From contig JAHEGY010000022.1 in assembly GCA_024644875.1 (NCBI GenBank), positions 1 to 49,576 on the forward strand: DNA of 49,576 bases. The letters run 5' to 3'. A program made the position numbers and the translations under genes. Shown here piece after piece: positions 1-49,576 of the stretch (position 1 is the stretch's first letter; each line of letters begins with the position of its first letter). This DNA comes from Cyclobacteriaceae bacterium (lineage in GTDB: Bacteria; Bacteroidota; Bacteroidia; Cytophagales; Cyclobacteriaceae). A model generated the notes under the pieces. That model saw nothing but the letters and a program-made list of their open reading frames with translations. It ran no database searches and was not told where the DNA came from.

Positions 1-1
1 C

Positions 2-2914
2 AAAGGGATAACATCTCTCCGGGAATATGATGATCAAATGGATATTAGCAAGGTGCCACTGGATCTGTCAAAATATTCGGAAGTGGCATCCGATATTCTA
101 AAAATTGATTTGAACGGTCAAAAAGTCCTTGAGTTGTTTCATAAAAAAACTTTACAGCCGATCATTAAGGATCATTTGTATGTATTAAATGAATTGCAGA
201 AACGTATCAGTTTCATCCTAAAGGAACTAAACAGGATGAAAGAACTTCCTGATCTATACCGGCGAAGAAAGACAATGGATAAGATAAAAAATGATGTTTT
301 ATTTCAGATAAATTCCCTTTTTGAAAAAGAATTAAACGCAGAGGTCATTCCTGAACAGATGGATAAGATCAGTGAGGGTATTTCCTGGTATCAGCAGAGG
401 CTCAAGGAAGATTATTATAAGTATCCCCGTAAACTTAAAATCAAATATGAGAAGGAAGATCTCAAGATAAACAAAAGCGACAAGTTTTCTTTGCGTTTAT
501 TCAAGGCCTCCAAAAAGATTTCACGTCATGTGACAGGGTCTCCTATTACACATCATGTAAATTTCAGAGAAGTAGCCCAATATTACCAGTTAAATAACCG
601 ACAGGTTTTTCTTAAGCACTTCTTCAAACGGTTTCAGGAAGAAGACATTGCCTTTTATTATTTTTTAAGAAAGGTGATAAAAGCGATCACCAGTCATCTA
701 GATGAGATAGAACATAAACTGAATCTTGATGCCTCCGAGTGGAACCACGAGAAGAAACTTAATGAATTGGAGCATGAGATCAATGATGAAAAATTGGATC
801 AGATCAACTTGTTGAAATTTTATTCTGCGAGATTACAACTTGAATTTCGAAAAAATCTTCAATTAATGAACAATGATCTGAGCAAATTAAACATTAATTC
901 CATTATACGAAATAAGACACGATCAGCTAAATATTACAAAAAAACTGTAACGGAGATCATAGAATTTCCTTTTGGGCATATCTTAAAAATCAAAACATTG
1001 CTGAACATGATTCTTATGGAATTATCTGTTAATGCGGCAAAAAACAGACTTGAGATGTTCCATGAAGAATTTGTTGAAAAATTATCGCATTTGATCCATC
1101 AAAAATTTCAAAAGATCCTTATAACAGTGAAAGATCTCCAAAAATTGAGTGATCCTTCTTCTGGTTTAAATAAAGTAAAAATTGAGGAAGATTTCGAAGT
1201 TGACTTAATGGAGGGATTTGACGAAACCCTTGAACGAATGGTGACACTAACCGAGGGGATGCCGGAAACTCTTGAAATATACTCCTCCAAAAATGACTTA
1301 AAACAGGATGAAGAAAGACTTTCAATACCTGTGGCAAGAATGGTGGAGTATTATCTCAGATCAAAATATGAGTTACCGGTAGAGGAGAAATTCAAGGAAT
1401 TGATAACTTCATTGAAAAAGTCAATTTACAATATAAAAGATCTACTGGTTCTTGCACAATTTCACCTGGAAAATTTATCCAACTCAGAGGTAAACAAGGT
1501 GGAAATTGAAATTTGGAAGGATGTTATATCAAAAATTGAAAATGAAAGTGAGAATGTAGATGGGGAAGTATTACAATTTATAGATTTTACTAATAATCAG
1601 TTTAATGAGATCTTCGAACCTTTATCTACAACCAAAATTGAAGAAAGTGCCAATGAGTATATATTCGGACTGAGAAATTATCAGGGTAAGAAAGTATTGA
1701 GTGGAGTAAACAGAGTTTCACATATTGTTGGTAATACATTCAAAAACATCGTCACAAAACTATTTTATAGTAGAAGTGAAGGAATACTTTTGGCAAAAAG
1801 TCTTCAGAAATCCAAAGATCTGCATTCTTCTATTAGTCGCATACTGGATTTAAAAGAGAAATTATGCCCCTCTGATGATGTAATAAATGGGCTACCGCCT
1901 TTTTATGTTACTCTTTTTAATGGCAAGTCCAGTATCGGTAAAGACTTCTGGATTAGTCGTCCGGAAGAGGAAGGAATATTCGCAAAGGCTGTTGAAAGAT
2001 ATCAGGAAGGTTTTTCAGGGGGTATTCTAATCCTGGGTGAACGTAATTCAGGGAAAACATCTTTTTGTAGATATGAGTCACAGAAATATCTCAAATCTCA
2101 CAAGATATTTTCAATTTTTTCTCCAATTCAGGGTACAATTTTTGTAGATGACTTTACCCATGCATTAAAGAAAGCTACACAGATAGAGGGTGACATCGAT
2201 CAGGTAATGAATCGCCTTGATACGGGTACGGTATTGATTATTAACGACCTAGAACTGTTTTGGGAGCGATCAAGCGAAGGCCTTAAAATAATTCATCTTT
2301 TAGAACGGATAATAGATGAATATGGACAGAAAATTCTTTTCATTGTAAACTTAAATCCTCATACTTATAAAATAATCAATCGCTTGACGACATTCAGCAG
2401 TCATTTTATAGACATCATCAATTTTACGCCTTTTAACGCAGAGGAGCTGAAAGATCTCATTATGAAACGCCACAAATCAAGTGGATTGAATCTAAACATT
2501 GAAACCAGTAAAATGCCTTTAAATGAATTGCAAATGGCCCAATTATTTAATGCCTATTTCAATTACAGTTTGGGGAATCCGGGGACAGCTCTAAATGGCT
2601 GGCTTTCACATATCCATAAAGTATCATCCCGGGAGCTTTACATATCCAAACCAAAGAATCCTTCTCTTTCTATACTAAGGGATTTAAACCAGGATTGGAC
2701 CATGGTATTGGTTCAATTTGTATTACATAAACGGTTAACAATGGAAAAACTGGTCAGGATCTCAGGATGGACTGATTCAAAGGTTCATGAATTATTATTG
2801 GCAATGCACAGGGCAGGGATAGTTATTGAAAAGGCCTCAGGTATTCATCATCTTGATCCATACATACAGCCTTTTATTTCAATCACCCTAAAAGAAAAAG
2901 GGATATTATCATGA
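2..2914 (+). CDS. Large coiled-coil P-loop ATPase of unknown family (5' end probably outside window)
   Basis: I do not recognise this family. Counting from the ATG at 38, residues 1-640 are highly charged, mostly helical and rich in Lys/Glu/Leu, with no signal peptide or obvious membrane segment. A P-loop ATPase domain follows: Walker A GERNSGKTS near residue 667 and a Walker B-like strand TVLIINDLELFW near 731. The C-terminal 100 residues look like a winged-helix module, as in AAA/STAND ATPases. The frame is open upstream of the ATG to base 2 without a stop, and those 12 codons read like coding sequence, so the true start is probably to the left; the ATG at 38 is the alternative. Its stop overlaps the start of the next gene (ATGA at 2911-2914), so the two are probably translationally coupled. 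The architecture suggests a cytoplasmic mechanical or regulatory ATPase, but function is unknown. Confidence 0.75.
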   Translation, partial: KGITSLREYDDQMDISKVPLDLSKYSEVASDILKIDLNGQKVLELFHKKTLQPIIKDHLYVLNELQKRISFILKELNRMKELPDLYRRRKTMDKIKNDVLFQINSLFEKELNAEVIPEQMDKISEGISWYQQRLKEDYYKYPRKLKIKYEKEDLKINKSDKFSLRLFKASKKISRHVTGSPITHHVNFREVAQYYQLNNRQVFLKHFFKRFQEEDIAFYYFLRKVIKAITSHLDEIEHKLNLDASEWNHEKKLNELEHEINDEKLDQINLLKFYSARLQLEFRKNLQLMNNDLSKLNINSIIRNKTRSAKYYKKTVTEIIEFPFGHILKIKTLLNMILMELSVNAAKNRLEMFHEEFVEKLSHLIHQKFQKILITVKDLQKLSDPSSGLNKVKIEEDFEVDLMEGFDETLERMVTLTEGMPETLEIYSSKNDLKQDEERLSIPVARMVEYYLRSKYELPVEEKFKELITSLKKSIYNIKDLLVLAQFHLENLSNSEVNKVEIEIWKDVISKIENESENVDGEVLQFIDFTNNQFNEIFEPLSTTKIEESANEYIFGLRNYQGKKVLSGVNRVSHIVGNTFKNIVTKLFYSRSEGILLAKSLQKSKDLHSSISRILDLKEKLCPSDDVINGLPPFYVTLFNGKSSIGKDFWISRPEEEGIFAKAVERYQEGFSGGILILGERNSGKTSFCRYESQKYLKSHKIFSIFSPIQGTIFVDDFTHALKKATQIEGDIDQVMNRLDTGTVLIINDLELFWERSSEGLKIIHLLERIIDEYGQKILFIVNLNPHTYKIINRLTTFSSHFIDIINFTPFNAEELKDLIMKRHKSSGLNLNIETSKMPLNELQMAQLFNAYFNYSLGNPGTALNGWLSHIHKVSSRELYISKPKNPSLSILRDLNQDWTMVLVQFVLHKRLTMEKLVRISGWTDSKVHELLLAMHRAGIVIEKASGIHHLDPYIQPFISITLKEKGILS

Positions 2915-3255
2915 ACTGGAACAGAACCATAAGCAATTTTAAAAATATTTTCCGGTTCCGTCTCAGGAAGATTCAGCCAATTGAACAGGAAAACCAGAAT
3001 AACATTATTAACTATACATTTAAGTACAAGATCAAAAAGGCCGATCAGTCCATTGACGGCGAAATTAGGAAACTGATTATACTTAATCCCTGGACCTCAA
3101 TTTCTGTCCCACCATCCATCCAGTATGTAAAAGACAACAGCGGGATTACACTGCTCGAGGTAGGTTTCGGTGTAATAAGTATGAAGGAGGGGAAATTGAT
3201 AGAGCAGCAGATCAACAATTTACTGAAGTCGAAAAACGCGAATGTGGAAATTTAA
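2911..3255 (+). CDS. Small hypothetical protein coupled to the ATPase
   Basis: This is a 114-residue protein of unknown function. The start is fixed by the ATGA overlap with the preceding stop, which strongly suggests co-translation. The first 35 residues are basic and rich in Arg/Lys/Phe. The rest alternates charged and hydrophobic residues and looks like a small alpha/beta domain (IRKLIILNPW, GITLLEVGFGVISM) ending in a Lys-rich helix. There is no signal peptide, lipobox or membrane span, so it is probably cytoplasmic. By position it is a candidate partner or regulator of the ATPase; that is inference only. Confidence 0.6.
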   Translation: MNWNRTISNFKNIFRFRLRKIQPIEQENQNNIINYTFKYKIKKADQSIDGEIRKLIILNPWTSISVPPSIQYVKDNSGITLLEVGFGVISMKEGKLIEQQINNLLKSKNANVEI

Positions 3256-3311
3256 AATGTTGTTGATCCTTGAAATCAATGTACTTAAACCCACCTGAAG
3301 ACCTTCGCGAA

Positions 3312-4442
3312 TTATTTCAAAAGAATTCCCCTGAATCCCATGATGCTACTTTCTTTGATAGGGAATTGAGTTGCCCCCGAGACAGCATCACAGGCAAAAG
3401 GTTCGGCCAGCCATGAACCTCCGCGTATCATTCTGAAACCGTCCAGGCCAATATGATAGGTCGTGGAGTACCAGTCCAGTGTCCATTCAGCTACATTCCC
3501 GGCCAGATCATTAATACCATAAGGACTTGAAAATTTACGGAAAGTACCTACAGGAGCCAGGTTAGGATATCCATCTTCCTCCCCGGCATAATTACAACGG
3601 TAAATCCCTGCCTGATAGGGCACCTCATCTCCCCAGGGGTATTTCCTTTCAGGATTTGTATTTGAAAGGGACTTCTTTTCATCCCCATCAAGATAAATCC
3701 CACCTACAAAAGCCTTTTCAAACATAGTTTCAGAAGGCAGGTTCAAACCACACCAGTTAAGAAAGTTCCGGGCATCATACCAGGATACATACGTGATCGG
3801 ATAATTTTCCCTGCCAGGAATGATAGTATATTGAAAGTTACCTTCATCCCCCGACTGCAGGATGCCGCATCGTTTTTCGTTGACCATTCTATCATTCCAG
3901 CCTGATCCATCTTTACCCATTTCGTTCAGAAAATCCACATACATGGAAATGGTGGTCTCATTGATGGCCATGAAAAATCCGGGAAGGATATTTGAAGGTC
4001 TTTCGGATACTGAAGGATCCTTTCCTCCTGCGGGGAAACTTTTCATTATAAACTCTCCACCAGGAATTTTTGCCATTCTTATTCCCCTGATTCTAAATAA
4101 GGGATTTTTTACAGCCATTTCCCCAGTTCCCCAGAAGAGTATTTTCTTTATGCCCCCGCTTTGTATTACTCCTATGCCTTCCTCAGATAAAAATGCATGA
4201 TCAATTAAACTCCAGGTTTGTCCGTTATCCCGGGAAAAGCGGATAAATACATAAGCTGGATTACCTTGTGTAATATTCTGATCATTCAGGGTATAGGTTA
4301 TCTCAATTACAGGTCCTCCCTCTTCAGTCATTACGGATTGAATTGAAATACTATTTATATCCAGCCACTGAGAAAAAGCTAGTGATGTGTAGAATAAGAA
4401 AATCCCACTAAGTATCCATCTCTTAACAAATTCCATGTTCAT
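3312..4442 (-). CDS. Exported SUMF1/FGE-fold protein, probably non-catalytic
   Basis: The 376-residue protein starts with a type I signal peptide (cleavage near AFSQ, residue 25). A short beta-rich domain follows (residues 28-125, with FIRFSRDNGQTWS), then a formylglycine-generating-enzyme fold: GGEFIM near 130, YVSWYDARNFLNW, KYPWGDE, GINDLAGNVAEWTLDWY and the terminal RGGSW...MGFRG. The active-site CxxxC pair of true formylglycine-generating enzymes is absent: after RGGSW there is a single Cys in FACDAV. It therefore more likely binds ligand or plays a structural role, as the GldK/PorK-like members of this fold do. It begins 14 bp after the oxidoreductase stop, so the two are probably one transcript. 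An N-terminal extension before an FGE domain is common in Bacteroidota. Confidence 0.82.
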   Translation of the reverse strand: MNMEFVKRWILSGIFLFYTSLAFSQWLDINSISIQSVMTEEGGPVIEITYTLNDQNITQGNPAYVFIRFSRDNGQTWSLIDHAFLSEEGIGVIQSGGIKKILFWGTGEMAVKNPLFRIRGIRMAKIPGGEFIMKSFPAGGKDPSVSERPSNILPGFFMAINETTISMYVDFLNEMGKDGSGWNDRMVNEKRCGILQSGDEGNFQYTIIPGRENYPITYVSWYDARNFLNWCGLNLPSETMFEKAFVGGIYLDGDEKKSLSNTNPERKYPWGDEVPYQAGIYRCNYAGEEDGYPNLAPVGTFRKFSSPYGINDLAGNVAEWTLDWYSTTYHIGLDGFRMIRGGSWLAEPFACDAVSGATQFPIKESSIMGFRGILLK

Positions 4443-4456
4443 CAGGTCCTTGATCT

Positions 4457-5782
4457 TTATACTTTATCCGGAATTAGCCATGGAGCCCGATCTTTTCGCC
4501 TTAGAAAATTATTGGCTTCCTCTAAATTTTTAAAATTATTAGAATCTGGGCTATAGAGAAGCTTTTTATTCCCTACGCGTGCGGAGATGTTCGATAAGTG
4601 CAACAGCAGGTCAGTACGCCGACCCTCCTCAATATCAGCATTTGGTAAATTTCTGGATCGAACACAATCTATGAAATTAGCAATATGAATATTATCAGCC
4701 TGCCGGCCATATTCCTCGGCCACTATTTCCCCCTTTTCGTTAAAAGCCTGCCAGCCCCCGCCCTGTCTTCCTAACCTGAGAAACCCTTTAGTGCCATATA
4801 ATTCTATTTTTGTACTTGTGAATTCCCAATCCGGAAATTGATCGGAATCTCTGACGCTTGTAGGTATTTTTTTGAAATTGGCTGCCCATATGGCGGCTTC
4901 GATCTTATAAATCAGTTTATCATATTCAAAATGGGTGCTGATGGTATCCGGAATTTCCCTTCCATCATTAAAATGATATACCCCACCGGAGCTAAAAGCT
5001 GATTGTGGAAAGGATACATCCAGGATATATCTGGCCAGGTCTACCTGGTGAAAAATATCTCCACCAATGGAGCCGACGTTAAAATCCCATTTATCCCTGA
5101 ACCAATACCCGGGCCTGTACGGTAATTTTGGCGCCGGTCCGCACCACAGGTCATAATCCAATCCTTCAGGGACAGGTTCCTCTTCAGCGTTGTGCACATT
5201 GTTTTTCCAGTCTACCACCTGGTATACACTGGCTATATGAACAGCACCAAGATGTCCGTTCTGAACATATTCCATGGCCTTTTGCACATAAGGGGCACTG
5301 CGTGTCTGGCAACCCACCTGGACCACCCGCTTGTATTTCCTGGCCGCTTCCACCATTTTCAGGCCTTCCCATGGATTAACGCTCAGTGGTTTTTCGACAT
5401 ATACATCTTTTCCGGACTGGCAAGCCATTATTGTGCTCAGGGCGTGCCAGTGTACGGGTGTGGCATTCACGATCACATCAACATCCGGATCATTGAGCAT
5501 ATCCCTGAAATCCTGAGTGAGTTTAGGCTGACTGTCCTGGTATTCAGCTACAATCTCCCGGCCGTAGGCATAGCGTCTGTTATTAACATCACATAAGTAC
5601 GTGATTTCGATATCAGGCCTTTGTACGAACCTTTCAGTCAGAAACCGGCCTCTTCCACCCAATCCCATAATTCCAACCTTGATCTTTGGTTCATCGGCCT
5701 TGCTGGCCTTTCCGGAAAGTATGGAGAAAGCTCCAGCCCCTCCTATAGTTCCGATAAATTGACGTCGATTTAATGTTCCCAT
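4457..5782 (-). CDS. Gfo/Idh/MocA family oxidoreductase with twin-arginine leader
   Basis: The 441-residue protein has a Tat-like leader at residues 5-25 (NRRQFIGTIGGAGAF), so it is probably exported already folded with its cofactor. The Rossmann fold follows (KVGIMGLGGRGRFL, residues 35-48) and the family EKP motif appears in VYVEKPLSVNPWEG. The C-terminal half is the family alpha/beta domain, with DIFHQVDLARYIL and the GTKGFLRL strand. Family members oxidise or reduce sugars and polyols with NAD(P); the substrate here cannot be read from sequence. Similar Tat-exported members are frequent in carbohydrate-degrading Bacteroidota and Planctomycetes. It is first in a two-gene minus-strand unit and has a candidate promoter at 5859-5888. 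Confidence 0.9.
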   Translation of the reverse strand: MGTLNRRQFIGTIGGAGAFSILSGKASKADEPKIKVGIMGLGGRGRFLTERFVQRPDIEITYLCDVNNRRYAYGREIVAEYQDSQPKLTQDFRDMLNDPDVDVIVNATPVHWHALSTIMACQSGKDVYVEKPLSVNPWEGLKMVEAARKYKRVVQVGCQTRSAPYVQKAMEYVQNGHLGAVHIASVYQVVDWKNNVHNAEEEPVPEGLDYDLWCGPAPKLPYRPGYWFRDKWDFNVGSIGGDIFHQVDLARYILDVSFPQSAFSSGGVYHFNDGREIPDTISTHFEYDKLIYKIEAAIWAANFKKIPTSVRDSDQFPDWEFTSTKIELYGTKGFLRLGRQGGGWQAFNEKGEIVAEEYGRQADNIHIANFIDCVRSRNLPNADIEEGRRTDLLLHLSNISARVGNKKLLYSPDSNNFKNLEEANNFLRRKDRAPWLIPDKV

Positions 5783-5858
5783 TTGCTTGATAGAATAAAT
5801 CTGAGTGTTTTAAATCTTTTATATGAATTAAAGAAAATAATTAATAATATGCTCAGCA

Positions 5859-5888
5859 CAATATAAGCATTGGGAGAGCCATATTCAA
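5859..5888 (-). promoter_or_regulatory. Candidate Bacteroidota promoter for the 5782-3312 unit
   Basis: Read on the minus strand this is TTG (5888-5886), a 20-bp spacer, then TATATTG (5865-5859). That resembles the phylum consensus TTTG-N19-21-TAnnTTTG with one T missing in the -7 box. It lies about 75 bp upstream of the oxidoreductase start. The match is imperfect and the region is AT-rich, so chance remains possible. Confidence 0.3.
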
Positions 5889-5985
5889 GGGATAATAAAT
5901 ATAGGGGTGATGGATGCATAAAAGTTTTTTATTGATTGGTTGGATTCATTTCATTCTTTAACTTGTGATGGTTAAATATATGAGC

Positions 5986-7338
5986 ATGAAAAACATACTT
6001 TTTAGACTACTTTTTTTTGCCGTTCTCATTACCACATTCAGCTGTCAACCTGGTGAGGTTGAAAAAAAGGATCGCGGATTTCTCAGGGTAGATAACAATG
6101 GCAGATACTTTGTATTTGATGACGGAACACCATACATACCTGTAGGCTTTAATAAATTTATATTTTACGAGGATTCAGATGAGGCCATCGACAGTCTTCT
6201 AAACCTATGGTCTGCCCATGGTATCAACTATATCAGGGTATGGTTAGGCGGAGGTAGTGATCCTGAGTTTCCCGTTGGGTCATTCGATGAAGTCAGAATG
6301 CGAAAGATCGATTACATCCTTGATAAGTGCCAGGAATATGGATTATATGTATCACTTTGCCTGTGGAATGACAATACTTTGCGTTTTGATGTGGGTTATG
6401 GGTGGAATAATAAAAGGATGGGATACAATAAAGCAATTGATAGTCTGGGTACGACAGATGATCCGGAAGATCTTAAAGGGATTGACCATGAGCCATCCTG
6501 GAACGCCGTTCTTAACAGATACGAGGTGTTTGTAAAACGCTGGAATCACCATAAAAGCCTGATGATGTGGGACCTGGTCAACGACAGCAAGAAAACTACT
6601 GAGTGGAAGGCCGAAATGTATAATCATGTCCGGGCGCTGGATCCTGAAAATCATATCATAGGCTTTCAGTATAACACCGGAAGAAATCCCAAAGGCGAGA
6701 TGGATTGTGGTTCTGTACGGGTTTATGAATATAATCCCGGGGGTAATGATCCGGAACTTATGGCTGAAGCATTATTTAAACGTGTGCTGGAAGCTCTACC
6801 ATTTGGTGATCCGGTATATTGCGGGGAAGGCCGGATGCATAATGGTGAGGCCTCCGAAGAAGAAATAGAGCGGTTCTTCCTTCATACCTTATGGGGCCCT
6901 TTAGCGGTAGGATCCGCCGGGAATCTCCATGCCTGGATATGCCCAACCGCAGAAGGCCGCTGGCCTGATCATACGATGCAGGAGCTGAAGTACTTTAAAA
7001 CCTACAGTGACTTCTGTCAAACCATTAATTGGTCTGAATTTGACAGTAAAAGTATGATGTACCGTGTTTCCTGTACAGATAAACAGGTGGAGGCTTATGC
7101 CTGTGGGGATAATCAACAGATGATGATCTATTTGTTGAACGACGATCCTGAGGATAAATTCGAGCCAATTATCACCAACATGACCATGAATCCGGGGCTT
7201 TCGAATCCACCTTACAAGCTTGAATGGATCGATATCAGATCCGGGATGGTCATAAAAGAAGAAACGATCGAGTCATTTCCTGCCAATATCAGTGTGCCTG
7301 CATTTGAAGATGGAATTTTTGCACATTTGATCAAATAA
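5986..7338 (+). CDS. GH5-like glycoside hydrolase lipoprotein with altered acid/base position
   Basis: The chosen start at 5986 gives a clean type II signal (MKNILFRLLF...TTFSCQ, lipobox Cys20). Upstream in-frame GTG 5965, ATG 5968 and ATG 5980 only lengthen the basic n-region. The rest is a TIM barrel of cellulase/mannanase type: a leading FVFDDGTPYIPVGFN strand, GINYIRVWLGG, GLYVSLCLWNDN, SLMMWDLVND near 194-200 and VYCGEG near 278-283. The Glu of YCGEG fits the nucleophile. The usual acid/base NE at the end of strand 4 reads Asn-Asp here, which may weaken or change activity. The C-terminal 110 residues are a beta-sandwich. It leads a three-gene unit, with 31 bp to the next gene. The likely role is attacking glycan chains at the cell surface; substrate unknown. 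Confidence 0.82.
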   Translation: MKNILFRLLFFAVLITTFSCQPGEVEKKDRGFLRVDNNGRYFVFDDGTPYIPVGFNKFIFYEDSDEAIDSLLNLWSAHGINYIRVWLGGGSDPEFPVGSFDEVRMRKIDYILDKCQEYGLYVSLCLWNDNTLRFDVGYGWNNKRMGYNKAIDSLGTTDDPEDLKGIDHEPSWNAVLNRYEVFVKRWNHHKSLMMWDLVNDSKKTTEWKAEMYNHVRALDPENHIIGFQYNTGRNPKGEMDCGSVRVYEYNPGGNDPELMAEALFKRVLEALPFGDPVYCGEGRMHNGEASEEEIERFFLHTLWGPLAVGSAGNLHAWICPTAEGRWPDHTMQELKYFKTYSDFCQTINWSEFDSKSMMYRVSCTDKQVEAYACGDNQQMMIYLLNDDPEDKFEPIITNMTMNPGLSNPPYKLEWIDIRSGMVIKEETIESFPANISVPAFEDGIFAHLIK

Positions 7339-7369
7339 CATTTTTTAATTCTGCTAAATTAAAATTCTT

Positions 7370-8932
7370 ATGAGAAACGGAATATTTCATTTATTAATTC
7401 TTTTACTGTTTTCGTGTATTACTGTCCTCAATGGCCAGCCTTTACAGTTGGTGAACGCCGGAACTGAACAAGTATATTTTTCATACCACGGCAAACCACT
7501 TCTCTCTTTTGGAACAATGTCAGATTATATTTTTTATGCCGCTGATGATGCCTATGATTATAAAAAATGGGCTGACTGGCAGAAAGCGCATGGGATGAAC
7601 CACTGCAGGGCCTATCTGCCTGGCAGCTGGACATATGTTGAATATTTTGCGGAAGAAAATGGAGGTAGTGTGGAGAATGTATTGTTTCCTTTTGTGGAGA
7701 CCGCAACAGGAAGCCGGAAGTTCGATTTAACGAAATTTGATGAAAGATACTGGGAAAGATTTAGGGAGCAATGTGAATATCTGCAATCAAAAGGTATAAT
7801 TCTTGATCTTCTGATGATCAATGGATGGCAGTTCTTCAATTATAACGAGGATGTGGCAAAGATCAATTGGGAAGGGCATTTCTTCAATCCTGAGAACAAC
7901 ATAAACTCATGTACGGATGCGTTAAAAACCACGGAAAATGAAGATAACCGGTTCAAATTCTATTATTCAGCCTCTGATGGCAACCAGGAATTATTGGATA
8001 TTCAGATCGCCTATTATGAAAAGATCATTGAGGAAACATATGACCTGGATAATATATATTACGAGCTGGTGCATGAATTGGGCATGACTTATGATAATTG
8101 GGAGATGACGAGTACCTGGCTTGAAACTATCGCGATGGCTGTCAGGAATAAATGGAATGAGCTAAATCCGGAACGACCAATAATCCTCTCGACGGATACT
8201 GGTCACCTGAGAGGATTTCCTTTCAACCAGGGCGGGGGGTATCCGGATCCTGGTTCCGAAATGGATTGGGTTTTCTCACGTCCTTATTTTGATGTATTGA
8301 TCGATGGCAACCACCATCATACAGGCAATATCAGAGCCTGGGTTCAGAAATACAAAAAGCCAGTCGTCGCTCAGGAATCAAGGGATGACAGTGGGCAGAC
8401 CTGGACATACCGTTATCCGGAATTCAGGAACCACTTGAGGAAGTACTGCTGGAAAATGATGATGGCTAAATGCCAGCAGGTGGATATTTACGCTAAGCCT
8501 CAAATTACCTTATCCAAGGTGCAGGAGATCTCTGAACCAGCGAACAATTATGATCCCAACGGCTGGAATGAGTTTGAAAATGATGCGTTATTGCTCCGGG
8601 ATTTTTTTAACGGAATTCTGGACTATGGCGCCCTGGAGTATAAGGGATATTTCTGGATATCTACCGTAGGAGTGAACCTTGTCTTATCTTCAGACAAGGA
8701 AATACTAGCTTATATATCTTCACCAACAGGTCTTGAAAACATGGAATTCGTAAATAATGGAGCACATGTCTTCCTGCAAAACCTGCCTTTTCCGGACGGA
8801 CGTTATGAAGCTTCTTTTTATGATCCAAAATTCGGATCGGCAGGCTCCAGAATGATCACGATAACAAAAGGAGAAACCAGGTTCAGGACACCTGTATTTA
8901 CTGATGATATGGCTGTACATATAATAAAATAG
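7370..8932 (+). CDS. Exported glycoside hydrolase-like protein (TIM-barrel superfamily)
   Basis: The 520-residue protein has a secretory signal ending near residue 22 (VLNGQ). The body resembles the DUF4038/GH140-like group: GKPLLSFGTMSDY, a long barrel with RAYLPGSWTYVEYF and GIILDLLMINGWQFF, then DNIYYELVHELGMTY near 227-241 and PVVAQESRDD near 331-340. Glu232 or Glu236 is the likely acid/base and Glu336 the likely nucleophile. A small beta domain occupies the last 90 residues (SPTGLENMEF... FSDDMAVHIIK-type ending). It sits between a GH5-like lipoprotein and an oligopeptidase with gaps of 31 and 24 bp, so all three are probably co-transcribed. I cannot assign a CAZy family number or substrate with certainty. 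Confidence 0.78.
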   Translation: MRNGIFHLLILLLFSCITVLNGQPLQLVNAGTEQVYFSYHGKPLLSFGTMSDYIFYAADDAYDYKKWADWQKAHGMNHCRAYLPGSWTYVEYFAEENGGSVENVLFPFVETATGSRKFDLTKFDERYWERFREQCEYLQSKGIILDLLMINGWQFFNYNEDVAKINWEGHFFNPENNINSCTDALKTTENEDNRFKFYYSASDGNQELLDIQIAYYEKIIEETYDLDNIYYELVHELGMTYDNWEMTSTWLETIAMAVRNKWNELNPERPIILSTDTGHLRGFPFNQGGGYPDPGSEMDWVFSRPYFDVLIDGNHHHTGNIRAWVQKYKKPVVAQESRDDSGQTWTYRYPEFRNHLRKYCWKMMMAKCQQVDIYAKPQITLSKVQEISEPANNYDPNGWNEFENDALLLRDFFNGILDYGALEYKGYFWISTVGVNLVLSSDKEILAYISSPTGLENMEFVNNGAHVFLQNLPFPDGRYEASFYDPKFGSAGSRMITITKGETRFRTPVFTDDMAVHIIK

Positions 8933-8956
8933 ATTTTGTCAAATAGCATATAGATT

Positions 8957-11107
8957 ATGAAAAACTTTAGGTTAATTATTGCTCTGATTATTATTGCAGG
9001 ATGCAATACAACGGAAACAACAACTGATATGAAAATGCAACCACCGGACGCTGAAAAAATCCCGAAAGAGCTGGTCAGTCATGGCGACGTTCGCCTGGAC
9101 AATTATTACTGGATGAAGTTGAGCGATGAACAGAAAAACGCTTCAGAACCGGATGAGCAAACACAGAAGGTAATAACCTACCTGGAATCCGAGAACGAAT
9201 ATTTAAACGCTTCTATGGCGCATACTGAAGGATTGCAGGAGACACTATACAATGAAATTGTCGGGCGGATCAAACAGACAGATGAATCTGTTCCTTATTT
9301 CAAGAAAGGATACTGGTATTATACCCGGTATGAGGAAGGAAAGGAATATCCGATATACTGCAGAAAAGAAGGAGATATGAATGCTGACGAGCAGGTCATG
9401 TTGAATGTAAATGATTATGGGGATAAACATGAATTTGTGAGTGTTGGAGGATTGAGTGTGAGCCCTGATAACCGGTACCTGACCTATGGCCTGGATACGG
9501 TGAGCAGGCGCATGTATACGATATACATCAAAGACCTGACGACCGGAGAGATGATACCGGAGCTTATAAACAACACGGGTGCAGGCGCAGCGTGGGCAAA
9601 CGATAGCAGAACCTTCTTTTATGTACAAAAAGAACCGGGCACGCTGAGGTACTATAAAATATTCCGGCATAGGTTAGGCACCGATGAATCAGAAGATGTG
9701 GAGATTTACCATGAAGCAGATGAAACATTCAGTACTTATGTTTACCGTTCAAAATCTGATCAGTATATCATGATAGCATCGTACCAGACCCTGTCCTCCG
9801 AATACCGCATTCTTAATGCGGATGATCCCGAAGGAGAGTTCCGGATATTCAACCCCAGACAACCTGATCATGAGTATTCTTTAGAACACTTTGAAGATAA
9901 GTTTTATATTGTAACCAATTGGGAAGCACAGAACTTCCGTTTGATGGAAACTCCGGTGGGTAGAACGAATCAGGAGAATTGGAAAGAAGTGATACCCCAC
10001 CGGCCTGAGGTGATGCTTAGCGGGGTAGAAGTGTTTACCAGTTACCTGGTCGTATCTGAAAGAAAGAGTGGACTACGTCAATTGCGCATCATAAACCAGA
10101 ATTCAGGAGATGAACATTATCTTGATTTCGGTGAAGAAGCCTACGTAGCCTATGTCTCGACAAATCCGGAATTTGAGACTGAAGTGCTCAGGTATGGATA
10201 TCAATCAATGACCACACCGAATTCTACCTATGACTATAATATGAGGACAAAGGAGAAAACCCTTTTAAAACAACAGGAGGTTGTGGGAGATTTTGATCCG
10301 GTAAACTATGAAACAAAAAGGTTATATGTCGAAGCCAGGGATGGTGTAGAAGTACCTATTACAATGGTTTATCGTAAAGGCATGGAGAGAAATGGCCAGA
10401 ATCCTCTATTATTATACGGTTACGGCTCCTATGGGTCAACCATCGATCCATACTTCAGTGCATCGCGGCTGAGCTTGCTGGACAGGGGATTCATATTTGT
10501 AACGGCCCATATTCGCGGAAGCCAGATCAATGGCAGGCAATGGTATGAGGATGGTAAGATGTTCAAGAAGAAAAATACCTTTAACGATTTTGTGGATTGT
10601 GCAGACTACCTGGTGGACCGGCAGTATACCAATCCTGATCTGTTGTTTGCACAGGGAGGAAGTGCAGGCGGATTACTGATGGGCGCTGTTGTTAATATGA
10701 GGCCGGAATTATTCAGGGGAGTCGTTGCGGCAGTACCTTTCGTTGATGTAATCACAACTATGGAGGATGAATCCATTCCGTTGACCACCGGAGAATTTGA
10801 TGAGTGGGGCAATCCCGGAGCCGACCTTGAGCAATATGAATACATAAAATCCTATTCGCCTTATGATAATGTGTATGAAACGGCATATCCAAACATGCTG
10901 GTAACTACTGGCTTCTACGATTCCCAGGTCCAGTATTGGGAGCCTGCCAAATGGGTAGCTAAATTGCGGGATTATAATACCGGGGATAACAAGATCTATC
11001 TGTATACAGAGATGGAGTCAGGGCATGGTGGTGCCTCCGGGAGGTTCAAACAACATAAAGAAACAGCCATGATCTATGCATTTATGATCGATCTGGCAGA
11101 AAACTAA
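8957..11107 (+). CDS. ptrB: S9 prolyl oligopeptidase family, oligopeptidase B-type lipoprotein
   Basis: The 716-residue protein starts with a lipoprotein signal (IIIAGC, Cys16). The oligopeptidase B N-terminal signature PPDAEKIPKELVSHGDVRLDNYYW follows in two parts (residues 30-53), then a seven-bladed propeller to about residue 420 (SVSPDNRYLTYGLD). The C-terminal alpha/beta hydrolase domain has RGSQINGRQWYEDGK, the nucleophile Ser569 in GGSAGG, Asp655 in GFYDSQVQYWEP and His690 in SGHGG, so the triad is complete. The family cleaves after basic residues in short peptides; the membrane anchor suggests peptide breakdown at the envelope. It is last in a unit with two glycosidase-like genes, a pairing whose logic is not obvious. 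Confidence 0.93.
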   Translation: MKNFRLIIALIIIAGCNTTETTTDMKMQPPDAEKIPKELVSHGDVRLDNYYWMKLSDEQKNASEPDEQTQKVITYLESENEYLNASMAHTEGLQETLYNEIVGRIKQTDESVPYFKKGYWYYTRYEEGKEYPIYCRKEGDMNADEQVMLNVNDYGDKHEFVSVGGLSVSPDNRYLTYGLDTVSRRMYTIYIKDLTTGEMIPELINNTGAGAAWANDSRTFFYVQKEPGTLRYYKIFRHRLGTDESEDVEIYHEADETFSTYVYRSKSDQYIMIASYQTLSSEYRILNADDPEGEFRIFNPRQPDHEYSLEHFEDKFYIVTNWEAQNFRLMETPVGRTNQENWKEVIPHRPEVMLSGVEVFTSYLVVSERKSGLRQLRIINQNSGDEHYLDFGEEAYVAYVSTNPEFETEVLRYGYQSMTTPNSTYDYNMRTKEKTLLKQQEVVGDFDPVNYETKRLYVEARDGVEVPITMVYRKGMERNGQNPLLLYGYGSYGSTIDPYFSASRLSLLDRGFIFVTAHIRGSQINGRQWYEDGKMFKKKNTFNDFVDCADYLVDRQYTNPDLLFAQGGSAGGLLMGAVVNMRPELFRGVVAAVPFVDVITTMEDESIPLTTGEFDEWGNPGADLEQYEYIKSYSPYDNVYETAYPNMLVTTGFYDSQVQYWEPAKWVAKLRDYNTGDNKIYLYTEMESGHGGASGRFKQHKETAMIYAFMIDLAEN

Positions 11108-11286
11108 ACCTAAATAAATTACTGAATTATAAAATTTTTGAATTCATAGCCACCAATCTCCGAAATTGGCCATGAAGGATTAAAATTAAGCACATTCATG
11201 CCTTCCTGAGAGGAATTCATTCACTAATTATTGAACATCAATGCTTTTAATTTATAAAGTCTAAATTGTTCAATTAGGCATAAAAA
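11108..11286. other. Intergenic region upstream of the DUF1800 promoter
   Basis: This AT-rich stretch separates the oligopeptidase from the DUF1800 gene. The only structure seen is a weak 5-bp hairpin (CCAAT...ATTGG near 11151-11167). I see no tRNA, ORF or convincing terminator. Confidence 0.5.
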
Positions 11287-11318
11287 TTTGCATTTTACTA
11301 ATATTTTTTATAATTTTA
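11287..11318 (+). promoter_or_regulatory. Promoter for the DUF1800/DUF1501 pair
   Basis: TTTG at 11287-11290, a 20-bp spacer and TAATTTTA at 11311-11318 match the Bacteroidota sigma-A pattern TTTG-N19-21-TAnnTTTG with one mismatch (final A for G). The expected transcription start near 11325 lies upstream of the ATG at 11378, which argues against translation starting further upstream at the in-frame TTG 11288, since that TTG is the -33 element itself. Confidence 0.5.
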
Positions 11319-11377
11319 CAGTAATATTAAACCTTGTTCAACATTTACGGTCAAAGAGATATATAAAGCAAACAGCT

Positions 11378-12763
11378 ATGCATATAACTCAGCGCGGCAT
11401 TCAACATCTTTTTTTAAGGGCAGGATTCGGCATCAGCTTTGAAACTTTACAGAACAGTAAGGGTAAAAGTGCTGAAGAGCTTGTGGATAATATATTTGAG
11501 AAAGTCAACCCGCCCAGATATTTAGATCTTGCTGAAAAGGAGGATTTCAGACCCCCTGTTCAGGGAAGTCCTGAGTTAAGAAGGGCTTTTGTTGAAAGAT
11601 CAACCCAGGTGCTGATGAAATTGAATGCGGCCTGGCTTCGGAATATGGCGGCGCTGGAGGGTGACATCCGGGAAAAAATGACTTTTTTCTGGCATGGTCA
11701 TTTTGCCTCCACATCAAATAATGCTTACCTGGTGCAGCAACAGAATAACCTGATCAGGGAGCATGCCCTGGGGAATTTTGGAGACCTGTTAAAGGCCGTT
11801 TCCAAAGATGCGGTCATGCTTCAATATCTTAACAATCAGCAGAACACGAAAGATGCCCCGAATGAGAATTTTGCAAGAGAGGTAATGGAACTATTCACCC
11901 TGGGAAGGGGAAATTATACTGAACAGGATGTAAAAGAGGCAGCGAGGGCTTTCACTGGTTGGGGATTTAACCTGGATGGGGAATTCGTATTCAGGACATT
12001 AACCCATGATTACGGTGAAAAAACCGTCCTCGGACAAACGGGTAATTTTGAAGGGGATGATGTGCTTGATATCATATTGAAGCAGAAACAGACGGCTAAA
12101 TTCATTACAGAAAAGATCTATGCCTTTTTTGTAAATGAAGAAGTGGACAAATACAAGCTGGAAGCATTGGCCGAGAAATTCTATGAATCGGGTTATGATA
12201 TCACCAGTTTATTGAAAGAGATCTTTACTTCTGAGTGGTTCTATTACCAGGAGAATGTAGGCATTAAAATTAAAAGCCCTGTTGAACTTATTGCCTCAAG
12301 CATGCATATGTTTAAAATAGATTTTGAGAACATTGAGGCTCTGGTAGGGATACAGAAACTCCTGGGTCAGATCCTTTTCAGGCCGCCGAATGTTGCAGGA
12401 TGGCCTTCAGGATCTGAGTGGATAGATGCTTCAACTCTAATTCTCCGGTTGAGGCTGGTAGAGGTGGCTATGGCATCTGCCAGGCTGAACAGGTTTTTAC
12501 TATCAGATGTTAATGAAGATAATCCTATGACCAACCGATTGAAAAAATTGCGGGCGACATTTGATTGGGATTCCTTTAGCCAGCAGTTCAATACGGTTCC
12601 ATTTGACAGAATCGAAAATACATTGATCGTATACATGTTACAAGGATCAATTTCTCAAAAAAAGTCACGGCTTTTAATTGTTGATAAATACAGTCCGGTT
12701 GATGAAAGACTCTTTTCCATCACAGCAAGAGTGAGCAAGCTGCCGGAATTCCAAATGTGTTAA
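11378..12763 (+). CDS. DUF1800 domain protein
   Basis: The start at 11378 (MHITQRGIQHLFLRAGFG) is preferred over an in-frame TTG at 11288, because family members begin with this HLLxRAGFG-type motif and because the upstream stretch contains the promoter. From that start the protein is 461 residues. Family hallmarks seen: REKMTFFWHGHFA, a QNNLIREHALGNFGDLL helix, NENFAREVMELFTLG, ARAFTGWGFN and FRPPNVAGWPSG. DUF1800 proteins are widespread, of unknown biochemical function, and almost always paired with DUF1501 proteins, as here. No signal peptide is visible, whereas the partner has a Tat-like leader. The gap to the partner is 6 bp. Confidence 0.93.
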   Translation: MHITQRGIQHLFLRAGFGISFETLQNSKGKSAEELVDNIFEKVNPPRYLDLAEKEDFRPPVQGSPELRRAFVERSTQVLMKLNAAWLRNMAALEGDIREKMTFFWHGHFASTSNNAYLVQQQNNLIREHALGNFGDLLKAVSKDAVMLQYLNNQQNTKDAPNENFAREVMELFTLGRGNYTEQDVKEAARAFTGWGFNLDGEFVFRTLTHDYGEKTVLGQTGNFEGDDVLDIILKQKQTAKFITEKIYAFFVNEEVDKYKLEALAEKFYESGYDITSLLKEIFTSEWFYYQENVGIKIKSPVELIASSMHMFKIDFENIEALVGIQKLLGQILFRPPNVAGWPSGSEWIDASTLILRLRLVEVAMASARLNRFLLSDVNEDNPMTNRLKKLRATFDWDSFSQQFNTVPFDRIENTLIVYMLQGSISQKKSRLLIVDKYSPVDERLFSITARVSKLPEFQMC

Positions 12764-12769
12764 AGGATA

Positions 12770-13969
12770 ATGATCATGACAAATAGAAGAACCTTCCTGA
12801 AAAAAAGTGCAGTTATTGCATCAAGTACAATATTAATGCCCCGTTTTTTAACGGCGGCTGAAGAGAACATGATCAGCGATTATCAGGGGAAAAAGCTTGT
12901 GGTCGTTCAGTTGAATGGAGGAAATGATGGATTAAATACATTCATACCCTATAGAAATGATATATATTATCAGATGCGTCCAGGTATTGGAATTGACCCG
13001 GGCCAGGTAATACAGGTTTCGGATGAATTGGGAATGAATGCCGGATTGAGTGCTCTACAACCCCTATATGATAATGGTGAACTTGCAATTATTAATAATG
13101 TGGGATATCCCAATCCGGACCGGTCACATTTCCGTTCTATGGATATCTGGCAATCGGCAAGTGATTCTAATGTTTATTTGAAAACTGGTTGGCTTGGCCG
13201 TATGCTGGATGCCTGCTGTTCTCCGCAGGCGGGTCCATATTTCGGACTTGAATCCAGTGAGATGCTCAGTCTTGCACTCAAAGGGAACAGAATGAAGGGA
13301 ATGGCAATCGAAGACATTAACCGATTAAACAGATTTATAAAGGATCCATTTCTGAATGATATAAGTACAGTGCACTATAACCAGGGGGATACGCTGGATT
13401 ATTTGTATAAAACCCTGAATGATACAAAGAGGTCTGTAGCTTATTTAAAAGAAAAGGCCGATCTGTATAAATCATCGATAACATATCCCGAAAATGAACT
13501 GGCAAATAATCTCAGTGGAATAGCTCAACTTATAAATGCAGGGGCAGAAACAAAAGTATATTATGCTTCTATATCCGGATTTGACACACATGTAAATCAG
13601 GTGATCCAGCAGAATAACCTTTTGGGAAAAGTCTCACAGTCACTGGCTGCCTTTATTGAAGATCTGAGGAAAGGGGGTCAGCTGGATTCTACGCTTGTTA
13701 TGGTCTTCTCGGAATTTGGCAGGCGGGTAAAGGAAAACGGCAGCATGGGTACTGATCATGGTACTGCAAATAATGTGATGATCCTTGGCGGGAAATTAAA
13801 AAAATCAGGATTTTTAAATGAAGGACCGGATCTAATGAATCTGGATAATGATGACCTGAATTATTCTATAGATTTCAGACGTATTTACGCTACCCTTCTC
13901 GATAATTTCCTGGAAGTCGACAGCAAAGCAGTCCTTGGCAGGAGTTACGAAAAACTGGCCTTTATATAA
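12770..13969 (+). CDS. DUF1501 domain protein with twin-arginine leader
   Basis: The 399-residue protein has a twin-arginine-like leader (NRRTFLKKSAVIASS, residues 5-19); ATG 12776 is an equally good start. The body is the DUF1501 fold, related to the sulfatase/alkaline phosphatase superfamily: KLVVVQLNGGNDGLNTFIPY near 41-60, NPDRSHFRSMDIWQS near 114-128, SGFDTHVNQVIQQN near 268-281, VMVFSEFGRR near 311-320 and GTDHGTANNVMILGG near 327-341. The Asp/His residues of these motifs fit a metal site. Export of folded protein fits the Tat leader. It is co-transcribed with the DUF1800 gene 6 bp upstream; the pair probably acts together, but the reaction is unknown. Confidence 0.93.
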   Translation: MIMTNRRTFLKKSAVIASSTILMPRFLTAAEENMISDYQGKKLVVVQLNGGNDGLNTFIPYRNDIYYQMRPGIGIDPGQVIQVSDELGMNAGLSALQPLYDNGELAIINNVGYPNPDRSHFRSMDIWQSASDSNVYLKTGWLGRMLDACCSPQAGPYFGLESSEMLSLALKGNRMKGMAIEDINRLNRFIKDPFLNDISTVHYNQGDTLDYLYKTLNDTKRSVAYLKEKADLYKSSITYPENELANNLSGIAQLINAGAETKVYYASISGFDTHVNQVIQQNNLLGKVSQSLAAFIEDLRKGGQLDSTLVMVFSEFGRRVKENGSMGTDHGTANNVMILGGKLKKSGFLNEGPDLMNLDNDDLNYSIDFRRIYATLLDNFLEVDSKAVLGRSYEKLAFI

Positions 13970-14150
13970 AGCAATATTGACCATTCGGGAAATTAATAGG
14001 ATGTATCTCAGATAGGATTATTTGGGAATATAAAAATAGTCAAGCAGCTCGACTTCCAATCGGAGTTTGTTACCGCAGGGCGCATACTTTAATCAAAATG
14101 TTTGGAAGGACTTTAAATCAGGTATTCAGAAAGCTTTCGGCTTTATATCC

Positions 14151-14179
14151 TTGATAAAAATTAAATTTCTTATATCTTG
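14151..14179 (+). promoter_or_regulatory. Candidate promoter for the ROK/SIS/symporter unit
   Basis: TTG at 14151-14153, a 19-bp spacer and TATCTTG at 14173-14179 resemble the phylum promoter pattern with a shortened -7 box. It lies 43 bp upstream of the kinase ATG, at the end of a 252-bp gap with no other feature I can support. Confidence 0.35.
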
Positions 14180-14221
14180 AGCGTCAATTCAGATCAATAT
14201 TAAAATTATATTATTTAAGGA

Positions 14222-15142
14222 ATGGGCCATATCTTTATGGGGATTGAAATCGGGGGAACTAAGATTCAGGTGTTTATAACCGATGAAGATCATACTATTA
14301 TTGAGCGCGATAAATTCTTTGTCAAGGAAAAAGAAGCCACCTTTATCACAAAGAACCTTAAAGAAAGATTAAATACTTACTGTCAAAAATACATTGTTGA
14401 AGCTATTGGAGTTGGTTTTGGAGGGCCAATTGACTATCAGACAGGGGTGGTCAAGACTTCCCATCATATTAGTGGCTGGAGTGATTTTCCTCTTGCTGAA
14501 TGGATATCTGATGAGACTGGTGTACCGGTATCAGTTGATAACGATGCAAACACAGCTGCAATGGCGGAGGCCTGTCTTGGAGCAGGTAAGGCTTTTTCAC
14601 GCGTGTTATACATCACCATGGGCAGTGGAGTTGGCGGAGGATTGGTCATTGATGGTGAGATATACCATGGGAATACGCCGACAGAGGTAGAGATCGGGCA
14701 CATCCGCCTTGATAAATCCGGCGCTATACTTGAAGACAGTTGCTCCGGGTGGGCCGTTGATAGAAAAATAAGGCATTATATCCGTGCAAATCCGGAAAGT
14801 ATTCTGGCCGGATTGATTGGCACCAGGGAAGGCGGAGAAGCCAGATATCTGGTCGAAGCAATCCGGGGTAGGGATAGCGGGGCGATACAGCTTTTACAGG
14901 ACACAGCGGATGATTTTGCTTTTGGTATGTCTCATGCAGTACACCTTTTTAACCCGGAAATCATCATCCTGGGAGGAGGATTATCCTTTCTTGGATTTAC
15001 CTATATCGATATGATCAAGGAAAGACTTATTGGGTATATAATGAAAGCAATGAATCCGCCTGAGATCCGGACGGCAGGTCTTGGTGAAGATGTAGTATGC
15101 CTGGGGGCTTCATTGCTTGCAAAAGATATTTTTACAGGATAA
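14222..15142 (+). CDS. ROK family sugar kinase lacking the zinc-binding motif
   Basis: The 306-residue protein has the ROK ATP-binding signature GIEIGGTKIQV (residues 7-17), VGFGGPIDYQTG, the catalytic Asp108 in VDNDANTAA, TMGSGVGGGLVIDG and the sugar-binding EIGH (157-160). The ROK zinc motif CxCGxxGCxE that normally follows is not there: the region reads EDSCSGWAVD, with one Cys only. ROK enzymes phosphorylate glucose, fructose, N-acetylglucosamine or N-acetylmannosamine; zinc-less members exist and their substrates vary. The ATG at 14222 and the one at 14237 are both possible starts. The SIS gene follows by 13 bp and a symporter after that, so the product probably phosphorylates a sugar imported by the symporter. 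Confidence 0.9.
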   Translation: MGHIFMGIEIGGTKIQVFITDEDHTIIERDKFFVKEKEATFITKNLKERLNTYCQKYIVEAIGVGFGGPIDYQTGVVKTSHHISGWSDFPLAEWISDETGVPVSVDNDANTAAMAEACLGAGKAFSRVLYITMGSGVGGGLVIDGEIYHGNTPTEVEIGHIRLDKSGAILEDSCSGWAVDRKIRHYIRANPESILAGLIGTREGGEARYLVEAIRGRDSGAIQLLQDTADDFAFGMSHAVHLFNPEIIILGGGLSFLGFTYIDMIKERLIGYIMKAMNPPEIRTAGLGEDVVCLGASLLAKDIFTG

Positions 15143-15155
15143 AAATTATGATGAT

Positions 15156-15728
15156 ATGTTAATGAATTGGATAGAAGACTACATGTCTAATTACAAGCGG
15201 GCTGTTGAAAGGATCCCACTTGATTCGGTATTAAGTTTAATTAACAGGTTGGCTCAGGCAAATGCCGGCAAGAAACAGATTTTCGTCTTCGGGAACGGTG
15301 GTAGTGCTGCCAACGCTTCGCATTTTGTCAATGATATGGCTAAAAGCGCCTCCGATGTATTGCCTGATAGATTCAAATGTTTATCCCTTAATGAAAATAT
15401 GAGTCTGATTACAGCTATAAGTAATGATTATGACTATAAGGATATTTTCAGACGGCAAATTGAGAATTTCGCCAATAAGAATGACCTTATATTCACCATG
15501 AGCGTAAGCGGGAACTCTGCAAATCTTGTTGAGGCTGTTGAATGGGGCAATAAAAATGGTCTGCATACTATAGCCCTGCTCGGTGGTAACCGGGGGAGAT
15601 TGGCTGATATAGCCAGGGAATGTATTATCGTGGATTCCCTTCATTACGGTCATGTGGAAGATATCCATATGCTGATCTGTCATATGATCATATATGCTTT
15701 TATAGAGAATCCTGATATTGCTATATGA
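15156..15728 (+). CDS. SIS domain phosphosugar isomerase, GmhA-like
   Basis: With the start at 15156 (MLMNWIEDY) the protein has 191 residues, the usual size of phosphoheptose isomerase (GmhA) relatives; the longer in-frame start at 15117 would overlap the kinase by 26 bp. Motifs: IFVFGNGGSAANASHF, where the Ser/Asn loop binds phosphate, then FTMSVSGNSANLVEAVEWG, TIALLGGNRGRLADIA, and a C-terminal helix HYGHVEDIHMLICHMI with the His/Glu residues expected near the active site. GmhA converts sedoheptulose 7-phosphate to a heptose phosphate for LPS. Next to a ROK kinase and symporter, a catabolic phosphosugar isomerase is equally likely. Confidence 0.87.
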   Translation: MLMNWIEDYMSNYKRAVERIPLDSVLSLINRLAQANAGKKQIFVFGNGGSAANASHFVNDMAKSASDVLPDRFKCLSLNENMSLITAISNDYDYKDIFRRQIENFANKNDLIFTMSVSGNSANLVEAVEWGNKNGLHTIALLGGNRGRLADIARECIIVDSLHYGHVEDIHMLICHMIIYAFIENPDIAI

Positions 15729-15794
15729 ATTAACAAAGCAAAACTATATTTTTCACAGATTTTATTTTATTGAAAACAGACTTTTGGCAGGCTT

Positions 15795-17396
15795 ATGAAA
15801 TTTGTTGCCATTGATTTCATTATTTTTTTTGGATATGCCCTGCTTGTAACTGGTGTTGCACTTTATGTTTCCAGGACTAAAAAGGGAATAAAAAAATCAT
15901 CAAAAGAATATTTCCTGGCTGATAAATCTTTGCCCTGGTGGGCGGTTGGTGCTTCATTGATTGCAGCCAATATTTCAGCGGAGCAATTTATCGGTGTTTC
16001 AGGATCCGGATATGCCATCGGCCTCGCTATGGCCAGTTATGAATGGACAGCAGCAGTTGCATTGATCGTGATTGCCAAATATTTTCTCCCCATTTTTCTA
16101 CAGAAGAATATTTACACCATGCCTCAGTTTCTGGAACAAAGGTTTGACAACAGGGTGAGAACTGTTCTGGCCGTATTCTGGATCCTGCTATACATTTTTG
16201 TTTATCTGACATCTGTCGCCTACCTGGGCGCACTCTTTTTGCAGACTGTGTTTGGAATAGAGCTCATATACGGAATATTACTTTTATCAGCTTTCGCGGC
16301 ACTTTACTCTATCTATGGGGGATTACAGGCTGTGGCATGGACCGATGTTATCCAGGTGGTGTTTTTAATTGGTGGAGGAATCCTGACTACCATTCTTGCA
16401 TTACATCATTTTTCCGGGGGGGCCGATCTTTTTAGTGGCCTTTCAATGCTAATTGAAAAAGTTCCGGAGAAATTTCATATGATCATTGAGAAGGGGAGCC
16501 TGATGATACCGGATGGCAAAGGGGGGCTGAAAGATGCCTGGATGGATCTCCCCGGGCTTAGCGTTTTGATCGGAGGACTCTGGATAGGTCATTTTGCCTA
16601 TTGGGGCTGTAATCAATATGTCACGCAGAAAGCACTGGCCGCAAAGAGCCTGAAAGAGGCACAGAAGGGGTTGATTTTCGCGGGGTATCTGAAGGTACTA
16701 ATGCCTATGATTGTCGTAATACCGGGCATCATTGCTTTTGCATTAAATGCCGATTTGGCTAAATCCGATGAAGCTTATCCCTGGTTGCTTCAGAATTTTG
16801 TTCCAGCAGGATTCCGGGGAGCAGCTGCTGCAGCTTTGGTAGCGGCCATTGTATCCTCATTAGGTTCGATGGTGAACAGTACTGCTACTATATTTACGAT
16901 GGATATATATAAGCCTTTCATTAATCCGAAAGTAGAAGACAGCAAGTTGGTATTTGTGGGGAGGCTTTCCGGTTTGGCTGCTCTATGTATGGCTGTACTG
17001 ACAGCAAAGCCACTTTTGGGAGATCTGGACCAGGCATTCCAGTATATCCAGGAATATACAGGATTCACTACCCCGGCGATCTTTGCTATATTTATTTTTG
17101 GCTTATTCTGGAAGCGCACAACCCCGAATTCCGTACTATGGGCAGCGATCCTGTCCATTCCCCTTTCCCTGGTATTCAAGATCCTTATGCCTGGATTACC
17201 TTTTATGAATCGATGGGTTGTGGTATTCATAATCCTTGCCGTGGTGATTATTTCCATGAGCCTGTTTGAATCTTCAGAAGATGATCCAAAAGGGATCCGG
17301 ATCGACCGGGAACTATTCTATACCAGTAATAAATTTAATATGAGTGCTGTAGGGATTTTAACAATTCTTGCTATCCTATATACTGTTTTCTGGTAA
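15795..17396 (+). CDS. Sodium/solute symporter (SSS family), SGLT-like
   Basis: The 533-residue integral membrane protein has about 13-14 hydrophobic spans. Family features: KEYFLADKSLPWWAVGASLIAANISAEQFIG (residues 36-66, read in parts), YTMPQFLEQRF in the first re-entrant region, IYGGLQAVAWTDVIQ and the AALVAAIVSSLGSMVNSTATIF helix, all typical of sugar-type (SGLT/vSGLT) members. It probably couples sodium entry to uptake of a sugar. The loop at 235-250 (GGLKDAWMDLPG) also fits that subgroup. It lies 66 bp behind the SIS gene and completes the sugar-use unit. The exact solute cannot be read from sequence. Confidence 0.93.
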   Translation: MKFVAIDFIIFFGYALLVTGVALYVSRTKKGIKKSSKEYFLADKSLPWWAVGASLIAANISAEQFIGVSGSGYAIGLAMASYEWTAAVALIVIAKYFLPIFLQKNIYTMPQFLEQRFDNRVRTVLAVFWILLYIFVYLTSVAYLGALFLQTVFGIELIYGILLLSAFAALYSIYGGLQAVAWTDVIQVVFLIGGGILTTILALHHFSGGADLFSGLSMLIEKVPEKFHMIIEKGSLMIPDGKGGLKDAWMDLPGLSVLIGGLWIGHFAYWGCNQYVTQKALAAKSLKEAQKGLIFAGYLKVLMPMIVVIPGIIAFALNADLAKSDEAYPWLLQNFVPAGFRGAAAAALVAAIVSSLGSMVNSTATIFTMDIYKPFINPKVEDSKLVFVGRLSGLAALCMAVLTAKPLLGDLDQAFQYIQEYTGFTTPAIFAIFIFGLFWKRTTPNSVLWAAILSIPLSLVFKILMPGLPFMNRWVVVFIILAVVIISMSLFESSEDDPKGIRIDRELFYTSNKFNMSAVGILTILAILYTVFW

Positions 17397-17514
17397 TTTT
17401 CTTTATAAAAAGTCTATACTCATTATGATCTACCTGGTGTAAGGACTCGCACTTTAGAAATTGAAGAGTAAATCTCTCCAAGGGACTTTTCAGAAGAATT
17501 TATTGCAATCCTTA

Positions 17515-18651
17515 CTATTGTATTTCTGCCTCTGAACCGGAATTTTCAGCTATACGGTTATCGACATATCCTGACGGTGCCTCACATGCCTGAATTGGAT
17601 GAGAAGGATCTCCCAATCCATCGCCATCTTCATCTTTATAAAATGTCCTGACGTCACAATCACCTGCTTTTATCGTTTGATCCATGGCGCGCATTAATGA
17701 CAGGTCGCTTTGCAATGTATCACAGGATATTTCCCAGATCATTACTCCGCCCAGCATTTCTTTCGCCAGCTGGGTCTTCCTGGAGATCATGGGGATCCCG
17801 TTATAATACCTCATACCGGTGGAATCCTGGTAAGCTAATTCAGCCTGGTCCTTAATGATCTCTTTGTAATTAATATACCTTGCTGGTGGCGTGAAATCAA
17901 AACCATAAAATGGAAGCCCGAGAATAATTTTATCCAGGGGTATCATCCTTACCTCATTCCAGTATTTAATTGCGTCCACAGCATATGAGAAAGGAGAATG
18001 CGGGCCAATGTCATCAGGACGCCAAATTCCTGTCTTATCATACACCATTACATTGATAAAATCATAGGCAAACAAGGATTCCTGTGTAACTGCCTTATGA
18101 ACCCTCGTGGCGCCAAGTGCTGTCGTAATCCCTTTTCCCCTGGCATGTAATGCATCTCTCAATTCAAGAACAAAAGGAGTATACAGATCACCGATATAGG
18201 GAAGGAGATTGCCCTCGATATCGACATCCACGCCATCCAGATCATTATCAGCAACATAATCAAGTATCCCTTTGATAAAGACCGATCTTTTTTCAGGACT
18301 AAGTACCGATTTCCATATCGTTGTATCCGGCCTGCCTCCCCCTGCCAGTGAAACGAATACTTTGAGACCAGCTTCATGACCCTTCTTTACAATGGGCTTG
18401 ATATCTGCATTCCCGCTGAATACCAGGTTGCCATTCATATCCGGATTCCCAAAAGCCAGGTTCAGATAGGTTAACTTATCGAGTTCTAAATTATCAATAT
18501 GTCTGAATCCGCCTCTTGATAAGTATCCGACCACTTTGAAGTTTGTGTCTTCAACATAAATATCTGGACCTGTAGCATAGGGTGCTTTTTCACAGGAACC
18601 GAGCAGGGTGATGAAAAAGACAGATAAGAGGATCAATTTGAATGTTTTCAT
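17515..18651 (-). CDS. GH18 chitinase/endo-N-acetylglucosaminidase-like lipoprotein
   Basis: The 378-residue protein begins with a lipoprotein signal (LLGSC, Cys20). The GH18 barrel follows: VVGYLSRGG, LTYLNLAFGNPD, KVFVSLAGGG and the catalytic DGVDVDIEG (residues 139-147) with Glu146 as acid/base, all intact. INVMVYDKTG and MIWEISCDT are the later strands. GH18 enzymes cleave chitin, peptidoglycan-like or N-glycan cores. The C-terminus carries one copy of the Bacteroidota calcium-type motif FYKDEDGDGLGDP plus CEAPSGYVDN, then ends early, where relatives usually continue with more DCDDND-type repeats. It converges with the symporter gene (118-bp gap) and diverges from the DUF5060 gene. Confidence 0.9.
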   Translation of the reverse strand: MKTFKLILLSVFFITLLGSCEKAPYATGPDIYVEDTNFKVVGYLSRGGFRHIDNLELDKLTYLNLAFGNPDMNGNLVFSGNADIKPIVKKGHEAGLKVFVSLAGGGRPDTTIWKSVLSPEKRSVFIKGILDYVADNDLDGVDVDIEGNLLPYIGDLYTPFVLELRDALHARGKGITTALGATRVHKAVTQESLFAYDFINVMVYDKTGIWRPDDIGPHSPFSYAVDAIKYWNEVRMIPLDKIILGLPFYGFDFTPPARYINYKEIIKDQAELAYQDSTGMRYYNGIPMISRKTQLAKEMLGGVMIWEISCDTLQSDLSLMRAMDQTIKAGDCDVRTFYKDEDGDGLGDPSHPIQACEAPSGYVDNRIAENSGSEAEIQ

Positions 18652-19016
18652 AAGAGCTATATTGTAAAATAATAATCAAGTTAAGTGATTAATGCCTACA
18701 ATTTAAAACATTCACCCATTTTTCCAGTGAAATTCTACTTTATTCTTGAAAATTACCCGACAGACTGCAGCTATTCATTCAAGGTGAAAGATGGAACAGA
18801 TCAACTTTAAAAACAATGCGATTATGAAAAAAAAGAAAAGATAAAAAAGCATAATATGTGCTGATATTGCAGGTTTAGATCGAAGTTTTAATTAGATGAT
18901 TCATTTATTAATGATTCCATTATATTTTATAGGATGAAAAGCTTAAATTTATTAAGCTTTTATGCAATATTCGCCTGAAGTAACTTTTTAAATGTTTAGA
19001 ATTTTTTAAAATATAA
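18652..19016. other. 365-bp divergent intergenic region
   Basis: This AT-rich region lies between the diverging GH18 and DUF5060 genes and should hold both promoters. Its clear element is a perfect inverted repeat at 18937-18961, listed separately. A heptamer ATGATTC occurs twice at about 18896 and 18911. I see no RNA gene; the only short ORF (17 codons, 18791-18844) is unconvincing. Confidence 0.55.
18937..18961. promoter_or_regulatory. Perfect 10-bp inverted repeat, operator or 5' hairpin
   Basis: AAAAGCTTAA at 18937-18946 and its exact reverse complement TTAAGCTTTT at 18952-18961 flank a 5-base loop. It lies 56 bp upstream of the DUF5060 gene start. It could be a dimeric repressor operator or an mRNA hairpin. 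It could also act as a weak terminator, although no uridine run longer than four follows. Confidence 0.45.
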
Positions 19017-20771
19017 ATGATCATGAAAAAAGCTTTGACAATTTCCATTTCTTTTATTTTAGTCTTTCTGGTTTCTAATGTATTAGCTGATGCGCCTGCC
19101 TTTAAATGGATCCGCCATAATACAGACGAGGTAGGACTTTATGACAAATTTGAAGCCACCTTCTGGCTGGAAACAGAATTCGAGAATCCTTTTGATCCGG
19201 AAGATATCGATATCATGGCCACTTTTACGGCTCCCTCAGGTAAGACATGGTCCATCCCGGCATTTTATTCAACCATCCAGGACAGATCATGGCTTGCCCG
19301 GTATGCCTGGCTTGTCAGGTTTTCTGCAGATGAATTGGGAGAGTGGAATTATACTATTAGAGTAAAGGACAGGAACGGAGAAGTGATCAGTGAAAAAAGG
19401 AATTTTAAGGTAGTTGAATCCGAATATCATGGCCGGATCAAAGTGGCGGCCAACAAGCGATATCTGGAATATGATGATGGAACACCATTTTATGGTGTTG
19501 GGATGTGGGTTAACAACCAGGAAAAGGCTGAGGTAATGGATGAATTAAAAACGGTGGGTGTCAATTATATCAGTTATGTGATGACTCCGCTGGAAACCTG
19601 GGCCAGTGGTATGGGGCGGTATGACCAGCATGTTTGTGCGAGGGTCGATCATCTGCTAAACATCCTGGAAGAGCGTGATATGCAGCTGGCTTTGAATTTC
19701 TGGTTCCATTCCTATATGTCCGAGACAGTTTGGGGCGGGGGAAATGTGCGATGGTTTGCCAATCCTTACCAGACGGTAACAGAATGCAAGGATTTTTACA
19801 GGAGTGAAGAAGCCTGGAAGTACCAGGAGAAACTTTACCGTTATATGATCGCCCGCTGGGGATACAGCCGTTCTCTTGCAATATGGTTTATCGTGGATGA
19901 GGTGAACGGTACGGATGGCTGGGTATCCGGTGACAGCACACAGGCTGGTGTCTGGGTTAAGAAGGTGCATGATTATTTTAAGGCCAATGATCCATGGAAT
20001 CACCCTACCACGGGAACACGCAGCGGGGGCATTAAGGAATGGTGGCAGGATGCTTATGAAGCTACCGACCTTCCAGGCCGGGAGATCTATGAAGCACAGG
20101 GATTCCCGATCAATAAGACGGGTCAGATCGATAAAGATGACACGCATTCTCTGACCTACAGCTATAGAAACTATCATGGACAGGTCAATAAGTTATGGAA
20201 CGGATTTGAGAAACCCTGTCTGATCCCCGAAACAGGCTGGGATCATACCTTTTATGAGATGCAGATGCCCGGATATCAGGCCCAGTATCATAATGCCATT
20301 TGGGTAAGCCTGGCTTCCGGTGTTTCCATGTCACCATTCTGGTGGGCCTATTCCGACCGCCTGAATGACAATGTTGTTACCAACCAGATGCTTAGCCTGA
20401 GGCATTTTACAGACCAGATCCCGTTCAATAAGCTCATAAATCTCAAAATTATCGATGCCGAAAGTTCAGAAGGTGATGCCTATGCTGTAGGCAGTGACCA
20501 GCTGATTTTTGGTTGGGCGGTAAATGCCAATACCGATATGGCAGGAAAAACTGTCAGCTTAGAGGATGTCCCTAAAGGAGATTATAAGCTGAGGCTATAT
20601 CACACCTGGCGTGGTCAATTCCTGCGAAACGAAGACAGGTCAGTAATGGTTCTGGATATTAAATCTCAAGGAAAGTCTTTGTCTTTTGAAATCCCCATAC
20701 TGAAAGTGGAAGGGGGCCACGCAAGATATATTGGCCAGGATATTGCATTTATCCTTGAACCGGTTCAGTAA
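19017..20771 (+). CDS. DUF5060 domain glycoside hydrolase
   Basis: The 584-residue protein has a signal peptide (residues 1-24, NVLADA), then a beta-sandwich of DUF5060 type (28-135: DKFEATFWLETEFENPF, LGEWNYTIRV) and a TIM barrel (145-480) opening with RYLEYDDGTPFYGVGMW. Glu295 in WFIVDEVNG is the likely acid/base and Glu405 in CLIPETGWDH the likely nucleophile, so the active site looks complete. A final beta domain follows (485-584). ATG 19017 and 19023 are both possible starts. Relatives act on plant or algal glycans; the substrate is unknown. It is preceded by the inverted repeat at 18937-18961 and followed after 82 bp by the SMP-30-like gene. Confidence 0.87.
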   Translation: MIMKKALTISISFILVFLVSNVLADAPAFKWIRHNTDEVGLYDKFEATFWLETEFENPFDPEDIDIMATFTAPSGKTWSIPAFYSTIQDRSWLARYAWLVRFSADELGEWNYTIRVKDRNGEVISEKRNFKVVESEYHGRIKVAANKRYLEYDDGTPFYGVGMWVNNQEKAEVMDELKTVGVNYISYVMTPLETWASGMGRYDQHVCARVDHLLNILEERDMQLALNFWFHSYMSETVWGGGNVRWFANPYQTVTECKDFYRSEEAWKYQEKLYRYMIARWGYSRSLAIWFIVDEVNGTDGWVSGDSTQAGVWVKKVHDYFKANDPWNHPTTGTRSGGIKEWWQDAYEATDLPGREIYEAQGFPINKTGQIDKDDTHSLTYSYRNYHGQVNKLWNGFEKPCLIPETGWDHTFYEMQMPGYQAQYHNAIWVSLASGVSMSPFWWAYSDRLNDNVVTNQMLSLRHFTDQIPFNKLINLKIIDAESSEGDAYAVGSDQLIFGWAVNANTDMAGKTVSLEDVPKGDYKLRLYHTWRGQFLRNEDRSVMVLDIKSQGKSLSFEIPILKVEGGHARYIGQDIAFILEPVQ

Positions 20772-20814
20772 TATCGATCTTGACCATGAATCCTTCAACG
20801 ATCGAGGATATTAT

Positions 20815-20822
20815 TAGTTTTG
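20815..20822 (+). promoter_or_regulatory. Candidate -7 box for the SMP-30-like gene
   Basis: TAGTTTTG matches the TAnnTTTG -7 consensus exactly and lies 31 bp before the ATG. The -33 position has no TTG (only TTC at 20794-20796), so the promoter is incomplete or activator-dependent. Read-through from the DUF5060 gene is also possible. Confidence 0.3.
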
Positions 20823-20853
20823 CGTATATTCAAACAATTGATAATTCTAAAAC

Positions 20854-21750
20854 ATGAAGAATATAGTGTCCCTATTACTGTTATTTTCAGTTCTCGCCTG
20901 TAATTCCGGGAGAACCAGAAATGATGATCGTAAAGTTCCCGCGGATGAAATAGATGGTCAGGCAACAACTATCAGACTTGAATTGGTTTGGTCTTCTGAT
21001 ACCTTGCTAAGGACTCCGGAATCTGTTTTGTTTGATACAGAAAGAAAGGTCCTTTACATTTCCAATGTAAATCTGAATCCCTGGGAAAAGGATGGAGATG
21101 GATTTGTTTCAAAGATGGATCTGTCAGGGAATATTATTGACCTGAAATGGGTGGAGGACCTTAGTAGTCCCACAGGAATGGGGATAAGTGAAGGCTTTCT
21201 TTATATAGCTGACACGGATGAGATCATACAGGCTGATATTGAAACAGGCGTAGTAACCAGAAGATACGATATTGAAGGGAAACCTAACTTAAATGATATA
21301 ACGGTAGGGGATGATGGAGTGGTTTATATAACCGGATCAGCTTCAAATACCATCTATGCCTTGAAAGATGATGTATTATCTGAATTTCTTGTTGGCCCGG
21401 AGGAATCGTTTAATGGTTTATTCTGGGAAAAAGACAGGTTATTATTACTCACCAGTGGTAGCGGTCAGCTAAAAGAAATTGATTGGGATACTAAGGAAGT
21501 TAGCGTTGTGGCTCAGCATATGGAAGGAGGAGATGGTATTGTCTACATAGGCGATGGGCAGTATTTGACGTCAAGGTGGGCCGGAGCTATTTTTCATGTA
21601 TCCCGGGAAGGAGAAGTTACTAAACTGCTTGATTCTGAATCTGATGGGATAAATACCGCCGATTTTGATTATTCTCCGGATGATAATCTCTTATTTGTAC
21701 CGACATTCTTCGACAACAGGGTGAGGGCTTATAAACTGGTAAAGTATTGA
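20854..21750 (+). CDS. SMP-30/gluconolactonase-like beta-propeller lipoprotein
   Basis: The 298-residue lipoprotein (LLFSVLAC, Cys16) is a six-bladed propeller of SMP-30/strictosidine-synthase type. Blades are marked by TPESVLFDTERKVLYISN, DLSSPTGMGISEGFLYIAD, NLNDITVGDDGVVYITG and NTADFDYSPDDNLLFVP, spaced 40-50 residues apart. The acidic and Asn residues of the blade openings (Glu in TPES, Asn and Asp in NLNDI) fit the calcium site of lactonases in this fold. Members hydrolyse sugar lactones or bind ligands without catalysis. It sits between a glycosidase and the DoxX fusion gene, 130 bp upstream of the latter. Confidence 0.82.
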   Translation: MKNIVSLLLLFSVLACNSGRTRNDDRKVPADEIDGQATTIRLELVWSSDTLLRTPESVLFDTERKVLYISNVNLNPWEKDGDGFVSKMDLSGNIIDLKWVEDLSSPTGMGISEGFLYIADTDEIIQADIETGVVTRRYDIEGKPNLNDITVGDDGVVYITGSASNTIYALKDDVLSEFLVGPEESFNGLFWEKDRLLLLTSGSGQLKEIDWDTKEVSVVAQHMEGGDGIVYIGDGQYLTSRWAGAIFHVSREGEVTKLLDSESDGINTADFDYSPDDNLLFVPTFFDNRVRAYKLVKY

Positions 21751-21880
21751 GCGTCAATAGATAATTTTAATTTTTGAAGGATATATACTATATTTGGTTA
21801 TCAGTGCGATTTTTTAAATCAAAGCACTTTCCGAGCTAAGTATTTGTTTCATTTTTTAACCATTATTAAAATAAGATATC

Positions 21881-23395
21881 ATGAACTGGAAGCGGATCTT
21901 CATTACTGTCCTTCGCGTTGGAATAGGATGGCATTTCCTATATGAAGGTATAACAAAACTTTTTGCCCCTGAGTGGAGTGCATATAACTATTTGATCAAT
22001 TCAACAGGATTTATGTCTGGTTTTTATGAAGGACTGGCCTCTTCTCCTGCCTTGATGAAAATAGTAGATGTTTTAAATATTTATGGGCTGATAGTTATAG
22101 GTCTGGCCTTGTTCCTTGGAATATTGATTCGATACGCTGCCATTGCCGGGACGCTGTTGCTGACATTATATTATTTCGCCTATCCTCCTGTAGGATTTTC
22201 CTTATATGGTGGTTCAGAAGGAAACTTGTATATCGTAAACAGGATCTTTATTGAGGCCATGGCCCTGATGGTCCTAATATTCATTAAGGATAAAGGTTAT
22301 GGCCTTTACGCAATATCTTTATCTATGTTCAAAAAAGAAGCTGGTAAAGGGGAAGACACCGCCTCAGAAGAATTGACAAATTCCAGGCGGGAGATGTTAA
22401 AAAATATGGCTACGGTTCCTGCCCTGGGACTGGTAGGTTGGGGTGCATTCAGGGAAAGCCAGAAATATGGCCCGGATGCATTATCTGGAGCTACTATCCA
22501 GGTGGGGGCAATGGACTTGAGCGAGTTAAAAGGAGAACTGCCAAAAGGGAAAATCGGTGACCATGAGATCAGCAAACTGGTTCTGGGTGGAAACCTCCTG
22601 GGAGGCTGGGCACATTCACGGGATCTGATCTATGTTCCCTCATTATTCAGGGCATATAATACCGAGAAAAAGATATTTGAGACGTTAATGCTGGCTGAAC
22701 AGGCTGGGGTAAATACCATCAATATTGGTTTTGTCACCAATCCTGTAATTGAAAAATATAAAAAAGTCACTGGTGGTAAGATCAAGGTAATATCCCAGGT
22801 TCACCCTGATATGGAGAATGATGATTATTATGTGAACATAGACAAAGCCATAGACCACGGTTGTGAAATCATACAGGTTCAGGGCAACTGGTGTGATTGG
22901 CTGGTGCGGGATGGCCGAATCGATGTAGTTGAAAAAATGCTGGACCATATACGAAAGCAGGGATGTGTAGCCGGACTGGCTTCACATACTGTTGATGCGC
23001 TGATAGCCTGTGAAGAAGAAGGTATTATTCCCGATTACTATATGAAGACCATGCATCACGACCAGTACTGGTCAGCGCACCCAATGGATAACAGGGTGCC
23101 CTTTGAAGTGGACGGTAAGAAACATATTGATCACAACAGATTCCATGATAATATTTTCTGCCTGTTCCCGGATCGCACCGTGGAATTCGTGAATCGTGCA
23201 AAAGTTCCGGTGATGGGATTTAAGATACTGGCAGCAGGTGCTATTCCACCTGAGGATGGCTTCCGCTGGGCATTCCAGAACGGTGCAGATTTCATATGTG
23301 TGGGTATGTTCGATTTTCAGATCGTTAAAGATGTGAATATCACCATCGATGTCCTTGATGACATGTCACTACGCCCTCGAGAATGGTATGGTTAA
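21881..23395 (+). CDS. DoxX membrane domain fused to an aldo/keto reductase-like TIM barrel
   Basis: The single 504-residue frame joins two proteins. Residues 1-140 are a DoxX domain with four hydrophobic spans (VLRVGIGWHFLYEGITKL at the start, GNLYIVNRIFIEAMALMVLI at the end). A charged linker follows, then a twin-arginine-like segment, SRREMLKNMATVPALGLVGW, at about 168-187. Residues 205-504 form an aldo/keto reductase-like barrel (KLVLGGNLLGGWAHSRDL, EQAGVNTINIGF, VPVMGFKILAAGAIPPEDGF, DFICVGMFDFQIV). DoxX proteins act in quinone or sulfur redox reactions, so the fusion suggests membrane electron transfer to an exported oxidoreductase. No frameshift is needed. A perfect -7 box TATATTTG lies at 21789-21796 without a good -33 box. 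Confidence 0.85.
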   Translation: MNWKRIFITVLRVGIGWHFLYEGITKLFAPEWSAYNYLINSTGFMSGFYEGLASSPALMKIVDVLNIYGLIVIGLALFLGILIRYAAIAGTLLLTLYYFAYPPVGFSLYGGSEGNLYIVNRIFIEAMALMVLIFIKDKGYGLYAISLSMFKKEAGKGEDTASEELTNSRREMLKNMATVPALGLVGWGAFRESQKYGPDALSGATIQVGAMDLSELKGELPKGKIGDHEISKLVLGGNLLGGWAHSRDLIYVPSLFRAYNTEKKIFETLMLAEQAGVNTINIGFVTNPVIEKYKKVTGGKIKVISQVHPDMENDDYYVNIDKAIDHGCEIIQVQGNWCDWLVRDGRIDVVEKMLDHIRKQGCVAGLASHTVDALIACEEEGIIPDYYMKTMHHDQYWSAHPMDNRVPFEVDGKKHIDHNRFHDNIFCLFPDRTVEFVNRAKVPVMGFKILAAGAIPPEDGFRWAFQNGADFICVGMFDFQIVKDVNITIDVLDDMSLRPREWYG

Positions 23396-23432
23396 ATTTA
23401 TTCCTGTATTTTAAGGTTTGCCGGGTTGATCT

Positions 23433-25916
23433 TTACTTTTTAAGTTCTTTGGAATAGCCCTTTGCTATTACATTATCCCTCATCAAGTCTGATTTTACTT
23501 TTAAATTGTTCATGATCTCCTTGTATTCAGGCAGATGCCTGATGGGATCTAAAAGAGGAAGCATGCTGAGATAGTAGTAACTGAAAATACCCGCCCCGGC
23601 TCCGTTTTTTAATTCTGATAAAGCTTCATCATGCATCCCAAGACAGGCATAACAGCCGGCGAGAAGATTGGATCGTATGGGATATTCGGGATTCACAGTC
23701 TCTTCAATTTCCTTAAGTATTTGACGAAATGTGATTTCAGCGCGTGAAGAATCCCCTTTAATCTGCATTAGATAAGCCTTTAATGCCAATCCAGTATAAG
23801 AATCAATATTTCGATTTCTCTTATCTTTTCCAGATATCTTTTCTATATACTCTTGCAACAGTTCCTTGGCCAGATCAAAATCACCAAGCTTGATATGAAT
23901 GAGGGCTGTCCACAGATTTAATTCATAAGCTGATGATGGATATATTGACATGGCTTTGTCTATATTAGCTAAAGCTGTTTGGTATTCGCCCTGAAAAATC
24001 TTATACCTGATCTGGTTTTCATAGGCGAAGGTAAATTCAGGATTAAGTGATAATGCTTTTTCATCACTTAATGTTGATTCTTCAAATAATCCCACTGCTG
24101 CCATCGAATTACTGATATCGATATAGTGTATGGGGTTATTCGGATCATTTTGAAGATTCTGGAAGGCCCAATCTATTGCTGCCTCCTGATTGCCGAGTTG
24201 CCATTCGCACCAACCCAAAAAATTATTGGATCCCTGATAACCTGACTCAGCTGCTTCCCTGTATAACCGAAGACCTTCAGCAGGATCACCTTGAAGGGTT
24301 TTATAGTAAGCCATAGCATTCAATGATTCAGGGTGACGAGGATCTATCTGAAAAGCCTTTAATGCATAAAATTCAGCAGAATCAATCCATGATTCTCCAG
24401 TAAGTTCGAACCGGTTGGCATAGCTCTGTGACAATTCGGCTATAGCCAGATAAAATGATGGGTCCAGGGCAAGGGCATGATGTAATAGATCGATGGAGCT
24501 CCTATTTTTATCTATTTCCCAGGATCTGCTAAGGTCCTTTGCCCTTAGATAATTGTCATAAGCTTCATAACTGGTTGTTGGCAAAGATTCTACAGAAGGG
24601 ATATTTCTGTCTTTTGATAAGGCTAATTGTAATGAACTGATAATTTGTTGAGCCACTTCGAATTGTACCTCCCAGACACCTTTGACAGAAAGGTCCATCT
24701 CATACCGGTTTGACCAAATCTGATCGTTTTGATCGGCATCGATCAATGTTACGGTCATCAGGGCTCTGTTATTAAACTTTCTGACGCTTCCCTCCAACAA
24801 GTGACTTACTTCCAGTTCATTTACTATTTCAGAATACGGTTTTGGGTTGTCACGGTAGAATAACATAGAAGTTAATGAAGGAACCCGCATGCCGTCAATT
24901 TGAGACAATTGGTTGATCACATCTTCCATAATGCCATTACAGAAGTATATATTCGATGGATCGTTACTGTCATTCCGAAAGGGCATAACAGCCAAGGCCA
25001 GCATTCTGCTATTATCAGAGGATGGAATGCCTTGTTTTCTGGTAAGATATTGAATTGTATTTATCCCCAAAATGATAATTAGAAGGCTAACAATTACAAT
25101 ATTATCCGTCATGGGTTTTTTTTGGCTGCCTGAATAGGGATTTTCCCATGCTTGCCTGGATGAAATGCGTACAATACCCTTAGGACTTCTTTCAAAATTC
25201 CAGGCAAAGTATACAGCAAGAGGAAATCCCAGGCCAAGAAACAGGTAAATATAAAATTTAAATGAATCCAGGATGGGGATTAAAGGTATCAGGCTTATGG
25301 CTATTGCTGAAAGTGCCAGATACGCAAAAGTTACCCTGTGGACTTTCCTTTCCCTGATTTTTGCCCAGATCCTTCCTGTCAGTTTTTTGTCCCAGGTTTT
25401 GGCTGGCCTGGGAAGACCTTCGCCCCGAAGGGCATAGGTTTTGATCCCATAATCTACATTCTTCAGATGCAATTCACCTAGATAAATCGTATGAATATCT
25501 GATCGTGATTTCACTGATTTTTGAACAGGATCTGAGATATAGATCCCACCAGGGTCAGCGATTGTCTGTAGCCTTGAGGCAATATTGACACCATCCCCGT
25601 AAATATCACCTTCTTCACTTAAAATCTCACCCAGATGAATACCAATTCGAACCGACAGATCATTCTCCTCATGTAATTGTTTTTGAATTTCGAGTGCACA
25701 ATAAATAGCATCGGACGCAGCCGGAAAACTGGCCATGGTTCCATCGCCCATTTCTTTAAGCCAGCTCCCACCGTGCCTTTCAACGAGCGTTTTCTGAATG
25801 GTTTTATTCTTTCGAACCAGGTCCATGGCCCGGGCTTCATTATCTCCCATCAGGGTTGTGTATCCAACGATGTCGGTAAACATTATGGCAGCAAGATGGC
25901 GCTTCTGATTCGGCAT
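23433..25916 (-). CDS. Class III adenylate cyclase with membrane segment, TolB-like domain and TPRs
   Basis: The 827-residue protein opens with a class III cyclase domain (6-165): FTDIVGYTT with metal ligand Asp15, LKEMGDGT with Lys54 and Asp58, then GDIYGDGVNIASRL with Asp104, Asn111 and Arg115. Lys54 with Asp104 is the adenine-specifying pair, so ATP to cyclic AMP is predicted. About three hydrophobic spans follow (190-300), then a TolB-like periplasmic-fold domain (LAVMPFRNDSND... LLEGSVRKFNNRALMTVTLID) and some six or more TPRs to the C-terminus. This layout is common in proteins annotated adenylate/guanylate cyclase with TPR, but ligand and output are unknown. It converges with the DoxX gene. 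The catalytic set is intact. Confidence 0.92.
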   Translation of the reverse strand: MPNQKRHLAAIMFTDIVGYTTLMGDNEARAMDLVRKNKTIQKTLVERHGGSWLKEMGDGTMASFPAASDAIYCALEIQKQLHEENDLSVRIGIHLGEILSEEGDIYGDGVNIASRLQTIADPGGIYISDPVQKSVKSRSDIHTIYLGELHLKNVDYGIKTYALRGEGLPRPAKTWDKKLTGRIWAKIRERKVHRVTFAYLALSAIAISLIPLIPILDSFKFYIYLFLGLGFPLAVYFAWNFERSPKGIVRISSRQAWENPYSGSQKKPMTDNIVIVSLLIIILGINTIQYLTRKQGIPSSDNSRMLALAVMPFRNDSNDPSNIYFCNGIMEDVINQLSQIDGMRVPSLTSMLFYRDNPKPYSEIVNELEVSHLLEGSVRKFNNRALMTVTLIDADQNDQIWSNRYEMDLSVKGVWEVQFEVAQQIISSLQLALSKDRNIPSVESLPTTSYEAYDNYLRAKDLSRSWEIDKNRSSIDLLHHALALDPSFYLAIAELSQSYANRFELTGESWIDSAEFYALKAFQIDPRHPESLNAMAYYKTLQGDPAEGLRLYREAAESGYQGSNNFLGWCEWQLGNQEAAIDWAFQNLQNDPNNPIHYIDISNSMAAVGLFEESTLSDEKALSLNPEFTFAYENQIRYKIFQGEYQTALANIDKAMSIYPSSAYELNLWTALIHIKLGDFDLAKELLQEYIEKISGKDKRNRNIDSYTGLALKAYLMQIKGDSSRAEITFRQILKEIEETVNPEYPIRSNLLAGCYACLGMHDEALSELKNGAGAGIFSYYYLSMLPLLDPIRHLPEYKEIMNNLKVKSDLMRDNVIAKGYSKELKK

Positions 25917-25998
25917 AAACTCGAAGATAGCGAAAATGAAGGATAATTTACATGAATTATAGAATGGAGAAAAACAGTCTTTTCTTTTCTAGAACCGA

Positions 25999-27111
25999 TC
26001 AGGTCCTTTCCAGTTTTATGGGGTAAGATCTATTTGCATTCCATTGGCAGACATACAGGTTTTTATCATCATCAATACATACATCATGACCATGGTTGAA
26101 TATCTTTGATTCCTGATACATTTGTCCTAATTTTCCATCCTTATAAACCGGTTCCGTACCCCCTGGATTACTTACCACCTCATCACCTTCGATGATTGTA
26201 ACAAATCCTGTGTCCTGTACCCATCCTTTGTTTTCTTCCCTGGTCTTTGACCAGCAGACACCTGCGTAAATATTCTGATCATCCATTACAGGCCGGCAAA
26301 CATACAGTCCGGGCAAGTTAAGGGTATTTATATATTTTCCGTCGAGTGTAAAAAACTTAAAGCAGTTCTCTGTCCGTGAAGTACAGACCAGCCGGGGGTT
26401 TTGGGAATTGCGCATATCAACTGCCACACCGTGTGCGTTTACAAGGTTTTCCTCTCCATTGTCATTCTTCTGGCCTCCGAACTTCCTGATGAATTCGCCT
26501 TTGGAATTGTATTGCAGTATGTAATCCATGCCATAGCCGTCAGCTACATAGAAGTCACCATTAGGGGCTACAGCAATTTCAGTGGGCCTGAACGGATCCT
26601 CAGGTTTATATACTCCAATAGTAGCAGGATGACCAATATTAAAGACCAGTCTACCATCCATGGTCATTTTCCAGACCCTGCCGGCCTGACTTTTTCCCTT
26701 GCCGTCCCTGCCGACAAAATAACCGCAATCTGTAAGATATAGAAAATCTTCTCCGCCTTCATTGCTGATGGTTAATCCATGTCCCCCTGGAAGCCATGTC
26801 CCCCAGCTGTCGAGAAGTTTACCGGACTTATCATAGATGAGGATGTTGTTCCGGACTTCATCTGTGATCATGACCAGCCTTCCTTTTGAGTCCATCTCCA
26901 TTTCATGGCAGTTTAATACAGGGGTTTTGGTGGGGTCAAGATTCCCCCAATCTTTGATTACCCGGTATTTATAATCTCCATGCCCGATAATTCCATTGTC
27001 TTCTGATGCGCTTCCGGTGATATTGAATGCATGGAGCTTCGTTGCAACCCCGGAAGCTGCCAGTATAGTTGATGATTTCCTTATAAAACTTCTTCTTTTA
27101 AGATTTCTCAT
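25999..27111 (-). CDS. NHL-type beta-propeller protein with twin-arginine leader
   Basis: The start at 27111 (MRNLKRRSFIRKSSTI) gives a clean Tat-like leader in a 370-residue protein; the longer frame from 27159 adds 16 residues before it and looks like leader RNA. The mature part is a six-bladed NHL-type propeller: NCHEMEMDSKGRLVMITD, LPGGHGLTISN, RPTEIAVAPNGDFYVADGYG, VNAHGVAVDMRNSQNPRLVC and FNHGHDVCIDDDKNLYVCQWN. Repeated His-Gly and Asp residues at blade tops suggest a metal or substrate site. Such exported propellers accompany carbohydrate genes in this phylum; the ligand is unknown. It is transcribed away from the small membrane protein at 27402. Confidence 0.8.
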   Translation of the reverse strand: MRNLKRRSFIRKSSTILAASGVATKLHAFNITGSASEDNGIIGHGDYKYRVIKDWGNLDPTKTPVLNCHEMEMDSKGRLVMITDEVRNNILIYDKSGKLLDSWGTWLPGGHGLTISNEGGEDFLYLTDCGYFVGRDGKGKSQAGRVWKMTMDGRLVFNIGHPATIGVYKPEDPFRPTEIAVAPNGDFYVADGYGMDYILQYNSKGEFIRKFGGQKNDNGEENLVNAHGVAVDMRNSQNPRLVCTSRTENCFKFFTLDGKYINTLNLPGLYVCRPVMDDQNIYAGVCWSKTREENKGWVQDTGFVTIIEGDEVVSNPGGTEPVYKDGKLGQMYQESKIFNHGHDVCIDDDKNLYVCQWNANRSYPIKLERT

Positions 27112-27401
27112 GTTGGGATTAATTGTATTATATGTATTCTTAAGAATAATTCTTTGCATTTTAGCGGTCCTGCGCGTAAGTGATTTTAAATTTTCTCAGC
27201 AGATATAACTTCACAATATAAGGAAAAAATTAACAATTGATATACAATTGACTATTTGCTGTTGCAGAACCATAAAGGGAGGGAAAGGTGTAGTACGATG
27301 GAACTAACCTTTTATGTTTGTTGTTGATTTAAGTATGCGCGGGTTTAATTCAAAGAAAATCAAGTTTTGTTAATGTACCCATTCATTCCAAAAGTAAAAT
27401 C
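27112..27401. other. Divergent intergenic region with CAATTGA repeats
   Basis: The 290-bp region separates the NHL protein from a small membrane protein gene. CAATTGA occurs twice, at 27234-27240 and 27245-27251, separated by TATA. A perfect -7 box TATGTTTG lies at 27313-27320 for the plus strand, without a matching -33 box. No other structure is seen. Confidence 0.35.
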
Positions 27402-27812
27402 ATGGAAAAATCACAAAAAGTAGGTGCTCAAATTTATGGCTATGCTGTATGCCTTACAGCTGTCATTACATTTTTAATATCGATAACGACATTGGTCAAT
27501 GCTATCCTTGATCTCGGGGATCCGTTACACGCCGGATGGACCCCGCCGGAAGCACCAAGCCTGGCCTCATTTGAGAACTATAAAATGGATATTTTACGAT
27601 CCATGCCAGCATCAGAGAGTAGTGTTCAGGCAGCATATGTACCTGATGATGAAACCCTGAAAGGAATGTATGAAGCTGCTAAAAATGACAAGATCCAATC
27701 CTCTCAACATAATTCCATCCGAAATATAATGATAGGAGGGATCCTTATGGTAATATGTACCATATTGTTTATCACCCACTGGCACTGGATGAAGAAAATT
27801 ACCCGCACATAG
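27402..27812 (+). CDS. Small hypothetical two-span membrane protein
   Basis: This 136-residue protein is not recognised. It has one hydrophobic span near residues 11-36 (YGYAVCLTAVITFLISITTL) and a second near 107-130 (IGGILMVICTILFITHWHW), flanking a 65-residue acidic, helical loop (GWTPPEAPSLASFENYKMD). With a cytoplasmic N-terminus the loop would face the periplasm. It ends 12 bp before the end of the convergent desaturase gene. No enzyme motif is visible. Confidence 0.7.
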   Translation: MEKSQKVGAQIYGYAVCLTAVITFLISITTLVNAILDLGDPLHAGWTPPEAPSLASFENYKMDILRSMPASESSVQAAYVPDDETLKGMYEAAKNDKIQSSQHNSIRNIMIGGILMVICTILFITHWHWMKKITRT

Positions 27813-27823
27813 TTTTGTTTTAC

Positions 27824-28960
27824 CTATACTTTGATGGGTTGCAGTTTCATAATGCCATTGAAGAGATACTGCCATGCTTTAATATCTTCAGATAGTTTTT
27901 CCTGCATTTTGTTGATCTCGAATTTAAGATCTTCAATAACCTTACCTGAGATATCTTTATTTTTAAACTCAAGGTATTTTTCCTTTAATCGTTTTATCTC
28001 AGTCATTTTCTGAGATATGGAATCAAAAGTCTCCCTGATGGTAATTTCCAATTCCTCTTTTTTAACGTATGTTAATTGGACCAGCCGGTCGGTCAAAAGT
28101 GTTTTATCATTCTTGAGGATTTGCTTTGTGATCCGGTAATCATCAAACCTTTTAAGGTTTTTGGCTTGCCCTGTTTTGCTGAGGATCCAGATTAACCACT
28201 TGGTGGGATCGAAATGGTACCATTTGATGCCATTCCTGTAGTCCGATGCAAAATAATGATGATAATTATGGTATCCTTCACCAAAAGTCAAGAGTGAGAT
28301 CAGGTAATTATCAACGGCAGACAGTTCCTTATAATAGCTTTTGGATCCCCAGGTATGTGCCAGAGAATTTATAAACCAGGTAGAATGATGCACTGCGAAA
28401 AGGCGAACCCACCATGCCAGGAAGAAAGCCCCGATAAAATCATTCAACCACCATCCAATTGCCAGGGAAACCAGTGTATTGGTGAGGAAAAACAAAATGC
28501 CATAATACCTGTCCTGAAATACTAGCAGTTTATTTTTTGTAAGATCCGCAACCAGTCCCGGGATGATTGGATCAGGTTTTTCAAACAACCAGAGAATGTG
28601 AGCATGCCAGAATCCTTTCTTTATAGAATAAGGATCTTTTTCAGTATCAACATGCTTATGGTGTAAACGGTGGTCATTGGACCACCTGAGAATACTTCCC
28701 TGGCCTGCCATCGTCCCGAGGAAAACGAGGGGTACTTCTATTAATTTATTTGTTTTGTAAGCCCGGTGAGAATACAGGCGGTGATATCCGGCTGTAATAC
28801 TGATCCCGGTCAGAATAAATAAGGCAATTGAAACCACTACCATGGACCATGATGGAGGCGTGTAATAAAAATAAAATGGCGCTCCCACCAATACCAGGAT
28901 GTGGTATAAGGTTATAAATATAAATATTGGCCAATAAATTCGATTCAGACTCATCTTCAA
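27824..28960 (-). CDS. Acyl-CoA/acyl-lipid delta-9-type fatty acid desaturase
   Basis: The 378-residue protein has the three histidine boxes of membrane desaturases: HRLYSH (60-65), HRLHHKH (97-103) and GYHNYHH (229-235), which bind the diiron centre. Four hydrophobic spans surround them (about 12-32, 42-58, 155-175, 178-190). The WSNDHRLHHKH and NSLAHTWG motifs are typical of stearoyl-CoA delta-9 desaturases, so it should place double bonds in membrane acyl chains using oxygen. That implies at least microaerobic life. Residues 290-370 form a charged coiled coil not found in standard members. ATG 28960 or the one two codons later may be used. The product probably tunes membrane fluidity. Confidence 0.93.
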   Translation of the reverse strand: MKMSLNRIYWPIFIFITLYHILVLVGAPFYFYYTPPSWSMVVVSIALFILTGISITAGYHRLYSHRAYKTNKLIEVPLVFLGTMAGQGSILRWSNDHRLHHKHVDTEKDPYSIKKGFWHAHILWLFEKPDPIIPGLVADLTKNKLLVFQDRYYGILFFLTNTLVSLAIGWWLNDFIGAFFLAWWVRLFAVHHSTWFINSLAHTWGSKSYYKELSAVDNYLISLLTFGEGYHNYHHYFASDYRNGIKWYHFDPTKWLIWILSKTGQAKNLKRFDDYRITKQILKNDKTLLTDRLVQLTYVKKEELEITIRETFDSISQKMTEIKRLKEKYLEFKNKDISGKVIEDLKFEINKMQEKLSEDIKAWQYLFNGIMKLQPIKV

Positions 28961-29075
28961 ATTCTTTCTTAGTTTTTAGTAAATCCTACAAAAATAGACG
29001 ATTATTCTTAAAAAAATGCTCAAATGATCATTTCATATTAGTTCAACTGGCAATTAAATACTAAATGAATTGCAT

Positions 29076-29288
29076 CTATTTCAGATAAACCGCCAAATCC
29101 ATTAAAAACTCTTTAACGGACATATTCCCAAATTCAGTGACCAGGTTTACATCAGATATGGTCCGGGTTCCTATAATCGGATTTATTTCCGGTTCCTCAT
29201 CATCATTGTTATACCCGGTATAGCTGATCAAAACAGAAAGTACTCCAGATAACAGGAGTAGGTTCAGGTAATTTTGAACCCTTTTCAT
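29076..29288 (-). CDS. Small lipoprotein-like ORF with lost lipobox cysteine
   Basis: The 70-residue ORF has a hydrophobic leader (LNLLLLSGVLSVLIS) followed by TGYNNDDEEPEINP. That arrangement is typical of a Bacteroidota lipoprotein, except that the expected Cys is Tyr (TAT at the codon, one base from TGT). The remaining 30 residues (GTRTISDVNLVTEFGNMSVKEFL) resemble the beginning of larger lipocalin-like lipoproteins, but the frame then stops. It may be a decayed fragment or a real short exported protein. There is no coding continuation downstream before the desaturase gene. Confidence 0.4.
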   Translation of the reverse strand: MKRVQNYLNLLLLSGVLSVLISYTGYNNDDEEPEINPIIGTRTISDVNLVTEFGNMSVKEFLMDLAVYLK

Positions 29289-29315
29289 GTTTTCATAGTC
29301 TTAGTATTCTTTAAA

Positions 29316-29355
29316 TGCAGGGAAATTTTTCCTGATATTCATTCTATTCCCTGTA
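29316..29355. promoter_or_regulatory. Spaced inverted repeat in divergent promoter region
   Basis: TGCAGGGAA (29316-29324) and TTCCCTGTA (29347-29355) are inverted copies with one mismatch, their centres 31 bp apart, about three helical turns. The region separates the diverging small ORF (29288) and ThuA gene (29484). It could be an operator; no regulator is identified. Confidence 0.25.
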
Positions 29356-29483
29356 AATAAAATAAAATTGAAACTTATTGGTTTTCCGGGTTAATATTTA
29401 TTGAATTACTTTATAAATTACCCTCTGATTACACTATTTTTATCTCAAAAAGAGTAATTGTCTTTTAATCTTTCAGAATTCCA

Positions 29484-30266
29484 ATGAAATATATTAACTA
29501 CATTCTGACCTCTATTGTTATATTTATGAATATGGTTCCGGCGTTCACTCAAAACCATAGCAGAGAACAATTTCAGGTTCTGGTATACACCAGTCCGGAC
29601 AAATGGCATAATGTTACTGAGCCCACAGCCATCCTTGAATTTCAGAAAATGGCAAACCGGCATGCTTTTGGTCTGACCGTAACAGAGATTACCAGTAATT
29701 TTAATGATGAAAACCTTCTGAAATATGATGTCCTGGTCTTTCTTCATTCAACTTCCAGGTACTTTTCTGATGAGCAACTTGAGAGCTTTAAAAAATTTAT
29801 CCGCAATGGAGGTGGATATGTTGGTATCCATGCCGCATCTGTGTGTGAAGAAGAAGGAGAGTGGTTTCAGAAACTCGTAGGGCGGACTTTCACAGATCAC
29901 CCCGAAGAGCAGACAGCGGTTATGCACATAAATGATAAAGACCATCCGGCCACCATGCACCTGTCTGACAGATGGATATGGACGGATGAATGGTATTCCT
30001 TCTCCGAAGCCCTGACAGATAATCAAAAGGTTTTAATTTCTGTAGATGAATCGACCTATGACCCGGACCGGACCTGGGGTGACGATGAACGGCGTACGGG
30101 TATGGGGGATTTTCACCCGATATCCTGGTATCAGGAATACGATGGAGGGAGATCATTTTATACAGGACTTGGCCATTTATCAGAATTATATAAGGATCCC
30201 AGATTCCTTGATCATATATATGGGGGTATCTACTGGGCAGCTACCGGCCTGGGTTTATATGAGTAA
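29484..30266 (+). CDS. Exported ThuA domain protein
   Basis: The 260-residue protein has a signal peptide (residues 1-23, MVPAFTQ) and one ThuA domain, a glutamine-amidotransferase-like fold: QVLVYTSPDKWHNVTEP, KYDVLVFLHSTSRYFSDEQ, RNGGGYVGIHAASVCEEEGEW, VGRTFTDHPEEQTAVMHI and RSFYTGLGHLSELYKDP. The family, named for trehalose utilisation, often sits beside Gfo/Idh/MocA oxidoreductases as here (126 bp downstream). ThuA proteins are linked to keto-sugar metabolism, but their reaction is not settled. Length is normal for one domain without the cytochrome or concanavalin modules seen in longer relatives. Confidence 0.9.
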   Translation: MKYINYILTSIVIFMNMVPAFTQNHSREQFQVLVYTSPDKWHNVTEPTAILEFQKMANRHAFGLTVTEITSNFNDENLLKYDVLVFLHSTSRYFSDEQLESFKKFIRNGGGYVGIHAASVCEEEGEWFQKLVGRTFTDHPEEQTAVMHINDKDHPATMHLSDRWIWTDEWYSFSEALTDNQKVLISVDESTYDPDRTWGDDERRTGMGDFHPISWYQEYDGGRSFYTGLGHLSELYKDPRFLDHIYGGIYWAATGLGLYE

Positions 30267-30392
30267 ATTATGTGGTTAAAGGGCGCTAAATTAAATCAAA
30301 AGGGCTTTATTTGTCAATTCCGATATGCATGGATATATTTATAGCTCAATTTTTTACATATTCCTGAAATCTAATATTTAACTTTTTATATA

Positions 30393-31709
30393 ATGAAGAA
30401 ATCAAAGAAAGACATCAATAGGAGAAAATTTATAAAAACATCAGGAGCTATTGCCGCTGGTTCCTCAGCATTCACCATCATTCCTGCAACAGTCCTCGGT
30501 AAGAATGGAGCCATTGCTGCCAATGACAGGATAAACCTGGGGTTCATAGGAACCGGAAAACAAGGCCGCATACTTTTAAATTTTTTCAGGAATAGAACTG
30601 AAGAAACTGCTTTTGTCGCAGCATGTGATGTGGATTCTCAAAAACTTGATATGTTTACGGATCTGGCCAATCAATCCAATGAGTTCAGGGGAACAAAAGT
30701 TGACCTGTTCACCACAAAGCATTATCGGGAGATCCTTGAAAGATCAGATGTAGATGCTGTGGTAATTGCCACGCCGGATCATTGGCATGCCCAGGTTGCT
30801 GTAGATGCTGCAAAAGCCGGAAAAGACATTTATTGTGAGAAGCCTATGGCGTATACTGTCGCTGAAGGGCGGGCCATGGTCCGATCTGCCCGAAAATACG
30901 ACCGTGTATTTCAGACCGGGAATATGCAACGTTCCAGCTATAATTTCAGGCAAGCCTGCGAACTGGTTCTGAATGGATATATAGGGGAGTTGCAAACCAT
31001 AAATGCTGGTCTTGGAGGACCGGTTGTAGCGTGTGACTTACCTTCAATGGAAGCTCCTTCAAACCTGGACTGGAATCTCTGGGTTGGGCCATCCCCATAC
31101 CGGGAATTTAATCCTGAGCTCTCTCCACCGGTTGAAAGAGATATTTATCCAAACTGGCGTTTATATCGGGATTTTGGTGGTGGCATGATCACTGACTGGG
31201 GTGCTCATATGTTTGATATTGGACAATGGGGTAATGGCATGGATAATTCAGGACCTATAGAATATATCCCGCCTAAACGCGGAGAGACTCATGGTTTAAA
31301 AATGATATACGAAAATGGAGTAGTCATGAACCATGTTGAATTACAAAAAGGAAATGGTGTTGAATTTATTGGTACAGAAGGGAAGATCGAAGTAAGCCGG
31401 GGGCATCTTATAACATCCCCAAATGCCGGATTAGCTGAGTATAAATTCAAAGAAACAGAAAAACGTTTATATTTCAGTGATAACCATTATCAGGACTGGA
31501 TAGATGCCATAAAGAATCATACAAGGCCGATATCTGATGTTGAAACAGGACACAGGACAAGTTCAGTATGCAACATTGCCAATATTGCCTATGAGTTGGA
31601 AAGACCATTGAAGTGGGATCCGAAGAAAGAGCGATTCCTTGGTGATGATTCTGCTAATATGATGCTAAGACGTCCCTTCCGTGGTGAATGGGATTTTACC
31701 GATTTCTAG
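30393..31709 (+). CDS. Gfo/Idh/MocA family oxidoreductase with twin-arginine leader
   Basis: The 438-residue protein begins with a Tat-like leader (NRRKFIKTSGAIAAGSS, residues 9-25). The Rossmann fold starts at NLGFIGTGKQGRIL and the EKP motif is DIYCEKPMAYTVAEG. TDWGAHMFDIGQWG carries the Asp and His conserved near the active site of the family, and the last part includes GTEGKIEVSRG. It uses NAD(P) and probably oxidises or reduces a sugar outside the cytoplasm. It is in the same unit as the ThuA gene and is clearly different in sequence from the other family member at 4457-5782. Substrate unknown. Confidence 0.9.
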   Translation: MKKSKKDINRRKFIKTSGAIAAGSSAFTIIPATVLGKNGAIAANDRINLGFIGTGKQGRILLNFFRNRTEETAFVAACDVDSQKLDMFTDLANQSNEFRGTKVDLFTTKHYREILERSDVDAVVIATPDHWHAQVAVDAAKAGKDIYCEKPMAYTVAEGRAMVRSARKYDRVFQTGNMQRSSYNFRQACELVLNGYIGELQTINAGLGGPVVACDLPSMEAPSNLDWNLWVGPSPYREFNPELSPPVERDIYPNWRLYRDFGGGMITDWGAHMFDIGQWGNGMDNSGPIEYIPPKRGETHGLKMIYENGVVMNHVELQKGNGVEFIGTEGKIEVSRGHLITSPNAGLAEYKFKETEKRLYFSDNHYQDWIDAIKNHTRPISDVETGHRTSSVCNIANIAYELERPLKWDPKKERFLGDDSANMMLRRPFRGEWDFTDF

Positions 31710-31719
31710 ATCATAATCA

Positions 31720-31737
31720 TGGGTGTTTATGCACCCA
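31720..31737 (+). terminator. Weak hairpin behind the oxidoreductase gene
   Basis: TGGGTG and CACCCA form a 6-bp stem with a 6-base loop 11 bp after the stop. No uridine tract follows, so it may only stabilise the 3' end. Confidence 0.25.
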
Positions 31738-31888
31738 AATAAGATGTTTTCATAAGCAGGACAATTATTTCCTGCCATAATTGTCTTAAGTTCATCAGCC
31801 ATACTTTAATGCGGGAATCAAGATCTGTACCTGTTTTATCTGGATTGAAATATGGCTGAAACTTTCTACCTAACTGCTATACTCCCCT

Positions 31889-32377
31889 TTACTCTATAAC
31901 CAGGTTCAATTCCGGAAATTTTGTGTCCTCAAATCCCAGTTTCCTGTAAATTCTGATTCCATCTTCGGTGGAATGCAGATGAACATATTCCAGGTTCAGG
32001 GCTTTTGCCTCATTGATCAGCTTATCCAGAATGATAGTTGCTATTCCTTTCTTCCTGAACGCCTTCTCCGTATACATATTTAAAATATATCCGCGCATAC
32101 CCTTTTTACCTAACCCTGAATACGTGGGCGGGGTATGCCATAAGACCAGTGTGCCGGTACTGACGATCCTATTTTCATATTCTGCTATCCATGTGATCAC
32201 AGATTGGTCCGACAAGGTTGTCGTAAAGTATTCTATGAGTTCCTGCCTCAATTGATCAGAATCCTTACTTTTCTTGATTTTGAAAACTTCGTTTATAAAT
32301 ACTACCCGCATTTTTGCAAGGATTTCAACATCCTTAAGCGTGGCTTTTCTGTAGTTTATCTTTGACGTATTGATAAT
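31889..32377 (-). CDS. GNAT N-acetyltransferase without a standard start codon
   Basis: From the first ATG (32311) the frame gives 140 residues: IVSTGTLVLWHTPP, GYILNMYTEKAFRKKGIATIILDKLINEAK with the acetyl-CoA loop (R/Q-x-x-G-x-A), and IRIYRKLGFED. That lacks the usual first strand. The frame is open a further 22 codons to 32377, reading NTSKINYRKATLKDVEILAK, a classic GNAT beginning. No ATG, GTG or TTG is in those codons; ACG (32368-32366) occupies the place expected for ATG. Either a non-standard start (ACG or ATA) is used, or the start was lost and a shortened protein is made. The substrate of this family member is unknown. Confidence 0.8.
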   Translation of the reverse strand: MINTSKINYRKATLKDVEILAKMRVVFINEVFKIKKSKDSDQLRQELIEYFTTTLSDQSVITWIAEYENRIVSTGTLVLWHTPPTYSGLGKKGMRGYILNMYTEKAFRKKGIATIILDKLINEAKALNLEYVHLHSTEDGIRIYRKLGFEDTKFPELNLVIE

Positions 32378-32746
32378 TTAAAAAAATTAAGAGTTGGAAC
32401 TTATTACTCTGTTGTTTCACAGTCAAATTTAGAAATTATAAATTCAATATACGTTTCCTTTAACAGCGATTTCTATTATCAAAATAAAAAATGCTGTTGT
32501 AAACATATTCATAGAACTGGGAATAGGGAACTGAAATAGACTTCACAGGACATTATAAATTCTCTATTATGAACCAGAACAAATTAAGTGAATTTTACAC
32601 GTTTCCAGAACTCCTGCTAAAAGTAGGAAAAATTTGGGTATTTATATGATTTATTAATTTCTTCGTAACACCGAATTGCGATTTTTAATAATATACACTG
32701 ATATAATAGCAATTCAGATATAGTTCCAAACTTTATACTACAGGAT
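32378..32746. other. 369-bp intergenic region upstream of GH3
   Basis: This AT-rich region holds the promoters of the diverging GNAT and GH3 genes, but I can identify no convincing box. One 26-codon ORF (32569-32649, MNQNKLSEFYTF) occurs on the plus strand; its composition is not decisive and I do not call it a gene. Confidence 0.45.
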
Positions 32747-35134
32747 ATGAAAGACCACAGTTTTGTATTAATAGCATTTATTCTGATCTCATTTTTATTC
32801 TGGTCAGGGTGCAACGATAAAATTGTAAGTTATAAGGACCCGACTTTGCCGATAGAGGAGCGTGTAAATGATCTGTTGAGCCGTATGACCCTGGAAGAAA
32901 AAGCCTGGCAGATGGTGAGTGTTAATAATGAAGTTAAAGATTCAATCGAAATATCACAAGATGGAGCAATCAATATAGATAAAGTTAAATCCTTATTGCC
33001 TTATGGGGTAGGACAGATAACAAGACTCAGTGAAACAAAGGGAGGGGATAGCCAGACTTCCCGTAGTGAAAGGCCACCTTTAACACCTTATGAGAATGCG
33101 GAGCTGGCGAATAAACTACAGAAATTTTTCGTGGAAGAAACCAGACTCGGGATACCGGCTATTTTTCATGAAGAATGCCTCCACGGTATGGTAGCAAGTC
33201 ATGCCACAAGCACACCCCACCCGATTGCAATGGCCGGGACATTCAATCCGGAATTGGTGGAACAAGTTTACTCTATGATCGCAAGGGAAACCAGGTTAAG
33301 GGGTGGGCATCAGGCCTTGACACCAGTGGTTGATATTGCAAGGGATGCACGTTGGGGAAGGGTAGAGGAGACATTTGGGGAAGATCCCTATCTGGCTGGG
33401 GAAATGGGTACAGCGGTTATCAAAGGGTTTCAGGGAGATGCTACATTCAAGAATAAAGAGAAAATAGTAGGTACTTTAAAACATTTTGCAGCTCATGGGC
33501 AGCCTGAAGGAGGAACAAATACTGCTCCGGCCAATTATTCTGAAAGGATTTTAAGAGAAATTCATTTTTATCCCTTCAAGGAAGCCATCCAGGCAGGAGG
33601 CGCTTTAAGCGTTATGACAACCTATCATGAGTTGGATGGTATCCCGATCAATGCCAACAAATGGCTGGTGCGGGATGTTCTGAGGAATGAATGGGGTTTC
33701 AGTGGATTTGTAGTTTCTGACTATTACTCTATCCGGGAAATGCACAAACGGTATGGTATAGGTGCTCACAGGGTAGCAGCAGATGGTAAACATGCTGCTG
33801 AGCTGGCCTTAAAAGCAGGTGTTAATATTGAATTACCGAATCCTGATTGTTATACATATATTGTTGAACTGGTTGAAGAAGGTACAATTCCTGAGTCTGT
33901 GATTGATGAACTAGTAGGACCAATGCTGCGGGTAAAATTTCAATTGGGCTTGTTTGAGGATCCTTATGTAGATCCGGAAAAAGCACAGGTATATAGCGGT
34001 TCAGAGGAAAACAGGAAACTTGCAAAAGAAGCTGCATTACAAGCCATTACCTTATTGGAAAACAGAAACAATATAGTCCCACTCGATATAACTTCCATAA
34101 AAAACATCGCTGTTATCGGGCCCAACGCTGACCGGGTGAATTTGGGGGGTTATGCAGGAGTACCAAATTATTTTTCCTCTATGTTGGATGGCATTAAAGA
34201 AAAAGTGGGCAAAAAGGCCAATATTCGATATGCAGAAGGCTGCCGGATTACCATCGGAGGTTCATGGGTGGAAGATAAAATAACTTTCCCTGATCCGGAT
34301 GAAGAAAGACAAAAAATTGCTGAAGCAGTAAGAATTGCCCAGAATTCGGATATCATAGTACTTGGAATTGGGGGCAATGAGCAAACATCACGAGAAGCAT
34401 GGAATATGTATCATATGGGTGACCGGGCAGATCTGCAGTTGGTAGGTATGCAGGATGAGCTGATCGATGCACTAAGTGCGACCGGGAAACCAATAGTAGC
34501 ATTTCTCTTTAATGGCAGGCCACTGGCATTTAATAACCTCATTGAAAAAGCAGATGCCATATATGAATGCTGGTATATCGGCCAGGAAGCCGGACACGCT
34601 ATTGCTGATGTGCTGTTTGGCGACTATAATCCCGGTGGAAAACTGGCAATATCCTTTCCCCGTTCTGTGGGACATATCCCGGTATATTATAACCATAAAC
34701 CTTCCGCCAGGCGAGGCTATTTTAATGATGATGTAACACCACTCTACCCGTTTGGTTATGGGTTGAGTTATACTACTTTTGAAATAAGTAATTTGAGGAT
34801 GTCTAAACCAGAGATAAGGAAAGATGAAAATCTGGACGTATTGGTTGATATAAAAAATACCGGCAACTATGACGGAGATGAGGTAATACAACTTTATATC
34901 CGTGATGAACTCAGCACGGTCACCAGGCCCGTAAAGGAGCTTAAGGATTTTAAGCGGGTACATCTCAAGGCAGGAGAAACAAAAACTGTTTCTCTGTCGA
35001 TAACACCTGAAAAACTCTCCTTTTTTGATATAAACATGGATTTTGTTGTTGAACCGGGGGAATTTGTTGCATTGGTCGGCACGTCCTCTGATGATAAAGA
35101 CCTGCAGGAAATAAAATTTAATGTAATGCCCTGA
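32747..35134 (+). CDS. GH3 beta-glucosidase lipoprotein, BglX-like
   Basis: The 795-residue protein has a lipoprotein signal (FLFWSGC, Cys22) and the complete GH3 layout. An N-terminal barrel (about 35-400) has KHFAAHG at 245-251 and the nucleophile Asp325 in GFSGFVVSDYYS. The alpha/beta sandwich (410-630) has IAVIGPNADRVNLGGYAG and NEQTSREAW, which supplies the acid/base region. A fibronectin III-like end domain (650-795) has YPFGYGLSYTTF and YIRDELSTVTRPVKELK. It should remove terminal beta-linked glucose (or xylose) from oligosaccharides at the cell surface or in the periplasm. The VCBS lipoprotein follows by 25 bp. This fits release of sugars from beta-glucans made soluble by the GH9 enzyme. 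Confidence 0.95.
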   Translation: MKDHSFVLIAFILISFLFWSGCNDKIVSYKDPTLPIEERVNDLLSRMTLEEKAWQMVSVNNEVKDSIEISQDGAINIDKVKSLLPYGVGQITRLSETKGGDSQTSRSERPPLTPYENAELANKLQKFFVEETRLGIPAIFHEECLHGMVASHATSTPHPIAMAGTFNPELVEQVYSMIARETRLRGGHQALTPVVDIARDARWGRVEETFGEDPYLAGEMGTAVIKGFQGDATFKNKEKIVGTLKHFAAHGQPEGGTNTAPANYSERILREIHFYPFKEAIQAGGALSVMTTYHELDGIPINANKWLVRDVLRNEWGFSGFVVSDYYSIREMHKRYGIGAHRVAADGKHAAELALKAGVNIELPNPDCYTYIVELVEEGTIPESVIDELVGPMLRVKFQLGLFEDPYVDPEKAQVYSGSEENRKLAKEAALQAITLLENRNNIVPLDITSIKNIAVIGPNADRVNLGGYAGVPNYFSSMLDGIKEKVGKKANIRYAEGCRITIGGSWVEDKITFPDPDEERQKIAEAVRIAQNSDIIVLGIGGNEQTSREAWNMYHMGDRADLQLVGMQDELIDALSATGKPIVAFLFNGRPLAFNNLIEKADAIYECWYIGQEAGHAIADVLFGDYNPGGKLAISFPRSVGHIPVYYNHKPSARRGYFNDDVTPLYPFGYGLSYTTFEISNLRMSKPEIRKDENLDVLVDIKNTGNYDGDEVIQLYIRDELSTVTRPVKELKDFKRVHLKAGETKTVSLSITPEKLSFFDINMDFVVEPGEFVALVGTSSDDKDLQEIKFNVMP

Positions 35135-35159
35135 ATACGAATACTAAAAAATAAAGAAA

Positions 35160-36389
35160 ATGAAGAATAATTTTAAAGCTACTTTGATGATTTTACTGTA
35201 TTCCATGATTGGAATTGTAGGTTGCCAGGAAAAAAAAGAAAACCAACAAGCCACCAAAGAGTCTACAGAAAAATCTTTTGATTCATTGATTATATCCAAT
35301 AAAGCCAATCAATGGTTTGCCAGGGCGCTCTCTGACCTGAATGGCGATGGCCTATTGGACGTGGTATTTATTGATCAAGCTGGGTTTGGAGGCTCCCTGG
35401 GTGTGATAATAGGAAGTAGAAATGCTGGTTGGGAGATCGACTGGATCGCTGATACTGCTCCAAATGGAGGCGTTTTCTCATGTGGTGATATAGAAGTCGG
35501 GGATATCGATGGTGATGGCAAAACCGATATACTGGCACCCCAGAACAATGGGGAGTGGACTGATAAACCCAAAACACATACTTTTTACTGGTATTCTTAT
35601 CCGGAAAAAGAAGCACATTATATTGGTGTATCTAAAGAATATATCAAGGATGTAAGTCTGGCAGATCTAAACAAAGACGGTAAATTGGACCTGGTTGGAA
35701 TATCATTTGATGGAAGTTATGTGATCATATACAAACAAATCGATCCTGATAACTGGGAAGTTGTCCAGCTTCTTGAAGGACCAAATATACATGAAGGTAT
35801 GGATGTGGGAGACCTTGATGGGGATGGATATCTGGATATTGCTGCAAACGGATACTGGGCGAAAAACCCACAAGGTGAAATGGATGGCGACTGGCAACTC
35901 AAGGAGATCGACTCTATCTGGCACAATCAAACCGGTGATTGGTCCCAGAATGCAACCAAACATTATTGTGCTGATATTGATAAGGATGGGAAATCCGAAG
36001 TTTTTATATCGCATTCCGAAAGGGCCGGATATCCTGTGGCTTATTATAAGTTAATTAATGCAGAAGATAACCTGTGGGAGAAACACATTATACTTGATGA
36101 ATTGTCAGCCGCCCATACCCTGCAGGTAGCTGACATGGACAATGATGGTGATCTGGATGTGCTAACCGGGGTTAACCGGAACAGGGCAATAAACATCGAT
36201 GTGCAGGATTGGCCTGTTATTATCATGCTAAACGAAGGTTCGGATAAATGGACAAGAAAAATTGTTGATATGGAAAGTATTTATAATGGTCATGTAGGCG
36301 ATTTTGAAGGAGATGGAGACCTCGATATTTTCAGATTAACCAGTCATGATGCAGAAAAATATGAATTGCTTATCAATCAGATAAAGTAG
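35160..36389 (+). CDS. VCBS/FG-GAP repeat lipoprotein with seven calcium-type loops
   Basis: The 409-residue lipoprotein (IGIVGC, Cys22) carries seven regularly spaced DxDxDG-type loops: LNGDGLLD, IDGDGKTD, LNKDGKLD, LDGDGYLD, IDKDGKSE, MDNDGDLD and FEGDGDLD. Seven loops fit a seven-bladed beta-propeller stabilised by calcium. Between them are aromatic strands such as THTFYWYSYPEK. No catalytic motif is visible, so it is probably a carbohydrate-binding or scaffolding surface protein. It lies 25 bp behind the GH3 gene and is likely co-transcribed, suggesting it helps hold substrate near that enzyme. Confidence 0.87.
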   Translation: MKNNFKATLMILLYSMIGIVGCQEKKENQQATKESTEKSFDSLIISNKANQWFARALSDLNGDGLLDVVFIDQAGFGGSLGVIIGSRNAGWEIDWIADTAPNGGVFSCGDIEVGDIDGDGKTDILAPQNNGEWTDKPKTHTFYWYSYPEKEAHYIGVSKEYIKDVSLADLNKDGKLDLVGISFDGSYVIIYKQIDPDNWEVVQLLEGPNIHEGMDVGDLDGDGYLDIAANGYWAKNPQGEMDGDWQLKEIDSIWHNQTGDWSQNATKHYCADIDKDGKSEVFISHSERAGYPVAYYKLINAEDNLWEKHIILDELSAAHTLQVADMDNDGDLDVLTGVNRNRAINIDVQDWPVIIMLNEGSDKWTRKIVDMESIYNGHVGDFEGDGDLDIFRLTSHDAEKYELLINQIK

Positions 36390-36476
36390 TCAAAACGGTA
36401 ACAATTGTCACAGGTAAGACTTTTTCGAATAGATTTAGACAATCCGAACTTCGCCGGGGTATTTTCTATTCCAGGT

Positions 36477-37727
36477 CTAGTATATGTCAAATTTGGGATT
36501 TACCCGGTATGTTCTTGAAATTGTGGCTTTTGCGACACGCCCGATTCCCAGAATAAATGCTGCCGTTCTCATATCCGCATTGTTTTTATTCGCAATCTCC
36601 TTTACATCCTCATATGCCCGCTGGATTGTTTTAAGTAACTCGGCATTTACTTTTTCCAATTCCCATCTGAATTGCTGAATATTTTGAGCCCATTCGAAAT
36701 AACTAACAGTCACACCACCTGAATTGGCAAGAATATCAGGAATAATAAGCACGCCCTTTTTATTGAGTATCTCATCAGCTTCCGGTGTGGTGGGCCCATT
36801 GGCAGCTTCCACAATAATTTTTGCCTGAATATCATTGGCGTTATCTTTTGTGATAACATCTCCCAAAGCAGCAGGTATGAGTACATCACAATCCCATGTA
36901 AGGACAAGATCGCTTTTCATATCATTCCCGCCTGGGAATCCCTTTACCGTTCTATGATCCTTTGTCCATTTAATAAGATCGTATATATTTAATCCATCAG
37001 GATTTTCAACGCCTCCATCTTTATCTCCTACGGCAACAATTTTAGCCCCTTTCTCCATCATTAATCTCGCAGCGAAACTGCCAACATTGCCGAAACCCTG
37101 TATTGCAACAGTTAACCCTTCCCAAGCTGTTTTTTTATCGTTGAGGGTTATATCCAGGGCATATAAAACACCTCTTCCGGTGGCTTCCTCTCTTCCCTCA
37201 GATCCAAATAGATGTAATGGCTTTCCTGTTACCACACCCGGAGAAAAACCATAGTATTTGGAATATTCATCCATTATCCAACCCATTATTTTAGCATTGG
37301 TGTTAACGTCAGGTGCCGGGATATCTATTTTCGGTCCTATTACTTCTTTGATTTCAGTAACAAATGACCTTGTAATATCATGTAATTCTCTCTCTGACAG
37401 ATTGTGGGGGTCACAATTGATCCCTCCTTTTGCACCCCCATAAGGAATATTAACAATTGATGTTTTCCAGGTCATAAGATTCGCAAGCGCTGTAGCCTCC
37501 TCCTCGTTTACACTGGGATGATACCTTAGGCCACCCTTCATAGGGCCCCTGGAGTCATCATGCTGAACCCTGAAGCCTAAATGATGTAAAATTTCACCAT
37601 TATCCCCCTCTGAAACAATTTCTACCTTGACTACCCTTTTAGGAGTAATTAAGAGGTTTTTAACTTTTTCAGTAAGTTCTAAAATTTTTGCGGCCTTATT
37701 TATGTAATAATGACTTTCTTCAAGCAT
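36477..37727 (-). CDS. gdhA: Glutamate dehydrogenase (Glu/Leu/Phe/Val dehydrogenase family)
   Basis: The start at 37727 (MLEESHYYINKAAKIL) is preferred: the in-frame ATG at 37775 adds 16 hydrophobic residues absent from the family. The 416-residue protein has GPMKGGLRYHP (Lys64, substrate), PYGGAKGGI (catalytic Lys100), DIPAPDVNTNAKIMGWIMDEY, the dinucleotide fold VAIQGFGNVGSF and the C-terminal NSGGVTVSYFEWAQN. It interconverts glutamate with 2-oxoglutarate and ammonia in the cytoplasm. Length and motifs fit the hexameric bacterial/archaeal type; coenzyme preference cannot be read confidently. It is a single gene, convergent with the VCBS gene (87-bp gap) and divergent from the GH106-like gene. 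Confidence 0.95.
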   Translation of the reverse strand: MLEESHYYINKAAKILELTEKVKNLLITPKRVVKVEIVSEGDNGEILHHLGFRVQHDDSRGPMKGGLRYHPSVNEEEATALANLMTWKTSIVNIPYGGAKGGINCDPHNLSERELHDITRSFVTEIKEVIGPKIDIPAPDVNTNAKIMGWIMDEYSKYYGFSPGVVTGKPLHLFGSEGREEATGRGVLYALDITLNDKKTAWEGLTVAIQGFGNVGSFAARLMMEKGAKIVAVGDKDGGVENPDGLNIYDLIKWTKDHRTVKGFPGGNDMKSDLVLTWDCDVLIPAALGDVITKDNANDIQAKIIVEAANGPTTPEADEILNKKGVLIIPDILANSGGVTVSYFEWAQNIQQFRWELEKVNAELLKTIQRAYEDVKEIANKNNADMRTAAFILGIGRVAKATISRTYRVNPKFDIY

Positions 37728-37912
37728 AAATTTGAGATTTAAGATGAATAATACCTTGGTTATTAAAAATATCAATATTCACTTTTATTAACTACTATTT
37801 TGGATCCAAATGGCCTGTTGTGAAAAAATTAATTACTGTGGATTGTAAGCCCCACATTTAATTCCAATTCATGCCATTTTTTGGTATTTTGCATTACAAT
37901 CATTTTTTAATC

Positions 37913-40900
37913 ATGAAATACACTTCTTTCTTACCTAAAATCATAATTTATTTATCGCTGTTGCCTGTCATTAGCTGTAATCAGAAACAAGAGGGGGATA
38001 GCGCTCTTTCCTTGGAGGTTTTTAGAGAATTGTTTGCTGATCCCCCTGCGGAATATCGTAGTGCACCGCTCTGGGACTGGAACGAGAAGATCACCAGGGA
38101 AGGGATAGATTTTCAGATGAGAGAGTTTAAAAATGCAGGCATCGGTGGAGTCTTTGTTCATCCCCGCCCGGGATTAATAACAGAGTATCTGTCGGACGAA
38201 TGGTTTGACCTGTTTGATTATACCGTACAGAAAGGCAAAGAACTGGACATGAAAGTATGGATCTATGATGAGAATTCATATCCTTCAGGATTTGCCGGAG
38301 GTCATGTGCCAGCAGAAATGCCTGATTCATATCGCCATGGTACTGCTTTAAAATTGATCGTCACAGAAGAATTAGATGACAATATACCCGGTGAACTAGA
38401 AGTGGTCCTTAAAAAAACAGAAAATGGATTTATTGATATAACCAATTCTATTGATGAGAAAAAAGGGGAAAAGGGACCTTATTATATTTTTGAAAAGATC
38501 TATCCTGAACAATCGCCATGGTATGGTGGATTCACCTATGTGGATCTGTTGTATGAGGGCGTAACCGATAAGTTTCTGGAACTTACCATGACCAATGGCT
38601 ACGAGAGAAACATCGATGATTTTGGTAAAACATTGCCCGGTATCTTTACCGACGAGCCAAACCTTGAAGCTGCTATGCCAAGAGGATCTATGCTTCGATG
38701 GACGCCCGATCTGTGGGAAGCTTTTCAGGAACGCTGGGGATATGATCTGAGAATAAACCTGCCTTCTTTGGCAGAAGAAACAGGTAATTGGAAAAAGGTG
38801 CGTCATGATTATTACGAACTGATCCTGGAACTGTTCATAGATCGATGGGCAAAACCTTGGAGTAAGTATTGTGATGAAAAAGATCTCCTATGGACAGGCC
38901 ATTACTGGGAGCATGGATGGCCAGTGCCAACACATGGATTTGATGAGGCAGCTTTTTATATCTGGCATCAGCAACCGGGTGTTGATATGCTTGGGAACCA
39001 CCTGATACCGGAAGGAATGGGCGGACAATTTGGGAACGATCGAGCAGTGCGTGAGTTACGCAGTGCGGCCAACCAGGCTGGAAGAGAGCGCACCCTTAGT
39101 GAAACCTACGGTGGCGGCGGATGGGAAATGGATTTTGAGGCACAGAAAAGATTGGTGGATTGGCAGTGTGTACTGGGCGTTAATTTTGTGAATCAGCATC
39201 TTTCCTATTACTCCCTCAATGGAGTCCGAAAGTTCGATTATCCACCTTCTTTTTCCTATCACGAACCTTGGTGGGAGCATTACAAACTTATGGGTGATTA
39301 CATCGGGCGTGTCAGTATGGCTATGTCAGTTGGCCAACAGATAAACAAAACACTGGTATTACAACCCACCACATCCGCATGGATGTATTTTTCACGGAAA
39401 GATAAAAATCTGGGGATATTCAGGATCGGTGATGGATTCAAGAATTTGATATACCGTATGGAACAGGAGCACCTGGAATATGACCTGGGTTCGGAAAATG
39501 TAATAAAAACATTGGGTAGCGTTGAGGGGGATAATTTCATTGTAGGCGAACGTGATTACTCATTGGTGGTTATTCCGGCAGAAATGGAAAACATCGATCC
39601 ACCCACCCTGGAATTGCTGGGTCATTACCTGGAAAATGGCGGTAAAATATTATCATTCAATCAGAAAATATCCCGGGTTGACGGGGAGGAATCATCTGAA
39701 GCACAGGAATTGAAAGCCAGATTCCCGAATAACTGGACCGATGTAGAGAAACTTGAGGATCCTGTCGCCTTGGAAATGCTACGCGACAACCAGTTTAAGA
39801 TGATGGATAAGACCCGAAATGGAATGTTATATCATCAGCGTAGGGAGTTTGATGATGGTCAATTGCTGTTCCTGGTTAACTCCCATCAGACAGAAAAGGC
39901 TGTTGCAGATATTTCCATTTATGGAAAGTATGTGTTGAAACTCGATTTAACTTCTGGTAAGGAATACCTCTATCCCTCTAAGGTGAAGAATGGGAAAGTG
40001 GCTTTCGAGGTTGAACTCGATCCAGTTGGCAGTGCACTGTTTGTAATAACTGACAAGCGGCCAGAAGAAACAGAAGAAACTTTCAATATGATTAGAGAAA
40101 AACGGTTTGAAAGTGAAGGTTCTGTAAGCGTAGAACGTGAGTCAGATAATATCCTGATGATAAATTACCTTGATTTAAAAACCCTCAAATCGCACAAAAA
40201 GGAGATCTATTTTATGGATGGACTGATCGGCCTGTTTCAAGAGAATGGGATTGAAATGGGAAATCCCTGGCAACATAAAATACAATATAGAAAAAACTAT
40301 TTAATGCTGGATACTTTGTTTAATGAAGAATCCGGATTTGAAGCCAGTTATCATTTTCAAATTAATGAAAATCTTAACCCTGAAGCCATAAAATCAATTC
40401 GTGCAGTTGTAGAACGCCCTGAGTTATGGCAGATATACATAAATGGAAATGAAGTTTCAGAACAAACTGGAGCTTTCTGGATAGATAAGGATTTTCCTCA
40501 GTTTGATATTGGAGAATTCCTGAAGACTGGAAATAATACGATCATTTTGAAATCCTCCCGGATGCATATACTTACCGAGGTGATGCCAGTTTACCTTTTG
40601 GGTGATTTTCTTGTCGAGCCGGCAGAAATGGGATTTGAAATAACCGGAGGAGAGATCAGATCAATAGGATCCTGGAGACAGGAGGGACTGCCTTTCTACT
40701 CGCATAAAGTAGCTTATTCTCAAAATTTCAATATAAATAAAGCGCCGGGAACTTTTTACAGGGTTAAATTGAACAAATGGAATGGCTCGGTCTCAGAAGT
40801 ATGGGTCAACGGAGAATCAGCAGGGGTAATACCATGGCAACCTGATGAACTGGATGTTTCTTCTTTACTCCAAGACGGGGACAATGAGATTACCGTGAAA

Positions 40901-41089
40901 GTCATAGGAAGCCTGAAAAATACCTTTGGCTTTTTCTTTCATAACAATGATAACTGGATATTTGGGCCGCACTCCTGGAATACCGCTCCGGAAAAGATCC
41001 CCCCGGCTTCTGATTATTTTCTTATAGATTATGGATTATTTGAACCCTTTGACCTAGTTCAATATACGGCACATAAATCAGAGATTTGA
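37913..41089 (+). CDS. Very large GH106-like glycoside hydrolase lipoprotein (alpha-L-rhamnosidase type)
   Basis: The start at 37913 gives a lipoprotein signal (LLPVISC, Cys22); the in-frame ATG at 37871 only adds 14 residues. The 1058-residue protein opens with FRELFADPPAEYRSAPLWDWNEKITREGI (in two parts), GIGGVFVHPRPGL, KVWIYDENSYPSGFAGGHVPAEMP and GIFTDEPNLE, typical of the rhamnosidase-like family that includes GH106. The long C-terminal half is beta-rich, with two jelly-roll-like segments (PELWQIYINGNEVS; GTFYRVKLNKWNGSVSEVWVNG). It probably removes rhamnose or a similar sugar from complex glycans; family assignment is by recognised motifs only. The last few codons may come from a deletion junction: a GH3 relic begins at 41082. 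Confidence 0.85.
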   Translation: MKYTSFLPKIIIYLSLLPVISCNQKQEGDSALSLEVFRELFADPPAEYRSAPLWDWNEKITREGIDFQMREFKNAGIGGVFVHPRPGLITEYLSDEWFDLFDYTVQKGKELDMKVWIYDENSYPSGFAGGHVPAEMPDSYRHGTALKLIVTEELDDNIPGELEVVLKKTENGFIDITNSIDEKKGEKGPYYIFEKIYPEQSPWYGGFTYVDLLYEGVTDKFLELTMTNGYERNIDDFGKTLPGIFTDEPNLEAAMPRGSMLRWTPDLWEAFQERWGYDLRINLPSLAEETGNWKKVRHDYYELILELFIDRWAKPWSKYCDEKDLLWTGHYWEHGWPVPTHGFDEAAFYIWHQQPGVDMLGNHLIPEGMGGQFGNDRAVRELRSAANQAGRERTLSETYGGGGWEMDFEAQKRLVDWQCVLGVNFVNQHLSYYSLNGVRKFDYPPSFSYHEPWWEHYKLMGDYIGRVSMAMSVGQQINKTLVLQPTTSAWMYFSRKDKNLGIFRIGDGFKNLIYRMEQEHLEYDLGSENVIKTLGSVEGDNFIVGERDYSLVVIPAEMENIDPPTLELLGHYLENGGKILSFNQKISRVDGEESSEAQELKARFPNNWTDVEKLEDPVALEMLRDNQFKMMDKTRNGMLYHQRREFDDGQLLFLVNSHQTEKAVADISIYGKYVLKLDLTSGKEYLYPSKVKNGKVAFEVELDPVGSALFVITDKRPEETEETFNMIREKRFESEGSVSVERESDNILMINYLDLKTLKSHKKEIYFMDGLIGLFQENGIEMGNPWQHKIQYRKNYLMLDTLFNEESGFEASYHFQINENLNPEAIKSIRAVVERPELWQIYINGNEVSEQTGAFWIDKDFPQFDIGEFLKTGNNTIILKSSRMHILTEVMPVYLLGDFLVEPAEMGFEITGGEIRSIGSWRQEGLPFYSHKVAYSQNFNINKAPGTFYRVKLNKWNGSVSEVWVNGESAGVIPWQPDELDVSSLLQDGDNEITVKVIGSLKNTFGFFFHNNDNWIFGPHSWNTAPEKIPPASDYFLIDYGLFEPFDLVQYTAHKSEI

Positions 41090-41262
41090 GGAAATATGGC
41101 TTGAGCCGGACGAAAAGATAACGGTAGAATTAAAGCTTACCCCCTGAAGATCTAGCATTCATTAATATCGATACGAAAGCAATTATTGAGCCGGGCAAGT
41201 TTGAAGTATTTGCCGGAAGATCTTCACGGGATATCATGTTAAAAAGTAGTTTTGATAAATAA
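41082..41262 (+). pseudogene. Relic 3' end of a second GH3 beta-glucosidase gene
   Basis: Reading 41082-41145 gives RFEEIWLEPDEKITVELKLTP and the next frame gives EDLAFINIDTKAIIEPGKF then EVFAGRSSRDIMLKSSFDK and TAA at 41260-41262. This matches the end of GH3 fibronectin-type domains, as in the intact GH3 here (AGETKTVSLSITPEKL...VEPGEFVALVG). The two frames join at a run of five C at about 41140; four C would keep the frame open. It overlaps the last 8 bp of the GH106-like gene, so a deletion probably joined the two. It is not a copy of the intact gene, since the residues differ at many positions. Confidence 0.75.
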
Positions 41263-41354
41263 TCGGTTAAGATAACTTCCCGTTGATTAATTAAGAATCA
41301 TATAAAAAAGAAGCTTTAACGTCTCGAATCGCCTGGTCTGTATAATAAATTTAA

Positions 41355-42419
41355 TTAGACAGATTTTAAATGTTTATTAAAGCAATTTTTGACTTGAAGC
41401 CACATTGATTCTGTTAATACATGCCCGGTATCCGGTTCTATGAAATAAGAAAAATTTTCCGGTACTCCAACATTTTTATAGGTTTCAGCAATTCTCTCTA
41501 TTCCCCTTGATGCTGATTCAATCGGACTGCCTTCATCTTTTTCTCCCAGGTTCAGATGCAACGCCCTTGGTGCAATAAGTGCGGCGATTTCAGGTGTGTC
41601 TCCAAATGTTTGCCAACCTGGAACAAAATTCGGAAAGCAATGTAATAAATGCTCCTGTTCAATAGCTTCATAGGTTGGTAAACAACAATTTCCTATGACA
41701 CATTTCAAACGTGGTTCAAGAGGACCAACTAACCAGGCATGGGTGGAGCCCATGGAGTGACCGTAACATCCTATTTTACTGCTTACTACCTCGGGTCGAT
41801 CGCAAAGTAAATTTATTGCCTGTTTCATATCCAGGATGTTTTTCCATGCCAGGCTACGTCCCTGGACTACCTGCTTTAGAAACTCATAGCGTTCATATTC
41901 ACCTCTTTTTAGTATCCCTGTTGGATCTTGCCTATCCTCGAAGCACAATGCATCGGGACAAAGTACAACGTATCCTTCCTTCGCAAGGGCTACACCAGTG
42001 TGATGCATTGGATTACCAGCCAATCCGGCAGGTTCTGATTTACCAAGATGGTATTCTCCGGCATGCTGGTGCCATACTGCTATTCCGGGAGCAGGATGTT
42101 GAGCTGTTACATGATCCGGCACTAACAAAAGCGCTGAAATTCTTTCTCCGGGTTCTACTTCATATGTCAGGGATTCGATGCGATAACCATCTTTTTCTGT
42201 TGTTTCACCCTGTTTGATTGACAAAGGATTGGGCTCGGGAAAAGGTCCGCCTAAACATTGTTGATATTGCAACAGTGAAGATTCTGCTGAGAAAAGTTGC
42301 GATCCAGACTGATTATTTGTCGATGCTTTTGCTTCAGTAAATGGCATTCCTGTTGCTACAGCTCCAAATCCAAAAAGAAAATTGGATTTTAAAAAATTAC
42401 GGCGATTACTTTTCATCAT
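41355..42419 (-). CDS. Alpha/beta hydrolase (acetyl-esterase-like) with twin-arginine leader
   Basis: The 354-residue protein starts with a Tat-like leader (NRRNFLKSNFLFGFGAVATG, residues 5-24). The body is an alpha/beta hydrolase of the acetyl xylan esterase/dienelactone hydrolase type: ISALLLVPDHV, GIAVWHQHAGEYHLGKSEPAG, the nucleophile elbow GCYGHSMGS with Ser222, LGEKDEGSP with Asp295 and EPDTGHV with His333, so the triad is complete. Related exported esterases remove acetyl or other ester groups from plant glycans; direct evidence for that substrate is lacking. It lies 172 bp downstream of the GH9 gene on the same strand. The export leader fits folded export. Confidence 0.85.
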   Translation of the reverse strand: MMKSNRRNFLKSNFLFGFGAVATGMPFTEAKASTNNQSGSQLFSAESSLLQYQQCLGGPFPEPNPLSIKQGETTEKDGYRIESLTYEVEPGERISALLLVPDHVTAQHPAPGIAVWHQHAGEYHLGKSEPAGLAGNPMHHTGVALAKEGYVVLCPDALCFEDRQDPTGILKRGEYERYEFLKQVVQGRSLAWKNILDMKQAINLLCDRPEVVSSKIGCYGHSMGSTHAWLVGPLEPRLKCVIGNCCLPTYEAIEQEHLLHCFPNFVPGWQTFGDTPEIAALIAPRALHLNLGEKDEGSPIESASRGIERIAETYKNVGVPENFSYFIEPDTGHVLTESMWLQVKNCFNKHLKSV

Positions 42420-42591
42420 TTCTTACATTGATGTTAAAGAAGAATATTTTACAGCAGGATAATTTCTTATTTAATTTACAGATAAGCAAATGAAATGGTC
42501 AGGTTGTTGAGCAAACCGGAGATATCCCACGAATACAATCGATTACATTGCCTTAATGGGATAACATATAATATCACCAAATGAGTAGTAA

Positions 42592-45087
42592 CTATTTACG
42601 AGATGCAAGATATCCCCAGATATATGCAGCCTGACCCAGGGGGCGATCTATTACGTATTCGTTTTGTGACACAAACCAAAAGATATCAAAATATGATTCT
42701 GCAGTAGGCCATTTTGATATATTCGGGGTAGATTCTGCATTGAGTTTGATTTCAAGGTTTGAACCATGCTGTACATTATGAGCTAATTCGCTAGGCCCAA
42801 ATACTGAAATTCCAAGTGGAGCAGGCTGACCTGTATGCCTGCTATCTTCATGCAGCGCATTCTTAACATAATTTTCCCCCAAACCGGTAGTTAAACAAAG
42901 ATTCATTGGATTTGCGCCTGCTGAATAAAGCGCTGAGCGAAGTATGGTTTTTAAATATCTGTCATCCCCTGAAAGATAGTGAGCCTGGACAAGTATTGGT
43001 GATGCCGGCATCGTATATGTACTTGACCATCCTCCAAGTGGTCTGCCAGGCCTACCAGTACTTATGCCAAATGCATTGTTTGCTGACCATTCAACAATTT
43101 GGTCAGCTTCTGCCATCAGCTGTTCTACAGCTCTCTTCTGCGCTTTCCTGTCAACCAGCCCTGGATCAAGTCGTGCATATATGAATGCAGCATCATTACC
43201 GCTTTGCTCTTGTGTCTGAAGATAGATCTGATGCCATTGTTTATCCTGTGTTAGCCGGTACAGTTCAACAGCAGCAAGGTTGCGCTCAACAGGCACTGTC
43301 CTTTTTGCACGCTGCCTTACTTTCACATAGTCTGGGCTGGATATCCATTTTTCGTATTCAACTTCAGCCCATTCCATTGCTTTTATTGCACTTTCTTTCC
43401 AAATAATGGCCTTCTCCGGATTGTTCAGCAACTTTAATACTATAGCAGTACGGGCCGCGACACCAGCATATATATAGCTGGACCAATGATCAGGAGCATA
43501 GGCCAGGACTGTATTTACCTCCTGCCATGATGTAGTCCCCTCAGCTGGATGTTCAGCCGACTCGACTCCACCACGAATGCCTCCATCTGGTAATTGCATT
43601 CGCCTGTATATATCTATCCCATAAATTGCCTCATCCAGGACATCAGGCAAATTGTTGCCTGATTCAGGAATATATAAACAGAGATCTTTGAAATAATCAG
43701 GATTGAGCTCTATTAATTCTAAATAATGCCTTGGGGTATATAAGTGATTGATCCGTCTATCCCAGTCTCCGGCATCCATAGTGCCACCCCAGGCCTCAGG
43801 TACAAGTTCATCGGTCTTACCAGCAACAAGATTGCCAAAATTATCTGTATCCGTACCCAGGGCATTCAGGCCATTTCCACTATTTAATAGTGAGCAGGAA
43901 GATTGATATACCTTTATCCCATCAGCTGGATGAAAACTCCGGGGTCGTACAAAATCAGTATATGGCGGATGCATTGGTATTCCGCTACGATGGTTGAAAT
44001 GCCCCTTCATAGATAATTCAAATGCACGTTTCCAGGTGTTTGCATCGTCAATATCAAATGGATAACCACATCCGATTCCTTCAACACATACACGGTATCG
44101 ACCAGGAATTTTGAAACTGCTGAAATCGAGGCGCATTACATCTGTACCGCTATGGTTAATCTTTGAACCAACTCCTTCAGGCACGCTTCCTTTCCATTGC
44201 AATATAACTTTACCTGTAAAAACCTTTTCGTTTGTTCTTTCATCGATTAAATAAAACTCCATGTTTCCCGGATAGGAGTATCCCCCTCCATTTCCCATCC
44301 ATATAGATAGAAAAGCACTTTTATCCGGGTCCTCTGCCCGAAAACCGATTTGTGATGCATGCACTGCGTCACTACGAACAAAAGCAGGATCGTGGACATA
44401 GTAGATTGCAGAGCGCTTAAGATTTAATTCAGGTAGACTGATCAGATAAGCATGACCATTAATTAGCGAATATGGTAGTTTTAAATATAGATAATGTTTT
44501 GCGGTATAAAATTGTACGGTGTCAAATTCCCTGTACGTCGTCCAATTGGTGGGTTTGGTTTTACGCCAGACGTTTTCCGGTGATATGGCATTAATATAAT
44601 TATTATCACCTGTAGAACTGATCAGATAACTGTTCGTTTTATCGGCCACTTTGATATTTAAATGTTTCCCGGCAATTCTTTCATACAGCATTATGGTCTT
44701 GCGATCAGTTCCTACAAGGCTCCCTAGGGGAAATCCATTACGTACAACATACATACTCCTGGTTTCGCCAAGGTTATTATAATCGCCCACTGTGACAACA
44801 TCTGATGAATCCGGCTGATAGGGAATCTGTATAGATGGCAGGATGCGGCAAGCATCTATTTCGATACAAAGTATATCAGGAGCTACTGCGCCGACATTGA
44901 CAATCTGTGGTGGCATCTGTTCCATGCCGGTTGATGGAAGGGCATCCCCAGCCCTTAAGGATACATTGGGGCCAAAAGTTTGATAGGGTAAGGGATTTTT
45001 AGTTTGACATTTGCCCGGGGGATTAAATGTGAGAAAAATCAATAGCAGATACATTTCCGGGATTTTCAATAGATTCTCTTTTTTCAT
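42592..45087 (-). CDS. GH9 glucanase with an extra N-terminal domain
   Basis: The 831-residue protein has a hydrophobic N-terminus (MYLLLIFLTF, residues 12-21). Residues 30-235 are an unassigned beta-rich domain, longer than normal for GH9. The Ig-like CelD_N domain follows (236-345: SQIGFRAEDPDKSAF, PGRYRVCVEG). The catalytic (alpha/alpha)6 barrel begins about 355: GGTMDAGDWDRRINHL, with Asp438/Asp441 as general base, and SQNEYVIDRP near 807-816, with Glu810 as acid. LPDVLDEAIYGIDIYRRMQ and NPMNLCLTTGLGENYV are also typical. GH9 enzymes cut beta-1,4-glucans with inversion, so cellulose, xyloglucan or oligosaccharides are likely. A double terminator at 45288-45316 isolates it from the repeat lipoprotein gene. 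Confidence 0.92.
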   Translation of the reverse strand: MKKENLLKIPEMYLLLIFLTFNPPGKCQTKNPLPYQTFGPNVSLRAGDALPSTGMEQMPPQIVNVGAVAPDILCIEIDACRILPSIQIPYQPDSSDVVTVGDYNNLGETRSMYVVRNGFPLGSLVGTDRKTIMLYERIAGKHLNIKVADKTNSYLISSTGDNNYINAISPENVWRKTKPTNWTTYREFDTVQFYTAKHYLYLKLPYSLINGHAYLISLPELNLKRSAIYYVHDPAFVRSDAVHASQIGFRAEDPDKSAFLSIWMGNGGGYSYPGNMEFYLIDERTNEKVFTGKVILQWKGSVPEGVGSKINHSGTDVMRLDFSSFKIPGRYRVCVEGIGCGYPFDIDDANTWKRAFELSMKGHFNHRSGIPMHPPYTDFVRPRSFHPADGIKVYQSSCSLLNSGNGLNALGTDTDNFGNLVAGKTDELVPEAWGGTMDAGDWDRRINHLYTPRHYLELIELNPDYFKDLCLYIPESGNNLPDVLDEAIYGIDIYRRMQLPDGGIRGGVESAEHPAEGTTSWQEVNTVLAYAPDHWSSYIYAGVAARTAIVLKLLNNPEKAIIWKESAIKAMEWAEVEYEKWISSPDYVKVRQRAKRTVPVERNLAAVELYRLTQDKQWHQIYLQTQEQSGNDAAFIYARLDPGLVDRKAQKRAVEQLMAEADQIVEWSANNAFGISTGRPGRPLGGWSSTYTMPASPILVQAHYLSGDDRYLKTILRSALYSAGANPMNLCLTTGLGENYVKNALHEDSRHTGQPAPLGISVFGPSELAHNVQHGSNLEIKLNAESTPNISKWPTAESYFDIFWFVSQNEYVIDRPLGQAAYIWGYLASRK

Positions 45088-45287
45088 TATCCTAAAAATT
45101 AATATTGTGGTACCTTAAAAAATGCTTTAAACTGGGACTCCGTCTAAAACAAATGTGCTGTTTGATTTGTTAAAAACCTAATTTTAAATATCACTTTTTT
45201 AGATGTATTGTCAGATTTATTTCCTCCCTAACCTCATTGTCATACGTATCTTTGGATTTGACCTGACAGGTTACTGGCAGTGGAATT

Positions 45288-45316
45288 AAAAAGGCCACCG
45301 TGTGGTGACCTTTTTT
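45288..45316. terminator. Intrinsic terminator, functional in both directions
   Basis: The arms AAAAAGGCCACC and GGTGACCTTTTT around a GTGT loop form a strong stem with one mismatch, with a T-run on each side. It begins 4 bp beyond the stop of the repeat lipoprotein gene (stop at 45320-45322) and should end its transcript before the GH9 gene. Confidence 0.8.
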
Positions 45317-45319
45317 GGT

Positions 45320-47752
45320 TTAAATGGTAAAACAGGCGGAGCCGAAACAAACTCTGAAGGTACGGGTGCTCCAGTTTGGATTGATTATGTAACTTCCGGA
45401 ATATAATGTGCCTCCAAATGGTCCCTTTATGGTTCCGGTACCTCCTAAAGCGACTCCCGTATTCTTTACCGTAACGCCAACATTCGAACTGAATGTTCCA
45501 ATACTTACATTGGCTGAGTATTGATAACTCCCTGTTAAAACAAATTGCCCGCCTGTTGAAATGGATCCTGATACAGTTGTAGTAAAAATATACAGGCTCA
45601 TTCTTCCGGATAATGTAATTCCTGCAGCATTGCTGGCACTTATCGACGAATTGGTATATTGAAATGTATGTCCTGCTACTGTCAGTCCGGTAGTAAGATT
45701 CCCGCTAAATGATGCATCTTCAGGTGTCAGATTGCCATTCATCCTGGCTGTAGCCAAACCGGCCGGCAGACGAAATGATCCATCTAAAAATACGCCTCTG
45801 GAATTTGAAATAGTTAAACTGGCATTTGAAATAGGCATGGTCACTCCAGCAATATTGATGTCTCTATTCACGATGCCTGTTAGTGAAATTTCCGATGAGT
45901 TGATCACACCTTCAACATAATTGTAGCCCAGATGAGGAATATCAAGTTCTCCCATCAGGTAAAAACCCTCATCAGGATCTGTAGAAGTTCTGATGGTGAA
46001 TTCTCGGGATGGCAGTTCAAAACCAAGCTCTAGGTCCAGTCCATTGGTTATATTTCCTTCAAAACTCAATTTTTCACTACTGAATACAGCAATTACGTCA
46101 GCTTCGGTAACACCATAGGGAAGGGTAACAGAACCTTCAAGATAAACGCCCCGATCGCTTGTAACTTTTATTTTTAAATCCCGGGAACCAAGTGTAATGC
46201 CATTTGGTAATGTTATATCCTGATCATAGGCGGATTCAAATTCAAATCCATCCCGGGTTATTCTACCTGTGAATCTCCTGTTATATTCAAGAATTCCATA
46301 GCTGGGCAAGTCGAAGTGTCCTTCTGCATAAATTTCATCCTCATTGATATAAAAATGCGAATCCGAAAAATCAACTTCTCCAAGTCCGGGCAGGTTCATT
46401 GTAGAAGAGGACTCCACAAATAATGACCAGTCTTCCAGGTCGTTACCAATACTTAAAAACATATATCCTTCAGAAGTAGGTTGTGTTGGCATATATTGCC
46501 GGATATCCTCATGGAGGATCTCCGATAATAAAGGCCGGGTAAATTCACCGCCGAATTTCAAAAAAGAATTGCCCGGTTCCAATTGATATTGCAGGGTGCC
46601 TGCAACAACATCCAGGTTAATTTCTTCATTGAATACATTCCCAATGAAACCGTTGGCATTTGGTAAAACGCCAAGTATCAATCCTATACCTAAACCACCC
46701 ATATCAAAACTGCCATTGGCACTTACACGGTAGCTTAGATCGATGTTGGCTGCAGGATCACTGACCCAGTCAAGAAATGCCTGTTCTCTGTCTTCTATAA
46801 TGTCTTCAGGAGGAATGGTAAAGCTTTCCACGGGATAGCCAATATAGGATTCAGCATTGATCTGGAATAGGGGTAATGGAGGAAATGCAATGCCAGCCGC
46901 TCTGTGATATGAATGTGTATTAAAACTTTCAAATCCTTCATATCCCAATAGTTCAAACATTTTATCATTTTGGAACGGATACTCCTCTGAGATAATTAAG
47001 CCCTGATTAGACCAGGCATAGGCAATACCTCCTTCTATTCCTACATTGGGTATATTTCCTCCTTTGTCAGAGATTTTTCCGGCCAGCTTCTGCAGGATAC
47101 TTTTATCTCCGGAAGGTGGTTTGGGTACCAGTAGCGGAGCCTTAAAAAATACAGAGGGGTCAAGTATGTCAATATAGAAGTCCACAAAAGAATAGATCAT
47201 CCCATTTACAGTGTTTTTAAGTTCGTAGCGATCTCCTTTTGTTTCATCCAAAACTTTGATGTGGAAGTATTTCCGATCATCGGTAAGCGGAAGATCCGTG
47301 TCATATTGTTCTTTGTAATAAGCCCCTGTCTCATATTCAAAATGAGAAGTTACCGCTGACCATGCAAATGTTTTCAGCATTTCGGCAAATATCCCGACTC
47401 TCGGAAATTCAGGTATACCGGTACCGCTTATCTTTTCAATTTCATCTCCAGGACCAATGATCACTTCAAAATTTCCCTCACCGATTTTAAAGGTGTCTTC
47501 CAGGTTATTTTCACCGATCAGAGCACCCTCAAAAGTATACCCATCATCATTTTTTTCAAGACTAGTCGCTTCAAAAATGAAATTTCCGACTTCTTCGATG
47601 CTTGCCGGACCATTTACATCCTTCCCAGCATTATCATTTACTACAACTCCGGGATCAACACTTTCCTTTTCACACGCTGTAAAAAGGAAAGAAAGCAAAA
47701 CTATAGATATCATTCCATAGCTTTGCATGAAATTTTTAATGGTTGTTTTCAT
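45320..47752 (-). CDS. 810-residue repeat lipoprotein, probable surface adhesin/solenoid
   Basis: The product is a lipoprotein (FLFTAC, Cys27) of unrecognised family. Residues 30-450 are a mixed domain (ESYIGYPVESFTIPPEDII near 301-319). From about 465 the chain consists of repeats of 55-62 residues whose core is a G-[VIF]-x-L-x-G-x-[FLVM]-x-[LI]-P motif: positions 473, 535, 596, 653, 711 and 766. Within a unit a second S/F-x-G-x-[IL]-T/x-x-G segment follows about 25 residues later. The high Gly/Ser/Thr content and alternating strands suggest a beta-solenoid or beta-sandwich array. Two Cys (802, 807) end the chain. Positioned next to the HTCS regulator with a 21-bp direct-repeat site upstream, it is probably under that regulator. 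Confidence 0.72.
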   Translation of the reverse strand: MKTTIKNFMQSYGMISIVLLSFLFTACEKESVDPGVVVNDNAGKDVNGPASIEEVGNFIFEATSLEKNDDGYTFEGALIGENNLEDTFKIGEGNFEVIIGPGDEIEKISGTGIPEFPRVGIFAEMLKTFAWSAVTSHFEYETGAYYKEQYDTDLPLTDDRKYFHIKVLDETKGDRYELKNTVNGMIYSFVDFYIDILDPSVFFKAPLLVPKPPSGDKSILQKLAGKISDKGGNIPNVGIEGGIAYAWSNQGLIISEEYPFQNDKMFELLGYEGFESFNTHSYHRAAGIAFPPLPLFQINAESYIGYPVESFTIPPEDIIEDREQAFLDWVSDPAANIDLSYRVSANGSFDMGGLGIGLILGVLPNANGFIGNVFNEEINLDVVAGTLQYQLEPGNSFLKFGGEFTRPLLSEILHEDIRQYMPTQPTSEGYMFLSIGNDLEDWSLFVESSSTMNLPGLGEVDFSDSHFYINEDEIYAEGHFDLPSYGILEYNRRFTGRITRDGFEFESAYDQDITLPNGITLGSRDLKIKVTSDRGVYLEGSVTLPYGVTEADVIAVFSSEKLSFEGNITNGLDLELGFELPSREFTIRTSTDPDEGFYLMGELDIPHLGYNYVEGVINSSEISLTGIVNRDINIAGVTMPISNASLTISNSRGVFLDGSFRLPAGLATARMNGNLTPEDASFSGNLTTGLTVAGHTFQYTNSSISASNAAGITLSGRMSLYIFTTTVSGSISTGGQFVLTGSYQYSANVSIGTFSSNVGVTVKNTGVALGGTGTIKGPFGGTLYSGSYIINPNWSTRTFRVCFGSACFTI

Positions 47753-47793
47753 GGTTCTAAAATTTTGGTTTAAAGTTTGATAAAATCATTTAC

Positions 47794-47801
47794 CAAAATT
47801 G
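47794..47801 (-). promoter_or_regulatory. Weak -7 box for the repeat lipoprotein gene
   Basis: On the minus strand CAATTTTG is one mismatch from TAnnTTTG, 42 bp before the ATG. No TTG lies at the -33 position. The HTCS repeat abuts that position (47830-47860), as expected for an activator-dependent promoter. Confidence 0.3.
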
Positions 47802-47829
47802 AATTTTAAAACCAGGTGAAGCCTAGTAG

Positions 47830-47860
47830 ATTTGTCGCAGATGCTATAAAATTTGTCGCA
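47830..47860. promoter_or_regulatory. Tandem direct repeat, predicted AraC/HTCS binding site
   Basis: ATTTGTCGCA occurs at 47830-47839 and again at 47851-47860, identical over all ten bases and exactly 21 bp apart, that is two helical turns. AraC-type DNA-binding domains use such tandem same-face sites. The pair sits 78-108 bp upstream of the repeat lipoprotein start, between that gene and the regulator, oriented for activation of the lipoprotein gene. Confidence 0.65.
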
Positions 47861-47898
47861 TATACCCTTATTCTGTAAAAAAAGGGCTCAAATATTTG

Positions 47899-49576
47899 CT
47901 ATAATTTTGAAGATTTGTTTGAAAGTTGTGCATCAAGTTTTGAGGGAAGATATCCAAATTGCTCCTGGAAACACTTCGTAAAATAAGACGGACTGCCAAA
48001 TCCAACCTGATAGGCAATTTCGGATGCTGTAGCAGAATTTTGCTGTAGCAAATCCTGGGCTCTCTGTAACCTGAAACGCCGGATAAACTGATTGGGTCCT
48101 GTGTCCAGCAACGCAGATAATTTCCTGTGCAATTGGGATCGGCTCATACCAAGTTCATCACTCAGTTTCTCTACACCAAACTTTTCATTACCCAGATTTA
48201 ATTCCACGACTTCTATTAGCCGGTTAAGGAATTTCTCATCTATTGAATTAACCGTAATGTCTTTTGGTTTAAGGGTGCCTTCCTTTTTATACTTCTCCCT
48301 GAGTTTCTTTCGTGACTCGATTATATTATCTATCCTGGCCAGCAATTCTCTGGGTATGAATGGCTTGGTAACATAATCATCAGCATTGGTTTGCAATCCT
48401 TCAATTTTATTTTCAATATCAGACTTTGCAGTTAATAGAATAATTGGGATGTGGCTTGTCTTTTCATCGATCTTAAGATTAAGGCATACTTCATATCCAT
48501 TTTTTTTAGGCATCATCACATCACTGATAATGAGATCGGGTATATTTTCCTTTGCCTTTTCAATACCATTTTCACCGTCTTCTGAATAGATAACACGATA
48601 CTTGTCTTCTAAAATTCCAGCAATGTACCTTCTCACATCCTTGTGATCTTCAATCAGAAGAATAAGAGGTAAATTTTTATCTACAGGTTTCATTCCTTTC
48701 GATGTTTCAAATTCTTCGTCATACATTACAATTGATTTTTCCAAGGGAGGTTCTGCTTCCACGAGTAATGGCGATTCTGTTAGCCTCAGATTGGTTGGGA
48801 TTTCAAATATTATCTGCATGCCCTTACCAAGTCCGCTTTTCGCTGAGATGCTGCCATTATGAAGTTCCACCAGTTCCTTAGTTAAAGCGAGTCCTATTCC
48901 AGATCCTTCCTGTTGTAATAATTGGTTATTATCAGATTGATAAAAACGATTAAAAATCTGAACCACATCTTCTTGTGGTATTCCATTACCATCGTCAGAA
49001 ACCTCTATGAAAAAGTATTCCAGATCGCTTCCGTGTTCATTCCCGGTGGTAACACCTGACCGAACTGTTATTTTTCCATCTGCCGGGGTAAACTTAAAAG
49101 CATTTGAAAGGAGATTGATCAGGATTGTTTCCATCTTTTCCCTATCATAGTTCATTTCCAGGTGTGTCGGCAAAATGTCGATTTCCAGATCGATTCTTTT
49201 TTGCTCCGCAATAGAATGAAAAGACATGGTTACACCTTTGATTACAGAGATAATATCCGACCTTGAAATATTAAGCTTCAAATTACCCGATTCAATTTTA
49301 GAAAGGTCAAGAAGTTGATTTACCAGATCTAATAACCTGACTGCATTACGTTGTAATACCTTCAATTGTTTCCTGAATTCTGGTATTTCGATTTTGTTGA
49401 TCATGTCATCAAGTGGCCCCAGGATCAATGTAAGTGGTGTGCGAAATTCATGTGATATGTTGGCAAAGAAGCGTGATTTCAACCGGTCCATTTCTTGTTC
49501 TTTCTCCAGTAATTGACGGTTCTTTCTGTTCCTGATCCGCTGCTGATAATATAATAGAAATAAAAACAGTGAAATG
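47899..49576 (-). CDS. Hybrid two-component regulator (HTCS), cut by the right window edge
   Basis: The visible end has, in order, a hydrophobic span (ISLFLFLLYY at the edge), a coiled coil to RQLLEKEQEMDRLKSRF, HisKA with phospho-accepting His in FANISHEFRTPL, HATPase (ILINLLSNAFKF, VSDDGNGIP, GSGIGLALTKELVELH), a receiver domain (LIEDHKDVRRYIAG, phospho-Asp in LIISDVMMP, TKPF) and an AraC-type DNA-binding end (EIAYQVGFGSPSYFTKCFQEQFG). The ATG at 49491 is inside the frame; codons continue uninterrupted to the edge, so the periplasmic sensor lies outside. Regulators of this type bind released oligosaccharides and activate glycan-use genes. The direct repeats at 47830-47860 are its likely site, and the repeat lipoprotein gene its likely target. 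Confidence 0.93.
   Translation of the reverse strand, partial: ISLFLFLLYYQQRIRNRKNRQLLEKEQEMDRLKSRFFANISHEFRTPLTLILGPLDDMINKIEIPEFRKQLKVLQRNAVRLLDLVNQLLDLSKIESGNLKLNISRSDIISVIKGVTMSFHSIAEQKRIDLEIDILPTHLEMNYDREKMETILINLLSNAFKFTPADGKITVRSGVTTGNEHGSDLEYFFIEVSDDGNGIPQEDVVQIFNRFYQSDNNQLLQQEGSGIGLALTKELVELHNGSISAKSGLGKGMQIIFEIPTNLRLTESPLLVEAEPPLEKSIVMYDEEFETSKGMKPVDKNLPLILLIEDHKDVRRYIAGILEDKYRVIYSEDGENGIEKAKENIPDLIISDVMMPKKNGYEVCLNLKIDEKTSHIPIILLTAKSDIENKIEGLQTNADDYVTKPFIPRELLARIDNIIESRKKLREKYKKEGTLKPKDITVNSIDEKFLNRLIEVVELNLGNEKFGVEKLSDELGMSRSQLHRKLSALLDTGPNQFIRRFRLQRAQDLLQQNSATASEIAYQVGFGSPSYFTKCFQEQFGYLPSKLDAQLSNKSSKL

What the first reader, a model, noticed from the sequence alone, without database searches (positions are those of the whole stretch)
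47830..47860. Two identical 10-bp direct repeats, 21 bp apart, between an AraC-type HTCS gene and a lipoprotein gene
Seen: ATTTGTCGCA at 47830-47839 and 47851-47860, no mismatch, spacing of two helical turns. Established: AraC-family domains bind tandem same-face half-sites about 21 bp apart. Inference: this is the HTCS site activating the gene at 47752, since a -7-like box (47794-47801) lies just downstream with no -33 box. It gives a candidate motif for finding the rest of the regulon.
Basis: partly seen in the sequence, partly recalled or inferred. Interest (0 to 1): 0.62.

Follow-up and report, generated by a model that had tools for sequence, protein, structure and literature searches.

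The report
Switch site for neighbouring lipoprotein gene
A pair of identical short DNA words 21 bases apart is very probably the landing site of the sensor-regulator encoded next door, which would use it to switch on one neighbouring surface-lipoprotein gene; the architecture is already known from gut Bacteroides, but here it serves a single gene rather than a sugar-use gene set.

Summary
In detail: ATTTGTCGCA occurs twice, 21 bp apart, in the 146-bp gap between an AraC-type hybrid two-component regulator (HTCS) and an 810-aa lipoprotein gene, and nowhere else in the window. Comparative evidence supports an HTCS operator. The pair recurs behind the HTCS in 5 of 11 examined relatives with the closest DNA-binding domains (56-77% identity), including the one found with the same gene pair, and in 0 of 20 more distant ones. 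In a motif-blind scan of 56 HTCS, downstream direct repeats peak at exactly 21 bp (10 HTCS, 0-2 at any other spacing). Each unit is bipartite, TGCGACA-N7-TAG on the HTCS strand. A -7-like box lies 30-31 bp behind in 17 of 30 such sites.

Intact relatives carry TPR sensors; the gene behind varies and in two is a Thiol_cytolysin-family lipoprotein. The architecture was published for Bacteroides in 2013: a new member of a known kind. Binding and activation are untested. A recognition-helix residue tracks one operator base in the discovery set, not significantly in the follow-up set.

The parts
47899..49575 (-). 3' part (558 aa) of an AraC-type hybrid two-component regulator: HisKA, HATPase_c, response-regulator and AraC HTH domains; the 5' part with the sensor is cut off by the contig end
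   Evidence: Pfam; the window is the whole contig C201 of the assembly; the sensor part was not found elsewhere in the assembly with the G188 sensor as query (best hit 30% identity, in a 648-aa frame)
47844..47860 (-). distal operator unit TGCGACAAATTTTATAG (core 10-mer 47851-47860)
   Evidence: conserved pattern
47823..47839 (-). proximal operator unit TGCGACAAATCTACTAG (core 10-mer 47830-47839)
   Evidence: conserved pattern
47794..47801 (-). -7-like box CAATTTTG, 31 bp behind the second TGCGACA
   Evidence: a TAnnTTTG box with at most 1 mismatch lies at offset 30 (12) or 31 (5) in 17 of 30 such sites, at most 2 sites at any other offset up to 67
45320..47752 (-). predicted target: 810-aa lipoprotein (LFTAC lipobox, Cys27), C-terminal part beta-rich, no known domain
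   Evidence: no Pfam or NCBIfam match; orthologue behind the same HTCS in G188 (39% identity); Cys27 kept in all 5 sequences aligned; structure model

Best explanation
The repeats are the operator of the adjacent HTCS. Inferred mechanism: when the sensor perceives its signal, the phosphorylated receiver lets two AraC domains bind head to tail on one face of the DNA. Each protomer reads about 17 bp: TGCGACA with one helix-turn-helix and, about one helical turn on, TAG with the other. The proximal protomer covers the place where a -33 box would lie and holds RNA polymerase at the -7-like box, so the lipoprotein gene 45320-47752 is switched on. Shown by sequence: the repeats, their bipartite form, their conservation with the HTCS DNA-binding domain, and the recurring spacing to a -7-like box. 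Inferred: binding, activation, the signal, and the function of the lipoprotein.
For: (1) Of 31 HTCS relatives with DNA held, the 11 with 56-77% HTH identity include 5 whose downstream DNA holds the same 9-mer pair at 21 bp with at most 2 mismatches of 18 (G272, G080, G188, G001, G310). Three more of the 11 hold other TGNNACA pairs at 21 bp: G044, G196 and G220. In the 20 with at most 55% identity no TTTGTCGCA pair was found (up to 4 mismatches). (2) G188 carries the same gene pair, lipoprotein orthologue 595 bits. (3) Motif-blind: in the downstream DNA of 56 HTCS, near-perfect repeats (9 or more of 10) occur at offset 21 in 10 HTCS, at other offsets 11-60 in 0-2. TGNNACA pairs: 11 HTCS at 21, at most 1 at any other offset 10-60. 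(4) In 60 further regions, all from other families: exact TGNNACA pairs at 21 bp at 15 places (17 counts, two places counted on both strands), other offsets 14-30 at 0-1. (5) -7-like box at offset 30-31 in 17 of 30 sites. (6) General pattern in 10 whole genomes: 27 hits against 11 for the reversed control; the window's site is the only hit in its genome.
Against: No binding or expression data. Three of the 11 closest relatives show no TGNNACA pair at 21 bp: G258, a broken HTCS remnant, G097 and G160. A twelfth relative at 56% (G188:C171) was not and shows none either. Many HTCS lack a clean pair: 45 of 56, and 46 of 60 regions, where targets may lie outside the DNA fetched. Allowing one mismatch weakens the follow-up contrast: 34 counts at offset 21 against 3-17 at others. 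The same-genus relative G001 has a degenerate distal half (TATTTCGCA). The -7-like box misses one fixed letter, and 13 of 30 sites lack it at 30-31, among them the close relatives G188 and G272.
Confidence: 0.85

Rival explanations
1. The repeats bind another AraC-type or unrelated regulator encoded elsewhere, and the HTCS gene is only a neighbour.
For: The own genome holds other hits to this DNA-binding domain (4 further matches at E <= 1e-26). Binding was not tested.
Against: The letters follow the identity of the adjacent HTCS DNA-binding domain even where the downstream gene is unrelated. The site is absent next to the broken HTCS remnant in G258.
Confidence: 0.09
2. Chance repeat without function in an AT-rich gap.
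For: 827 of 20,000 shuffles of the gap give some exact 10-mer repeat; in 103 of 108 stretches with an exact match elsewhere no HTCS was found; family-wide, 9 pattern hits stand against 10 reversed-control hits.
Against: Exact spacing of 21 in only 16 of 20,000 shuffles; conservation across genera beside the matching HTCS; peak at 21 bp in two sets.
Confidence: 0.02
3. Repressor or autoregulatory site: the HTCS binds here but reduces transcription, or the site serves a transcript reading back into the HTCS gene.
For: The AraC family includes proteins that repress (recalled).
Against: The site lies behind the HTCS, not in front of it. A -7-like box lies on the lipoprotein side at a recurring distance, as expected for activation. 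In 20 of the 22 HTCS listed the next gene has the same orientation.
Confidence: 0.04

Closest known systems
HTCS operators of Bacteroides (Ravcheev et al. 2013, PMC3878776; abstract and passages seen)
   Same: Direct repeats averaging 21 bp apart for 16 HTCS, read as dimers on one DNA face two helical turns apart, in front of regulated genes; similar motifs go with similar DNA-binding domains.
   Different: Those control sugar-use loci and were inferred in gut Bacteroides. Here the HTCS relatives form a TPR-sensor group, the genome is probably of Cyclobacteriaceae, and the site faces one lipoprotein gene with no SusC or SusD match among the 27 window proteins scanned. The distance to a -7-like box did not appear in the passages seen.
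XylS/Pm of Pseudomonas putida (review PMC5481539; passages seen)
   Same: AraC-family activator on two direct 15-bp repeats, each box A TGCA, 6 bp, box B GGTA, with contact to RNA polymerase. Works alike: bipartite unit, direct repeats.
   Different: XylS responds to benzoates through its N-terminal domain, not through a histidine kinase and receiver; box sequences and host promoter type differ.
Bacteroidota CDC-like toxins (PMC11169675; passages seen, some from the abstract)
   Same: Two HTCS relatives here (G001, G272) precede lipoproteins of the same Pfam family, PF01289.
   Different: The window's own target has no PF01289 match, and no PF01289 match was found in its genome. The CDC-like proteins in that paper are encoded in pairs or triplets; the two here were not tested for partners or activity.

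Membership tests
HTCS (hybrid two-component regulator) | histidine kinase, receiver and AraC-type HTH in one polypeptide | tested here: met
   HisKA, HATPase_c, Response_reg and HTH_18 all above Pfam cut-offs
HTCS (hybrid two-component regulator) | N-terminal periplasmic sensor domain | tested here: inconclusive
   cut off by the contig end; not found elsewhere in the assembly; all 5 intact relatives scanned carry TPR repeats in that position; topology not tested
HTCS of the canonical COG3292 polysaccharide-sensor type | COG3292 sensor domain and co-location with SusC/SusD | tested here: not met
   5 of 5 relatives scanned have TPR sensors; no SusC or SusD match among the 27 window proteins scanned with Pfam, a few ORFs not scanned. 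The window's own sensor is missing
HTCS operator as described for Bacteroides | direct repeat with about 21 bp between units | tested here: met
   exactly 21 bp; peak at 21 over 56 HTCS and over 60 further regions
HTCS operator as described for Bacteroides | conserved in front of orthologous target genes | tested here: met
   G188, same gene pair, 2 mismatches of 18; one case only
HTCS operator as described for Bacteroides | bound by the cognate HTCS | not testable with these tools
   needs EMSA or footprinting
XylS-type AraC operator | bipartite direct-repeat units (box A and box B) | tested here: met
   over 26 sites chosen for TGNNACA: T at position 12 and A at 16 (20 of 26 each in both units) and G at 17 (14 and 15 of 26); likeness of design, not membership

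The most novel reading that the evidence does not exclude
A phylum-wide operator grammar, TGNNACA-N4-T-N3-AG twice at 21 bp and about 30 bp in front of a -7-like box, would let the targets of many HTCS be read off genomes, partly from recognition-helix residue 480 (S to C, M to T, V to A or G at the third base). TPR-sensor HTCS like the relatives of this one would form a separate arm that controls exchangeable surface or secreted proteins, among them cytolysin-family lipoproteins, rather than glycan use.
Probability: 0.3. Interest if true: 0.65.

Novelty: new member of a known kind. Interest (0 to 1): 0.42.

Why it matters
It turns a 10-bp observation into a testable operator with defined units, geometry and target, and shows that the published Bacteroides HTCS design extends to a TPR-sensor group in relatives outside Bacteroides, where the next gene often encodes a single secreted or surface protein. 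If the wider grammar and the residue-to-base link hold, targets of many uncharacterised HTCS could be predicted from sequence.

Tried and rejected
Regulon search with the 9-mer pair: own genome, 1 exact site plus two with 3 mismatches against 2 control hits. Public genome collection, exact pattern: 108 stretches, of which 5 (L039, L062, L084, L110, L136) hold an HTCS with receiver and HTH by my criteria; at least six others (L048, L095, L114, L124, L130, L144) are runs of 21-bp repeats; the rest were not examined one by one. The stretches are fixed tiles, so some flanks are short. Family-wide pattern search at up to 1 mismatch: 9 of 390 genomes, 9 sites, against 10 reversed-control hits, so the letters alone do not prove function.

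Residue-480 rule: fixed in a note before the follow-up regions were fetched. Discovery set, 23 HTCS: S or T with C in 10 of 10, M with T in 10 of 10, V with A or G in 3 of 3. This includes near-duplicate pairs, sites found at 1 mismatch, and five M cases where only the first half is TGTTACA. Follow-up set: S 4 of 5 (one in one half only, one 4.5 kb from the HTCS), T 2 of 6 (two of the four misses are near-duplicates; in L280 the pair is on the other strand), M 1 of 1; two further places (L290, L295) had no HTCS by my criteria and were left out. S against non-S p = 0.24. Kept as a hypothesis only.

Cytolysin link as a general rule: rejected. PF01289 gave 45 matches in 40 of 370 genomes. Besides G001 and G272:C353 there are 43; of the 30 held as loci with up to 1.5 kb on each side, 0 have an HTCS HTH domain or, on the gene's strand, a TGNNACA pair at 21 bp.

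Structure of the lipoprotein: model mean pLDDT 61.7 from 5 sequences, residues 491-810 at 71-90 by blocks and all beta; no PDB match at E <= 0.001. The weak LptD-like hits were not used. No PADLOC match for it, its G188 orthologue or the two cytolysin-family proteins. The window's sensor part was sought in the own genome without success. The generic promoter and terminator scan found nothing in 47700-48000. Passages of PMC11253607 and PMC12125979 gave nothing used here.

Full report
WHAT IS THERE. The 10-mers ATTTGTCGCA at 47830-47839 and 47851-47860 are exact and are the only two copies in the window. Both flanking genes are on the minus strand: the HTCS ends at 47899 and the lipoprotein gene starts at 47752, leaving 146 bp. 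The site therefore lies behind the regulator and in front of the lipoprotein. Shuffling the gap gives an exact 10-mer repeat at exactly 21 bp in 16 of 20,000 trials. The only other match of 9 or more letters at 21-bp offset in the window, 11 bp from 45803, lies inside the lipoprotein coding sequence.

THE NEIGHBOURS. The regulator fragment has kinase, receiver and AraC-type domains. The window is a whole contig, and the sensor is cut off; a search for it elsewhere in the assembly found nothing convincing. The five intact HTCS relatives scanned (G188, G080, G001, G044, G310) all carry TPR repeats in the sensor position. The 810-aa downstream protein has a lipobox and no Pfam, NCBIfam or PADLOC match. 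Its modelled C-terminal part is all beta, with no PDB match at E <= 0.001. No SusC or SusD match was found among the 27 window proteins scanned; glycoside hydrolases of families 3, 9, 18 and 106 are present. Taxonomy: G250 C16 matches a contig of Cognataquiflexum rubidum by length and site position, which places family f1 in Cyclobacteriaceae (inference).

CONSERVATION FOLLOWS THE DNA-BINDING DOMAIN. Relatives were chosen by HTH similarity. Of 31 with DNA held, 11 have 56-77% HTH identity and 20 have 55% or less. Five of the 11 hold the TTTGTCGCA pair at 21 bp with at most 2 mismatches, 37-283 bp behind the HTCS stop: G272, G080 (exact), G188, G001 (same genus), G310. G044 and G196 hold TGCAACA pairs, and G220 a TGAAACA pair. 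G258 (broken HTCS remnant), G097 and G160 show none. A twelfth relative at 56%, G188:C171, was not and shows no TGNNACA pair. None of the 20 others showed the TTTGTCGCA pair at up to 4 mismatches; for one of them, L160, only a few hundred bases could be searched. G272 and G310 were met in the pattern search before the HTH search, and G080 in both ways. The downstream genes differ: an orthologue of the window lipoprotein in G188 (39% identity), Thiol_cytolysin-family lipoproteins in G001 and G272, large proteins with secretion-system tails in G080 and G044, an unknown 543-aa protein in G310. The site therefore travels with the regulator rather than with one target.

A GENERAL GRAMMAR. Seventy-four loci were searched for HTCS genes and 56 were found, the window's included. 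I scanned the DNA behind each, up to the next ORF or 800 bp, without assuming a motif. Near-perfect repeats occur at 21 bp in 10 HTCS and at every other spacing from 11 to 60 in 0-2. Dropping the window and G310 leaves 8, two of which (G220, G239) are near-duplicates. In front of the HTCS the numbers are 4 at 21 and 0-3 elsewhere, and two of those 4 loci (L039, L110) had been picked by the pattern. On the HTCS strand the words share TGNNACA: 11 of 56 at 21 bp, at most 1 at other spacings from 10 to 60. Sixty further regions, all from other families but some from the same genome, give 15 places at 21 bp and at most 1 at any other spacing from 14 to 30; with one mismatch allowed it is 34 counts against 3-17. 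I found an HTCS gene by my criteria in 46 of these 60 regions. Over 26 sites each unit also tends to share T at position 12 and A-G at 16-17, so the unit is bipartite, as in XylS. In the window the units are TGCGACAAATTTTATAG and TGCGACAAATCTACTAG.

PROMOTER GEOMETRY. A TAnnTTTG box with at most one mismatch lies 30 or 31 bp behind the second TGNNACA in 17 of 30 sites and in at most 2 at any other offset (recounted as distinct sites; the 30 include near-duplicates). Thirteen lack it there, among them G188 and G272. The window's box is at 31. The TAG of the proximal unit lies 22 bp in front of the box, where a -33 box would be. Activation by taking the place of the -33 contact is the natural reading; it is inferred.

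NO REGULON. Own genome (97% complete): one exact site and none with 1 or 2 mismatches; with the general pattern, T at position 12 included, also one site in 5.06 Mb and no reversed-control hit. In ten genomes that pattern gives 27 hits (one place counted on both strands) against 11 reversed-control hits. Ten of the 27 loci have an HTCS-type HTH within the DNA held; five of those ten were already known to me.

RESIDUE AND BASE. In the discovery set the recognition-helix residue equivalent to 480 tracks the third base of TGNNACA in all 23 HTCS with a pair, counting the first half only in five asymmetric cases. The rule was written down before the follow-up regions were fetched. There it held for S in 4 of 5 and M in 1 of 1 but failed for T in 4 of 6, and is not significant. 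It remains a lead.

PRIOR ART. Direct repeats averaging 21 bp apart were published for 16 Bacteroides HTCS in 2013 (PMC3878776, abstract and passages). In the listings of searches I saw no paper on TPR-sensor HTCS operators or on the distance to the -7 box; motif logos in figures and most subscription papers could not be seen.

VERDICT. An HTCS operator in front of one dedicated lipoprotein gene: sound, useful, of a known kind, and not yet tested at the bench.

Noticed in passing
L175:2724-4313 (G001) and L176:5195-6877 (G272): The gene directly behind the related HTCS encodes a lipoprotein of the Thiol_cytolysin family (E 1.2e-19 and 4.6e-35), while the window has an unrelated lipoprotein at that place.
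   Followed up: partly
L224, L237, L238, L240, L241: A recurrent asymmetric pair behind HTCS genes in five genomes: TGTTACA, 14 bp, then TGGGAGAT or TGGGAAAT instead of a second TGNNACA.
   Followed up: no
L191, L192, L193: Distant homologues (22%) of the window lipoprotein, 718-722 aa, lie behind a gene of 243-277 aa whose product looks like a membrane barrel, with a long TPR protein ending in a CHAT-like part next to it in L192 and L193 (my reading of the sequences; not scanned). No HTCS gene was seen among the ORFs listed.
   Followed up: no
L154 (G258:C209): A remnant of an HTCS with 75% HTH identity and a stop inside, with no repeat pair beside it.
   Followed up: partly
L048, L095, L114, L124, L130, L144: Runs of TTTGTCGCA at 21-bp steps in various bacteria; they inflate hits of the exact pattern.
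   Followed up: no
window 47889-47898: Palindrome CAAATATTTG directly behind the stop codon of the HTCS gene.
   Followed up: no
L375 (G044): Several TGTTACA/TGTAACA words at 21-bp steps in a row, so that pairs are found on both strands; no HTCS-type HTH within 1.5 kb.
   Followed up: no
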